Origin: Oceanospirillaceae bacterium
GTDB lineage: Bacteria > Pseudomonadota > Gammaproteobacteria > Pseudomonadales > Balneatricaceae
Assembly (NCBI GenBank): GCA_002686055.1
Contig: NYZU01000008.1
Coordinates: 1-64,000 of the forward strand
Reading direction: 5' to 3'
DNA length: 64,000 nt
Shown: in pieces, positions 1 through 64,000 of the stretch
How positions within the stretch are numbered: position 1 is the first letter of the stretch
How the letters are laid out: every line of letters begins with the position of its first letter
Program-made: the position numbers and the translations under genes
Notes under the pieces: generated by a model
What the model was told of the DNA's origin: nothing
Seen by the model: only the letters and a program-made list of their open reading frames with translations
Database searches by the model: none

Positions 1-485
1 GTTACAACGGCTGCCATTAACGCAAAACGTACCTCAAATAATAGCGTTCTAAAGGCCTGTATACGATTAGCACCTAGAGTTCTCGCCGTTTCTAATACCC
101 GTTGATCAGCCGCTTGAAAGGCACTTAAGCTCATGGCCACAAGGATTGGGAAACATAATATAATCTGGCCAATAACCATGGCTGGCTGGGTAAAAAGCAA
201 TTGATAATCACCCAAAGGCCCCGCCCGTGATAACAACATATAGAGCACTAAGCCAACAACAACTGTGGGTACTGCCAACAAACTATTGACAATGCTAATG
301 GCTATCCAGCGGCCTGGAAAACGATAATAAGCCAATACAAAACCGACACTTAGGGCCGGTATTAAGGCAATTAGTAACGCCGACAAAGACACGCTAAAAG
401 ACACGCCCACGATGCCCAATAAATTCTCATCGCCGCTAGCTAGTTGCGCAATCGCTTGAATTAATGTGTGCCAAAGTTCGTCCAT
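1..485 (-). CDS. tupB: ABC transporter permease, tungstate (TupB-like), 3' part only; runs off the left edge of the window
   Basis: Minus-strand translation from ATG at 485 (MDELWHTLIQAIAQLASGDENLLGIVGVSFSVSLSALLIALIPALSVGFVLAYYRFPGRW...) is a hydrophobic BPD-transporter permease with an EAA-like segment; it directly follows a TupA-like binding protein. Confidence 0.75.
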   Translation of the reverse strand, partial: MDELWHTLIQAIAQLASGDENLLGIVGVSFSVSLSALLIALIPALSVGFVLAYYRFPGRWIAISIVNSLLAVPTVVVGLVLYMLLSRAGPLGDYQLLFTQPAMVIGQIILCFPILVAMSLSAFQAADQRVLETARTLGANRIQAFRTLLFEVRFALMAAVV

Positions 486-495
486 GGAGTCGCCT

Positions 496-1293
496 TTAAT
501 TACCAGCAGAAGGTACAAAAAGTACTTCGCCATTAATGCGGAAATCCGCAATGGCTGCCTGCCCCCTAGGACTGACTAACCATTGTTGAAAACGCCTACT
601 TAAATCGGCTTTTACATGGGGATGGCGTTGGGGGTTTACCAATATAACTTGATAAGGGTTTATCAGTAGAGGGTCAGCCTCTAAGACCACTTGCAAATCA
701 AGCCTATCACGCATGGCAATCCAAGTGCCGCGATCAGTTAAGGTATAAGCCTGCAGCTCAGAGGCCATTTGCAAAGTATGCCCCATACCCCGACCTGATT
801 CCATATAGCCAGGGAAACCTAATTCGGCCGGCAGACCACGCCATAATTGCAATTCTTTTTTGTGGGTACCAGAATCATCACCGCGCGATAAAAAGCGTTG
901 TTGTGCATCAGCTACGGCCTGTAACCCCTGCCCGACATCCTGCAAACCATATAACTTAGCAGGATCATGCTGAGGTCCGACAATAATAAAATCATTATGC
1001 ATAACGGCTAATGGCTGGATACCAAAACCCGCTGCAACAAATTCAGCTTCGGCTGCGGGAGCGTGGGTCATAACCAGATCAACGTCGCCATTTTCACCTA
1101 AGCGCAGGGCTTTGCCTGTGCCTACAGCAAGCACTTGGATTTCGGTTTCGCTAACCTGCCGAAAATGGCCTAATAAATGATCCAATAAACCCGAATTATA
1201 GGTACTGGTGGTGGTAGCAAGGCGAATACTATCTGCTTGTACTGGCAAGCTAAGAAAAATGGTAAGAGCAGGCCCTATAAACCAATTTTTCAT
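496..1293 (-). CDS. tupA: Tungstate ABC transporter substrate-binding protein (TupA-like)
   Basis: Signal peptide followed by IRLATTTSTYNSGLLDHLLGHF...GTGKALRLGENGDVDLVMTHAPAAE...SRGDDSGTHKKELQLW, typical of the TupA family. Confidence 0.85.
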   Translation of the reverse strand: MKNWFIGPALTIFLSLPVQADSIRLATTTSTYNSGLLDHLLGHFRQVSETEIQVLAVGTGKALRLGENGDVDLVMTHAPAAEAEFVAAGFGIQPLAVMHNDFIIVGPQHDPAKLYGLQDVGQGLQAVADAQQRFLSRGDDSGTHKKELQLWRGLPAELGFPGYMESGRGMGHTLQMASELQAYTLTDRGTWIAMRDRLDLQVVLEADPLLINPYQVILVNPQRHPHVKADLSRRFQQWLVSPRGQAAIADFRINGEVLFVPSAGN

Positions 1294-1308
1294 GATAGTC
1301 TCAGGTCA

Positions 1309-2391
1309 CTAAATTAGTGGCACATCATGTGGCTGGCTGCCATGCTGACCACGCTGACGTAAGAAATGATCCATTAGGGTCAAGGCAACCATAGCTTCTG
1401 CAATAGGTGTAGCACGAATACCCACACAAGGGTCATGTCGCCCTTTAGTCACCACCTCAACGGGGTTACCATGAATATCAATGGATTGACCAGGTAAATG
1501 CAAGCTAGAAGTTGGTTTTAGAGCAATACGAGCAACAATATCTTGGCCACTGCTTATGCCCCCCAAGATACCGCCGGCATTGTTTGACATAAAGCCGTCT
1601 GGGGTCATTTCATCGCGGTGCTCGGTACCCGGTTGTTCGACGGCAGCAAAGCCAGCACCAATTTCAACACCTTTTACGGCATTAATACTCATTAGACCGT
1701 GGGCCAAATCAGCATCTAAACGGTCAAATACAGGCTCCCCTAAACCAGGTGCAACACCCGTGGCAATAACCGTAACCGCCGCACCAGCAGAATCCCCCGA
1801 TTTGCGCAGGGCATCCATAAAGTCAGCAAGTTCTGAAACCATTTCTGGCTGTCCACAAAAGAACGGGTTGTCATTAACAGTTTCTGGATTTGGGCAAGTT
1901 AAGGGAATAGGCCCTAATTGCGACAGATAACCATAAATATGAATTCCCTGCTGCGCTAAAAATTTCTTCGCAATGGCACCAGCCGCAACTCGCATAGCTG
2001 TCTCCCTCGCTGAGGAGCGACCACCGCCGCGATAATCTCTAACACCATATTTATGCATATAGGTATAGTCAGCATGGGCTGGACGAAATTGGTCTTTGAT
2101 ATTACCGTAGTCTTTTGAACGCTGGTCAGTGTTTTCAATCATTAGACCAATAGGTGTACCAGTAGTAACTCCTTCAAACACACCTGACAAAATTTTCACC
2201 CTATCAGCTTCACGACGTTGGGTGGTATGCCTTGAGGTACCTGGCTTACGACGATCCAAATCAACCTGCATATCGTCTTCAGATATGGGCAAACCAGCTG
2301 GACAACCATCAACAATGGCACCTATCGCCGGACCATGGCTTTCACCAAAGGTTGTCAGGGTAAATAATTTACCAAATGTATTGCCAGCCAT
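1309..2391 (-). CDS. aroC: Chorismate synthase (ORF extends to 2406; [10 protein letters not shown] start at 2391 preferred)
   Basis: [32 protein letters not shown]...RPGHADYTY-like and GGRSSARET motifs. Confidence 0.97.
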
Positions 2392-2482
2392 AGTGTTTCC
2401 TATCAATTAAGCTCACTGACGCTGATTTATAAAATCAGTGTCAAAATAGTAGCTGAATTATAACTGATCCAGACTCAGTCTG

Positions 2483-3418
2483 TCAGCCGTCGTTAGCGCC
2501 TTTCACCATCAATTTAGACTGCCGCCAAGCAATAAAATCTTGTTGCCACTCACGGCATTGATCTGCAGTTAAGCAAAACACACCATTACCGCCATTCTCT
2601 AACTCTATCCATACAAATGGTACCTTAGGCAATTGTGCTCTTAAGGCCACCTCACTATTGCCAACTTCGATGACTAATAAGCCTTGTTCAGTTAACCAGT
2701 TAGCCGCCTCAGCTAATATAGTCGCTGTTAAAAGTAATCCGTCACTGCCTGATACCAAAGCCAACTCAGGTTCATGAGCAAATTCTGCCGGCATAGCAGC
2801 AAAATCTTTGGCATCGACATAAGGAGGATTACTAACTATCAAATCATATCGCGCCTGTTTTGGCAGGCTGGCATACACATCAGAGTCAAACACCTGTACT
2901 CTTTGTTGCAGATCATAGGCGGCAATATTTTGCTGTGCCAAGGCCAGTGCAGCAGGTGATATATCCACCATATCAACTTTAGGAATATCCATTTGCAAAG
3001 CCATCGCTATACCAATACAGCCACTGCCACAACAAATATCCAAAGCTCGCTCCGGGGTGATTGATAGCATTGGTGAGAAATCCGAAACAATTAACTCTGC
3101 TATGGGGGAACGAGGGATAATCACCTCCTCCGCTACGCCAAACTGCACCCCAGCAAACCAGGTATAACCCAGTAGATAAGGCAAAGGCACACGCTCATCA
3201 ATACGTTTTTTTAGCCATGCATAAAGCTGCTGCTGTTGGTCTTGCGTCAGAGTGTTTTGTAATACCTCAATATCACTATCCAGGGAAAGCTGACAAGCAC
3301 CAAGGGTAAGAAAAACGGCCTCGTCCCAAGCATTATCTGTGCCATGACCAAAAAACACCTCAGCATCGAGTAATGCTTGCTCGGTATCCTTAATCGCTTG
3401 TTCCACCGTAACTGTCAT
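2483..3418 (-). CDS. prmB: 50S ribosomal protein L3 N(5)-glutamine methyltransferase
   Basis: SAM-binding motif and VSNPPYVD methyltransferase motif; PrmB-type N-terminus. Confidence 0.92.
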   Translation of the reverse strand: MTVTVEQAIKDTEQALLDAEVFFGHGTDNAWDEAVFLTLGACQLSLDSDIEVLQNTLTQDQQQQLYAWLKKRIDERVPLPYLLGYTWFAGVQFGVAEEVIIPRSPIAELIVSDFSPMLSITPERALDICCGSGCIGIAMALQMDIPKVDMVDISPAALALAQQNIAAYDLQQRVQVFDSDVYASLPKQARYDLIVSNPPYVDAKDFAAMPAEFAHEPELALVSGSDGLLLTATILAEAANWLTEQGLLVIEVGNSEVALRAQLPKVPFVWIELENGGNGVFCLTADQCREWQQDFIAWRQSKLMVKGANDG

Positions 3419-3535
3419 ATTTTCCCCTAAGCAACTTACTGACTAAGGCTTATTTAGTGTGTCTAAAAAACGCCATTGTAAGCCATGCTATCTATGGTTA
3501 CCATTATGCTAATGTGAGGATAAAGTTTATACACC

Positions 3536-4108
3536 ATGTCTAATGATAATGATTTTAGTAAATTAGTTGGCGAAGTAACCCGTTTAAAGCCTTCAGGTCG
3601 CAAATACAATACTTATGCTCCTAATGATAGTGCCACTAATAAATCTGCACGCCGCGCGGCGGCAACGGCTACCACCCAGCAGGGTGCTGCACTTAGTGAC
3701 GAAGGCTTTGAATTATTAGCGTCGGAAGAAAGCCTGACTCACTATCGTCCAGGCCTAGATAGGGCTACTCTAAAGCGCTTACGACAAGGTCATTTTCGTC
3801 CTGCAGCGACATTAGATTTGCATGGACTCAATGTGGAGCATTCTCGCGACCAAGTATGGTGGGCCATTCAAGAAGCGTTAAAACATAATGATCGTTGTAT
3901 ACGCATTGTGCATGGTAAAGCTGGTACTGGCTATCGCGATGAAAAAGGCGATTTGCAGGATATGGGCACAGCATTAATCAAATCCCATGTTAGTCATTGG
4001 CTACAGCAAATAGAAACAGTGATGGCATTTTGTTCAGCGCAACCAAAAGATGGCGGCACAGGTGCCGTTTATGTACTATTAAAAAAACAGCCTAAAACTA
4101 AAGATTAA
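3536..4108 (+). CDS. Smr/MutS2 C-terminal-domain endonuclease family protein (SmrA/SmrB-like)
   Basis: TLDLHGLNVEHSRDQV...RIVHGKAGTGY Smr-domain motifs. Confidence 0.88.
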   Translation: MSNDNDFSKLVGEVTRLKPSGRKYNTYAPNDSATNKSARRAAATATTQQGAALSDEGFELLASEESLTHYRPGLDRATLKRLRQGHFRPAATLDLHGLNVEHSRDQVWWAIQEALKHNDRCIRIVHGKAGTGYRDEKGDLQDMGTALIKSHVSHWLQQIETVMAFCSAQPKDGGTGAVYVLLKKQPKTKD

Positions 4109-4206
4109 ATCATATAAAAGCTGATTTAATATTAGGAAAAAACATAGCCAACCTTTACCTTTGATGCCAGTTACAGTATTGTGCGGCCCTTATTTCGAGG
4201 ATTATT

Positions 4207-4761
4207 TTGGGATTAATCATGGAACAAGCATTTGCAAAAATCATTTCAGCTATTGGGGAAGATTTAGACCGCCCAGGTCTACAAGACACACCTAAAAGAG
4301 CAGCAAAAGCATTTGAATTTTTAAATAATGGTTACAGTAAAAGTTTAGATGAAGTAATCAACGGAGCACTCTTCCCCTCTGATAATGAAGAAATGGTCAT
4401 TGTTAAGGATATTGAACTCTATTCCCTATGTGAGCACCATCTTTTACCCTTTATTGGCAAATGTCATGTGGCCTACCTGCCTTCTGGCAAAGTATTAGGT
4501 TTATCAAAGGTTGCGCGAATTGTGGACATGTTTGCTCGTCGCTTGCAGATTCAAGAAAATATGACCAAGCAGATTGCCGATACTATTATGCAAGTGACCG
4601 ATGCTAAAGGTGTTGGTGTGGTGATCGAAGCACAGCATATGTGTATGATGATGCGGGGTGTGCAAAAACAAAATGCGAATATGAAAACCTCTGTATTGCT
4701 GGGTAAGATGCGTGAAGATGCTCGTACCCGAGCTGAGTTTTTAACCCTTATCACTTCTTAA
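4207..4761 (+). CDS. folE: GTP cyclohydrolase I (start may be the internal Met at 4219)
   Basis: [47 protein letters not shown] and CMMMRGVQ motifs. Confidence 0.95.
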
Positions 4762-4776
4762 GTTCACTTAGTGACC

Positions 4777-4801
4777 AGACTCTGTATTATCAACAGAGTC
4801 T
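4777..4801. terminator. Hairpin between convergent folE and alpha/beta-hydrolase genes
   Basis: AGACTCTGT-ATTATCA-ACAGAGTCT perfect 9-bp stem; no strong U-tract. Confidence 0.5.
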
Positions 4802-4815
4802 GCTATGCATCGTTG

Positions 4816-5706
4816 TTATGCCCTCTGCAGTAGCAACTCTATTAATATTTCTGCACACTTAACCGCCTGATTTTCCATATGCATATGATGGCCACCCTGT
4901 AAGGCAATCCAAGTTAAGTGAGTCACCGCCTGAGCTCTTATTTGAAAAGCTTTATTGGTTTGCAAGTCATCGCCTACCACTAAGGTAACAGGACATGATA
5001 AAGCGGCTAATATGGCTTGCACCTGCTCCTCACTAAAACGTACTGGAGAAGGCAATGTGGCGCGTCGATCTGAGCGCCAAATAAAACCGTCTTCGGTAGA
5101 TTGAATAGCCCTTTCAACTAATAAGCTTGCAGCAGACTCCTGCACACTAAACCTACTACTCATACGAGCTTTAATGGCCGTTTCAAGAGACGCTATGACC
5201 TTTGGTTTGCGCTGTTGTTGTTGCAGTTGCGCAGTAACGGCTTGTTGCAGCTGTAGAGGCGTTTCTGCAACTGGCCCAGATAAAGGGCCTAGGGCTTCAA
5301 TGGCAAAAATGGACACTACCTTATCAGGTAGCACATTAGCCACCAAAGGCGCTACACAGGCACCCATAGAGTGGCCTAGCAAGATGATTTTATCTAGGCC
5401 TTTAGCTTCAATAAATTGAACTACGTCGATAGCATAGTCCCAGATAGTATAAAAACAGCCAGCTGGGCGATGAAAACTATGGCCATGACCAGCAAAGTCT
5501 AATGCATAAAAATCGACTTTCCTTGGGATATCTTGCTGCATTAGATGCTTAAGCATAGGAGTAAAGCTAGCACTGTTATCTAACCAACCATGCATAGCCA
5601 CAATACTCAGTTCATGCTCAGATTCACCAAAAGCACAATACTGATAGCTCAAATCACCTTGGCTTACAGCCTGTTTATTAAACGCCTGCCACAGGGGTTT
5701 AGACAT
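4816..5706 (-). CDS. Alpha/beta-fold hydrolase (ORF extends to 5742; MSKPLWQAF start at 5706 likely)
   Basis: MHGWLDNSASF oxyanion region, GHSMGACVAPLVA nucleophile elbow, GGHHMHME C-terminal His. Confidence 0.88.
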   Translation of the reverse strand: MSKPLWQAFNKQAVSQGDLSYQYCAFGESEHELSIVAMHGWLDNSASFTPMLKHLMQQDIPRKVDFYALDFAGHGHSFHRPAGCFYTIWDYAIDVVQFIEAKGLDKIILLGHSMGACVAPLVANVLPDKVVSIFAIEALGPLSGPVAETPLQLQQAVTAQLQQQQRKPKVIASLETAIKARMSSRFSVQESAASLLVERAIQSTEDGFIWRSDRRATLPSPVRFSEEQVQAILAALSCPVTLVVGDDLQTNKAFQIRAQAVTHLTWIALQGGHHMHMENQAVKCAEILIELLLQRA

Positions 5707-6160
5707 GAGCAAGAGTCTCCAATTGCATACACTGGCGGGCAAATACTGAACCCGATAATACGGCTATTGAAGCTGGCATCATGGGTTCACCGGCAAATAT
5801 ATCACCATCACAAAAGTAGCCAATAAGGCTGCTTATTAGAGGTTGATGGGTTACCAGTATGGTATCAACTTGAGGCAGACTAAGTAAAAGTTCTTGTACA
5901 GTCTCACATTGACCGTCAGGTGTGATGTTATTATTTAGGGTCATAGCTCCCAGATAACCTAAATATTCTTGCAGCAAAGCACTTGTTTGCTGAGTTCTTA
6001 AATAAGGACTAACAAGTAATTGCTCAAAGCCCTGCCAATCAATTGCCTTATTATTTGCTTGCTGTATCACCTGCTGTTGACCATATTCAGTCAAAGGCCG
6101 TTGGCTGTCTGCAGCGGCTTGCCAAGACGCTTCGCCATGACGCATAAGTAAAAGACGCAT
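5699..6160 (-). CDS. sixA: Phosphohistidine phosphatase SixA-like
   Basis: MRLLLMRHGEA RHG motif, SPYLRTQQT, VTHQPL. Confidence 0.88.
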   Translation of the reverse strand: MRLLLMRHGEASWQAAADSQRPLTEYGQQQVIQQANNKAIDWQGFEQLLVSPYLRTQQTSALLQEYLGYLGAMTLNNNITPDGQCETVQELLLSLPQVDTILVTHQPLISSLIGYFCDGDIFAGEPMMPASIAVLSGSVFARQCMQLETLAHV

Positions 6161-6283
6161 ATGTTAAGCTCAAAAATGTTGATTACCAGATTGCATACCT
6201 ATAAGAAATAGCATTTTACTTTACTATCAATGCCATTTAGCAATGCCATTTAGTCAGTGACAATTAGCCTTGCATACAAGCGA

Positions 6284-6628
6284 TCAATCATCAGGTGTTA
6301 GATCACTATGCTTGTCTTCGGCCATAGGTTTTGATGCAGCCGTTGGCCAATCATTAAAGGGAAAAGGCTTCTGTTCTGTTTGATAAATTAAGAATTGATA
6401 ACTTTGCAAAATAAAGGTTGCCAAGCTACTGCTAAAGGCATAGATTTCAGCCTGTAAATTACCACTGAACAAGCGATAAACAAACTGTACTAGGATTAAT
6501 AAAGTCAAAATAGACACTGCGATTTCAGCCAAAACCAAAAACAACAGCATAAATACCAAACGTAACCAAAAAGCTTCAGAGGTAAGATTTTTTAAAAATG
6601 CCTGCATATGATTAATTCTCGTAAACAA
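6284..6628 (-). CDS. DUF4389-type membrane protein
   Basis: Small membrane protein with RLVFMLLFLVLAEIAVSILTLLILVQFVYRLFSGN. Confidence 0.7.
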   Translation of the reverse strand: MFTRINHMQAFLKNLTSEAFWLRLVFMLLFLVLAEIAVSILTLLILVQFVYRLFSGNLQAEIYAFSSSLATFILQSYQFLIYQTEQKPFPFNDWPTAASKPMAEDKHSDLTPDD

Positions 6629-6687
6629 TTATTTCAATAACCCTGTGTTACACAAAATAGCCATAACACGCTGTTGCAGTAACTACC

Positions 6688-7710
6688 TTAACTGCGTTGC
6701 AACACAAACTCAACGTCAGAATTTTGATCCCGCCCCATCAACAGTGTCACCATTGATTTGGCTTCAGCGCCCTCATAAACTAATGCATAGAGGGCATCTA
6801 CTAAAGGCATATTTAAAGCCAATTTTTCGGCTTGCTGTTTAACTAGTGACAAGGTGTTCACACCTTCTGCCACTTCGCCCAATTCCTCAATTGCTTGAGC
6901 CAAACTTTTGCCTTGCCCAAGGGCATAACCCACCCGATAGTTACGACTTAAAGGGGAATTACAGGTCACAATCAGATCACCCACACCCGCTAAGCCCAAA
7001 AATGTTAACGGGTTAGCGCCCATTTGCACGGCCAGACGACTCATCTCAGCTAGACTTCGCGTCATTAGCATACTACGGGTATTTTCACCCATATTCATGG
7101 CCGCACTCAAGCCGGCAGCAATAGCATAAATATTTTTAAGGGCCCCACCTAATTCCACACCATAACGGTCATTACTGGCATATACCCGAAAGTAGGTACA
7201 CTGCAATAAATCTTGCAGGCGTTGACGTAAATCCTGATTTTCACTGGCAATCACTGTGCCTGCTAAATGTCTGGCGGCAATTTCTTTAGCTAAATTAGGT
7301 CCAGATATTACGCCTAATGGATTATTAGGAAAATACACTTCTAGCACTTGGCTCATTAACAGAAAGTGCTCTGGCTCTATACCTTTGGTAGTGGTAACTA
7401 GATACTGCTCAGGCTTAATATGGTCTTTAACTTGATCTAAAACACTGCGAAACACTTTACTGGGAACAGAAAACAAGATGGTATCTGCTGCGGCAATGGC
7501 CGCTGGTAAATCAGTACTTATTTGTAAGTCTGAGTGTAGATGGTAATTAGGCAGGTAGCGCTCGTTGATGCGTTTATGCAGCATATTATGCGCTTGCTGC
7601 TCATCGCGTACCCACAAACAGCTGGGATAGCCATTTTCAGCAACAATATTAGCAAGTACAGTACCAAAACTACCCCCACCAATAACCAACACGCGGTGTT
7701 GACTTGTCAT
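6688..7710 (-). CDS. gpsA: NAD(P)H-dependent glycerol-3-phosphate dehydrogenase (ORF extends to 7746; MTSQHRVLVIGGGSFG start at 7710)
   Basis: VLVIGGGSFGTVLA, SVPSKVFRSVL, GVISGPNLAKEIA, GLAGVGDLIVTCNSPLSRNYRVG. Confidence 0.96.
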   Translation of the reverse strand: MTSQHRVLVIGGGSFGTVLANIVAENGYPSCLWVRDEQQAHNMLHKRINERYLPNYHLHSDLQISTDLPAAIAAADTILFSVPSKVFRSVLDQVKDHIKPEQYLVTTTKGIEPEHFLLMSQVLEVYFPNNPLGVISGPNLAKEIAARHLAGTVIASENQDLRQRLQDLLQCTYFRVYASNDRYGVELGGALKNIYAIAAGLSAAMNMGENTRSMLMTRSLAEMSRLAVQMGANPLTFLGLAGVGDLIVTCNSPLSRNYRVGYALGQGKSLAQAIEELGEVAEGVNTLSLVKQQAEKLALNMPLVDALYALVYEGAEAKSMVTLLMGRDQNSDVEFVLQRS

Positions 7711-7711
7711 A

Positions 7712-9043
7712 TTACTCTTCCAGAAGTTTTTCGGGGACAGGCTCACAGTGAATGGGTTTACCCAGTAAAGCCTCTAAATCAGGTAATAAGAATGCATCAT
7801 CTTCCGAGGCAAAGCTAATTGCCATACCTGAAGCCCCTGCACGCCCTGTGCGGCCTATGCGATGTACATAGTCTTCCAATTCCTCTGGCAAGTCATAGTT
7901 AAATACATGACTTACGCCATCTACATGAATGCCTCGCCCAGCAACATCTGTAGCCACCATGACTGGGGTTTCACCGGTGCGAAAACGCTCTAAAGTCTTA
8001 ACCCGTTTCTGTTGTGCTACTTCGCCAGATAGCAAAGCACTAGCAATACCGTCTCTCTGCAATCGTTCAGCCAGTTCACGGGTCACATGACGACGATTAG
8101 CAAACACAATGGCACGCTCAATATTGCCGTCCTTTAAACTGTTTAGAAGAACCCGGTATTTATCAAAGGAAGAGACTGACAAGAAACGTTGGTCAACAGT
8201 TTCAGCAGCCAAGTTCTCTGGCTCAATTTCAATATGCACAGGCTCAAAAGTCCATTGCTCAGCCAAACGTAAAATTTGCTCAGAGAAAGTGGCGCTAAAT
8301 AATAATGTCTGTCGATCCTGTTTCTTTGGTGTCTGCCGGATAATTGCTCTTACATCAGGAATAAAGCCCATGCTTAGCATACGGTCTGCTTCATCCAGTA
8401 CCAAGGTTTCTACTTCACGTAAATTAACATGCCCGCGGCGACAAAAATCCAACAAACGGCCAGGGGTAGCGACCATAATATCCACATGCCCTTTGCGTAA
8501 TTGCCGCTGCTGAACCTCAAAGTCCATTCCTCCGACTAACTGCCGCACACGCACATCGGTAAATTGAGTAAGTTGATCGGCATCACTGGCTATTTGCATA
8601 ACAAGTTCCCGGGTCGGCGCTACAATTAAAGCCCGCGGGGTACCCAAGCGACGTGGTCCTTGAATAGGAAAATCCAGCAGATCAGTAATAATTGAGATTA
8701 AAAATGCCGCCGTTTTACCAGAACCCGTTTGCGCCTTACCGGTTATATCCATACCCTGCAAAGACTCTGGCAAGGTCAAAGCCTGAATCGGACTACAGTA
8801 TTGGTAACCTTGAGCTTGCACACCTTGCATCACCTCATCGGGTAAGTCTAGGTCATGAAAGCGTAATTTGCCCTCTGCTTGCGGCACTTGAAAATCCTCA
8901 AGTGTCCAGTCTTCGAGTTGACTTTTGGCTTGTCGTGGAGAACTCTTCGGCTTACTTTTTTTGGCCTGAGGACTACCTTCTGGGTGGTTTTGTAGTTGCA
9001 AAATCGAGATCCAAATTGATGGGCATTTACCAGTCTTTGGCAC
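7712..9043 (-). CDS. rhlB: DEAD-box ATP-dependent RNA helicase RhlB-like
   Basis: AQTGSGKT, PTRELVMQI, DEAD, SATF, HRIGRTGRAG motifs; RhlB-like N-terminal block LRFHDLDLPDEVMQGV. Confidence 0.88.
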   Translation of the reverse strand: MPKTGKCPSIWISILQLQNHPEGSPQAKKSKPKSSPRQAKSQLEDWTLEDFQVPQAEGKLRFHDLDLPDEVMQGVQAQGYQYCSPIQALTLPESLQGMDITGKAQTGSGKTAAFLISIITDLLDFPIQGPRRLGTPRALIVAPTRELVMQIASDADQLTQFTDVRVRQLVGGMDFEVQQRQLRKGHVDIMVATPGRLLDFCRRGHVNLREVETLVLDEADRMLSMGFIPDVRAIIRQTPKKQDRQTLLFSATFSEQILRLAEQWTFEPVHIEIEPENLAAETVDQRFLSVSSFDKYRVLLNSLKDGNIERAIVFANRRHVTRELAERLQRDGIASALLSGEVAQQKRVKTLERFRTGETPVMVATDVAGRGIHVDGVSHVFNYDLPEELEDYVHRIGRTGRAGASGMAISFASEDDAFLLPDLEALLGKPIHCEPVPEKLLEE

Positions 9044-9089
9044 GGAGTATAGAGCCTTTGTAGCTGGTATACAAATCTAACCCAAAAGC

Positions 9090-11288
9090 CTAGCTTAAGT
9101 GTTGCTTATAAGGCGGTAAGGAATCAAGCAATTGTTTGCCATAACGCTTGCTAATCAAACGCTTATCTAAGACCGTTATACGCCCCTTATCATTCTCATT
9201 GCGCAATAATCTGCCCGTTGCCTGAATAAGTCTTACACTGGCTTCTGGGACAGATAGTTGGGTAAATGCATTACCACCGCTTACCTCAATCCACTCCGCT
9301 AAAGCGGCTGGCACTGGGCGATCAGGGACAGTAAATGGCAAGCGTGTAATGACCACATGGGTTAAGTAGTCACCGGGCAAATCGATACCTTCAGCAAAGC
9401 TGGCTAAACCAAACAGGATGCTACCTTCACCATCATCAATACGCTGTCGATGTTGTTCCAATAGTCGCTGTTTGGATGAATCACCTTGTTGCAAAATCAT
9501 ATCTTGCCAACGACTGGGCAGACCACTAAACACTTGCTGCATCACCCGCCGCGAAGTAAACAGCACCAAACTACCTTCATGGGTTGTTAAATGTTTTGGC
9601 AGAGCACTAATCAAGGCTTGTACAAAATGCTCCTCCATGCCTGGTTCAACGGCGTCTTCAGGCACAGTGATAGAGGAAGCTGAAAAATCAAAAGGGCTAG
9701 CCAGAGCCAACATTGTACTCTCCTGACCTAAGCCTGTGTGCATCAATAACTGATCAAAACGTCCCACAGCCATAAGTGTGGCCGAGGTAATCACAGCAGC
9801 AAAGCAGCGTTGCCAAAGGTTCTGTTGTAATAGTTTGTTGGCCAAAATGGGACTCGAGGCGAGTTCGATATCAACCCGTTCTGGTGTTTGCCAGTGCTGC
9901 AACCATCGCGCCATTGGCACTTCCCCAGTTTCTTCAAGGGTCGCATATGATTGCCATAATAAGTCTTGGGAGAGGCTATTCTGAGCCCAAGCGCCAGTGA
10001 CAGCAAAATAGGTCTCGGCCAAACTCGCTTCTAAACCATTTTGTTCACCTTTAACTACTTCATCTACCACTTCATGTAGACTATCAAGATCGCGAATTAA
10101 GCGTTTGGTCAGTAAGGATAATTGCGCCGCTTGTGTGCGTAAGGCGTCTGGCACAACACCATTAGCAAAGCGCATACTAGCTACTTGTTGATAATCATCT
10201 TGGGCGGCAAAAGCCGGCTGTTCAAGTAAACGTTCCAGCTCAACCATTGCCGTATCAAGACCTTGGAGATGCTCTTGAATATTGATGCTTAAACGCGCGC
10301 CATGGCCACCGCCCTGCCAATCTTTAGCAAAGCGTTTTACCCCCGTGCGAACTTGGGAATACCAACGCAGTAATTGCCTAACACCCTGTTGATGGGTAAA
10401 TTGGCGTAAGGTCTTATCGGCTAGATGATGGCCCTCATCAAACACATATATGGCATCTTCAGGAGCAGGTAATATAGCCCCACCACCGAGCTGTAAATCG
10501 GCAAGTACTAAGTCATGATTAGTCACGATGCAATCGACTTGCTCAAGGCCTGCTCGGGCTTTAAAAAATGGACACTCATTAAAAAAGCTGCAGCGGCGGT
10601 TAGTACAGCCTCGATGGTCAGTAGTGACCGGCCGCCAATGATCTTCAGGCAAAGCATCTTCCCAAGCATCACGATCGCCATCCCATTGACCATCACCAAT
10701 GGCGCTCAGCATATCTTGATAGAGAACCTGCTGATCATTATCCAATTGCAGGGCTAATTCATCCTCAAACAAAGCCTGATTGGGATCAATAGATTTATGG
10801 TTGGAGAGAACAGCATCTAGTCTGGATAAACACACATAGCGACGCCGTCCCTTAGCTAATAGATAGTTAAAATCTAACTGACCATGGTGTTTAATAGCTG
10901 GCAAATCCTTGGCCATAATTTGCTCTTGTAAAGCAATAGTAGCGGTACTGATAACCAGCTTCTTGTCCAATGCTTGGGCCACAGGTAAGGCGGCTACGAC
11001 ATAGGCAAGGGTCTTCCCGGTACCTGTCCCCGCCTCAATAATACAAGCTGGGTTTTCACCCAAGCGAGAGCCATCACTATCTTGTTTAATAGCTAACAGA
11101 TGATTGGCTATGGCAGCAATCATTTGTTTTTGCCCCCAGCGAGGCTTAAGTTCTAAACCAGTAATTAATTGGCGATACAGGGTTTGTATCGAGGTTTTGA
11201 TTTCTTTAGCTTGTGTCACACAATAATCCAATAGAGTCAGTGAATACTGACTGCAGCTACAACCATGCTTGAGGTCTAGTCTAACCAC
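9090..11288 (-). CDS. dinG: ATP-dependent DNA helicase DinG-like (exact start uncertain)
   Basis: EAGTGTGKTLAYVV Walker A, four-Cys region CTNRRCSFFNECPFFKAR, FDEGHHL (DEAH-type), QATGRLLRNENDKG. Confidence 0.92.
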   Translation of the reverse strand: MVRLDLKHGCSCSQYSLTLLDYCVTQAKEIKTSIQTLYRQLITGLELKPRWGQKQMIAAIANHLLAIKQDSDGSRLGENPACIIEAGTGTGKTLAYVVAALPVAQALDKKLVISTATIALQEQIMAKDLPAIKHHGQLDFNYLLAKGRRRYVCLSRLDAVLSNHKSIDPNQALFEDELALQLDNDQQVLYQDMLSAIGDGQWDGDRDAWEDALPEDHWRPVTTDHRGCTNRRCSFFNECPFFKARAGLEQVDCIVTNHDLVLADLQLGGGAILPAPEDAIYVFDEGHHLADKTLRQFTHQQGVRQLLRWYSQVRTGVKRFAKDWQGGGHGARLSINIQEHLQGLDTAMVELERLLEQPAFAAQDDYQQVASMRFANGVVPDALRTQAAQLSLLTKRLIRDLDSLHEVVDEVVKGEQNGLEASLAETYFAVTGAWAQNSLSQDLLWQSYATLEETGEVPMARWLQHWQTPERVDIELASSPILANKLLQQNLWQRCFAAVITSATLMAVGRFDQLLMHTGLGQESTMLALASPFDFSASSITVPEDAVEPGMEEHFVQALISALPKHLTTHEGSLVLFTSRRVMQQVFSGLPSRWQDMILQQGDSSKQRLLEQHRQRIDDGEGSILFGLASFAEGIDLPGDYLTHVVITRLPFTVPDRPVPAALAEWIEVSGGNAFTQLSVPEASVRLIQATGRLLRNENDKGRITVLDKRLISKRYGKQLLDSLPPYKQHLS

Positions 11289-11336
11289 ACCACAAATTTG
11301 AGCAACCGAAAAAAAAGCTTGCCAGCAAGAATTTAA

Positions 11337-11352
11337 CTGTTAATATATACAG
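11337..11352. promoter_or_regulatory. LexA/SOS box 1
   Basis: CTGT-TAATATAT-ACAG, perfect CTGT-N8-ACAG. Confidence 0.9.
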
Positions 11353-11355
11353 TAA

Positions 11356-11371
11356 CTGTATAAATACACAG
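11356..11371. promoter_or_regulatory. LexA/SOS box 2
   Basis: CTGT-ATAAATAC-ACAG, perfect CTGT-N8-ACAG, 19 bp downstream of box 1. Confidence 0.9.
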
Positions 11372-11418
11372 TTTATCACAGGAATAAATTTTTGTCGGCA
11401 TTATCGTGAGAGGCCGTT

Positions 11419-12030
11419 ATGTTAAAACTTACCCCACGTCAGGATCAGGTACTAACTTGTATTCGTGACCATATTACTGATACCGGTTATCCGCCCACGC
11501 GGGCCGAAATTGCCCAAGAGCTGGGTTTTAAATCACCCAATGCTGCGGAAGACCACTTAAAAGCGTTGGCACGTAAGGGAGCCATTGAGATTATAGCTGG
11601 TGCATCCCGTGGTATTCGCGTGCCAGATATGGATGAGCCGGAGGATCAAGGTTTGCCGGTTATTGGTATGGTGGCAGCTGGTAGCCCAATGCTAGCGCCA
11701 GAGCATATTAGTGAATATTGCGCCCTACCAGATGGTTTATTTTACCCTAAGGCTGACTATCTGCTCCAAGTTAGTGGTATGTCCATGAAAGATATTGGCA
11801 TTTATGATGGTGATTTACTCGCTGTACATAAGACAGACCAAGCTCGAAATGGCCAAATCGTCGTCGCCCGAGTTGATGATGAAGTCACTGTAAAGCGCTT
11901 CCAACGGGTTGGCAATAAAGTGCTGCTAATTGCAGAAAATGAAGATTATGCACCCATTGAGGTAGATCTTAATCGCCAACGCTTAAGCATCGAAGGTCTT
12001 AGCGTTGGTGTTATTAGACGCAGTAGCTAA
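11419..12030 (+). CDS. lexA: LexA repressor
   Basis: [58 protein letters not shown]; Ala-Gly cleavage site in VAAGSP; catalytic SGMSM. Confidence 0.97.
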
Positions 12031-12072
12031 ATCATCTTTAGTGGTAAAGATTAGAGATTAGAGCAAGGATGC

Positions 12073-12603
12073 TTAACATTCCTCTAACTCAGCTTGAACC
12101 GTATCAAGTATAGATTGCTGAGCTCTTATCCATTCGCCTACGGGCCATAGGTCTGGGTCATCTAGGCTGTCACTCTTGACTATATCAATCGTCATTATCT
12201 GAGCATTTTCTGAAGCCTGAGCTGGTGCCACAGTGGCACCTTCAGTAAAGATAACTTGCGCTTGCTGTAAAGCTGCCAGATGGCCATCTTCCAATGCCTG
12301 TTTCAGTGTTTGTGCCGATGCTGACAAAAAGCTTTGCTCTTGTAACAGGGTTAAAATCTCAGGTAGGGAAAGATTAGCCGTAGCCAACATACGTGTATCT
12401 GCTAACTGTTTTAACACAGCTGTAGCTAAACAGTGACCTGCTTGCAATAGATGATAGACAACGGCGCCTTGATAGGCGCGCCTTTGTGCCCGTTGACGCC
12501 AGTAATCAGAACTTTCTGTATCGCCATAGGCAGCCAACATATCCTGCCATAATATATTGGCATAAACGCATTGTTGACGGCTAAGACGAAGCGCTTCTTG
12601 CAT
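12073..12603 (-). CDS. DUF6586-type conserved protein
   Basis: Intact 176-aa ORF abutting top[29 protein letters not shown]. Confidence 0.6.
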   Translation of the reverse strand: MQEALRLSRQQCVYANILWQDMLAAYGDTESSDYWRQRAQRRAYQGAVVYHLLQAGHCLATAVLKQLADTRMLATANLSLPEILTLLQEQSFLSASAQTLKQALEDGHLAALQQAQVIFTEGATVAPAQASENAQIMTIDIVKSDSLDDPDLWPVGEWIRAQQSILDTVQAELEEC

Positions 12604-15251
12604 TAAGATTTCTTGGCTTTTGCTTTGCTAGCTTTGGCAGCCTCAACCCAACGACCATTCTCATAGGTTGCGCGCCAACCACTGGCTTTCTTATCAACTT
12701 CGGTCATCACATATTGGGCTTGGGATTTACGACTAAAGCGAACAATACTCGGATTACCATCAGGATCTTTCACCGGTGCAGTTAGCAAAAAACTATACTT
12801 GGGATCTAAGCGATCCTTTACGGATAGTAATTCTGCAATTAAAGGTGCACGGGTTTCACGATTTTTAGGGAACTTGCTGGCAGCCAAAAAGAGCCCAGCC
12901 GCACCATCCCGCAATATATAATGATCATCGACTTTTTCACAGGCCAGTTCAGGCATGGGAATAGGATCCATTTTAGGGGGTGCAGGCTGGCCACTGCGTA
13001 ATAGTTTACGCGTGTTTTTACATTCACTATTTGAACAATCAAAGTATTTGCCAAAACGCCCATTTTTCAAATGCATATCGTGACCACATTTGTCACATTC
13101 TAGTTTTGGCCCATCATAACCCTTAATACGGAATTCACCTTGCTCAACTTCAAAGCCCGAGCAATCAGGATTATTACCACACACATGTAACTTACGCTTG
13201 GCATCAATCAGATAACTATCCATTGCTGTGCCACAGAGTTTGCAACGATGTTTTTGAATCAACAGCCGCGATTCAGCTTCATCATCGGCATCCACGGCGA
13301 CCACCTCATCGCCAGAGGTCAAATTAACCGTCGCCTTACAACGCTCCTTAGGCGGCAAGGCATAACCAGAACAGCCTAGGAATACCCCTGTTGAAGCTGT
13401 ACGTATAGTCATTGGGCGACCACATTCGGTACAAGCAATATCGGTCACAGTGGGATCATTGGCGCGCATACCACTGGCACTCTCGGCTTCATTCAACTTG
13501 CGCATAAAAGCCCGGTAGAAGACGTTTAATAAACGCTTCCATTGCGTTTCACCACCAGCCACACTATCCAAGCGTTTTTCCATATTGGCAGTAAAGTCGT
13601 AGTCCATCAGATCAGCAAAGCTTTCTTCCAAACGATCAGTAACAATATCGCCCATTTTTTCCGCATAAAAACGGCGGTTTTGTGCACTTACATAACCACG
13701 CTCTTGAATCGTAGAAATAATGGCAGCATAGGTAGAAGGACGACCTATGCCTTTTTTCTCTAACTCTTTAACCAAGCTAGCCTCTGAATAACGTGGAGCA
13801 GGCTTAGTAAAATGCTGGCTAGGCTTCAATTGCTTTAGATTAATCTGATCACCTTCTTGCAGATCAGGCAGTGACAGATCATCTTCTTTATTGCTGGCAC
13901 TGGGTTGTACTTTGGTATAACCATCAAAGCGCATAATACGACCACGAGTACGCAACTGAAAATCACCGGCGGCAATGGTAATACCGGTACTGGTAAACTG
14001 TGCAGGCATCATCTGACAAGCCACAAACTGACGCCAAATTAGTTCATATAAACGTTCAGCATCACGTTCCATGCCCACCAACTGGGTGGATTTAACATTT
14101 ACATCTGAAGGACGAATAGCCTCATGAGCCTCTTGTGCGCCATCCTTGCTAGAATACTTATTGGCTGTTTTAGGTAAATACTGCTCACCATATTGATCAG
14201 CAATAAAGTCACGGCAGTTAGCCACGGCCTCCTGACTCAAATTGGTTGAGTCAGTACGCATATAGGTTATATGTCCAGCTTCATATAAGCGCTGCGCCAT
14301 CATCATGGTCTTTTTAACCCCAAAGCCTAGGCGCGTACTCGCTGCCTGTTGCAAGGTTGAGGTGATATAGGGTGCTGATGGGCGACTTGAAGTTGCTTTG
14401 TCGGTGCGGCGTTGGACAACAAAGTTTTGCGCTTCTAATTCAGCTAAAGCGGTTTTTGTCTGAGCTTCATTATTAGGGCGGAAATCACTACCCTGATATT
14501 TAAACACCTGCGCCACAAAGGCCTGTTGCTCAGTGTTTTCTACATCTGCTTTTACTTCCCAATATTCTTCTGGAATAAAAGCACGAATCTCCCGCTCTCT
14601 TTCGACTACTAACTTCACTGCTACGGATTGGACACGCCCAGCAGATAAGCCACGGGCAATTTTAGCCCATAATAGGGGGGACACCATAAAACCAACAACA
14701 CGATCAAGAAAACGTCGAGCCTGTTGAGCTTCCACTTGATCCATATTTAACTGCCCAGGAGCAGCGAAAGCCTGGGCTATAGCGGTTTTGGTAATTTCAT
14801 TGAAAACTACCCGTTGATAGCGACTTTCATCGCCACCAATAGCTTCTTTTAAGTGCCAAGCAATAGCCTCACCTTCGCGATCCAAGTCCGTTGCTAGGTA
14901 GATGGCATCCGCATTTTTTGCTAAGCGTTTTAATTCATCAACAACTTTTTCTTTACCGGGTAATATTTGGTAATCAGCTTGCCAATTATTTTCTGGGTCA
15001 ATACCCATACGCCGCACAAGCTGACGCCTAGCTCGAGCAGCTTTATATATTTCTTTATCTTCGGGTGCCATTTTACGCACTTTAGCTGCCTCTGCAGCGC
15101 GTGCTTTAGGATCACTACTAGAAGCTGAACCCTTGGTAGGCAAATCACGAATATGCCCTACACTAGACTTTACTATAAAGTCATTACCAAGGTATTTATT
15201 GATGGTTTTAGCCTTGGCTGGCGATTCGACAATGACGAGGGATTTACCCAT
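12603..15251 (-). CDS. topA: DNA topoisomerase I
   Basis: [48 protein letters not shown]-terminal zinc-finger repeats. Confidence 0.98.
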
Positions 15252-15474
15252 TTAATTGGTTCCAAATATTATGACTATGCTAGTCATACCAAGCTATTGT
15301 AAATAGCTCGAAGTTGTAAGTTCAAAGGTGATAGTGCAAAGCGCACTTAGTTTAGACTGCAAAAAACTAAGGTCAAGTCCTTTTCAGGTTAATATTCACT
15401 ATCTATTTTTAAAATTTCATTATTTGGAGTAAAAATCAACCTTTAAGATAAATATATTCAAAAAATTTCTTCGT

Positions 15475-15553
15475 TATGGGTATATTGTGACACTCAACTA
15501 TCTACTCAGATTGATCAAGCCAACAGATAAATAGTAGCAACAATATACCCATA
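15475..15553. repeat. 14-bp perfect inverted repeat (TATGGGTATATTGT / ACAATATACCCATA) enclosing 51 nt
   Basis: Arms at 15475-15488 and 15540-15553 read directly. Confidence 0.7.
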
Positions 15554-15586
15554 AACAATTAATTGGTACTTATAACCAAGTTATAT

Positions 15587-16765
<1,179 letters not shown>

Positions 16766-16774
16766 TTACTCCCG

Positions 16775-18943
16775 TTATTGGCCTTTGGCCTGCATATTGC
16801 CATAAAAAGTTTCGCCTGCTGCGGCCATACTGCGTATTGATTCAGGCAAAGAAAATAGTGGACTTTCTGCAGCTAAGTTATCAGCCATCTCACATATAGT
16901 CTGTAAACCAAGGGTATCCATATATTTACAGGCGCCGCCAATAAACGGAGGAAAGCCCAATCCATATACCAGTGCCAAATCAGCTTCCGCTGGCGAGGCA
17001 ACAATATTCTCCTCTAGACAACGCGTCACTTCCAAACACAAAGGCAACATAAGGAAATCAATAATTTCTTGATCTTCCATAGTTACTGGAGCGTCATTGA
17101 GGGCTGCCAAGGTAGCCACAATTGTCTCATCAACGAGTTTCTGCGGACGGCCTTTACGATCTTTTTCATACTGATAAAAACCTAGCCCATTCTTTTGCCC
17201 AAAACGTTGCTTGTCGTACATGATGCTGACAATGGCTTCACCTTGACCTGCCATGCGCTCAGGAAAGCCTTCGGCCATGACATTTTGACAATGATGAGCT
17301 GTATCAATACCTACCACATCTAACAAATAAGCGGGACCCATAGGCCATCCAAAACGCTCCATTAGTTTGTCAATGCGGCGAAAGTCGATACCTTTTTCCA
17401 CCAACATACCAAAGCCACCAAAATAGGGAAATAATACGCGGTTAACAAAGAAACCAGGGCAATCATTTACTACCACAGGCTTTTTACCCATAGCATTGGC
17501 ATAAGCTACCGTAGTGGCGATGGTTTTATCGCTGGTTTTGGCACCCCGGATAATTTCTACCAAGGGCATACGATGCACTGGGTTAAAGAAGTGCATGCCA
17601 CAAAAACGACTCGGGTCTTGTAAAGCTTGGGCTAACAGGTCAATGGAAATAGTAGAAGTATTAGAGGTTAGCACCGCATGTTCTGGCAACTGTTGCTCTA
17701 CCTCAGCGAGTACTTGTGACTTTACTTTGGGGTTTTCCACCACCGCCTCAACTACAAGATCGACATTAGCCAAGTCAGCGTAATTTAATGTAGGCCGAAT
17801 TTGATTAAGAATTTTAGCCATTTTTTGACTATCTAAACGCCCACGACTGACTAATTTATCTAAGATTTTTGCCGCTTCGTCTAAGCCTAATTGTAAAGCT
17901 TGATCGGCTATATCTTTCATAACGATGGGGATACCTTTATAAGCCGATTGGTAAGCAATACCACCGCCCATAATGCCGGCACCCAATACTGCTGATAAAT
18001 TAACTTCGGCAGCTATTTTGCTATGTTTTTTAACAGTCCGTTTGAGGTACTGATCAGCTAAAAATAGCCCTACTAAATTAGTCGCAACGGAGGTTTTACA
18101 TAACTTAGCAAAGCTCTTAGCTTCAACGAGCAAAGCCTTATCACGACTCATATTGGCATGTTTTTGAATAGTCTTAATGGCTTGCACTGGCGCTGGGTAA
18201 TGCGGGCCAGCTTTGCCAGCAACAAAACCTTTGGCGGTCTCAAACGCCATCATCTGTTCGATTGGGGTCAAACCAAGCTTAGTGTTTTTTTGTGTCTTAC
18301 GTTTAGTGAAATCTAATTCACCAGCTATACAACGCTGTAATAGATCAACACCTGCATCTAATAAAGCATCGGCTTCTACAACCGCATCAGCTGCGCCATC
18401 AGCCATGGCAACCGTGGCTTTTTTGGTACTGCCACTACAAATCCATTCAATGGCGTTATCGACACCAATTAAACGCGGCAAGCGGACACTGCCACCCCAA
18501 CCAGGCATAATACCAAGCTTGACCTCGGGTAACGCCACACTACCCTGTGCAGACATAATGCGGTAATCAGCGGCCAAACACACTTCAAAGCCACCGCCAA
18601 ATGCCATACCGTTAATTAAAGCGACGCTCGGAATCGGCAGGTCTTCAAGCATATTGAAGGTATTATTGACCTGCATATTCATGGCCATTAATTCATCTTC
18701 AGGGTAAGCAAAGAAGGAGAGAAATTCAGTAATATCAGCGCCAACAATAAAGGCTGACTTAGCACTCGTAAGCATTAGACCTTTGATGTTGCTATCAGCT
18801 TTGATGGCAGATATAGCAGCAGCCAATTCCTCAAGGGTAGCAGCATTAAACTTATTGACAGATTCGTCAGATAGGTCAAAGGTTAATTTGGCGATCTGTT
18901 GGTCGTGCATTGCAACCTGCACGCCTTTGCCCGCATAGATCAT
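16775..18943 (-). CDS. fadB: Fatty-acid oxidation complex alpha subunit
   Basis: Enoyl-CoA hydratase domain ([18 protein letters not shown]) followed by 3-hydroxyacyl-CoA dehydrogenase domain ([31 protein letters not shown]). Confidence 0.96.
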
Positions 18944-19116
18944 GCTTGGACTCCTTATTAGTTAGATTGCCCAAAACAGATAAGTATTAGAGCAAAATTC
19001 ATACAAGCGTTTTATTTTCCCTCTCAAGTTAAAATTAGTGCCTATTAATGTCAACTATGACTGACTAGACACAATATATTTGAACAAGCTAAAGCGCCCA
19101 AAAGAAGTACCAAAAC

Positions 19117-19629
19117 TTACAAAGACTGATCGATAAGATCCTTTAACACACCCACCAGCTCATCAAGTTCAGCAGGTGTCGCATTTTCATGCCAATAAGC
19201 AGCAACGTTAACGGGAGAGGCGCCTAGGGCATAAACATCCGTTGGTAAGCGCTCTATAAGTAGGCATAGGGCTTGGGTTTGTTGTGCCGTTAGGGCACCC
19301 TCCCCGCGATTCCAGCACCAACCCGATGGCAATCCTTTGGTATTAAGGCCACGGGCACGAAAAACTTCCCAATGATGATTTTTACTTAGTTGTTTGCTAG
19401 CTGCACTGGGGCGTGGAACATTATAGGATGTTGCTAATTGGCTTTCGGGGGCTATTTCTCCTTGTTCACGAGGTCCTTGTATTTTTCCTATACGAACTTG
19501 CACTCCCTGCTGCATGGCTAGCTTACGAATTTTAGCCTGCGCCCTTTGCACTGGCGTTGGCAAAACCCATGATATGGAGCCTGCTAAAGACAAGACAACT
19601 AGAGCAACAATTAACCATTTATATTCCAT
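19117..19629 (-). CDS. Hypothetical protein with N-terminal membrane anchor/signal
   Basis: 170-aa ORF; N-terminal hydrophobic segment WLIVALVVLSLAGSISWVL; codon continuity. Confidence 0.6.
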   Translation of the reverse strand: MEYKWLIVALVVLSLAGSISWVLPTPVQRAQAKIRKLAMQQGVQVRIGKIQGPREQGEIAPESQLATSYNVPRPSAASKQLSKNHHWEVFRARGLNTKGLPSGWCWNRGEGALTAQQTQALCLLIERLPTDVYALGASPVNVAAYWHENATPAELDELVGVLKDLIDQSL

Positions 19630-19813
19630 AAACCACTATCCACCAACTAATAAACTGCACTTTTCGGTCTATCAGTGTAACACTTGTCATATACCTAGCG
19701 CCTTATGTTAGACTGAAAATTAAGCAAATATTTAACGCTGCTAACTACTAATCATGACAACTATTTAATACTTATTATTTAAGTTACATCAGGACTGCTG
19801 GAGGATCTAACGT

Positions 19814-20242
19814 ATGCAAACTTATAGCCATATTCTTGTCGCTGTTGATCTTAATGAAGAAGCCGAACCGGTTAGCAAAAAGGCCTTTGAACTAGCCCAA
19901 CTTACCGGTGCTAAATTACACTTTATGCATGTTACTGAGCCAATTAGCTATGCCTATGGTGGTGATGTACCCATGGACCTCAGTGCCGTTCAAGAACAAT
20001 TGCATGAACATGCTAAAGAACGTATGGAAGCGTTTATAAAAAGTGCCGACTTACAGGCACATAGTAAGATTTTGGCTAATGGCCATATTGAGGCAGAAAT
20101 TCATCGAGCGGCAGAAAAAATTGGTGCTGATTTAATTGTTGTGGGTAGCCATGGTCGGCATGGATTAGCTTTATTGTTAGGCTCCACCTCAAATAGTGTT
20201 TTGCATGGCGCTAGCTGCGATGTCTTAGCCGTGCGGATTTAA
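19814..20242 (+). CDS. uspA: Universal stress protein family
   Basis: HILVAVDLNEEAEPV...LIVVGSHGRHGLALLLGSTSNSVLHGASCDVLAVRI. Confidence 0.93.
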   Translation: MQTYSHILVAVDLNEEAEPVSKKAFELAQLTGAKLHFMHVTEPISYAYGGDVPMDLSAVQEQLHEHAKERMEAFIKSADLQAHSKILANGHIEAEIHRAAEKIGADLIVVGSHGRHGLALLLGSTSNSVLHGASCDVLAVRI

Positions 20243-22147
20243 CTAAGCTAACATTTCCTCAATTTCCATCCAGCGCTCCATAGCCTGTTCTAAGGCTTGT
20301 TCTTTGGCGCTTAGTTGTCCTAGCTTGTCACTCACCAGGGTATGTTCCTGAGTATAGAAATCAGGGTCTCCTACCTCATCTTGTAGCTTGGCTAATTCCA
20401 CTTCCAAAGCTTCAATCAGTTCTGGTAATTGATCTAACTCTCGTTGCACTTTATAACTCAGCTTTTTGGTTTGTTTGGCAACTGCAGGTGGCGCTGATTT
20501 ACTCGCAACTTGTGGCTTTTCTTTGTGACTGGTATCTATATCCACAAAGGCGCTTTGTAGCCTCCCGCCACGGTCAAACCAGTCACTATAGCCACCCACT
20601 GATTCCTCAATATTTCCCTGGCCATCAAACACCAAACATGAAGTAACCACACGATCCAAAAATACCCGGTCGTGACTAACCAACAACACTGTGCCTTTAT
20701 ATTCAGCTAATAACTCCTCCAACAACTCCAAAGTCTCTATATCAAGATCGTTGGTTGGTTCATCTAGTACCAGTACATTCGCTGGCTTACTAAATAGCTT
20801 GGCTAATAACAGACGATTGCGCTCGCCACCGGAAAGACTACTGACGGGGCTCCGAACGCGTTCTGGGGCAAACAAGAAGTCTCCTAAATAACCCATCACA
20901 TGTTTTTGTTTGCCATTTATGTCAATGCTTTCACGCCCTTCAGCCAAATTATCCATCACGGTTTTATCAAGATCTAGCTGATCACGTAATTGATCAAAAT
21001 AGGCTACTTGAATACGTGTACCTGTTTGCACCTTGCCAGACTGGGGTTTTAACTCCCCTAACAGAATACGCAGTAAAGTGGATTTACCAACGCCATTGGC
21101 GCCCACTAAGCCAATACGATCACCTTTGATTAGGGTAAAGTTAAAGCCGCGCAACAACGTTTGTTCACCATAGCCATGATTAACCGACTGCATTTCGCAA
21201 ATAAGCTTGCCAGAACCTTGCCCCCTAGCCACCTGCATATTCGCCGTACCCTGTCGTTCACGCCTTTGACTGCGCTGTTTACGCAAATCTTCTAAAGCGC
21301 GCACTCGCCCTTCATTACGGGTACGTCGAGCCTTAATTCCTTGACGAATCCAGACCTCTTCTTGAGCCAACTTTTTATCAAACAGCGCATTATGACGCTC
21401 TTCCTCAACTAATTGTTGTTCACGATAAGCCAGAAAACGCTCATAATTGCCTGGGAAGTAATGCAACTGCCCTCGATCAAGTTCCATAATGCGGTTAGCT
21501 AAGGCTTGTAGAAAACGTCTATCGTGGGTGATAAAGACGATTGCACCATTAAAACCTAATAATTGTTGTTCCAACCATTCGATAGCCAATAAATCTAGAT
21601 GGTTGGTAGGCTCATCAAGCAATAATAAGGTTGGTTCTGATACCAGTGCGCGAGCCAAACTGACACGCCGCCGCCAACCACCAGATAACTCACTTAAGGG
21701 TCGGCTTCCATCAAGTTGCAAGCGGGATAAAATACGCTCAACTTTGTTTTCCATTTGCCAACCATCTAGCTCATCCAATTGTTGGCTAACTTGTTCAAGC
21801 TGTTGCATACCGGCTTGATTGAGTTCCTGGCTAGTGAGACTGGAATGTTGTTGGCGCAGAGAATAAACATCAGCCAAGCCCATGGCTACTACCTCAGCCA
21901 CTTTAAGGTCTTCTCGTTCAGGTAAGTCTTGTTGTAAATAACCAATTCGACAAGCAGGGCTGCGCCAGACAGTGCCGCCATCAGCTGACTGTTCACCCGA
22001 TAGCACTTTCATTAAACTAGACTTGCCAGCCCCATTGCGACCAATTAAACAAATTCGATCACCCATATCGATTTGTAATTCCACGCCATCAAGCAAAGGC
22101 GCCGAGCCATAGGCCAAATGAACCTGTTCCAGCCGCATTAAATTCAT
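20243..22147 (-). CDS. uup: ABC-F family ATP-binding protein Uup
   Basis: Two Walker A motifs (GRNGAGKSSL, GANGVGKSTL), LSGGWRRR and LSGGERNR signatures, C-terminal coiled coil. Confidence 0.93.
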   Translation of the reverse strand: MNLMRLEQVHLAYGSAPLLDGVELQIDMGDRICLIGRNGAGKSSLMKVLSGEQSADGGTVWRSPACRIGYLQQDLPEREDLKVAEVVAMGLADVYSLRQQHSSLTSQELNQAGMQQLEQVSQQLDELDGWQMENKVERILSRLQLDGSRPLSELSGGWRRRVSLARALVSEPTLLLLDEPTNHLDLLAIEWLEQQLLGFNGAIVFITHDRRFLQALANRIMELDRGQLHYFPGNYERFLAYREQQLVEEERHNALFDKKLAQEEVWIRQGIKARRTRNEGRVRALEDLRKQRSQRRERQGTANMQVARGQGSGKLICEMQSVNHGYGEQTLLRGFNFTLIKGDRIGLVGANGVGKSTLLRILLGELKPQSGKVQTGTRIQVAYFDQLRDQLDLDKTVMDNLAEGRESIDINGKQKHVMGYLGDFLFAPERVRSPVSSLSGGERNRLLLAKLFSKPANVLVLDEPTNDLDIETLELLEELLAEYKGTVLLVSHDRVFLDRVVTSCLVFDGQGNIEESVGGYSDWFDRGGRLQSAFVDIDTSHKEKPQVASKSAPPAVAKQTKKLSYKVQRELDQLPELIEALEVELAKLQDEVGDPDFYTQEHTLVSDKLGQLSAKEQALEQAMERWMEIEEMLA

Positions 22148-22297
22148 ATTTAAACCTTAATTAGTCAACCAGTCAGTTGTGACTCGATCTTATATAGAAT
22201 AATTATACCGAATCTACTTGGGTTACCGTCAGTAGTTAGGCACTTAATTTGCGAAAAAATCTATCCTGCTTGCCAACTAGGAAGGCAAGTCGTTAAT

Positions 22298-23179
22298 ATG
22301 CTCAGGATTTACACAATTCTGCCCAAATATACTTTAGCAATAGTCATCTTTATGTCTACAGACTCAGTTAGCAAAAATGCAAACCCCTTTATTGATATTG
22401 GTGTCAATCTGACCAGTAGTCGGTTTGCCAAAGATCTACCGGAGGTTATTAGTCGCGCCCAAGCACAAGGGGTATATAAACAAATTGTCACTGGTACAAA
22501 TTTGGCCTCTAGTCAGGAAGCCGTTCATTTATGTCACCAATATCCGCAAAGCTTGTATGCTACAGCTGGTTTTCATCCCCATCATGCTAGTGAAGTAGAT
22601 GCCGTGAGCTGGTCTGCTCTTGAAACACTTTGGCAAGAGCCAAAAGTGGTTGCTATAGGTGAAACTGGTTTGGATTTTAATCGTAATTTTTCTCCACCTC
22701 AGCAGCAATTAGATAGCTTTGAAAAACACCTACAAGCCGGTTGTGATTATCCATTACCTCTGTTTTTACATGAACGAGAGGCTGAGGACGCGTTTTTTGA
22801 GCTGCTGGCCCATTACCGTCCACGTTTATTAGCAGGCGCTGTATTACATTGTTTTACTGGTTCACAAGCATGGTTAAAACGTTTGCTTGATTTAGATATT
22901 TATTTTGGCATCACCGGCTGGGTGGCGGATGAGAGAAGAGGTCAAGATCTACGAGATGCAGTACCTTTCATTCCTAGTGAGCGTCTATTGATTGAAACAG
23001 ATGCGCCCTATTTACTGCCTAGAAATATGCGCCCCAAACCAAAGTCTAGTCGCAATGAGCCAGCCTACTTACCTTCTATCGCGCAAACCCTAGCCAATCT
23101 TAGACATCAGAGGGTGACCGATATCGCACAACAAACAACAAATAATGCTCAGCGTTTGTTTAACTTACCAGTCAATTAA
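22298..23179 (+). CDS. tatD: TatD family metal-dependent hydrolase (start may be 22352)
   Basis: FIDIGVNLTSSRF, GFHPHHASE, IGETGLDFNRN, LIETDAPYLLPRN. Confidence 0.95.
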   Translation: MLRIYTILPKYTLAIVIFMSTDSVSKNANPFIDIGVNLTSSRFAKDLPEVISRAQAQGVYKQIVTGTNLASSQEAVHLCHQYPQSLYATAGFHPHHASEVDAVSWSALETLWQEPKVVAIGETGLDFNRNFSPPQQQLDSFEKHLQAGCDYPLPLFLHEREAEDAFFELLAHYRPRLLAGAVLHCFTGSQAWLKRLLDLDIYFGITGWVADERRGQDLRDAVPFIPSERLLIETDAPYLLPRNMRPKPKSSRNEPAYLPSIAQTLANLRHQRVTDIAQQTTNNAQRLFNLPVN

Positions 23180-23192
23180 GAAGGGCCAAAGC

Positions 23193-23444
23193 TTATTCTG
23201 CTCTTAGCCCCTGCACAAAATGTGTCACCTCAGTGCCTTGAAAAGGCCAATCTAAGCAACTGTCTGAACTTTCATGCCTTAACACAGGAATACGCATACC
23301 AAAGCGTTCAAATAAGGCATCGGATTCGGCTATATCGATGATCTCAACTTGCACACAATTTAGGTCCAAACTAGATAACAATACTTGCTCAGCATCATCA
23401 CATAAATGACAGCCTAAGGTTCCTAAAAGTTGTAATTGCAACAT
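23193..23444 (-). CDS. Glutaredoxin family protein
   Basis: LLGTLGCHLCDDAEQVL CxxC motif and IPVLRHE cis-Pro region. Confidence 0.85.
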   Translation of the reverse strand: MLQLQLLGTLGCHLCDDAEQVLLSSLDLNCVQVEIIDIAESDALFERFGMRIPVLRHESSDSCLDWPFQGTEVTHFVQGLRAE

Positions 23445-23446
23445 GG

Positions 23447-24001
23447 TTACAAGCGAGATGTATTGTTACTAGTGACGACAATACAATCTTGTTTATTCAT
23501 ATTGCGTAAACGATAAGGCTGATTACTGGTTATATAGTAGGCATCTCCAGCAACAAGCAACTGCTCATTAGCATCAACAGTCACCGTTAGTTCGCCACTA
23601 ATCACAATACCTGCCTGCTCCCCCTCAGAAACCTGCATTGCAGGCCCTGTATCACTGTCTGGGGGATAAATTTCATGTAGTAGGGATAATGCCCTATGTT
23701 CGTGGTTAAAGCCCACTAAACGTTTAATAATACTACCCTGACCCATATCAGGTAATTCACTAGCTTTATAAAAAACTTGCTGCTGCTGTGGCTCATCATT
23801 GCTGAAAAACGCCTCCATAGACATAGGCAAACCATCTAGTACTTTTTTTAGAGATGCTACAGAAGGACTAACACGATTTTGTTCAATCAGGGAGATTGTA
23901 CTGTTGGTAACACTCGCGCGCTTCGCTAACTCACGCTGGGACAAGCCACGCTTGGTGCGTACCTCTTTTAAACGAGCCCCAACATCAACGTCAAAACTCA
24001 C
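23447..24001 (-). CDS. XRE-family HTH regulator with C-terminal cupin domain (PuuR-like)
   Basis: LKEVRTKRGLSQRELAKRASVTNSTISLIEQNRVSPSVASLKKVL; cupin-like C-terminus. Confidence 0.9.
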   Translation of the reverse strand: MSFDVDVGARLKEVRTKRGLSQRELAKRASVTNSTISLIEQNRVSPSVASLKKVLDGLPMSMEAFFSNDEPQQQQVFYKASELPDMGQGSIIKRLVGFNHEHRALSLLHEIYPPDSDTGPAMQVSEGEQAGIVISGELTVTVDANEQLLVAGDAYYITSNQPYRLRNMNKQDCIVVTSNNTSRL

Positions 24002-25446
24002 TCTTTAGTCTCCTTGTCGGCTGCCTTTGCAGGAGTATCTAATAAGTTTTCATCTGCTGCATTTTCAGCGGCTTGTTGCAGTAATTCTTCAGGCAAAGGC
24101 TTTTTCGGTTTTATGCCACCTAATTTAACGATACTTTGGGCCCGATTAATAAGATTACCACGGCCGGTTTTTAAGCGTTTAAAGGCCGTATCATAGTTAT
24201 CCTGAGCACGTTGCAACTGGGTTCCGACACCCATCATGGCAGATACAAAATCGACTAGCTTTTTATGCATTTCTTCAGCTTGGCGAGCAATTTCTTGGGC
24301 ATTTTGGCTTTGATGCTCGTAACGCCAAATATTGTGAATCGTGCGCAATGCCATTAATAATGTCGCTGGACTGACCAACATAATATTGCGCTGCATAGCG
24401 TCTAAGAATAATGCTTCACCCTTGTCACTTTGCAAGGCCAGCATATAAGCGGATTCGACGGGTATAAATAACAACACATAATCAAGACTGCGAACGCCTT
24501 CCGCGTCCTCATAAGATTTGCCACTAAGATTAGTAATATGGCCACGAATAGATTGCAAATGTTCTGCTAAAGCTTGCTCGCGCTGAACCTCATCATCAGT
24601 GCTATGATAGCGGTCATAGGCCACTAAAGATACTTTAGCATCGATAATAACATCCTTATTATCTGGCAGATGGACTACCACATCAGGTTGTAAACGTTTG
24701 CCACTTGTTTGGGTAAGATTAACCTGCGTATGGTACTCATAACCATTACGTAAACCTGATTGCTCGAGTACTTTCTCAAGCACCATCTCACCCCAATTGC
24801 CTTGGGTTTTATTATCCCCTTTTAGCGCTTTAGTAAGATTAATTGCATCGGTACTGAGACGTACATTGAGATCTTTAAGTTGGCTAATCTGCTCGACTAA
24901 ACTGCGCCTATCTTGCGCCTCTTGGGTATAAACATGATCAACCCGCTTGCGGAACTCACCTAGTTGCTCACGCAGTGGAGTCAAAATCAAATCAAGTTGT
25001 TGCTTATTACTGGTATTAAGCTGTTCACTTTGTTTATTAAGTGAGGCTTCGGCAAATTGTTTCAGAAAGTCCTCAAACTCTTGTTTGGACTGTTTAAGTT
25101 GTTCTGCCTGCTTATTACTAGCCTGAATTTGTGCCTCTAATTGGGCTTTACTAGCCGCCAATTGCTCTCGACACTGGCTGTAGTTAAGCTGCAGTTCCGT
25201 ATATTGCTGTTGCAGATTTTCTTGAAGCTCTTGTAAGTTAGCTAACTGTGTTTGAGTTTGCTCTAGTTGGCTTGCTAATTTGGCATTTTCTAGCTGCAAA
25301 TGCTGCTGTTCGGCAAGGCTTTTTTCATAGCCACCATTGCCATTACTATTTGCCATACGTCTAACAGACCAGAGCACGACTAGTGCAACCAGGGCAATTG
25401 TTAGCCAGGGCAACCACTCAAGCAACATATTATGCCACCCAATCAA
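23998..25446 (-). CDS. rmuC: DNA recombination protein RmuC
   Basis: Long N-terminal coiled coil, then QGNWGEMVLEKVLEQSGLRNGYEY and PDVVVHLPDNKDVIIDAKVSL. Confidence 0.95.
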   Translation of the reverse strand: MIGWHNMLLEWLPWLTIALVALVVLWSVRRMANSNGNGGYEKSLAEQQHLQLENAKLASQLEQTQTQLANLQELQENLQQQYTELQLNYSQCREQLAASKAQLEAQIQASNKQAEQLKQSKQEFEDFLKQFAEASLNKQSEQLNTSNKQQLDLILTPLREQLGEFRKRVDHVYTQEAQDRRSLVEQISQLKDLNVRLSTDAINLTKALKGDNKTQGNWGEMVLEKVLEQSGLRNGYEYHTQVNLTQTSGKRLQPDVVVHLPDNKDVIIDAKVSLVAYDRYHSTDDEVQREQALAEHLQSIRGHITNLSGKSYEDAEGVRSLDYVLLFIPVESAYMLALQSDKGEALFLDAMQRNIMLVSPATLLMALRTIHNIWRYEHQSQNAQEIARQAEEMHKKLVDFVSAMMGVGTQLQRAQDNYDTAFKRLKTGRGNLINRAQSIVKLGGIKPKKPLPEELLQQAAENAADENLLDTPAKAADKETKE

Positions 25447-25792
25447 TAAGCACTGGAATTAAGGCTAGCCAGCCACCAAGACAATATATAAGTGTCCCCA
25501 CTTTGGCGGATAACAAGCGTTGCAGAAACACATAATAGAGGGCAGGAAAAGTGACAATCAAAAAGGCTACCGGAATCCACCAAGCAAATTGTTGCCAACC
25601 ATAGATCAAGGCTAATACCAGAGCCACAAAAGCCAAATTACCCGCCAGCATAAAGCGCTTGGCAGTCTTGCTCTGCTCCGTTGATATATCATCACTAGGG
25701 GCTGATAAATTATCTTGCATAACCTGACGAGCACTTAAGGCAGCTGCCATAGACAAGCCACCAGCAATGGTAAACAGGTAAATAGGTTCCAC
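25430..25792 (-). CDS. Hypothetical membrane protein
   Basis: 120-aa ORF with several hydrophobic segments; overlaps rmuC start. Confidence 0.6.
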   Translation of the reverse strand: MEPIYLFTIAGGLSMAAALSARQVMQDNLSAPSDDISTEQSKTAKRFMLAGNLAFVALVLALIYGWQQFAWWIPVAFLIVTFPALYYVFLQRLLSAKVGTLIYCLGGWLALIPVLIDWVA

Positions 25793-25868
25793 GCAAAAAG
25801 TCCTTTCAGGTCAACTTGTAAGATGGCCCCATGATAGCATAAGTGGCGCTGAGGTGGCAGATTATTGG

Positions 25869-26507
25869 TTAGTGCAGTTGGCTACCATAATCAGCATTGA
25901 TGGGTCTAAGGGCATCATAATTTTGGCGTAATTCAGATAGCGGTTTCAAACCATGATCATCAGGATCGGTAGGCATATCATGCCAGTCAATACTGCTAAT
26001 ACAGGTCATCATATCGTATTCACCAATGATCGCCTCCAGAAACATTAGTACAGCCTCAACCCTTAGGTCCTCGGCATGAATATTGATATCCTCAAGATAC
26101 AGATCTAGATGCAAATTACCTTGTACACTACGTAGACTAAAGTAGACTTCTACCAAATGTACCAGCAAGCCATTTAAATCAATGGCATCTGGAATATGCT
26201 TGTCACGTTGACTAAAGGCTAAGGGCTTAATACCCTCTAAAATTGGCGCCGCCGCAACTAGTTGCAAGACTTGGTCAATACCTTGCTGATAACCATCACA
26301 GCCAAATACCATATGCACAGTAGCAGCTTCGTCTGCAGGGGTGCAGAATACCGTCAGGCAAGGGTCTATAGCCTGTAAACCAGCATGCAGTTCATCTAAC
26401 AGCTCCGTAGATAATGCTGCGCGGTCACTAACTAGACTACACAATTCTTGTGCATTATCACTGACCAGTTGCCAAAAAGCTTGTATGTGGGAATTATTGA
26501 TGTTCAT
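25869..26507 (-). CDS. Conserved hypothetical protein
   Basis: 212-aa intact ORF in a clean intergenic setting. Confidence 0.6.
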   Translation of the reverse strand: MNINNSHIQAFWQLVSDNAQELCSLVSDRAALSTELLDELHAGLQAIDPCLTVFCTPADEAATVHMVFGCDGYQQGIDQVLQLVAAAPILEGIKPLAFSQRDKHIPDAIDLNGLLVHLVEVYFSLRSVQGNLHLDLYLEDINIHAEDLRVEAVLMFLEAIIGEYDMMTCISSIDWHDMPTDPDDHGLKPLSELRQNYDALRPINADYGSQLH

Positions 26508-26570
26508 GATACCTTGGGGGCTAGTTTATAAAGTGTAGCAAAATTTATTCTGCTTACACCTCTATAAACA

Positions 26571-26596
26571 AAAAGGAGTGCCAAGCACTCCTTTTA
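26571..26596 (-). terminator. Rho-independent terminator of rpsA
   Basis: Minus strand AAAAGGAGTGC-TT-GGCACTCCTTTTTG immediately after the rpsA stop. Confidence 0.85.
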
Positions 26597-26615
26597 TACT
26601 GCTAGCAAAGGGTTA

Positions 26616-28289
26616 TTACTGACCCATTTGCTGCTTGATCAAATCACCAATAGTGGTAGGACCATCAGCTTCCACAGACATGTTCTTCACATCACGGATA
26701 GCTTGCTTCTCGTCATCCATATCCTTGGCTTTAATAGACAAGTTGATAATACGATTACGACGGTCAACACCAGCGATCTTAGCTTCTACTGCATCACCCT
26801 CTTTTAGCTCATTACGTGCATCTTCGACACGATCAATGCTAATTTCAGATGCTTTTAGTATAGCTTCAACGCCTTCAGCTAACTCAACAACAGCTTCTTT
26901 TTCAGCTACAGACTTAATAGTACCATTAACGATAGCACCACGATCATTAGCGGCAACATACTCACTAAATGGATCGCTTTCTAACTGTTTGATACCTAGG
27001 GAAATGCGTTCTTTCTCAGAGTCTACAGACAAGATAACAGCTGTCACCTCATCACCCTTCTTGTATTCACGCAGAGCCACTTCACCTTCTACATCCCAGG
27101 CTATGTCAGACATGTGCACTAGGCCGTCAAGATCACCTTCCAAGCCAACAAAGATACCAAAGTCGGTAATGGTCTTGATATTGCCAGTAACCTGATCACC
27201 AGCCGCATATTTCTCAGCAAATACCGCCCAAGGATTACCCTGACACTGCTTAATACCTAGTGAGATACGACGACGATCCTGATCTACGTCAAGAATCATC
27301 ACTTCTACTTCGTCACCCAACTGAACTACTTTAGATGGGTGGATGTTTTTATTAGTCCAAGACATTTCAGAAACGTGAACTAGACCTTCAACACCATCTT
27401 CAATAGAGGCGAAACAACCATAGTCAGTTAGGTTAGTGATCTTAGCCATCACCTTCATACCATTCGGGTAACGCGCCTTGATAGAAGCCCAAGGATCTTC
27501 TTGCAGCTGCTTCAGACCTAAGGATAGACGACCACTGTCTTTATCAAACTTGATTACTCGAACAGTGATTTCATCACCTGGGTTGAGCATATCGCTTGGG
27601 TGCGCAATTCGCTTCCAAGCCATGTCGGTGATATGTAGCAAACCGTCTACACCACCAAGATCAACAAAGGCACCATAGTTAGTTAGGTTCTTAACGTAAC
27701 CCTTAACATCCATACCTTCTTCGATATTCGCCAGCAACTCATCACGTTGCGCACTATTGGCTTCTTGCATAACTGCACGACGGGATACAACCACGTTGTT
27801 GCGTTTTGGATCCAGCTTGATCAGCTTGAATTCCAATTCCTTGCCTTCCAGATGATCCACGTCACGTACAGGACGTACATCCACTAGAGAACCAGGTAGG
27901 AAGCCTTGAATATTGTTAACGGCAACAGTAAAGCCACCTTTAACCTTACCATTGATAACACCGGTAATCGTTTGTTCTGCTTCAAACGCAGCTTGCAACA
28001 CTTCCCAAGACTCAGCACGCTTGGCCTTTTCACGGGACAAACGAGTTTCACCAGTACCGTCTTCAACACTTTCCAAAGATACTTTTACTTCGTCGCCGAT
28101 CTTAACTTCGACTTCTTTAGTATCGTTTAGGAACTGTTCTACGGGGATAACAGCCTCAGATTTAAGGCCAGCGTTAACGGTTACCCAATCGCCATCGATA
28201 TCCAAAACAGTACCCACAACCAGGGCGCCGGGACGCATTTCAACAGCATTCAAGGATTCTTCAAATAATTCAGCAAAGCTTTCGCTCAT
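26616..28289 (-). CDS. rpsA: 30S ribosomal protein S1
   Basis: Six S1 repeats ([23 protein letters not shown] etc.). Confidence 0.98.
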
Positions 28290-28603
28290 GATAATTTCCG
28301 CGCATTGCCATCAACAATTGATTAACAACGCTTTGTTTGCCTGATGGTCAGTTACATCAGGGTAGTTAATATTAACGCAAAGTGTCTGGAACTGACGCCA
28401 AGCAGGGACACGAAGATATTTGCGCGCGCGAATTATAAACGATTAACAGTATTAATACAAAGCTTTACCACATACATTACGGATATGTAAGGTCATAAAA
28501 AACCTTAAAAGCAAGTTGCCATTAACGACTCTTGCACGGCAAAACCAGAACATGCCAAAATGCCGTGGTAGGTTATTAAATAATAACGCTAAAGGCCTCA
28601 TTT

Positions 28604-29293
28604 ATGTTTAGCTTAAAAGATCTAAAATACCAGCCAATTCCTTTGCCTGACCGTATCGATATGCCAGATACTGACATGATTGCAGCAGCGCAAACCTATT
28701 ACCAAACCATGCGCCGCAGGCATTCAGTACGTGATTTTTGTGATCGCCCTGTGCCGAAAGAAATTATTGCTGCTTGTATTAAAACCGCCGGCAGTGCTCC
28801 TAGTGGTGCGAATCATCAGCCTTGGCATTTTGTGGCCATCGAAAATCCAGATCTGAAGAAGCAAATTCGCTTAGCGGCAGAAGAGGAAGAAAAACGTTTC
28901 TATGCTGGCGGTGGCGGTGACGAGTGGATTAAAGCCCTTGAACCCATAGGCACCAATGCCGATAAACCACATTTAGAAATTGCACCCTGGTTGATTGTTA
29001 TATTTGCCCAACGCTACGGTGAACTAGCCGACGGTAAACGCTACAAAAACTATTATGTACCTGATAGTGTTGGCATTGCGACTGGCTTTCTCATTTCTGC
29101 TTTACACCAATCGGGTTTAGTGAGTCTAACCCACACACCTAACCCAATGCGGTTTTTGAACACCCTATTAAACCGCCCTAAATCAGAAAAGCCAGTGATG
29201 ATACTAACCGTTGGACATCCCCATGATAAAGCAACGGTGCCCAGTGTAGCGAAACTCAAAAAGCCTCTGGAAGAAATATTAACTTGGGCATAA
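28604..29293 (+). CDS. Nitroreductase-superfamily flavoprotein, iodotyrosine-deiodinase-like
   Basis: MRRRHSVRDFCDRPVPKEIIAACIKTAGSAPSGANHQPWHFV; AAEEEEKRFY...ALEPIGTNADKPHLEIAPWLIVIF; SVGIATGFLISALHQSGLVSLTHTPNPM. Confidence 0.85.
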   Translation: MFSLKDLKYQPIPLPDRIDMPDTDMIAAAQTYYQTMRRRHSVRDFCDRPVPKEIIAACIKTAGSAPSGANHQPWHFVAIENPDLKKQIRLAAEEEEKRFYAGGGGDEWIKALEPIGTNADKPHLEIAPWLIVIFAQRYGELADGKRYKNYYVPDSVGIATGFLISALHQSGLVSLTHTPNPMRFLNTLLNRPKSEKPVMILTVGHPHDKATVPSVAKLKKPLEEILTWA

Positions 29294-29342
29294 CTGGACG
29301 TATTTGGTACACCAATTTTAACAGTTATCAAACCGAACCAGA

Positions 29343-32300
29343 TTATTTAATCTTCACTTCTTTGACACCAAGATTTCTTATATTGGCGGCATATTTTCGA
29401 CTAACGGGCAATAAGGCTGAATTTTTACCGTAAACCAGTTTCAGCTTCATATCTCGCTGATGCCTTTCGATACTATGAATAAATTTTGGATTGACTAGAT
29501 AGGATCGATGAATCCTCAGTAAATACTTATCTCCAAAGTATTGATTTAAATTATCAATACCAATACGCAACAAAGGTAGTGTGCGACCATTATCTAAATG
29601 CACTCTACAATATGGCGCGTCAGCTGTGACGTAAGCCAAAATATGTTTATATTGTAAAATGGTGTTAATGGCTTCAATAACATTTGGTTTAGCAAGGACT
29701 TGAGCCTGACTGTTCAAATGAGTTTTTATTTGACTAGCAATATGTTGCAAATAAGTGAAATCAGTTGTGTCAAACTCAAGCAATTCTGCCTTGCGCCAGA
29801 ATAACAAAGTGTAATCTGGCAAATCCTCAATCCGCCACAATAACAAGTGTGATGCTTGACGGCTTATTTTGTAAATGTTTAAGGCATGAGAGGTAGCCAA
29901 ATTATTCAGTACCAAAATTTGACAATAATTTTCATTTTTGGACTCGTTGATACTCGACTCTGTAAACAACTTATCAATGTCATCTCCAGGTAAGTCCCAA
30001 TCGGGGTTATCAGGATAACTATGCACAGCTTGACCTTGATGGAAAAGTACACTGGCCTGCGCATAACTATGTTGGTGACCGATTGCAAAGGCACTTTTTA
30101 AAAGCTCAGACTTGTCAGTTATTGCAGTAATTTGGGTGGCAAAGACTTTTAGGGATTGTAAGCGTCTATTAGCCAGCAATAACTGTAAATGTTGGTTTAC
30201 ACGCAGTAAGATTTCTTCCCGCGAAAAAGGTTTAATAATGTAATCGTTGGCACCACAATCAAAGCCCTCTGTTAAATCACCCGATTGATGCTTACCAGTA
30301 ATAAAAATGACAGATAAAACCGTCTTACTATATTGTTGTCGCAACTTACGACAATATTCGAAGCCTGAAATATCGGGCAACATAACATCCAACAAAATAA
30401 GATCTGGCAAACGTCTATGTATTTGTTCTGCAGCTTCAGCAACATTAGCAGCTTGACGAATATGATAACCAGAGTTAACTAACTGCATTTGAATAAGATA
30501 ACGCAACATATCGTCATCATCGACAATTAATAAATCAAAAGGTTGTTGCTGTAGACCTAAAGGTTTAATTGCATTAGCATCTGGCATAGCTAATTGTGAT
30601 AACTTGTTTGCTGCTTCCAAGCCCACTTCAGAACCATATTGCCAGTCACGTGGCAAACTTAAAATAAAGCAGTTTCCTTGCCCGGGTATTGAGTCTATGG
30701 ATAAGGTGCCATTGTGTAAATCAACTAATTGCTGGGTCACTGACAAGCCTAAATATGAATCACGCAGATCAATTTTATTAGCAGTTTGATCTTCCTCTAC
30801 TGGTGCGGACATACTGCCTAATTGTTCAGGCTCAATACTTTTATCAGTGATTCTTACATACACCATATCCTTATGATCAAGGTCCTCTATACGTAAAACA
30901 ATTTCACCTGTATGAGTAAACTTGATGGCATAACCAACCAAATTATACAAAATCTGATAGAGCCGATTTTCATCAGCTAAAACCGTGGTAATTGACGATA
31001 CTTTTTGGCTGATAAGCGCAATGCCCTTAGCGTTAGCGATGGGTTTATATGCCTTTAAAATATGCTCAATAACTTTATTGACATTAAGCGGCCTTAAAGA
31101 AAGACTTAAATGACCATATTGTAGATGTGAAGCATCACGAATATCATCGATTAGGTTGTCTAATTTATGGGCACTTTCAAATGCCAACTGCAGGTGTCTT
31201 TGATGGTCACTAGGCAAACGATTATCCGCTATTACCTGACTAATTAACCCCATGGTAATACTCAAAGGCGTTCTCAGCTCGATAGTTGTATTGCTTAATA
31301 CGGTATCTTTGATTTTATGTGCCTGTTGCAGATTTTCTATAGCCAGGTTCTGCGCCTCTTCCTTAGCCAGACGTTCAGCTCGGAAGTCATCAACTAAATA
31401 AAGCGCAAAAACCATAATGGCAATTAATGCACCCAACATCCAACTATTATCAGTTATGACATTGGCATTAAGCCAACCGATTCCTACACCCAGTTTTAGT
31501 GAAACAAATAGAAAAAATAGGCTCCAGCCTAAAAGCAAATAAAACGCCGCACGTTTATTTTTCTGATAGCCCTTTAAAAGAGCTGTTATTACAGTAATAA
31601 AATAGCCAAGAATTAATCCGTAGTACAAATGAAGAAAATACTGACTAGGCACTAAATAAACGGCTAGGTACCATATAGCCCCAAGACCTATTACACATAA
31701 CAAACTCTTTGGCGACCTTTGGAAATAAGTATATGTGCGCCGTAACCAAAACCAGAAAGCCACCAAACCTAAGAAACTTAACGTAAAAACACCAAGTCTA
31801 AACATCAAGCTTGTTTCCGGTAAAAAACTACTATGGGTAAAAGGTGCCAAACAATAAATTGGACCTAAGCAAAAACAACCTGCCAAAATCAGATCTGACT
31901 TAGGAGCGAAATTACCCAAATTAACAAATGAACGCGAAAACTGAGCAGCGGTAAATGTAACCAATCCTATTGCTAAAAATAATGTTGCGTAAGGAACCCC
32001 CAAGGCACTCGGCCATAAATAATTGAAGATAAGATAATTGGTTGGAATCGGTAAAAACACAAGTGTAGACAGAAATAATACATAATATAGATAGTTTTCT
32101 TGTCTAAGGAAAAGATAAACACTCAGATTAAATAGGAACATTATTATCAGAGCACCGTAATACAACCCTAAACCATGGTAGTCATTTTTAATCTTGTTTA
32201 CCGAAGTCGATATTTCTCTTAAGTAGAGTGGTAAAGGAAATTTTTTATTAGTATTAGCGATGCGAAGATAATAAGTCTTAGTCGAACCATGCTCTATTTT

Positions 32301-32735
32301 TAAAGGGAATATAAAATGGTGATGGGGGATAGCACGCTGTTTTAAAGGTACAGACATATCGTTACGGATAGGCTGATAATTCCCATTGGCCAGCGGCTTG
32401 TAAAGTAGCAAATCACCAACACGTGGAACGGCTAGCTCTAAAAACCAAAATTCTATTGCGCTTTTGTTCGTAGTACTAAAACGTACCCAAAAAATATCAT
32501 TATCACGACTTAAATTAGCCTTTTCCCCTATGCCAGTATTAAATGCACCATCGGGTAAAGCGAGAATATCTGAAAAAGACATGGCTTGGGATGAATTCTC
32601 AGCGGAATCTACCAACCATTCGATCTTCGGTGCAACATAGTATTCGGAACTGGAATCACCAATAACGAGTTGGGTAGCAAAAACATACTCGCTAACAAGA
32701 AGCAAAAAAAAACTTAGCAAGTATTTTGTATTCAT
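29343..32735 (-). CDS. 7TMR-DISM sensor / degenerate histidine kinase / receiver / LytTR DNA-binding hybrid protein
   Basis: Signal peptide + DISM extracellular domain + 7 TM; H-box NTTIELRTPLSI; degenerate HATPase; REC LLIVDDDD...LLLDVMLPD...FITGK...IIKPF; C-terminal LytTR (LPLLRIGIDNLNQYFGDKYLLRIHRSYLVNPKFIHSIER). Confidence 0.88.
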   Translation of the reverse strand: MNTKYLLSFFLLLVSEYVFATQLVIGDSSSEYYVAPKIEWLVDSAENSSQAMSFSDILALPDGAFNTGIGEKANLSRDNDIFWVRFSTTNKSAIEFWFLELAVPRVGDLLLYKPLANGNYQPIRNDMSVPLKQRAIPHHHFIFPLKIEHGSTKTYYLRIANTNKKFPLPLYLREISTSVNKIKNDYHGLGLYYGALIIMFLFNLSVYLFLRQENYLYYVLFLSTLVFLPIPTNYLIFNYLWPSALGVPYATLFLAIGLVTFTAAQFSRSFVNLGNFAPKSDLILAGCFCLGPIYCLAPFTHSSFLPETSLMFRLGVFTLSFLGLVAFWFWLRRTYTYFQRSPKSLLCVIGLGAIWYLAVYLVPSQYFLHLYYGLILGYFITVITALLKGYQKNKRAAFYLLLGWSLFFLFVSLKLGVGIGWLNANVITDNSWMLGALIAIMVFALYLVDDFRAERLAKEEAQNLAIENLQQAHKIKDTVLSNTTIELRTPLSITMGLISQVIADNRLPSDHQRHLQLAFESAHKLDNLIDDIRDASHLQYGHLSLSLRPLNVNKVIEHILKAYKPIANAKGIALISQKVSSITTVLADENRLYQILYNLVGYAIKFTHTGEIVLRIEDLDHKDMVYVRITDKSIEPEQLGSMSAPVEEDQTANKIDLRDSYLGLSVTQQLVDLHNGTLSIDSIPGQGNCFILSLPRDWQYGSEVGLEAANKLSQLAMPDANAIKPLGLQQQPFDLLIVDDDDMLRYLIQMQLVNSGYHIRQAANVAEAAEQIHRRLPDLILLDVMLPDISGFEYCRKLRQQYSKTVLSVIFITGKHQSGDLTEGFDCGANDYIIKPFSREEILLRVNQHLQLLLANRRLQSLKVFATQITAITDKSELLKSAFAIGHQHSYAQASVLFHQGQAVHSYPDNPDWDLPGDDIDKLFTESSINESKNENYCQILVLNNLATSHALNIYKISRQASHLLLWRIEDLPDYTLLFWRKAELLEFDTTDFTYLQHIASQIKTHLNSQAQVLAKPNVIEAINTILQYKHILAYVTADAPYCRVHLDNGRTLPLLRIGIDNLNQYFGDKYLLRIHRSYLVNPKFIHSIERHQRDMKLKLVYGKNSALLPVSRKYAANIRNLGVKEVKIK

Positions 32736-33340
32736 ATTTTATTATTTATCATTATTTAGTTTCCGTAAGGTATAAATTACATAAAAAAGCTACACAAAAC
32801 CAACTCAAATTATACTTTTTATCATAATAATGCAAATGTAAATCATACTCAATATGATCTTAATTTGCTATTAACGTACTAATGAAGACTATTGAAAAAT
32901 TTTAATTAAAAAATATTATTTATAAAAATCAATATATTAATAGTTATATAAGACCAATAAAAAAATATATCTTACCCACCAGAACCAAACAGAACTAAAA
33001 TTTTTTATAATTGAAAATATAAAGACCATTCAAACATAAATATATTAAGTCATAGATATTATATTTTTCATATATATCATTATGTTAAGGGTTATAACAT
33101 AACAAATTAGCAACATTGAGTTTGCTCAAGTGCCATTATTGTCCAAAATGTCAATTCATATTAGCGTTGGCAACGTGTAGATGTAGATACCTTAGTTACG
33201 TGGTTACTTGCTAGCGCTGATATGAGGATCAGGGATGATCCACTTACCCATTTTTGCCCAGCATTCGTTGCCGAATTTTATATACAGCGTTAGCAACACA
33301 TTGAATAGATTTGCACGATAAGCATACTGGAAACAAAAAA

Positions 33341-33376
33341 GGCGGTTCAACATATGCGTTGAAACCGCCTTTTTTA
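33341..33376. terminator. Bidirectional rho-independent terminator downstream of tRNA-Ala
   Basis: AAAAAAGGCGGTTCAACATATGCGTTGAAACCGCCTTTTTT. Confidence 0.85.
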
Positions 33377-33384
33377 TACAAATT

Positions 33385-33460
33385 TGGTGGAGCCTAGCGG
33401 GATCGAACCGCTGACCTCAACACTGCCAGTGTTGCGCTCTCCCAGCTGAGCTAAGGCCCC
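33385..33460 (-). tRNA. tRNA-Ala (anticodon GGC), CCA encoded
   Basis: GGGGCCTTAGCTCAGCTGGGAGAGCGCAACACTGGCAGTGTTGAGGTCAGCGGTTCGATCCCGCTAGGCTCCACCA; full cloverleaf. Confidence 0.97.
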
Positions 33461-33621
33461 ATATTCGGTGGGATCAAATCACTAATAAACCTACTTGTGA
33501 CCTGATGGAGGCGTATTATAGAGACCTGAGGCAGGATTGCAAGGGCTTTTGTTATAAAAAGAATTACTTTTTAATCAACAACTTCCAGCCTATGTTAAAG
33601 CTCTCTAGACCTACCTACTTC

Positions 33622-35100
33622 CTAGAGAGTACGATATTCTTTGTCCCAACGTTTCGCTTCTTTCTTAGAAGGTGTTCCCATTAACTGTAAAGCATGGCGC
33701 AAGCGGGCACGGCTTAGATCTGGGCCTAAAATGACCATAGCGTCAAATACGGACACAGAATTAGCGTTACCTGTAATGGCGACAAATAATAATGCAAATA
33801 AGTCTTTAGGCTTTACTTCCATGCTTTGCGCCATACTTTTACAGATAGCGAAAATATCGTCTTTATCCCAGCTACGCAAAGCCTCCAGGTGCCATAAAGT
33901 AAACTGCAAGGTTTTACGCAGTAGATCATTATCAACCTTGGAGTTAACTAAGTCATCAGAACTGATATCAGGCATACCGGAAAGAAAGAAACCAGCAAGT
34001 GGGATAACATCACTAAATTTTTCCACTCTAGGCTTAATTAACGGCACAACAGGGGCTAAATAATCACTATTAACGGCCCAGCTTTGCATTCGCTGCATAA
34101 ATTCTGCGTCACTTATGTCTTCACGCAACCACATACCATTAAGCCAAGAGAGTTTCTCCTGATCAAAAATAGGCCCACCTAAAGACACACGCTGAATATC
34201 AAAATGTTCAAACATTTCCTGACGGGTAAATTTTTCTCGCTCATCAGGCATAGACCACCCCATCCGACCAAGGTAGTTCAGCATCGCCTCTGGCAAATAA
34301 CCCATACGTTGGTAGTACAAAATACTGGTAGGATTTTTACGTTTGCTAAGCTTGCTCTTATCAGGGTTACGTAGTAATGGCAGATGGCATAGCTCAGGCA
34401 TATCCCAGCCGAAATACTGATAAAGCAAGATATGTTTGGGAGCTGAGTTTATCCACTCTTCTCCCCTTAACACATGAGTAATACCCATTAAGTGATCGTC
34501 AACCACATTGGCAAGATGATAAGTAGGCAAACCGTCGTTTTTCAGCAATACTTGCATATCCACTTGTGACCATTCGATCTCAATCTCACCACGCAGCATA
34601 TCATTAAATTTGCAACTACCTTGGCTTGGGATTTTCATCCGAATAACATAAGGATCACCGGCCTCTAACCTTGCCTGCACTTCCTCTGTTGATAAGTCTA
34701 GGCCGCGGCCGTCATAACCTATTGGTAGCTTATTTTCTGTTTGATAGCGACGCAGCTCATCCAATTCTTCTGAGGTAGCAAAACAATAAAAAGCATGGCC
34801 ATCACGCACCAACTGTTGCGCATAGTCTTGGTAAATGCTACCGCGTTCACTCTGCCGATAAGGACCGTATGGACCACCAATATCTGGGCCCTCTGCCCAT
34901 TCAATCCCCAACCAGCGTAGGGAATCCAAAATGGCTTGTTCCGACTCAGGAGTACTTCGTTGCTGATCCGTATCTTCTATACGCAGAATAAATTCACCAC
35001 CATGCTGGCGGGCAAAAGCCAGATTAAATAAGGCAATGTAGGCAGTGCCTAAATGGGGGTCACCCGTGGGTGATGGTGCAATACGAGTACGAACAGTCAT
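33622..35100 (-). CDS. gltX: Glutamyl-tRNA synthetase (ORF extends to 35133; [13 protein letters not shown] start at 35100)
   Basis: [21 protein letters not shown] (HIGH-like), [10 protein letters not shown] (KMSKS-like). Confidence 0.97.
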
Positions 35101-35184
35101 GGTAAGCTTTAAGCCAATTACGAAAAGCGGCATTATACCCCTTCGGGGTCAGGTGATAAAGCAACACTGGAACTGACAAACAAT

Positions 35185-35213
35185 AAAAAAGCCGCCTATA
35201 AAGGCGGCTTTGT
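35185..35213. terminator. Rho-independent terminator between gltX and fhs
   Basis: AAAAAAGCCGCC-TATAAA-GGCGGCTTTGTT. Confidence 0.75.
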
Positions 35214-35240
35214 TGGATTTTTCAGGACTTCTTTCGTGGC

Positions 35241-36923
35241 CTAGAACAAACCCACAATATCACCATTATCATCAATATCGATTACTTCTGCAGCTGGCTT
35301 TTTGGGCAAACCAGGCATCGTCATTACGTCACCAGCTAGAACCACAATAAAACCAGCACCAGCAGATAAACGTACTTCACGTAGAGGCACATCAAAACCT
35401 TCAGGTCGGCCTTTTAAAGCTGGGTCAGTAGAAAAAGAATATTGCGTTTTCGCCATGCAAATGGGTAAATTACCGTAGCCATCTTTCTCTAATGCAACAA
35501 TGCGATTGCGGAGCTTTTGATCAGCCATAATATCGTTAGCACCATAGATCTTTTGGCATACCGTTTTGATCTTATCCCAGAGGGGCATATCTTCTTCATA
35601 TAAGAAATTAAAATCAGGCTTATGGTTTTCAACCAAATCAACTACGGCTTCGGCTAACTCAGTAGCACCTGCACCACCATGCTCCCAGTGCTCTGCTTCA
35701 ATGACTTGCACACCGAGATATTCACATTTATCTTGCACCGTTTGCACTTCCATGGCCGTGTCAGTAACAAATTTATTAATTGCCACTACCACAGGCAAAC
35801 CAAACTGATGGATATTTTCTATATGTTTCTTTAGATTTTCTACACCAGCAGCTACCGCTGCTTGGTTTTCCTGATTTACATCAGCTAAAGCAACACCACC
35901 GTGCAGCTTAAGTGCACGAATAGTCGCTACAATAACCACTGCATCGGGTGCAATACCCGCTTTCCGACATTTGATATCGAGGAATTTCTCGGCACCTAAA
36001 TCAGCACCAAAGCCGGCTTCAGTTACCGTGTAATCACTTAGCTTCATTGACAACTTGGTCGCCGACACAGAGTTACAGCCATGGGCTATATTGGCAAACG
36101 GACCGCCATGCACAAATGCAGGGGTATGTTCCAAGGTTTGCACAAGATTTGGACTAAAGGCATCTTTCAACAGCACGGTCATAGCACCATGTACATTTAG
36201 ATCTGCAGCACTAACAGGGACTTGATCATAGGTATAACCAATAACAATGGCACCAAGTTTCTGTTTTAACTCTTGAAGGCTATTGGCCAGACAGAAAATC
36301 GCCATAACCTCAGAGGCAACAGTAATATCAAAGCCAGTTTCTCGGGGCACACCATGAGCTGGCCCACCTAAACCAATATTGACATTACGTAAGGCCCGGT
36401 CATTCATATCCATAACCCGCTTCCACTCAATGCGGCGTGGATCAAGTTTCAGGGCATTGCCCTGCTGTAGATGGTTATCAATAGCAGCAGATAACAAGTT
36501 ATGAGCTAGACCAATAGCATGAAAGTCACCAGTAAAGTGAAGGTTAATATCTTCCATCGGAACAACTTGTGAATAACCACCACCGGCAGCACCCCCTTTA
36601 ATACCAAAACAAGGGCCCAAAGAAGGCTCTCGTAAGCACACAGTTGCTTGCTTACCAATACGATTTAGGGCATCTCCTAAACCAATAGTAGTGGTGGTTT
36701 TACCCTCACCTGCTGGAGTTGGGTTGATGGCTGTAACCAGAATTAATTTTCCGTTATCACGGTGTTGTACACTATTGATAAATTCAGGGCTAATTTTAGC
36801 CTTAATTTTGCCGTACTGTTCAAGATCATCAGCGCTAATGTTTAGCTTTGCAGCGACTTCTACAATGGGGCGTTTTTCAGCAGCGCGGGCTATTTCTATA
36901 TCGGAAAGATAAGTCTTAGACAT
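35241..36923 (-). CDS. fhs: Formate--tetrahydrofolate ligase (ORF extends to 36965; [12 protein letters not shown] start at 36923)
   Basis: [60 protein letters not shown]. Confidence 0.98.
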
Positions 36924-37397
36924 AATCGTACCTTGTGAATTTGGAGTTTTACACGCTATTTGCAAAACAGCTTTACAACTTAGCGTTATATTGGGGTCGC
37001 ACTATACGCCTTTGCAACCACACTAGTTACTTAAAAACGACACCAGCTTAGCCTTCTTCGCTATTAAAATTTAATACTCAAGAAACCTTAATCCATAACA
37101 TTTCCTTTAGGAAAAGGGTTTCTTATAAGTCACTATTTATCCTATAAAATCAATAAAACAGCACACTAAAGCCTATTCTAACAGACCATTCTTTAACCCG
37201 TAAGCGTCAATTTAATGGCGTTTGGTATCAAGTTGTAACTAAGCACCTTCAGGCATAGTTAGCTAAAAATAAAGTTGATTAATTACCGCATTGATTGTTT
37301 GCAGCTCATCTCAGTACGGATGCCTGAACCACTTTATATTAATTAGGATTACTAGTCTTAAAAGGATTCCACCAAGCATTAAATTAGCAGTGAGGTT

Positions 37398-38570
37398 ATG
37401 ACTATGGAATTTAGCTTAAGTAATGAGCAACAAATGATTATAGATACCGTTAAAGCATTTGTTGAACAGGAGCTATACCCACATGAAGCCGAAGTGGAAA
37501 AAGTGGGACAAATTAGCCCAGCATGCCATAAACGAATTAAGGCTAAAGCCATAGAGATGGGTCTCTATGCCGCCAATATGCCCGAAGAATATGGCGGTGC
37601 TGGCCTAGACACACTAACTTTAACCTTAATGGAAAGAGAACTTGGTCGGGCTAACTTTGCCCTACAATATATCGTTGCCCGCCCCTCTAATATTCTTCTT
37701 GCCTGCAAACATGAGCAAGTAACAAATTATCTGCTGCCAACCATCCGTGGAGAAAAGCTTGAATGTTTAGCCATGACTGAACCCAATGCCGGCTCTGATG
37801 TGCGCTCCATGCAGTGCCGAGCCGAACGTGATGGCGACCATTATATTTTAAATGGCACCAAGCATTTTATTAGTCATGCCGATATCGCTGATTATGTGAT
37901 CTTATTTGCTGCATCAGGAGTGGAGGAAACCAGCCGCGGACCAAAAAAGAAAATTACCAGTTTTCTGGTTGATAAAGGTACGCCAGGTTTTACTATTGAG
38001 CCGGGTTACAATAGTGTCTCCCACCGTGGTTATCACAACGCTATATTAAATTTTGATAACTGCCGAATTCATGAGTCCCAAATACTTGGCGAAGAACACA
38101 ACGGCTTTGATGTTGCCAATAAGTGGTTAGGTGCAACCCGTCTATCCGTTGCCGCTATGTGTTTAGGACGTGCTGAACGGGCCCTAGAAATTGCTACTGA
38201 ATGGGCAGCAACTCGAAAACAATTTGGTAAAGCTATCAGTCAATTTCAAGGTGTATCCTTTAAGCTAGCTGATATGGCTACAGAGCTGAAAGCAGCTGAG
38301 CTACTAACCCTCCAAGCTGCATGGAAAGATACAAAAGATCAAATGACCGACGCTGATGCCGCCATGGCAAAGCTAAAATCATCAGAAATGCTGGCAATGG
38401 TCTCTGATGAAGCTATTCAAATTCTAGGTGGTATGGGGCTGATGGATGAATTGCCCCTAGAACGTATTTGGCGAGATCATAGAGTGGAGCGTATATGGGA
38501 TGGCACGAGTGAAATACAACGTCATATTATTTCTCGGTCTATGTTACGACCATTAGAAAATCAGATCTAA
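37398..38570 (+). CDS. Acyl-CoA dehydrogenase
   Basis: AMTEPNAGSDVRSM, NGTKHFISHADIADY, RKQFGKAISQFQGVSFKLADMATELKAAELLTLQAA, ERIWRDHRVERIWDGTSEIQRHIISR. Confidence 0.94.
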   Translation: MTMEFSLSNEQQMIIDTVKAFVEQELYPHEAEVEKVGQISPACHKRIKAKAIEMGLYAANMPEEYGGAGLDTLTLTLMERELGRANFALQYIVARPSNILLACKHEQVTNYLLPTIRGEKLECLAMTEPNAGSDVRSMQCRAERDGDHYILNGTKHFISHADIADYVILFAASGVEETSRGPKKKITSFLVDKGTPGFTIEPGYNSVSHRGYHNAILNFDNCRIHESQILGEEHNGFDVANKWLGATRLSVAAMCLGRAERALEIATEWAATRKQFGKAISQFQGVSFKLADMATELKAAELLTLQAAWKDTKDQMTDADAAMAKLKSSEMLAMVSDEAIQILGGMGLMDELPLERIWRDHRVERIWDGTSEIQRHIISRSMLRPLENQI

Positions 38571-38577
38571 CACGAGC

Positions 38578-40617
38578 ATGGATAAACTGCGTTTACAACG
38601 TTTAATGGCGCCCAAAAGTATTGCCGTATTTGGTGCCCAGGGAGCTGATTTCGCCGTTAGTGAAAGCCAGAAAATGGGTTTTAAAGGGCCTATCTATGCT
38701 GTGCACCCTACTCGTGAGCAAATAGCCGGCCTAACTTGTTATCAGGATGTTAAAGAATTACCCACACCACCTGACGCAGCTTATATAGCAGTCAATGCCG
38801 AAGCGAGTATTGATATCGTTGCTGCATTAAATGCCATAGGTGCTGGCGGAGCCGTACTATATGCCTCTGGATTTAGTGAAGTGGGTGAACTAGGCAGGCA
38901 ACGGCAGCAGCGCTTACTGGCTGCGGCGGGGGAAATGCCTATCATTGGACCAAACTGCTATGGGGTGATAAACGCTCTTGATAAAGCCGTCCTTTGGCCT
39001 GACCAACATGGCCTTAGCCCCCTTGAAGAAGGTGTTGGGATTATTACCCAAAGTGGCAATGTTGGTCTTAATATGACTATGCAACAGACGGGACTACCCA
39101 TTGCCTATATGGTGACTTTGGGTAATCAAGCGCAATTGGATATAGCTGATATTATCAATACTATGCTTGACGATCCCCGCATCAATGCCATTGGTTTACA
39201 TATAGAGGGCATCAAGGATTTGCCTGCCTTTGACACCGCGGCACGGCGAGCCTTAGCCCAAAAAGTCCCGATTGTGGCCATTAAATCAGGCCGCACTGCT
39301 GCTGCAGCAAAAATCGCCTTATCTCATACCAGCTCGTTAACGGGCGCCGATAGCCTATTTGATGCCCTATTTGAACGCTTGGGCATTGTTCGCGTAAATA
39401 CCCTACCGGTTTTCTTAGAAACCCTAAAACTAGTCAGTCTAATGGGGCCTCTAACCAGCAACCGTATTGCCTCTATGAGTTGCTCAGGTGGTGAGGCTGG
39501 CATGATGGCTGATTTAATTGCCAATACCGGATTAGAATTTGCCAGTCTAAGCGCAAGCCAGCAACAAGCTGTTAAAGCTACACTTAATGACTATGTGGAG
39601 ATCTCTAACCCACTTGATTACCACACCTTTATCTGGGGTGATCGGCAAGCTATGACCAATACATTTGGTGCCATGATGACAGCCAAATTTAGCGCTACAA
39701 TATTGCTATTGGATTGGCCTAATTATCCGGGCGCCAATCCACAACAATGGGATGATGCTCTTTTAGCACTGGCAGATGCCGCCAAAGCAGGAAATCATAA
39801 AGCTATTGTTTTATCCTCTCTGGGCGAGTGTTTACCCTCCCATGCCATAGCCCTGTGTCAAGCACATGGTGTTATTCCTATGATTGGATTAGATATTTGC
39901 TTACAGGCACTCGACGCTGCCTATGGGTTACAGCTAGCTTTTTCGCGCCCAATACCGGAACCCCTAGTTATAAGTCATCCTGCTGCAAGCAATACACCAC
40001 AATTACTTAACGAATACAAAGCCAAGCAAGTACTTAAACCATTTGGTATTCCCTTGCCGCCAGGAGGCTTAGCTAATAACCTTGGGGAAGCCATCACAAT
40101 TGCAGACAATATTGGCTACCCTGTGACGGTTAAAGCAGTGAGCGACCAGCTCACTCACAAAACAGAACAGCATGGGGTATATCTAAATATAACCACGCAA
40201 CAGGAATTACAGTCGGCTGTGCAACAGTTGCAAAAATTGGCTGGCCAAGTTCTGGTTGAACGCATGGAAACAGGTGTGCTAGCTGAACTAATTATCGGCG
40301 TAAACCATGACCCTCTGTTTGGTAACTACCTGCTTGTTGGCGCTGGTGGGATACTGGTGGAGTTGCTTAAAGATAGCCAACTATTATTACTGCCCTGCAC
40401 TCCAGAGGATGTCCAGGCAGCACTGCAAAAGCTTGCCATGCAACCTTTACTAACAGGCTATAGAGGGCAAGATGCGGCTGATATAAAGACTATAGTAGAA
40501 ACTATTATGGCTGTTCAAGGCTATATTGAACACCATCCTGTTAGAGAATTGGATATTAATCCATTGTTGGTAAAAGCCCATAGCTGTGTTGCTGTCGATG
40601 CATTGATTAGCCAATAA
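38578..40617 (+). CDS. NDP-forming acyl-CoA synthetase (fused CoA-binding/succinyl-CoA-synthetase-like + ATP-grasp)
   Basis: N-terminal SIAVFGAQ CoA-binding domain, IGPNCYGVIN, SHTSSLTGADSLFDALFERLGIVRV (His region), C-terminal ATP-grasp GYPVTVKAVSDQLTHKTE. Confidence 0.9.
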   Translation: MDKLRLQRLMAPKSIAVFGAQGADFAVSESQKMGFKGPIYAVHPTREQIAGLTCYQDVKELPTPPDAAYIAVNAEASIDIVAALNAIGAGGAVLYASGFSEVGELGRQRQQRLLAAAGEMPIIGPNCYGVINALDKAVLWPDQHGLSPLEEGVGIITQSGNVGLNMTMQQTGLPIAYMVTLGNQAQLDIADIINTMLDDPRINAIGLHIEGIKDLPAFDTAARRALAQKVPIVAIKSGRTAAAAKIALSHTSSLTGADSLFDALFERLGIVRVNTLPVFLETLKLVSLMGPLTSNRIASMSCSGGEAGMMADLIANTGLEFASLSASQQQAVKATLNDYVEISNPLDYHTFIWGDRQAMTNTFGAMMTAKFSATILLLDWPNYPGANPQQWDDALLALADAAKAGNHKAIVLSSLGECLPSHAIALCQAHGVIPMIGLDICLQALDAAYGLQLAFSRPIPEPLVISHPAASNTPQLLNEYKAKQVLKPFGIPLPPGGLANNLGEAITIADNIGYPVTVKAVSDQLTHKTEQHGVYLNITTQQELQSAVQQLQKLAGQVLVERMETGVLAELIIGVNHDPLFGNYLLVGAGGILVELLKDSQLLLLPCTPEDVQAALQKLAMQPLLTGYRGQDAADIKTIVETIMAVQGYIEHHPVRELDINPLLVKAHSCVAVDALISQ

Positions 40618-40694
40618 CATCTTGAATGCCAGCTGCATTATTAGCTACTATGCCAATATGCCAAGAAACAATAATCATAAGACTAGGTATGCCT

Positions 40695-41654
40695 ATGGCT
40701 CAGAAAATTGGTTTTTTACTTTTACCACGCTTTTCTATGCTATCTCTAATGAGTGCCTTGGAGCCTTTGCGGGTAGCTAATAGGTATATTGACGACCACT
40801 ATGAGTGGCAATTTATTGGTGCTAGTAATACAGCAGTAACGGCAAGTAACGGTATTCCAGTATCGGTTACAGCTATGTCTGAAGTAAAAGACTTGGGTCG
40901 GTTATTTGTCTGTGCTAGCTATGCCCCACAAGCTGGCGTAACCTCTAGTATTACTCAGTGGCTTAAACATCGTGGCCGCACTGGCGCTCATATTGGCGCT
41001 TTGGAATCAGGATGTCATGCCTTGGCCGCTGCTGATTTGTTAAACAATCACAGTACTGCTTTACATTGGGAAAGTCAGGCCGCTTTTCACGAAACCTACC
41101 CTCACTTACAGTTATCTAATGATATCTTTAATGATGATGGTAAACGCTTTACTTGTGCTGGCGGCTCAGCATGTCTTGACCTAGTACTGCATCAGATTAC
41201 CCAGGATCATAATCGTGATATAGCTGATCAGGTGGCTAGATGCCTGATTCATCAACGCCAAAGTGAAGTAGGAACAGGACAAGATTCTCTGGTTATGCAT
41301 ACCCTGCAACAGAAGCGCCTAAGTCCCGTTATTGATGCCATGGCTGCAAATATTGAAGATCCCCTTGACGGGCCTGAACTAGCTGCCATACAAAAGGTGT
41401 CTGAACGTACCTTGCAACGCCAATTTAAACAAGCTTTTGGCATGCCACCCCGCTCTTGTTACCTACAAATGCGCCTACAAAGAGCCCGCCAATTGTTACA
41501 CGAAAGTAATCTATCAGTAATGCAAGTTGGTATTGCCTGTGGTTTTGGTAGTAATGAAAACTTTTGTCGGCAATATAAAACTATGTATGGGCACCCACCC
41601 AGTCGAGATCGCAAGATGGATATTGGTATGGCTGCCTATAAGGCCATTGGTTAA
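40695..41654 (+). CDS. GlxA-family transcriptional regulator (DJ-1/PfpI + AraC HTH)
   Basis: IGFLLLPRFSMLSLMSALEPLRVANR; AraC HTH SERTLQRQFKQAFGMPPRSCYLQMRLQRARQLLHESNLSVMQVGIACGFGSNENFCRQYKTMYG. Confidence 0.93.
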   Translation: MAQKIGFLLLPRFSMLSLMSALEPLRVANRYIDDHYEWQFIGASNTAVTASNGIPVSVTAMSEVKDLGRLFVCASYAPQAGVTSSITQWLKHRGRTGAHIGALESGCHALAAADLLNNHSTALHWESQAAFHETYPHLQLSNDIFNDDGKRFTCAGGSACLDLVLHQITQDHNRDIADQVARCLIHQRQSEVGTGQDSLVMHTLQQKRLSPVIDAMAANIEDPLDGPELAAIQKVSERTLQRQFKQAFGMPPRSCYLQMRLQRARQLLHESNLSVMQVGIACGFGSNENFCRQYKTMYGHPPSRDRKMDIGMAAYKAIG

Positions 41655-41701
41655 CTACCAAACCGATCTCATACCCTACTTATAAGATTAAGGACAACCT
41701 A

Positions 41702-42163
41702 ATGCGCACCCTAGAAACGACGATTATCAAAGACTGGATTGATTATAACGACCACCTCAATGAGGCTTATTACTTGGTTATTTTTAGTCAGGCTACAGAT
41801 GCTTTACAACATCGTTTAGGCATGACTGTAGAAACCATTAAAGCAACAGGCTTCACTCTTTTTACCGTTGCTACGCAACTGCGTTATCTACAAGAAATTG
41901 GCCTAGGGAAAAACGTCTATGTCACGACTCAGTTACTCGAGCATGACAGTAAACGTCTACGTATTTTTCATACAATGTACAATGACCAGCATGAAGCCCT
42001 AGCCACGGCCGAAAAGTTGTTTTTAAGCTATCACTTAAAACAGAAAAAAGTAATTAATTTTAATGAGGATTTTCATCACCAACTTGGACAATGGCAGGAC
42101 CAGCAGGGAGAAATGCCCATACCCAGCAGTGCTGGGCAGGGAATTAGTTTAACTAAGCAATAA
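41702..42163 (+). CDS. Thioesterase-family protein, betainyl-CoA thioesterase-like
   Basis: Hot-dog fold signature DWIDYNDHLNEAYYLVIFSQATDAL. Confidence 0.8.
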   Translation: MRTLETTIIKDWIDYNDHLNEAYYLVIFSQATDALQHRLGMTVETIKATGFTLFTVATQLRYLQEIGLGKNVYVTTQLLEHDSKRLRIFHTMYNDQHEALATAEKLFLSYHLKQKKVINFNEDFHHQLGQWQDQQGEMPIPSSAGQGISLTKQ

Positions 42164-43231
42164 TTAGCGTCGACGTGAGCGGCGCTTGGTGGTAATGCCA
42201 CTGGCAGAACCACCAGCAACACTTAAGTCACCTTGGTATTGTGCCGCTCCACCTTTGGAAACTTCACCCAACTCCGCCACAATTTGATCTATTGATGGAG
42301 CAGGACCTTTAGTGTGTCCATCAAGTGCTTGACGCATAGCAGCAACATGAATAGGCGAAGTGCCGCAACAGCCACCAACAATGTCAGCACCGGCATCGAC
42401 AGCCATACAAGCATATTTCGCCATCAACTCAGGGGTACCATTATAGTGAATAGCGCCGTCAATATATTCTGGTATACCACAATTTGCCTTTGCCACAATA
42501 ACCGCCTTATCACCTCCTGGAGCCTTACGCATATTGCGCACTGCCAAGACCAGTTCAGAGGCACCAACGCCACAATTTGAACCGCAGGCATAAGGTAATT
42601 GACCATGATCATCGCCAGCTGCCACCATATCAGCTGGCGTTACGCCCATCATGGAACGACCATTGGTATCAAAACTAAATGTGCAAACTATGGGTAAACC
42701 TGATTGGCTGGCACCTTCCATGGCCCATTCAGCCTCCGCTAAAGACGACATAGTTTCAACCCAAGCCACATCTGCCCCGCCGTCTTTTAAAGCTTTTGCT
42801 TGTTCAGCAAAGGCCTCTATGGCTGCATCTTTAGATAAAGTCCCCATAGGTTCAGGGAGTTCACCAGATGGACCAATTGAACCCGCCACAATCACTTGGC
42901 GATCAGTAGTGGCATCAGCAATCTTACGGGCAATTTGAGCCCCTGCAGCATTTAATTCTGCTACTCGCGTGGCCGCATTATGGAGTGCTAAACGAAAGTG
43001 AGTACCACCAAAAGTGTTGGTTAAAATAATGTCAGAACCAGCATCAACAAAACTCTGGTAATGGGCTCTGATGCGCTCAGGAAAGTCAACATTCCATAAT
43101 TCTGGGGCATCACCTGTCTGCAATCCCATGGCAAACAGGTTGGTACCAGTAGCGCCATCAGCTAGCAAAAAACCTTTATCCTTAAGGGCTGCCGCTAATA
43201 TATTTTCACTCATAGTGACTCTCGTAAACAA
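42164..43231 (-). CDS. Homocysteine S-methyltransferase family protein (BHMT/MetH-N-like; start possibly 43213)
   Basis: LADGATGTNLFAMGL, ILTNTFGGTHFRL, GSNCGVG and GGCCGTSP zinc-ligand motifs. Confidence 0.92.
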   Translation of the reverse strand: MFTRVTMSENILAAALKDKGFLLADGATGTNLFAMGLQTGDAPELWNVDFPERIRAHYQSFVDAGSDIILTNTFGGTHFRLALHNAATRVAELNAAGAQIARKIADATTDRQVIVAGSIGPSGELPEPMGTLSKDAAIEAFAEQAKALKDGGADVAWVETMSSLAEAEWAMEGASQSGLPIVCTFSFDTNGRSMMGVTPADMVAAGDDHGQLPYACGSNCGVGASELVLAVRNMRKAPGGDKAVIVAKANCGIPEYIDGAIHYNGTPELMAKYACMAVDAGADIVGGCCGTSPIHVAAMRQALDGHTKGPAPSIDQIVAELGEVSKGGAAQYQGDLSVAGGSASGITTKRRSRRR

Positions 43232-43336
43232 TATTGCTAATAAAGGCCTAATTTTAAGGCTTTGCAGGTTATTACACCAAGTAATTAACGGCTAAAAGCC
43301 AAGAGATATTTTCAAACCAATATGAATTGATTTCAT

Positions 43337-43458
43337 GTCAGCAGATTTCTCTATTTAATGCTGACTGGTAGACCAGACTAGCTAGCTGTACCGACTTAAA
43401 TAAACGCGTCTCATACAATGACGTTTTAAAGTAGATGCGAGTCGCCAGCCCGTCAGCA
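43337..43458 (+). promoter_or_regulatory. Candidate structured leader/operator upstream of the mttB-like gene
   Basis: GTCAGCA (43337-43343), TGCTGAC (43359-43365), GTCAGCA (43452-43458), plus CTGGTAGACCAG hairpin and CGCGUCU/AGAUGCG stem. Confidence 0.35.
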
Positions 43459-43543
43459 CCTAAAGAGTCCAGAGGTCACAATTTATTTAAATACTCCCAA
43501 GCATTATATCTAATAGGGAAACGATCTTTTTAGGAGCTAAAAT

Positions 43544-45091
43544 ATGAGTGAAGCCCGTGCACGCCGACGTAGCGGTGGCGGTAGAGCCGCCCGTCAACAG
43601 AGTCGAGCAAATCAAACAACGGCTACGCCCGCCTATATTACCCGCAAGTTGCAGCCTTTTACCGTTTTAGATGATGCTGCTTTAGCCCAAATTGAAGAAA
43701 ATGCAGACACTATTTTGGCTGAAGGTGGGATTGAGTTTAGGGATGACCCAGAAGCTCTAGAAATATTTCGCCAAGCTGGTGCCACCGTTGAAGGCCAGCT
43801 AGTTAAATTTCCCAGAGGTATGTGCCGTGAGATTATTCAGCAAAATGCCCCAGCTGAGTACACCCAGCATGCACGTAACCCGGAAAAAAGCGTGCAGATA
43901 GGGGGTAATAACACTGTTTTTGCTCCAGGTTACGGCTGCCCATTTGTAAGAGATTTGGACGGTGGCCGCCGCTATGCCACTCTTGAAGACTTTCAAAACT
44001 TTGTCAAACTTGGCTATATGTCACCCTATATGCACCATTCTGGTGGTACCGTATGTGAGCCTGTAGATGTGCCTGTCGAAATGCGTCATCTGGATATGCT
44101 TTACTCACATATTAAATACAGTGATAAAGCCTTTATGGGTTCAGTTACGGCTCCCGAGCGCGCACAAGATACCGTCGATATGGCGAAGATTGTTTTTGGT
44201 GCCGAGTTTGTTGAAAAAAATACCGTTGTTACTAGTCTGATTAACGCTAACTCACCCATGACGTTTGATGACACCATGTTGGGTGCCGCTAAAATCTATG
44301 CCCGTAATAACCAAGCCTGCATCATTGCACCCTTTATTTTGGCAGGTGCTATGTCTCCTGTTACCAGTGCTGGCACTTTGGCACAAATTTTAGCGGAAGT
44401 TTTGGCTGGTATGAGCTTTGTGCAATTATATGCACCGGGTGCACCTTGTATATTTGGTACTTTTGCCAGCTCTATTTCTATGCAATCAGGGGCCCCAACT
44501 TTTGGCACCCCAGAACCGTCATTAGTGACCTATGGCGCCGCTCAATTGGCACGTCGCTTAGATGTGCCTTTCCGTAGTGGTGGTTCTCTACCTGGATCTA
44601 AGATCCCCGATGCTCAGGCTGCCTATGAAAGTGCAAATACCCTTAATTCCACAGTAATGGCTGGGGTAAACTTTGTACTTCATTCTGCCGGCTGGATGGA
44701 AGGTGGTCTGGTAATGGACTATGAAAAGTATATGATGGATTTGGATCAGCTGGGTATGATGCACACTCTGACCCAAGGTATTGATATGAGCACCAATGGC
44801 CAAGCCATGGATGCCATTAAAGAAGTTGGTCCGGGTAATCACTTCCTAGGTTGTGCCCATACCCAAGCAAACTTCCAAACCGCTTTTTATATGTCTAATC
44901 TGACCGACAATAATAGTTTTGAGCAATGGGAAGAGGATGGCAGTCTTGATATGCGTCAGCGTGCCAATGCTCTATGGAAAAAGCAATTAGCCGCCTATGA
45001 AGCCCCTGAGTTAGACCCAACCATTGATAATGCGCTGCAGGAATTTATTACTAAGCGTAAGGCCGAATTAGCGGGCACAGGTGATTTCTAA
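43544..45091 (+). CDS. MttB-superfamily (trimethylamine/betaine methyltransferase-like) protein, non-pyrrolysine
   Basis: TILAEGGIEFRDDPEALEIFRQAGATVEG...PGYGCPFVRDLDGGRRYATLEDFQNFVKLGYMSPYMHHSGGTVCEPVD; continuous ORF without in-frame amber. Confidence 0.92.
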   Translation: MSEARARRRSGGGRAARQQSRANQTTATPAYITRKLQPFTVLDDAALAQIEENADTILAEGGIEFRDDPEALEIFRQAGATVEGQLVKFPRGMCREIIQQNAPAEYTQHARNPEKSVQIGGNNTVFAPGYGCPFVRDLDGGRRYATLEDFQNFVKLGYMSPYMHHSGGTVCEPVDVPVEMRHLDMLYSHIKYSDKAFMGSVTAPERAQDTVDMAKIVFGAEFVEKNTVVTSLINANSPMTFDDTMLGAAKIYARNNQACIIAPFILAGAMSPVTSAGTLAQILAEVLAGMSFVQLYAPGAPCIFGTFASSISMQSGAPTFGTPEPSLVTYGAAQLARRLDVPFRSGGSLPGSKIPDAQAAYESANTLNSTVMAGVNFVLHSAGWMEGGLVMDYEKYMMDLDQLGMMHTLTQGIDMSTNGQAMDAIKEVGPGNHFLGCAHTQANFQTAFYMSNLTDNNSFEQWEEDGSLDMRQRANALWKKQLAAYEAPELDPTIDNALQEFITKRKAELAGTGDF

Positions 45092-45129
45092 GCATATTCT
45101 AACCTTATAAGCAGAAATACTCTGGCATG

Positions 45130-45447
45130 CTATTGGTCAGATTTGCTACCACCTAGGCAATTAGGGGCTGCTGGCATACCCTGCTTTGTAGCCCATTGCT
45201 GTGGTGTATAGCAGTGCAGAGCCAGCGCATGAATAGGGTTGCCCATGAGGTCACCAACAAGCTCGTAGACTAGCTGGTGACGCTTTACTGGCATTAAACC
45301 AGCAAATATTTCGGACACCAAGAGTAGACTAAAATGACTATCTTGAGCGGGGCCACTGTGCATATGGCTATCGTTCGTTAGCTCATGATGTTCCACCTGC
45401 AATGGTGATAAAACAGCCTGCAAAAGTTGCTCGTTTATGCTCGACAT
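45130..45447 (-). CDS. BolA family protein
   Basis: LSPLQVEHHELTNDSHMHSGPAQDSHFSLLLVSEIFAGLMPVKRHQLVYELVGDLMGNPIHALALHCYTPQQW. Confidence 0.93.
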   Translation of the reverse strand: MSSINEQLLQAVLSPLQVEHHELTNDSHMHSGPAQDSHFSLLLVSEIFAGLMPVKRHQLVYELVGDLMGNPIHALALHCYTPQQWATKQGMPAAPNCLGGSKSDQ

Positions 45448-45682
45448 CTTGACTCCCTTGCATCAACTACGTCAGTACTTCAATCTGCATCAAAGTTTAC
45501 CATAAGAGGCTATTTTATGCTCTTGAGGCTGATTTTTATTAGCTTAATCATGCCAATTTTAGAACTACTAGACTGGCTGGCAGGAGTCGATAAAAAAAAT
45601 CCTAAGTTATTCAGATAAAATAAAAAAATGCCCTTGACGAAAGGCCCCTTGATCTTTAATATTCGCCTCCACATTGAGTGTT

Positions 45683-45758
45683 TCCCCGATAGCTCAGTTG
45701 GTAGAGCAGTAGACTGTTAATCTATTGGTCGCTGGTTCGAGTCCAGCTCGGGGAGCCA
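45683..45758 (+). tRNA. tRNA-Asn (GTT), copy 1
   Basis: TCCCCGATAGCTCAGTTGGTAGAGCAGTAGACTGTTAATCTATTGGTCGCTGGTTCGAGTCCAGCTCGGGGAGCCA. Confidence 0.98.
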
Positions 45759-45781
45759 ATTCAATGTTTTTGGTTAGTTGT

Positions 45782-45857
45782 TCCCCGATAGCTCAGTTGG
45801 TAGAGCAGTAGACTGTTAATCTATTGGTCGCTGGTTCGAGTCCAGCTCGGGGAGCCA
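45782..45857 (+). tRNA. tRNA-Asn (GTT), copy 2, identical to copy 1
   Basis: Same 76-nt sequence repeated after a 23-nt spacer. Confidence 0.98.
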
Positions 45858-45960
45858 CTTCAACCGCACCTTCCCTCTCCTAAAATTAGCTCCACCTTTT
45901 GTTGACTTAATTAAGATCTAACGAAAAGGGTTGTTGGCATCGTAACTATTTGTTTGTTAG

Positions 45961-47475
45961 TTAGACTTTTGGATATCGATTGTTAGATTCGACAATATTT
46001 AAATCCATATGATTACGCATAAAGCGATCGCGACCATTCACTGGTGGCTCAAAGTCCCACGGGGTAAAGTGGCCTTTACGATTTGCTCTGTCTACTAAGG
46101 TTCGACATCGCTGACTATGCATTACTTCTTGCTTAAAAGTAGTCAAATCCCAACGTTGGTGCATTTCCTCTGTAAAACTATCAACTAAATTTTTGTACTC
46201 AGGAGCAGAGGCTAAATTAGTTAATTCATTTGGATCCTCTACTAAATTAAATAATTGCACTGGATCCGAAACCGAATAATTAAACTTGTAATCACCCTTG
46301 CGGATCATCACCATAGGCTCAATAGAACCCTCGGCACAATACTCTGAATAAGCGCTGCGCTGCTCATCTTCATGGCCTCTAACTAGTTCAATAAAGCTTT
46401 TACCATCAATGTCACAAACCAATTGATTTAGATCTCCTTGCGCCAGCTCAATAAGACTAGGAAGCACATCACAGTTACTAACTGGGGTATTAACCTCACG
46501 GGGAGAAAAGGTGTTGGGAGAATATAGCACCAGCGGTATACGACTTGAATATTCAAAGAATGACATCTTATACCAAAGGCCACGCTCACCAATCATATCG
46601 CCATGATCAGAGCAGAAAAGCACATGGGTATTTTGATCAAATTCACATTCTTCTAATACCTGTAATATTTCACCCAGTTTGTCATCTAAATAACTAATAT
46701 TAGCAAAATAGGCGTGTCGGGCATTACGAATATGTTCTTCATTAACCTCAAAGCGCCTAAAGTCATTAGCATCATAAAGTCTCTGTGAATGAGGATCCTG
46801 ATCTTTATAATCAATAAAAGGAACTTTAGGCATGGGAATTTCACCATGGTCATATAAATCCCAATATTTCTGCCGAGCTAAATATGGGTCGTGTGGGTGG
46901 GTAAAACTAACAGTTAAACAAAAAGGTCGTGTATCAATGCGTCGAGCATACTGATAAAGCTTGAGTTTAGCGTTATAAGTAACTTCATCATCAAACTCCA
47001 ATTGATTAGAAATCTCGGCAATACCAGCTTCGGTTACTGAACTCAGATTGTGATACCACCAGTCAACACGCTCGAGTGGATTCTCCCAATTTGGTGTCCA
47101 ACCAAAGTCAGCCGGATATATATCTGTGGTTAAGCGTTCTTCAAAGCCATGGAGTTGATCAGCACCCACAAAGTGCATTTTTCCCGACAATGCGGTTTGA
47201 TAGCCCATATCCCGAAGATAATGGGCAAAGCTGGGGGTGGTAGATTTAAACTCGGCAGCGTTATCATAAATACCACTGCGTGAAGGCAACATGCCCGTCA
47301 TAAAACTGCCACGTGAAGGTGTACATAAAGGACTAGGAGTATAACAGTTATTAAATTTTATGCCCTTAGCCAATAATTTGCGCATATTAGGTATATGCAG
47401 AAAGTCAATCATATCTGGATCCAGCATTGGACCATTCATTTGATCAACCATGACAATAAGAAAGTTTGGTTGCAT
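45961..47475 (-). CDS. betC: Choline-sulfatase
   Basis: SPLCTPSRGSFMTG sulfatase formylglycine motif (C-T-P-S-R); LSGKMHFVGADQLHGFEERLTTDIYPADFGWTPNW characteristic of BetC. Confidence 0.92.
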   Translation of the reverse strand: MQPNFLIVMVDQMNGPMLDPDMIDFLHIPNMRKLLAKGIKFNNCYTPSPLCTPSRGSFMTGMLPSRSGIYDNAAEFKSTTPSFAHYLRDMGYQTALSGKMHFVGADQLHGFEERLTTDIYPADFGWTPNWENPLERVDWWYHNLSSVTEAGIAEISNQLEFDDEVTYNAKLKLYQYARRIDTRPFCLTVSFTHPHDPYLARQKYWDLYDHGEIPMPKVPFIDYKDQDPHSQRLYDANDFRRFEVNEEHIRNARHAYFANISYLDDKLGEILQVLEECEFDQNTHVLFCSDHGDMIGERGLWYKMSFFEYSSRIPLVLYSPNTFSPREVNTPVSNCDVLPSLIELAQGDLNQLVCDIDGKSFIELVRGHEDEQRSAYSEYCAEGSIEPMVMIRKGDYKFNYSVSDPVQLFNLVEDPNELTNLASAPEYKNLVDSFTEEMHQRWDLTTFKQEVMHSQRCRTLVDRANRKGHFTPWDFEPPVNGRDRFMRNHMDLNIVESNNRYPKV

Positions 47476-47714
47476 TTACCAACCCCCCCCATATTAATTA
47501 TGTTATTTTTATTTATTAATCAATATTTAACTGCTTGTTAGGCCTTAATTTAACTGTGTGGGAAAGTAGCACAGGAAGTTAGAAAAAGACAACGAAAATA
47601 AATGCTTATTGATGAAAAAAACAGGAAGAATTTGATTTGGGGATAACATCTTTTTCAATGCCCAAAAGAACACTGCAGGGCAGCCATTACAGACTGCCCT
47701 TAGCAATAGATCAG

Positions 47715-50700
47715 TTACTGACTAAAACGAATATTTTGCATCTGGAATTTCACCCCTGCTTGGGTATTTGCCCAAGCTGGAAATATTTCCACCAGATTGA
47801 TCGTTTCAATAAAGAAATCACTGGTCATTTGCGCTGCAATAAGTGACATAGGTATAGAGATTTCTTGCCACTCTCCTACCAGTAACCTCTCACCATCCAA
47901 TTGTGGTACGAAGATATCACCTGTCTTACTGTCAGTATTGCCCACTTTTATTACCAGGCCAGTTTGATCATTTGCCGGCTTCTGTGAACCTAAAGACTCA
48001 ACAAATAAATCAAATACTAAAGAGCCATTATCCTTAAATTCACGCAAATTTTGCGCTGCAAAGTTTAATTTTAAATGGCCTTTGTAACTTTCAGGGCTAT
48101 CATCATTATAAGCAGCAAAAACCTTACCTTGATCATTAATAGACGCTATTAGGTGACTATCACCATGCGGAATACCACCCCAATCGGCCGTGTTATATTG
48201 CTCACCAATATCTATCTTGGCATCAAAATCGCTAACAATATTGTAACTACTTCCCGTTAACGCCGGCGGTGACTTACCACGCATATCGACACAGGTTACG
48301 GCATCATTAGGTATGCCATTAGGTTGCGGCACCATGCGTACAGCACCTAAGTTAAATTCAACTGCATCTGTGGTGAAAAACAAGAAAGGCGTATTCATCA
48401 TTTGATAAACCATACCTGTTTCCACTAAACATGCTAAGGGTACCTTTATTGTTTTCCAGTCATCACCGGGAGCGGGTAAAACTCTATTTATCTTTACTTC
48501 ACCGCGGCATGGATAGACACAGTGCACAGACAAGACCAAGCTTTCTGGTGCCTTGGATAACATTTTAATATCAAACTCCAAGGTACTGTCTGCATTTACA
48601 TAACGGTTAAAGTCACCACCCACACTATCCGCAGTTTGCATATAAATTTGGGCTGCACTATTGCCAGCATAGCTACCCGTATTGCCAGCAAACTTTACGT
48701 TTACAGCAGATTGCTGCATACCTTGATAATCTATTCCCTTGGTGGTTACAGAACCAATTGTTGTCGTGCCTTTACCAACTGGCACGCCAGCCCAACCATT
48801 AATACTGCCTGATATTCTGGCTACAAATTCACCTTTTGCATGTTTACCGAATATCTCTAGGGGCGACTCTGCCACGCCCGCATCAGGGGCTTGCATACCA
48901 CAACCATAGTCACGTGGATCAAGATGGATATTATCCAAATCTTGTTCAGTAGCTTGAACGCTTGCGTTTGAGCCATAAGACAAACCATAACCATAGGGGA
49001 ATAGTGGTTTATGTTCGCCATTGACATCTTGCTCAATCAGCTCACCAGTTAAGCCATCAACAGGCGTTTGATAGTCTGGAATATTGGGTGCATGACGATT
49101 AATCGTGGTTGAACATTTTTGTTTTGGCCAAGAAAAAGAAAACCGCCCGGTAAAATCTCTGCCGCCTTTAGCAAATAGTACATCAGTTATACCACCAGCC
49201 TCAGTACCTGGTAACCAAGCTGCCACAAAGGCATCAGAGTGGTTTATTTCTTCATTCACATAGAGTGGACGACCCGAATAGAAAACAGTTACCACTTTAA
49301 AGCCAGCATTCTTAAGCTTTTTAATAAGGGCTAAATCCTGAGCATAAGAAGCTTTTAACTGGGAAAATTCTAAGGTTTGGGCTTTGCTAATATCGCCAAA
49401 CATCTCTGCATAGGCATCCTCTCCAATCACCACAATAGCTGTAGTCCCTGCTGGAGCTTGATTTATATCTGTATATACATTTTCAGCACCTACTTCTGCT
49501 TGCAGAGCACCTAGCATGGTTTGTGCGCCAGGAAAGTCCTTAGCAAGCGTATTATTGTCACCCTGCCAAGTTAGTGACCAACCTCCTGTTTGCTTTTGAA
49601 TACTATTTATCGCACTACCCACCAGCAGATATGCATCATCAGTTGGTAAAGGAAGCACATTATTGTTGTTCTTTAATAGCACTAAAGATTGACTAACTGC
49701 TTCCCGCGCCAGTGCTCGGTTAACAGCACTACCTAACAACGCCGTATCACCTGCATTTTTTCGCGCCGAAGGTTTAGGTTTTTGCCAAAGATTTGCCCGC
49801 GCTTTAACACGCAAAATACGCGTTACTGCATCATCAATACGCGCCATGGGAATAATCCCACTCTTTACTTGGGCAATAACATTACGATAGAAACGCTGCC
49901 AATCAGAACGGTTGGTTACCATAAATACATCATTGCCAGCAATCACTGCTTGGGGCAGTTACTGGGTGAGCAGCCATTAATCTCACCTTGACCGTTCCAG
50001 TCCGTAACAACAACACCATCAAAGCCCATTTTGCCTTTTAACACATCATTAATAAGATATTGACTACCATGAATTTTTTGGTTGTTTAAATAAGCGCCAC
50101 CAGAGCGCATCGGGTCGTAATTATTTACATTCCACCAAGAATTGAAGGAACTCATAACCACTTGTGCACCCGCTTCCAAACCACCAAAGTAACCAGTAGC
50201 ATGAATATTGCGTAAATAGTCTTCGGTGTAGCGATTCTGACCATGGTCAACACCCCCCCAAGGTGCCACCATCACCAACCCAATGTTTGACATTAGAAAT
50301 AACGTTGTCTTCGCCTTTCAGTCCGTCAACGCCACCTTGTAATCCATAGACCATTTGTTTGGCATATTGATAGATGATTTCTGGATCTTCAGAATAACCT
50401 TCGTAGACTCGACCCCAGCGGTAATCGCGGGGAGAGGCAACGGTTGGTGCAAAGGTCCAGTCTAGTCCGGTTGCCACAATTTCTTGGGCAGTAGCTTTAC
50501 CAATTTCAAAAATTAAAGCAGGGTTATTAGCCGCTCCCAGACCAATATTATGAGGGAATACAGTGGCACGAAAGACATTATTATGACCATGTACGGCATC
50601 CGTCGCCCACATAAATGGAATGCGGAAACCGCGCCCCTTATATGCATCTTCCAAGGCGTCCCAATATTCATCTGATTTGGCAGCCCACGCTTCTGCAGAG

Positions 50701-51041
50701 GCATATTTATTATTATTCGGCCAAGCCCCACCACCATTTAATAACGAACCTAGCTTGTATTTCTTGGCTTCTCGAGGGGTAACATTGCGCAGATCGGGTT
50801 GGATCATCTGCCCTACTTTCTCGGCAAGGGTCATTTGGCTAAGGATATTAGCTATAAAGGTTTCTATCTCAGCATCTTTTGGCACAGCACTGGCAATTTT
50901 AGGCCAATCGGCATAGTAAGGGGCTTTGGATATAGATGTGTCGTTGTTTACTGATGGGTTATCTTGACTGCTAGCGTAGGCTAAATTTACTGCCGATACC
51001 ATGGTTGCAAACAATAACCATAATGTAGCTCTAAAATACAT
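47715..51041 (-). pseudogene. GH3-family exo-beta-glucosidase (ExoP-like C-terminal domain) split over three ORFs (50247-51041, 49943-50293, 47715-49946) by two frameshifts
   Basis: GH3 motifs continue across the three ORFs: AEKVGQMIQPDLRNVTP...MWATDAVHGHNNVF...VKHWVGDGGT | GVDHGQNRYTEDYLRNIH...GFDGVVVTDWNGQGEINGCSPSNCP | AGNDVFMVTN...QVKSGIIPMARIDDAVTRILRVKARANLW. Confidence 0.85.
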
Positions 51042-51447
51042 AATTGTTCCGTTGTTTATTTTGATTTGTTGGGTGATGCTTGAGCAAAGAAAAAAGGTTT
51101 GTAGCTTATAAAGCTCATCTATCTAAAAATAATTTATTTGCCCTTTGAAGTACTGTTAAATGGGCTACTAGATAGGCTATGAAAAAATAACATAGATACT
51201 TAACTTTTTACACATACCTAGGATCAATTTGACTGCTTCGGTCGGCAAAAAATACATTGTTGGCAGTTTTTGATATTTTCACCAATGATTCGTTAAAATC
51301 ATCAACAAATAAGCTCACTAGCTATTGATTTCATTAGATGCCTCTATATACTTGCCAGCGACTGATAAAGGTCTTCTCATCCTTGTATAGCCAGTAAACA
51401 ATACTGTTAACACGAAGTAAATATTTGTAGCACTAGTTAAATTTACC

Positions 51448-51472
51448 AAGGGCAAAGACAAAAATGCCCTTT
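51448..51472. other. Inverted repeat/hairpin AAGGGCA-N10-TGCCCTT in the intergenic region upstream of the flavin reductase gene
   Basis: Read directly. Confidence 0.4.
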
Positions 51473-51559
51473 AGCACTGTTCATAAGGCATAATAACGGC
51501 AAAGTTAATGCTTTATATAACGTTTTTGTATTGCATTTAAGTAATCTCAGGAGTCTATT

Positions 51560-52045
51560 TTGAGCCACAATATTGACGGCAAGGCATTCCGTAATGCACT
51601 AGGATCTTTTGCAACTGGTGTCACTGTCATTACTTGTTTAGATACCGATGGCAAGCCCGTCGGCGCAACAGTTAGTAGTTTTAATTCCGTATCCTTAGAT
51701 CCGCCCTTAATTCTTTGGAGTATTAACAAAACTGCCAATAGTGCCGATGCTTTTATCAATGCCAAAGAATTTGTCGTCAATGTACTGTCCTCAAGTCAGG
51801 TTGCTTTATCTAATCAATTTGCTCGCAGCAACGAAGATAAGTTTGTGGGTGTAGACACTGAAAATGGGATTGGCCAAGTACCTATGTTAGTGGGTGCCGT
51901 CACTCATCTTCAATGCCAGACGTGGGCGTCTTACGATGGTGGTGACCACCAAATTATTGTTGGTGAAGTGGTGGCCATGGATACCAATGATGATGAAGGT
52001 TTGGTTTTCTATCGGGGTGATTATGCCAAACCTGAAAGACTTTAA
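51560..52045 (+). CDS. Flavin reductase family protein (TTG start)
   Basis: FRNALGSFATGVTVITCLDTDGKPVGATVSSFNSVSLDPPLILWSINKTANS. Confidence 0.93.
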   Translation: MSHNIDGKAFRNALGSFATGVTVITCLDTDGKPVGATVSSFNSVSLDPPLILWSINKTANSADAFINAKEFVVNVLSSSQVALSNQFARSNEDKFVGVDTENGIGQVPMLVGAVTHLQCQTWASYDGGDHQIIVGEVVAMDTNDDEGLVFYRGDYAKPERL

Positions 52046-52118
52046 ATGACTGTCTTTAAATAATCAGGCTGACAAGCTGTATAGCTTGTAATTTAAGTAC
52101 CAAGAAGCCAATTTAAAT

Positions 52119-52142
52119 AGTCGGGTTTAACCCGACTTTTTA
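52119..52142 (+). terminator. Rho-independent terminator after the flavin reductase gene
   Basis: AGTCGGGTTTAACCCGACTTTTTA. Confidence 0.88.
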
Positions 52143-52200
52143 TTGCTTGTAGGAAAATAAATTATCTAAAACAATCTAAAATCAACACCATATATTCCAT

Positions 52201-52222
52201 TTAATTATATCCTTATAATTAA
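52201..52222. promoter_or_regulatory. AT-rich perfect palindrome, candidate operator
   Basis: TTAATTATA-TCCT-TATAATTAA (9-bp arms). Confidence 0.5.
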
Positions 52223-52254
52223 TTTGATTTATGTATAAGAGATTCATATAATAT

Positions 52255-52279
52255 CTCCATAAGCGGTCTGTTTATGGAG
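52255..52279 (+). promoter_or_regulatory. Hairpin covering the Shine-Dalgarno of the downstream MBL-fold gene
   Basis: CTCCATAA-GCGGTCTGT-TTATGGAG; GGAG at 52276-52279 lies 6 nt upstream of ATG at 52286. Confidence 0.5.
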
Positions 52280-52285
52280 CTAATA

Positions 52286-53155
52286 ATGCAAAAAGCCAAG
52301 ATCACCAAATTTTTTGATTCAGAGACCTCTACCCTGAGTTATCTTATTACTGATCCAAATACCAAACAGTGCGCCATAATCGACTCTGTACTGAATTATT
52401 TTCCTAATTCGGGAGAATTAGCCACCACCCTTGCTGATAATATTATTGCCATCATCAAAGACCAAGGCCTAACCTTGCAGTGGCTACTTGAAACTCATGT
52501 CCATGCTGATCACTTATCAGCAGCGCCCTATTTGAAGCAGCAGCTAGGTGGCCAAATTGCTATTGGAGCCAATATTAAAACCGTCCAAAACAAATTTGGT
52601 AGCTTGTTTAATGCCGGAAGTGATTTTGCTATGGACGGTAGTCAGTTTGATAGGCTATTAAAAGACCAAGACGTGCTGCAACTGGGCGATATAGAGATTC
52701 TTGCAATAAGTACCCCAGGCCATACCCCTGCCTGTATGAGCTTTTTAATTGACGACGCGTGCTTTGTTGGTGACACCTTATTTATGCCTGATTATGGCAC
52801 CGCAAGATGTGACTTTCCCGGTGGTGATGCAGCCACCCTATGGGACTCTATGCAACGAATTCTCAGCTTACCGGATCAGACGCGATTATTTATGTGTCAT
52901 GATTACCCTCTTGCAGGCAATGAACACCAGTGGCAAACCACTGTTGCTGAATCCAAAGCCAAAAATATTCATATTGCGGGTAAAAGTCGTGACGAATATA
53001 TTGCCATGCGCACAGCTAGAGATGCTCAGTTACAGGTACCAAAACTGTTAATTCCTTCAGTGCAAGTAAATATGCGCGCTGGCCATTTGCCACCAGCAGA
53101 AGATAATGGTGTGCACTATCTTAAAATCCCTATCAATACATTGACCTCTACCTAA
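52286..53155 (+). CDS. MBL-fold metallohydrolase, persulfide dioxygenase (ETHE1/Blh)-like
   Basis: LLETHVHADHLSAAPYLKQQLGGQIAIGANI, TPGHTPACMSFLIDDACFVGDTLFMPDYGTARCDFPGGDAATLWDSMQRIL, MCHDY. Confidence 0.88.
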   Translation: MQKAKITKFFDSETSTLSYLITDPNTKQCAIIDSVLNYFPNSGELATTLADNIIAIIKDQGLTLQWLLETHVHADHLSAAPYLKQQLGGQIAIGANIKTVQNKFGSLFNAGSDFAMDGSQFDRLLKDQDVLQLGDIEILAISTPGHTPACMSFLIDDACFVGDTLFMPDYGTARCDFPGGDAATLWDSMQRILSLPDQTRLFMCHDYPLAGNEHQWQTTVAESKAKNIHIAGKSRDEYIAMRTARDAQLQVPKLLIPSVQVNMRAGHLPPAEDNGVHYLKIPINTLTST

Positions 53156-53160
53156 ACTAC

Positions 53161-54921
53161 ATGCCTAATCTTTTTAAGCGAATTTGGCGCGCCTGGCCCG
53201 CCCATATTTGGCTAGCGAACTATAACAGAAAGAGCTTTAATGCCGATTTGCTGGCTGGCTTAGTCGTAACTATGATGTTAATCCCCCAAGGGCTAGCCTA
53301 TGCCATGCTCGCTGGCTTACCCCCTGTTACGGGTCTTTATGCCAGTATTTTGCCATTATTTGCTTATGCCCTATTTGCATCAAGCCGGACTTTAGCTGTG
53401 GGGCCGGTTGCCATTATTTCATTATTATCCGCTAATGCCGTTGCCATAGCCCATCAGAAAACCAATATAGATGTGATTAGTCTCTCCGTGACATTAGCCA
53501 TGCTGTCAGGTCTACTCATGCTGATTATGGGCATACTTAAATTGGGCTTTATAGCCAATTTATTATCAAGACCAGTGTCAATAGGGTTTATTACAGGTGC
53601 TAGTATTGTCATTGCTTTGGGCCAATTAAAGCATATTCTTGGTATTAATATTAATGGTCATAACTTGCCTCAACTAGGCCAAAGCATCATTGTCAATATA
53701 AGCACCCTTGATAACATGACTAGTCTAGTTGGTTTGGCCACTGTCAGCTTTTTATTTTGGAGTCGACATTATTTAAAGAATTTAATGCGTGCTTTTTGCT
53801 CCATTAATTTCGCTTATGCCATCAGTAAAATGGCACCCATTTTGGCTGCCTGTGTGGCCACTTTTGTGGTTAGTTATTGGCAACTTAATACAGCTGGGGT
53901 AAAAGTAATTGGCGAAATAGCCGTTGGTTTACCCAGCTTACAATGGCCAAACCTAGCCCAGGATGTCATTTTAGCCTTGCTACCCGCGGCCATCATTATT
54001 AGCTTAATTGGCTATGTTGAGTCTATTTCTGTGGCCCAAACACTAGCTAATAAACGCCGTCAGCAAATTAACCCTAATCATGAACTACTTGGCTTAGGTG
54101 CGGCTAATGCAGCGGCATCTATATCGGGTGGTTTTGCGGTAACTGGTGGCTTGTCTCGCTCAATAGTCAATTTTGATGCCGGTGCTGTAACACCGATGGC
54201 TGGCATATTCAGTGCCCTAGGCATTGCTTTAGCCAGTTTATTTTTAACACCCCTATTTGCCTTACTGCCCAAAGCAGTATTGGGAGCTACTATTTTTATT
54301 GCTGTTCTGAGCCTTATGGATATACATGAATTTCGCTTTACTTGGCGCTATTCGAAACAGGATTTTATGGCCATGCTAATTACTCTTAGCAGCGTTTTAT
54401 TCGTCGGTGTTGAAGCAGGTGTAATAGCTGGTGTGATGGCCAGTGTGGCTCTACTTTTATGGCGCACCAGTCGCCCACATACAGCCATTGTAGGTCCTAT
54501 TCCTGGCACCGAGCACTTTCGTAATGTAGAACGCTATGCTGTAGAGCAATGTGATCAGTTAGTTACCTTACGCATAGACGAAAGCTTATTCTTTGGCAAT
54601 ATACGTTTTTTAGAGAATCAAATTAATCAAATCTTGGCCGCAAAAAAAGATCATTTACAACACTTGATATTAATGGCCTCAGGTATCAACCATATTGATT
54701 CGACCGCTGTAGAAAAGCTCTTAGACTTCAATCAACAGCTCAAAGGTAGAGGTATCACTTTACATATGTCTGAAGTAAAAGGCCCGGTGTTAGACCGTCT
54801 AGAAAAGACCCAATTTACCAGTCACCTAACTGGCCATGTTTTTCTCAGTCAATACCAAGCTTGGCAAACTTTAGCTGTTGATCAAAATCAAGCCACAGTG
54901 CATAGCCAATCCAGTATTTGA
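53161..54921 (+). CDS. SulP-family anion transporter with C-terminal STAS domain
   Basis: LLAGLVVTMMLIPQGLAYAMLAGLPPVTGLYASILP; STAS region LILMASGINHIDSTAVEKLLDF. Confidence 0.94.
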   Translation: MPNLFKRIWRAWPAHIWLANYNRKSFNADLLAGLVVTMMLIPQGLAYAMLAGLPPVTGLYASILPLFAYALFASSRTLAVGPVAIISLLSANAVAIAHQKTNIDVISLSVTLAMLSGLLMLIMGILKLGFIANLLSRPVSIGFITGASIVIALGQLKHILGININGHNLPQLGQSIIVNISTLDNMTSLVGLATVSFLFWSRHYLKNLMRAFCSINFAYAISKMAPILAACVATFVVSYWQLNTAGVKVIGEIAVGLPSLQWPNLAQDVILALLPAAIIISLIGYVESISVAQTLANKRRQQINPNHELLGLGAANAAASISGGFAVTGGLSRSIVNFDAGAVTPMAGIFSALGIALASLFLTPLFALLPKAVLGATIFIAVLSLMDIHEFRFTWRYSKQDFMAMLITLSSVLFVGVEAGVIAGVMASVALLLWRTSRPHTAIVGPIPGTEHFRNVERYAVEQCDQLVTLRIDESLFFGNIRFLENQINQILAAKKDHLQHLILMASGINHIDSTAVEKLLDFNQQLKGRGITLHMSEVKGPVLDRLEKTQFTSHLTGHVFLSQYQAWQTLAVDQNQATVHSQSSI

Positions 54922-54922
54922 A

Positions 54923-55612
54923 CTATATATTTGGTATTGTCCAATTAATTTCCGACTGACCTTGTTGTTGCAGATAAAGATTTGCTTGGGAAAAGTGCCC
55001 GTTACCAAGAAAACCTCGGTGAGCAGATAATGGCGAAGGATGAGGTGATTGCAAAACACAGTGCTTATCACGATCAATTATTTTACCCTTCTTTTGCGCA
55101 TAACTACCCCACAACATAAACACTATGCCCTGTCGCTGGCTGTTTAACTCCTGCACAATGCAATCGGTAAAATGCTCCCAACCCTTCCCTTGATGAGAGC
55201 CAGCATTAGCTTGCTCTACGGTAAGGGTAGCATTTAACAATAACACCCCTTGTTCGGCCCAGCTTTGCAGATAACCGTTATTGGGCATTGCCAAACCTAA
55301 ATCACGTTGCAGCTCTTTATAGATATTTAATAATGATGGTGGAATTTTTACGCCGGGTTGCACGGAAAAGCTAAGGCCATGGGCTTGCTTAGGCCCGTGG
55401 TACGGGTCCTGCCCTAAAATAACCACTTTTACCTGCTCAAAAGGAGTGGAATTTAAGGCATTAAAAATATCCTTACCCGGTGGAAAAATAACTTTGCCCT
55501 GCTGTTTTTCCTGTTGCAAAAATGACTTAAGATCTTGCATATAGGGTTGCTTAAACTCGTTCTCTAAACGACTTAACCAAGTGGGATGAAGTTGAATACT
55601 GGTGCTGTTCAT
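54923..55612 (-). CDS. ung: Uracil-DNA glycosylase
   Basis: [48 protein letters not shown]. Confidence 0.97.
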
Positions 55613-55877
55613 TTGCGTTTATCTATTATCTATGTTCGTTTCAGTATGATGAATAATCAACCATATAGTCAGTTAGTTTTATTATAGCCAATAACGAAGA
55701 TTATAAGGACACAATAATATCACCTTAAACAAGCCGATAGTTTGGTGGCCATTGTTGTTTCGATTAACAGTAAAGACGATAATTTACTTAAGTCTATATT
55801 TAGATTGGATTATATTGAAAAATAGCTATACTCGATCAATCTAGAATAGTTAACCAACCTGTGAGTGATCAGCACTG

Positions 55878-57713
55878 ATGTTTAAATTTTTTGAAAATCT
55901 TGCGCCACCCTACCCGCAGGAAGAACCGACCCAACCTCCCGCCACTTTAGTCGCTTTTATTTGGCATTATTGCTCCGGCCTAAAGCGTTATTTGGGCTTA
56001 ATGGCAATTACTTCCGCCAGCCTCGCCTTTCTTGAGGTTTTGGTATATGGATTTATGGGGCAATTGGTTGATTGGTTAGCTGGGCTTTCACGTGCTTCTT
56101 TCTTGGCAGAACAAAAGCATACTCTGTGGATGTATGGCATTTTATTGTTGGTCATTATGCCCTTGATGTTGGCAGCCAATAATCTTTTCCGCCATCAAAT
56201 TCTGATGGGCAACCTACCCATGCGTATGCGTTGGCAAGCCCATCGTTATTTGCTCAAACAAAGCATGTCCTTTTACCAAGATGACTATGCTGGACGCATT
56301 GCCACCAAAGTGATGCAAGGCGCACTGGCAGTGCGTGACACGGCTATCAAGTCCTGTGACACCTTTGTTTATGTGACTGTCTATTTAATCTCCATGGTCG
56401 CCGTTATTAGCTACACCGACTGGCGTATGGCTATCCCTATGATGGTTTGGTTAGTCTGTTTTGTGGCTACGCAATTATTTTTTGCTCCACGCCTAAAAAA
56501 AATCTCCGAGGCGCAAGCTAATGAGCGAGCCATCATGACAGGCCGCGTAGTCGATAGCTACACCAATATTGCTACGGTCAAACTTTTTGCCCATACCAAA
56601 GGTGAAGCTGAATATGCTCGTTCAGCCATGGACGGCTTTATGGTTACTGTGTATGACATGATGCGTAAGAGTACCAATATGGATATGGTTGTTAGTATCC
56701 TAAATAACCTGTTAGTTTTTGGCACCGCCGCTATTGGCATCTATCTTTGGCTTGGTGATACGGTCAGTATCGGAACTATTGCAGTTGGGGTTGCTTTAGC
56801 TCTTAGATTACAGGGTTTTTCCGATTGGATAATGTGGGAAATCTATTCTTTATTTGAAAATATTGGGACAGTTATTGATTCCATGACCACTTTGGCCAAC
56901 CCCCATACCGTGGTTGACGAAACAGATGCCGCACTGGAAGTGACCAAAGGACAAATTGAATTTGATAATGTGGGTTTTCACTATGGTAAGGAAAGTGGCG
57001 TTATTGACAATTTTAATCTCACCATAGCGGCGGGTGAAAAAATAGGTATTGTTGGCCGCTCTGGGGCCGGAAAATCAACCATGGTAAATCTCCTGTTGCG
57101 CTTTCATGATGTTGAAACAGGTGAAATACGTATTGACGGCAAAAATATTAGCCAAGTAAGCCAAGATAGTTTGCGTGCTGCCATTGGTATGGTTACCCAA
57201 GACACCTCCTTATTGCATCGATCGGTGCGCGAAAATATTGTCTATGGCAAACCTGATGCCAGCGATGCTGATATTGCCGCCGCCACTCGGAAGGCCGAAG
57301 CAGATAGCTTTATTTATGATTTAATTGATCCACATGGCAATAAAGGCTATATGGCACAGGTGGGTGAACGTGGCGTCAAACTATCGGGCGGTCAACGGCA
57401 ACGTATAGCTATTGCCCGCGTATTACTCAAAGATGCGCCCATCTTGGTCTTAGATGAAGCGACATCTGCCCTTGATTCTGAGGTAGAAGCTTCAATACAG
57501 CGCGCCCTGTATCGATTAATGGCTAACAAAACCGTTATCGCAATCGCTCACCGTTTATCCACTATCGCTGCCATGGATCGACTGATTGTGATGGATGAAG
57601 GTAAAATTATTGAGCAAGGTAGCCACCAAGAACTATTAGCTCTTGAAGGTATTTATGCCAAACTATGGCGCCATCAAACAGGTGGATTTATTGGTTTTGA
57701 GGATGATATCTAG
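55878..57713 (+). CDS. ABC transporter, fused permease/ATP-binding exporter
   Basis: Six-TM domain then GRSGAGKSTMVNLLLRF, LSGGQRQRIAIARVLLKDAPILVLDEATSALDSE. Confidence 0.95.
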   Translation: MFKFFENLAPPYPQEEPTQPPATLVAFIWHYCSGLKRYLGLMAITSASLAFLEVLVYGFMGQLVDWLAGLSRASFLAEQKHTLWMYGILLLVIMPLMLAANNLFRHQILMGNLPMRMRWQAHRYLLKQSMSFYQDDYAGRIATKVMQGALAVRDTAIKSCDTFVYVTVYLISMVAVISYTDWRMAIPMMVWLVCFVATQLFFAPRLKKISEAQANERAIMTGRVVDSYTNIATVKLFAHTKGEAEYARSAMDGFMVTVYDMMRKSTNMDMVVSILNNLLVFGTAAIGIYLWLGDTVSIGTIAVGVALALRLQGFSDWIMWEIYSLFENIGTVIDSMTTLANPHTVVDETDAALEVTKGQIEFDNVGFHYGKESGVIDNFNLTIAAGEKIGIVGRSGAGKSTMVNLLLRFHDVETGEIRIDGKNISQVSQDSLRAAIGMVTQDTSLLHRSVRENIVYGKPDASDADIAAATRKAEADSFIYDLIDPHGNKGYMAQVGERGVKLSGGQRQRIAIARVLLKDAPILVLDEATSALDSEVEASIQRALYRLMANKTVIAIAHRLSTIAAMDRLIVMDEGKIIEQGSHQELLALEGIYAKLWRHQTGGFIGFEDDI

Positions 57714-58969
57714 CCCAAATAGGCTTTACGCACTTCCTCTGCAATTATCTTCAGGCCCTGTTCTATGCGCTCAGGGCTTTGGGCTGCATAATTGATACGA
57801 ATGCACTCATGGCGATGCCGCCAATCATCTTGGATACCCATAAAGAAATGGTGGCCAGACACCACAATTACATTGCGCGCCTTAAGCCGCTCATATAACG
57901 TCTGACTGGAAATGGGTAGATCTTTAAACCACAACCAAGCAAACATAGTGCCTTCGGGCTTATGCATATGCCAAGGAATTTGGCTATCCATTTCTCGGTG
58001 TAAAATGCGTTTGGCAAATTCTAATCGCTCTACATAGTATGGTCTTATGATTTGCTGACTTAAATCAATAATATCACCCGTAGACACCAAATCCTGTGCT
58101 AACAGGGCACCAAAATTACCACTCGCTAAGTTAATGATGGCGTTGGTGCGCGATAGTGCCTGAATAACTTCTTCGTTGGCAATCACTATACCCATTCTGG
58201 CACTGGGCAAACCCAATTTGGAAAGACTTAAACACACAATAGTATTGGGATTCCAAAAAGGAGTGGCTTGGGTAAAAATCAACCCAGGGAATGGCAGACC
58301 ATAGGCACCATCAATAATCAGTGGCACATCATTTGCCTGTGCTAGAGCATCTAGGTGCTCCACTTCCTCATCGGTAATAACATTACCTGTAGGGTTGGTC
58401 GGCCTTGAAACACAAATAGCACCTGTATCTGCGCCCACTTTTAACTCATCAAACCGTACTCTATATTTAAATTCGCGGTCATCTAATTTATCAATTTGGG
58501 GATGAGCTGCCGTGAAAAAATCTGCTCCCAGGCCAGCATCAGCATAGCCAATATATTCTGGCGCTAAAGGCAGCTGTATTTGCAGTTTGCTACCATCTTT
58601 AAATGTCCCAGCAAACAAATTAAAGAGCATAAAAAAACCGGCCTGACTGCCATTAGTAAGGGCAATATTGCGTTCCGATATCTGCCATCCCAAACGTCGC
58701 CGTAACAAAGTTGCTAACTCACTAATAAAACTTGAATTGCCTTGCGGGGGGTCATAACTTCCTAGCATCTGACTTAATAACTTTGGTTCCGATGCTAAAC
58801 GCGCAATACGGGCCTTAAAAACAGCTTCCACAGACGGAATAGAGGCCGGATTCCCTCCTCCCATCATAAGCATATCTTGGCCACTATTTAATGCGTCACC
58901 AATATCATCCATAAGTACCTGAATACCTGTGGAAGAACCAAATTTTTCGCCAAATGCGGATAGTTTCAT
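57710..58969 (-). CDS. avtA: Valine--pyruvate transaminase (ORF extends to 59020; MKLSAFGEKFG start at 58969)
   Basis: LSAFGEKFGSSTGIQVLMDDIGDALN...MMGGGNPASIP; PTNPTGNVIT; SLSKLGLPSARMGIVI PLP-Lys motif. Confidence 0.9.
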   Translation of the reverse strand: MKLSAFGEKFGSSTGIQVLMDDIGDALNSGQDMLMMGGGNPASIPSVEAVFKARIARLASEPKLLSQMLGSYDPPQGNSSFISELATLLRRRLGWQISERNIALTNGSQAGFFMLFNLFAGTFKDGSKLQIQLPLAPEYIGYADAGLGADFFTAAHPQIDKLDDREFKYRVRFDELKVGADTGAICVSRPTNPTGNVITDEEVEHLDALAQANDVPLIIDGAYGLPFPGLIFTQATPFWNPNTIVCLSLSKLGLPSARMGIVIANEEVIQALSRTNAIINLASGNFGALLAQDLVSTGDIIDLSQQIIRPYYVERLEFAKRILHREMDSQIPWHMHKPEGTMFAWLWFKDLPISSQTLYERLKARNVIVVSGHHFFMGIQDDWRHRHECIRINYAAQSPERIEQGLKIIAEEVRKAYLG

Positions 58970-58985
58970 CGTCTTCTTAAAGCCT

Positions 58986-59483
58986 TTATGAGTCAATAAA
59001 ATATTGCCAAAACTCGGCAATACCTGCTCCCTCGCTCAGTTCATAAGGTGCAAACCCAAATCTACGATAAGCTTTTTGGGCAGTATGATTATTGCCTAAT
59101 ACCTCAAGGGTCACTTTCACTGCTCCGCCTATTTCTGCTTCTTCAACGACGGCCTGAAGTAAATGTCGACTCAAACTTTGGCCACGATATTCTGGCAACA
59201 ATGCCAAGTCATGAATATTAACCAAAGGTTGGGCTGCAAAAGTAGAAAAGCCCCACAAACAATTGCAAAAACCAACACTCTTGCCATCAACACGAACAAG
59301 GATACTAAACATATTGGTTTGTGCCGGCAATTCAGTTAGCAGACGTTGTTGAACGTCATTACTCAAAGCTTTCGCTCCACCCATTGGATCTAAGGCATAA
59401 CTATTCAACAAACTGATTAGCTCTTTTACTTGAGTTTGATCTTGATAATCAACTTTAACCGTCTCAATTTTAATCATAGCCAT
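58986..59483 (-). CDS. GNAT family N-acetyltransferase
   Basis: VNIHDLALLPEYRGQSLSRHLLQAVVEEAE...LEVLGNNHTAQKAYRRFGFAPYEL. Confidence 0.9.
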   Translation of the reverse strand: MAMIKIETVKVDYQDQTQVKELISLLNSYALDPMGGAKALSNDVQQRLLTELPAQTNMFSILVRVDGKSVGFCNCLWGFSTFAAQPLVNIHDLALLPEYRGQSLSRHLLQAVVEEAEIGGAVKVTLEVLGNNHTAQKAYRRFGFAPYELSEGAGIAEFWQYFIDS

Positions 59484-59602
59484 AAAAATAATATAAACCT
59501 TTATATTCCAATATAGAATATATATTTAATTTTTTATTACTTCTTGTTACAAAAAAATTGCGGCATAATACTTTTGAAATATTACTTTACACAGCTACAA
59601 CT

Positions 59603-60259
59603 ATGTCCACAATTTCTACACCGAACCTTTCAGAACTACTCGCGCCCATGGCCGAGATACTGCCAGAACAAGCAGATGCCAAAGCCAGTGAAAAATTCTT
59701 GCGCCTCTGCTTACAACACGCCAAGAACCCAATTATAACCACCAGTTTTGGCCCTCAATCTGGGGTATTATTGCATATGGTAAGTAAGATTGCGCCCAAC
59801 ATTAAAGTTGTTTGGGTGGATTCTGGTTATAACTTGCCCGCAACATACAAACATGCTGAAAAGCTGACAAAGGAACTTAGCCTCAACTTAAAAGTTTATA
59901 CTCCTAGTACCAGTGCAGCTTTCTGGGATGCAACTCGCGGCGGCATTCCAACCGTTGATGACGATCGTCATGCTGACTTTACGGATAACTTTAAAATCAC
60001 GCCCTTTCAGCAAGCTCTATCGGAGTTAAAGCCTGACGTTTGGATATCTAGTGTGAGAAGAGAACAGTCAGCTCATCGTGCAAGTTTGCCCGCCGTTCAT
60101 AATGGCCCAGCGGGTATTATTAAGTTAGCTCCATTTATCACTTGGCAAGAGTCTGATATGCAAGCCTACTTGGATACCCATAATATTGCCGACGAAAGTC
60201 GTTATTTTGATCCAGTAAAAGCCCAATATGGACGCGAGTGTGGGCTACATAAACTGTAA
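59603..60259 (+). CDS. cysH: Phosphoadenylyl-sulfate reductase (ORF opens at 59558; MSTISTPNLSELL start at 59603)
   Basis: ITTSFGPQSGVLLHMVSKI, WVDSGYNLPATYKHAEKL, C-terminal ECGLHKL; lacks the paired Cys of Fe-S APS reductases. Confidence 0.93.
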   Translation: MSTISTPNLSELLAPMAEILPEQADAKASEKFLRLCLQHAKNPIITTSFGPQSGVLLHMVSKIAPNIKVVWVDSGYNLPATYKHAEKLTKELSLNLKVYTPSTSAAFWDATRGGIPTVDDDRHADFTDNFKITPFQQALSELKPDVWISSVRREQSAHRASLPAVHNGPAGIIKLAPFITWQESDMQAYLDTHNIADESRYFDPVKAQYGRECGLHKL

Positions 60260-60322
60260 TAATGACCCAAACTACTCAAGCATTAGAAACAATTTGGCAA
60301 ATCCCTGGTTGATTTTTAGCGA

Positions 60323-60607
60323 CTAAGATTTAAATATTGTTTCACCCATCTGATCGATAGCTTGGCGGGATTTAAACAAAGTGAGTTCATGGGCCCCATC
60401 TATAGTAGATGCCAAATCTGCACGTATAAACTGATGCTCAAGATCGTCCTTGGTAATCAAACCATTAACGCGATAGCCACCACTTACCTTGATGGGCTGA
60501 GTCGTAATAACAAAACCTTGATATTGATGTTCTTGGCTATCCACTTTTGCCTTAGCACTTCCTTCACTACCAGCAAATAGCCCCTTTAAGCCAGATAAAA
60601 AACCCAT
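60323..60607 (-). CDS. HlyU-family small protein
   Basis: MGFLSGLKGLFAGSEGSAKA...YQGFVITTQPIKVSGGYRVNGLITKD. Confidence 0.75.
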   Translation of the reverse strand: MGFLSGLKGLFAGSEGSAKAKVDSQEHQYQGFVITTQPIKVSGGYRVNGLITKDDLEHQFIRADLASTIDGAHELTLFKSRQAIDQMGETIFKS

Positions 60608-60701
60608 ATAGTTGCCTCTTGCTCCAAAAAACAGAGGCTAATCATAGCATATTGAATAGTATGTATGGACAGCAATTGAGCTTTAATTAAGTGGCTTGGC
60701 G

Positions 60702-63700
60702 CTATTCCATAATAACACTTAGACGCACATAAACACCTTCTATACCATATTCTAAAGCCGTAAGATCAGCATTGTAACCCGCCCAATTATAGCCCACAGC
60801 TGCATCAATATGATCGTTAAAGCGCTTACCCAACTCTACTACAAATCCCTCTTTACTATCTTTAGTCAGACTGGTACTCAGCAATCGATATTCACCACTA
60901 AGCCAAGTTTCTGGCAAAAAGTAATAGCGATTATTTATAGCTCCTAAACTGGTCACTGCTTCAGTCATAGGCAAACCAGGCATTTTTTCTTGTGCCTTAC
61001 GAATGGCTAATTTGCCACCTAAGGACCATTTATTTGTTATGTCATAGAGGATGTCTGCAGACATAACGTGACCTTTAAGTATTTCAAGACCCGTATAACT
61101 GGTTTGATCAGCAGGTTTTTGATCATCAAGCCAACTGTATTTACCGATAATATTGAGACGGTCATGTAATACTGGACGATAAGCAAAACCAAAATCGAAC
61201 TTATTATTACGGGCTTCAATCTTTTCTTGGTCACGATCTTTGGTGTAGCCTAAATCTAAATCAGTAAACAGGGTTATATCTTGGTTATACTTGCCTTTAA
61301 GGCCTGTTTGCAGGAGGTGGCGGTCGCGATTTTTTTGCCCCGTTTCCTGTGCCATTTCATAGCGAATAAGACCTCGCAATATTGATTTTTCCTGAGTATC
61401 TTGACGCACATATGCAGCACCAACACTGGCATTTTGGCGTTGGTCTTTAACTCCCTCCAAACGATGGACATAGCCCTGACCAGCACTAACATCGATGGCC
61501 CAATTACGATTGGGTTTATAGCCCACTGTTAAATCATAACCATCACTTTGCTCACCATCTGACTCCTGCTCATAGTTAGAAATGCCCACGCTTAGACTAC
61601 GTTCATCATCTATCTGATGTTTAATAGAACCCATCTGATCCTGACGCAAGTGCTTTCCCTTTAGCGTCATTGTGGTACTAACATCAAACTCAGTATCATC
61701 ACTAACAGCTCGATTAGCGCCCAGTGTTAGACTTTGACTATTATCCTGTTCTCCACCCCGTCCATCGGCAACGGCAACACGGTAACTTTGACCATTTTTT
61801 GGACTATAACTTAAGCCCACGCTAGAAGTCAGATGTTGATCTGCTGAATGTGCAATATCACTTTGAACGCTTACCTTATCCATTTTATAGCCAACACCCA
61901 AACTAGTTGCTACACGCTGATCAGTTTTGTGCTCAAGTCCACCTTTAACACTGAACTTGTCGCCTGCATAACCGGCACCAAGACTACTTGCTAAGCTATT
62001 ATCCGTGCCATATTTGAGGCCACTTTGCAGCGTTAATCTGTCTCGTAATTTATACTCAAGTTCAGCGGATCCTGTGCTTCCCTGGGGCCCATGTGTCGCC
62101 CCACTTTTGATCGTCACATTTTCCGATGCTCGATATCGAACATCAATTGCGGTGTGACTTTTGTCTTCGCCTTTGAGTGTTTGCTGTTGCTTTAAGGCTA
62201 TTTCGGTATCCTCTGATACTTGATAACGACCTTGTATGGCAACAGTATTCTCTTCATTTTCGATGTGACTTTGGTTGTTTGTATCTGCCTGCGTCGATTG
62301 CTGATGACGTAACTCAGCACTAACGGACAAACGTTCTGTTATCTGATTATTTGCCTGCACTGTGGTAATACGAGAATTTATCAGTTCTGTAGTTTCTTGT
62401 GCCTGGGAGTTATCCAAATCTTTGCGCCACTGGTGATGATACTTCAAATGTAAGTCAATCTGCTCGTTGATTTGGGCACTAATATTTTGACCTACAGCTT
62501 CCCAACCTTGCTGACTATCACTAGCTTGAGCAGAAAACTCTGACTCTGTATCACGATAGTAGTAGTCCAGCTTTACACGTTCATTAGGTGATTGGTATTG
62601 ACCTCGCAAAGAAAAAGCTGCCCCCTGATTGTTTGTATCTAGATTAGTAATGGAAACGTCGCTTTTTTGCCAAGTTAGACCACCATCAGTGGATACATAT
62701 CTGGGTTCTACTTCAGAGGCACTCTCGGCATAGGCTATATCTAACTTATGCTTTTTATCATCATCTAGAAAGGCAGTCGCTTCAATACTATCAAGTTCGT
62801 AAACACCATAGCTCTGGTCCTCTTTTATAGTGACCATACCTACCCTAAGTTTTTTATTGAGAGAATGACGTATAACACCACCACTAATACCTTTATTCCA
62901 ATCATCAATAACCACATAGTTATAGTTCACAAGTAGATAAACAGGATTATAGTTATCCTCCTCTTGATCAGTAATTAGTGATTCATTTTTTTCTGGCTCT
63001 AACAACGGCTTGTTAAGCATAATGCGACCCGCTGCCGCATTTACCTCATAGTCAGTTTCTTCTCTGAGAGTTCGTGTCGAAATAACATTGCCGCTTACCT
63101 TATCTCGTGTCTCAAGCTCTATCTTTATGCTATCTGCAACTACTTCGTTATGCTTTAAATAAAATAGACTGCCAGTAGGCGAGGCAAACTCTACATGACT
63201 TTTCTTTTCTAATACCCGGGCATCAAAAACATCAATCTCTGTTTTAGCATATCCATTTGCATCAATTTCGACAGACTCATAGTGGCCTTGGGCACCTTGC
63301 ATACTGCGCTGAAAACTAGCCAAATGTGCTGTAATACTTGGATTAATGCGCCCCCATTTGGCCCAAGAATCATCTTTCTCTACCAGTAAATATAGGGGGC
63401 CATCACTGTCGTTAGCAAGATTACTAACCAAAGCCGAATCTCCATACACAGCATAGGTTTGATTAATATCAATATTACGGAACCAGTCATCACGGCCACG
63501 TTCACTATCGACATTTGCTGTCAACAAATATTCACCTTTAATTATGCCCTTAAAGTAAACTTGTGCCTTGCCATCTTTCCATACAGAATCAGCATAACGC
63601 CTATCACCAGAAGTAGCCGTTTCTATGTTACCCGTAATTTGCCTTTGTCCAGCCTCCATATCGATAAGGCCAATGAGTAGGTATTCTTTATCATTAAACT

Positions 63701-64000
63701 CGGCGGCTGCGCCCAAATCTATTTCTTGAGAATCAACACTGATGGCTGACCGAGGTTGAAAGCCAATTTTATTAACTGGCATTGGCTCATTAAATTCTGC
63801 AGCTCTAAACAATTGTTGTTGTAACATGCCCACTTGTGGATACCAGTAGTGTAATTTTTCTATTGCAGTTGGCATTTGAGTGGTAGCCTCTTGGGCTTCT
63901 TCAAGGCTAGCAAAATCACCTACCAGGACAACCCAATTTCCTTCTTGTAGCTGCACTAAATAGTAGGGCCAATCTATTTCTGGTAAATCATCAATAAATT
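60702..64000 (-). CDS. Large cell-envelope protein: SPOR-like segment, beta-sandwich domain, and long C-terminal beta-barrel-like region; N-terminus lies beyond the right edge
   Basis: In-frame reading continues upstream of 63956 (DDLPEIDWPYYLVQLQEGNWVVLVGDFASLEEAQ); alternating amphipathic strands through the C-terminal half; ends in aromatic-rich strands GYNWAGYNADLTALEYGIEGVYVRLSVIME. Confidence 0.75.
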   Translation of the reverse strand, partial: FIDDLPEIDWPYYLVQLQEGNWVVLVGDFASLEEAQEATTQMPTAIEKLHYWYPQVGMLQQQLFRAAEFNEPMPVNKIGFQPRSAISVDSQEIDLGAAAEFNDKEYLLIGLIDMEAGQRQITGNIETATSGDRRYADSVWKDGKAQVYFKGIIKGEYLLTANVDSERGRDDWFRNIDINQTYAVYGDSALVSNLANDSDGPLYLLVEKDDSWAKWGRINPSITAHLASFQRSMQGAQGHYESVEIDANGYAKTEIDVFDARVLEKKSHVEFASPTGSLFYLKHNEVVADSIKIELETRDKVSGNVISTRTLREETDYEVNAAAGRIMLNKPLLEPEKNESLITDQEEDNYNPVYLLVNYNYVVIDDWNKGISGGVIRHSLNKKLRVGMVTIKEDQSYGVYELDSIEATAFLDDDKKHKLDIAYAESASEVEPRYVSTDGGLTWQKSDVSITNLDTNNQGAAFSLRGQYQSPNERVKLDYYYRDTESEFSAQASDSQQGWEAVGQNISAQINEQIDLHLKYHHQWRKDLDNSQAQETTELINSRITTVQANNQITERLSVSAELRHQQSTQADTNNQSHIENEENTVAIQGRYQVSEDTEIALKQQQTLKGEDKSHTAIDVRYRASENVTIKSGATHGPQGSTGSAELEYKLRDRLTLQSGLKYGTDNSLASSLGAGYAGDKFSVKGGLEHKTDQRVATSLGVGYKMDKVSVQSDIAHSADQHLTSSVGLSYSPKNGQSYRVAVADGRGGEQDNSQSLTLGANRAVSDDTEFDVSTTMTLKGKHLRQDQMGSIKHQIDDERSLSVGISNYEQESDGEQSDGYDLTVGYKPNRNWAIDVSAGQGYVHRLEGVKDQRQNASVGAAYVRQDTQEKSILRGLIRYEMAQETGQKNRDRHLLQTGLKGKYNQDITLFTDLDLGYTKDRDQEKIEARNNKFDFGFAYRPVLHDRLNIIGKYSWLDDQKPADQTSYTGLEILKGHVMSADILYDITNKWSLGGKLAIRKAQEKMPGLPMTEAVTSLGAINNRYYFLPETWLSGEYRLLSTSLTKDSKEGFVVELGKRFNDHIDAAVGYNWAGYNADLTALEYGIEGVYVRLSVIME
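61800..62021 (-). repeat. Coding tandem repeat of about 27 aa (81 nt), two clear copies and a third diverged copy, in the barrel-like region
   Basis: GLKYGTDNSLASSLGAGYAGDKFSVKG / GLEHKTDQRVATSLGVGYKMDKVSVQS / DIAHSADQHLTSSVGLSYSPKNG. Confidence 0.75.

Follow-up and report, generated by a model that had tools for sequence, protein, structure and literature searches.

P0001 from an Oceanospirillaceae bacterium is a putative hybrid transmembrane transcription regulator in which the kinase core has lost its catalytic residues. Judging from its sequence, it unites membrane segments, two-component domains and a DNA-binding domain in one protein; the receiver and the LytTR domain are retained, and close relatives have intact kinases. 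We lean toward the interpretation that P0001 is a hybrid TTR, ChiS- or HTCS-like, of which the kinase core has turned into a structural transmitter. If so, P0001 would offer a natural example of a hybrid two-component protein that lost the kinase step and kept the sensor, the receiver and the DNA-binding output. Relatives with intact kinases allow comparison, so that phosphotransfer-independent signaling by a kinase fold to a tethered DNA-binding domain would become testable. P0001 combines features so far known separately and is not a new kind of protein.

Domain organization of P0001

The gene starts with ATG and occupies positions 29343-32735 on the minus strand of the window, i.e., the 64,000-nucleotide stretch of DNA that was analyzed, with a frame that is uninterrupted over 1130 codons. 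These limits, and the codons of Ile485 (31281-31283) and Tyr602 (30930-30932), had been placed exactly in an initial annotation. The 1130-residue product consists of a 7TMR-DISM part, a pseudo-histidine kinase, a receiver, a linker and a LytTR domain. In Pfam terms, the order is DISMED2, 7TM, HisKA, HATPase_c, receiver, linker and LytTR, and all six domains scored above the curated cut-offs, matching the layout of 7TMR-DISM, receiver and LytTR that was proposed earlier.

All protein features are encoded on the minus strand. A hydrophobic N-terminal segment, by hydropathy a likely signal peptide (residues 1-27; 32655..32735), is followed by a periplasmic 7TMR-DISMED2 sensor (residues 45-172; 32220..32603; PF07696, E 1.2e-20). 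The 7TM module (residues 188-453; 31377..32174; PF07695, E 5e-22) shows hydropathy peaks over 188-453, and the best stretch of the PF07695 match covers residues 189-332. With both Pfam models above cut-off and the supporting hydropathy, P0001 has the features of a 7TMR-DISM receptor. The cytoplasmic part comprises HisKA (residues 476-540; 31116..31310), HATPase_c (residues 588-696; 30648..30974), the receiver (residues 736-846; 30198..30530; PF00072, E 2.4e-26), the linker (residues 851-1030; 29646..30185) and the LytTR DNA-binding domain (residues 1034-1122; 29370..29636; PF04397, E 7.3e-10).

The C-terminal assignment as LytTR, also present in the initial annotation, was corroborated by the PF04397 match above cut-off and by profile matches to AgrA LytTR structures; LytTR structures were the only convincing profile matches of the C-terminal part. 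A ChiS-family DNA-binding domain as output was ruled out, since the C-terminus is LytTR. The linker contains no known domain and can be aligned with the proteins P0002-P0004 described below. It had been called GAF-like (about 851-1030), but no Pfam GAF model matches it, even at E = 10. Single-sequence structure prediction of the part from receiver to LytTR was uninformative (mean pLDDT 34) and was not used. Within the window, LytTR-type direct repeats paired at a distance of 12 or 13 bp did not occur above chance.

Catalytic residue loss and relatives with intact kinases

The acceptor histidine of HisKA, His485, is replaced by Ile and the second N-box asparagine, Asn602, by Tyr, as had been noted before. 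The G1 and G2 regions indeed read TDKSIEP and DSYLGLS; neither the glycines of G1 nor the first ones of G2 remain, and the F box is degraded as well. P0001 lacks the acceptor His and the intact N and G boxes that characterize an active hybrid histidine kinase. To place these changes, we aligned the kinase-receiver core of P0001 with that of 46 related hybrid kinases (47 sequences). All 46 relatives keep the acceptor His, the second Asn of the N box and the glycines of the G boxes at the sites checked; the residues of P0001 at these sites include Ile, Tyr, Ser and Tyr. This indicates that the loss is specific to P0001 and not due to chance.

The losses lie on the catalytic boxes. Of the columns with a conservation of 90% or more among the relatives, P0001 keeps eight of ten in HisKA (the exceptions being the His and one further column) and 14 of 21 in the HATPase domain, where the seven losses all fall within or close to the N, G1, F and G2 boxes. 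Pfam scores are reduced as well: P0001 reached 30.9 bits for HisKA versus 57-59 for P0002/P0004, and 64.4 versus 106-107 for HATPase_c, which is about half to 60% of the values of these relatives. The share of P0001 in the total tree length is higher for the kinase (0.17) than for the receiver (0.124), and P0001 sits on a long terminal branch for both. Some kinase features persist. The N-box Asn598 and Lys605 are retained, and Asp631 may correspond to the conserved G1 Asp if the box carries a 2-residue deletion, the G1 alignment being ambiguous.

The receiver is better preserved. Pfam, motifs and alignment agree on an acidic pair (Asp739/Asp740), a phospho-Asp (Asp783), Thr813 and Lys835, i.e., the residues expected of a receiver domain. 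The initial annotation was thus right about an intact receiver, except that the motif reads ILLDVMLPD and not LLLDVMLPD. Eight of 11 conserved columns are kept, the other three carry conservative substitutions (M to L, A to G, L to I), and the Pfam score shows little drop (92.5 bits versus 100-104 for P0002/P0004), although this domain too is on a fairly long branch. From these residues, the receiver is probably still phosphorylatable, either by another kinase or by a small phosphodonor.

Three proteins, P0002-P0004 (loci L077, L078 and L081 in genomes G133, G069 and G184), have the same kinase-receiver-linker-LytTR order as the cytoplasmic part of P0001. They all come from one other family of the order to which the P0001 host belongs. 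The identity between P0001 and P0002 is 29% over about 680 residues, extending into LytTR. The sensor in P0002-P0004 is dCache/HAMP, not 7TMR-DISM (the dCache match of P0002 falls just under its cut-off), and the kinase His, Asn and glycines are kept. No other protein with this cytoplasmic layout was found in a core search of the order or in a profile search over 265 genomes; that profile was built from P0001-P0004, so the scores of these four carry no meaning. According to the initial annotation, homologues of the same architecture with His and Asn mostly retained would mark P0001 as a decayed single case; the only three proteins of the same layout do keep these residues, but their sensor differs. 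The occurrence of LytTR-fused proteins with intact kinases implies that fusion to LytTR does not in itself go along with a dead kinase and that the loss is derived in the P0001 lineage. A membrane-tethered LytTR factor that combines a dead kinase with an intact receiver, as proposed, agrees with the sequence of P0001, but not with that of its LytTR-fused relatives, which have intact kinase residues.

Wider searches gave no closer counterpart. A search with the C-terminal part across 392 genomes of the order and 369 of the class yielded no match over the full length, the full protein matched genome contigs at the receiver level only, and a plasmid search returned none. Among LytTR matches in 117 genomes of the family, P0001 alone belongs to an ORF of more than 546 aa. 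Further long LytTR ORFs from the sample of the class (L071-L075) were rejected, since they match the core, if at all, via the receiver, and none has a P0001-like kinase core. Other near core relatives, read by eye, have a ChiS-like, GGDEF or second-kinase domain at their end, and the ChiS-resembling type is found in several of the nearest. The position of P0001 in the core tree is not firm (support 48-61).

Genomic context and distribution

The gene lies between a nitroreductase gene and gltX and adjoins a tRNA-Ala (window 29343-33460), from which it is separated by an AT-rich upstream region of 27% G+C (32736..33384, strand not assigned). An Rfam scan of the upstream region found only the tRNA. 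The gene itself has a G+C content of 37.4%, the lowest of the 20 window ORFs measured, the 19 others having 40-47%. Thirteen of the 14 other genomes of the genus yielded no copy. The remaining one (G003), of another species, carries a fragment of 101 aa at the end of a contig, located at the same site beside gltX and tRNA-Ala, with 93 of 101 residues identical (92%). Low G+C, patchy presence and the tRNA neighbor make lateral arrival before the split of the two species likely, though not proven; the alternative is that the gene was lost in the remaining species of the genus.

The fragment is N-terminal, covers the sensor only and ends before the kinase. By the NG86 method, its dN was 0.038 and its dS 0.160, giving a dN/dS of 0.24 from 101 codons of the sensor with 18 nucleotide differences. 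The corresponding values were 0.016, 0.227 and 0.07 for gltX, and 0.013, 0.289 and 0.05 for fhs. The sensor fragment is constrained, yet less so than these neighbors.

Signaling models and known systems

In the structural-transmitter interpretation, the DISMED2 domain and the 7TM module would read a ligand or membrane signal, and the HisKA helical dimer together with the degenerate HATPase domain would relay a conformational change to the receiver, the linker and LytTR. The LytTR part would then bind or release promoter DNA while the protein is still membrane-bound, independently of kinase activity, and its output could be tuned by receiver phosphate from another kinase or a small phosphodonor. 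A stricter version, which we hold only tentatively, is a purely conformational one-component switch, with the kinase core selected as a mechanical transmitter from 7TM to LytTR and the receiver serving as no more than a structural or trans-tuned clamp. It is somewhat doubtful that the receiver is mainly driven in trans, i.e., that Asp783 receives its phosphate from another histidine kinase while the 7TM/pseudo-kinase part is a docking or tuning module, like DivL with DivK~P. All residues for receiver phospho-chemistry are intact, DivL provides a precedent, and three of the nine HATPase_c matches in the recovered genome, besides P0001, look like histidine kinases (several of the remaining ones are GyrB/ParE-, MutL- and HtpG-like), which makes a phosphodonor in trans possible. 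However, there is no adjacent kinase gene, no Hpt domain was found in the recovered genome, which is 72% complete, and the three kinases have no visible receiver, so that their usual partners would be separate response regulators.

A gene in decay, with its kinase function gone and the protein on its way out without a present function, would account for the restriction to two species of the genus among the genomes compared, for the longest branch in the subtree and for a dN/dS above that of gltX and fhs. We consider this unlikely, since the frame is open, the receiver and LytTR motifs are kept, the losses cluster at the catalytic boxes and the dN/dS is well below 1, though obtained from the short sensor fragment. 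An active kinase that works through non-canonical residues could invoke Asn598, Lys605 and possibly Asp631, but is very improbable with no His at the acceptor position, Tyr for the second N-box Asn, the glycines of both G boxes gone and such changes in none of the 46 relatives.

The structural-transmitter interpretation can be compared with known systems. Activation by ChiS is not known to require its kinase activity, the output of Bacteroides HTCSs is AraC-type, and DivL has a Tyr in place of the His. ChiS of Vibrio cholerae itself binds DNA and thereby activates genes, and 7TMR-DISM versions are reported in the ChiS-DBD family (PMC8092284). Like P0001, ChiS is a membrane hybrid kinase with a receiver and a C-terminal DNA-binding domain, but that domain is different, and the ChiS-like relatives compared here keep their kinase residues. 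Hybrid TTRs are a described class (PMC10269533), and these and hybrid two-component systems share with P0001 the assembly of sensor, kinase, receiver and DNA-binding domain within a single membrane protein (PMC10269533; PMC11253607). In Bacteroides HTCSs, the receiver inhibits the DNA-binding domain (PMC11253607) and control is phosphorylation-dependent, whereas P0001 lacks the catalytic residues. The pseudo-kinase DivL, devoid of kinase activity, acts as the sensor for a response regulator (PMC4211667). It shares the histidine-kinase fold with P0001, but it contains no DNA-binding domain, and the response regulator that it senses is a separate protein.

Two further LytTR proteins were encountered in family f6. 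P0005 (L047:1023-3368(-)), which matches the LytTR region of P0001, and P0006 (L048:1433-4177(+)) combine a GH18-like domain and a membrane segment with LytTR as the C-terminal domain. The catalytic Glu of the GH18 active-site motif appears replaced, and a chitinase-like GH18 gene adjoins the P0005 gene in L047. These proteins are possible membrane-bound, chitin-sensing LytTR regulators.
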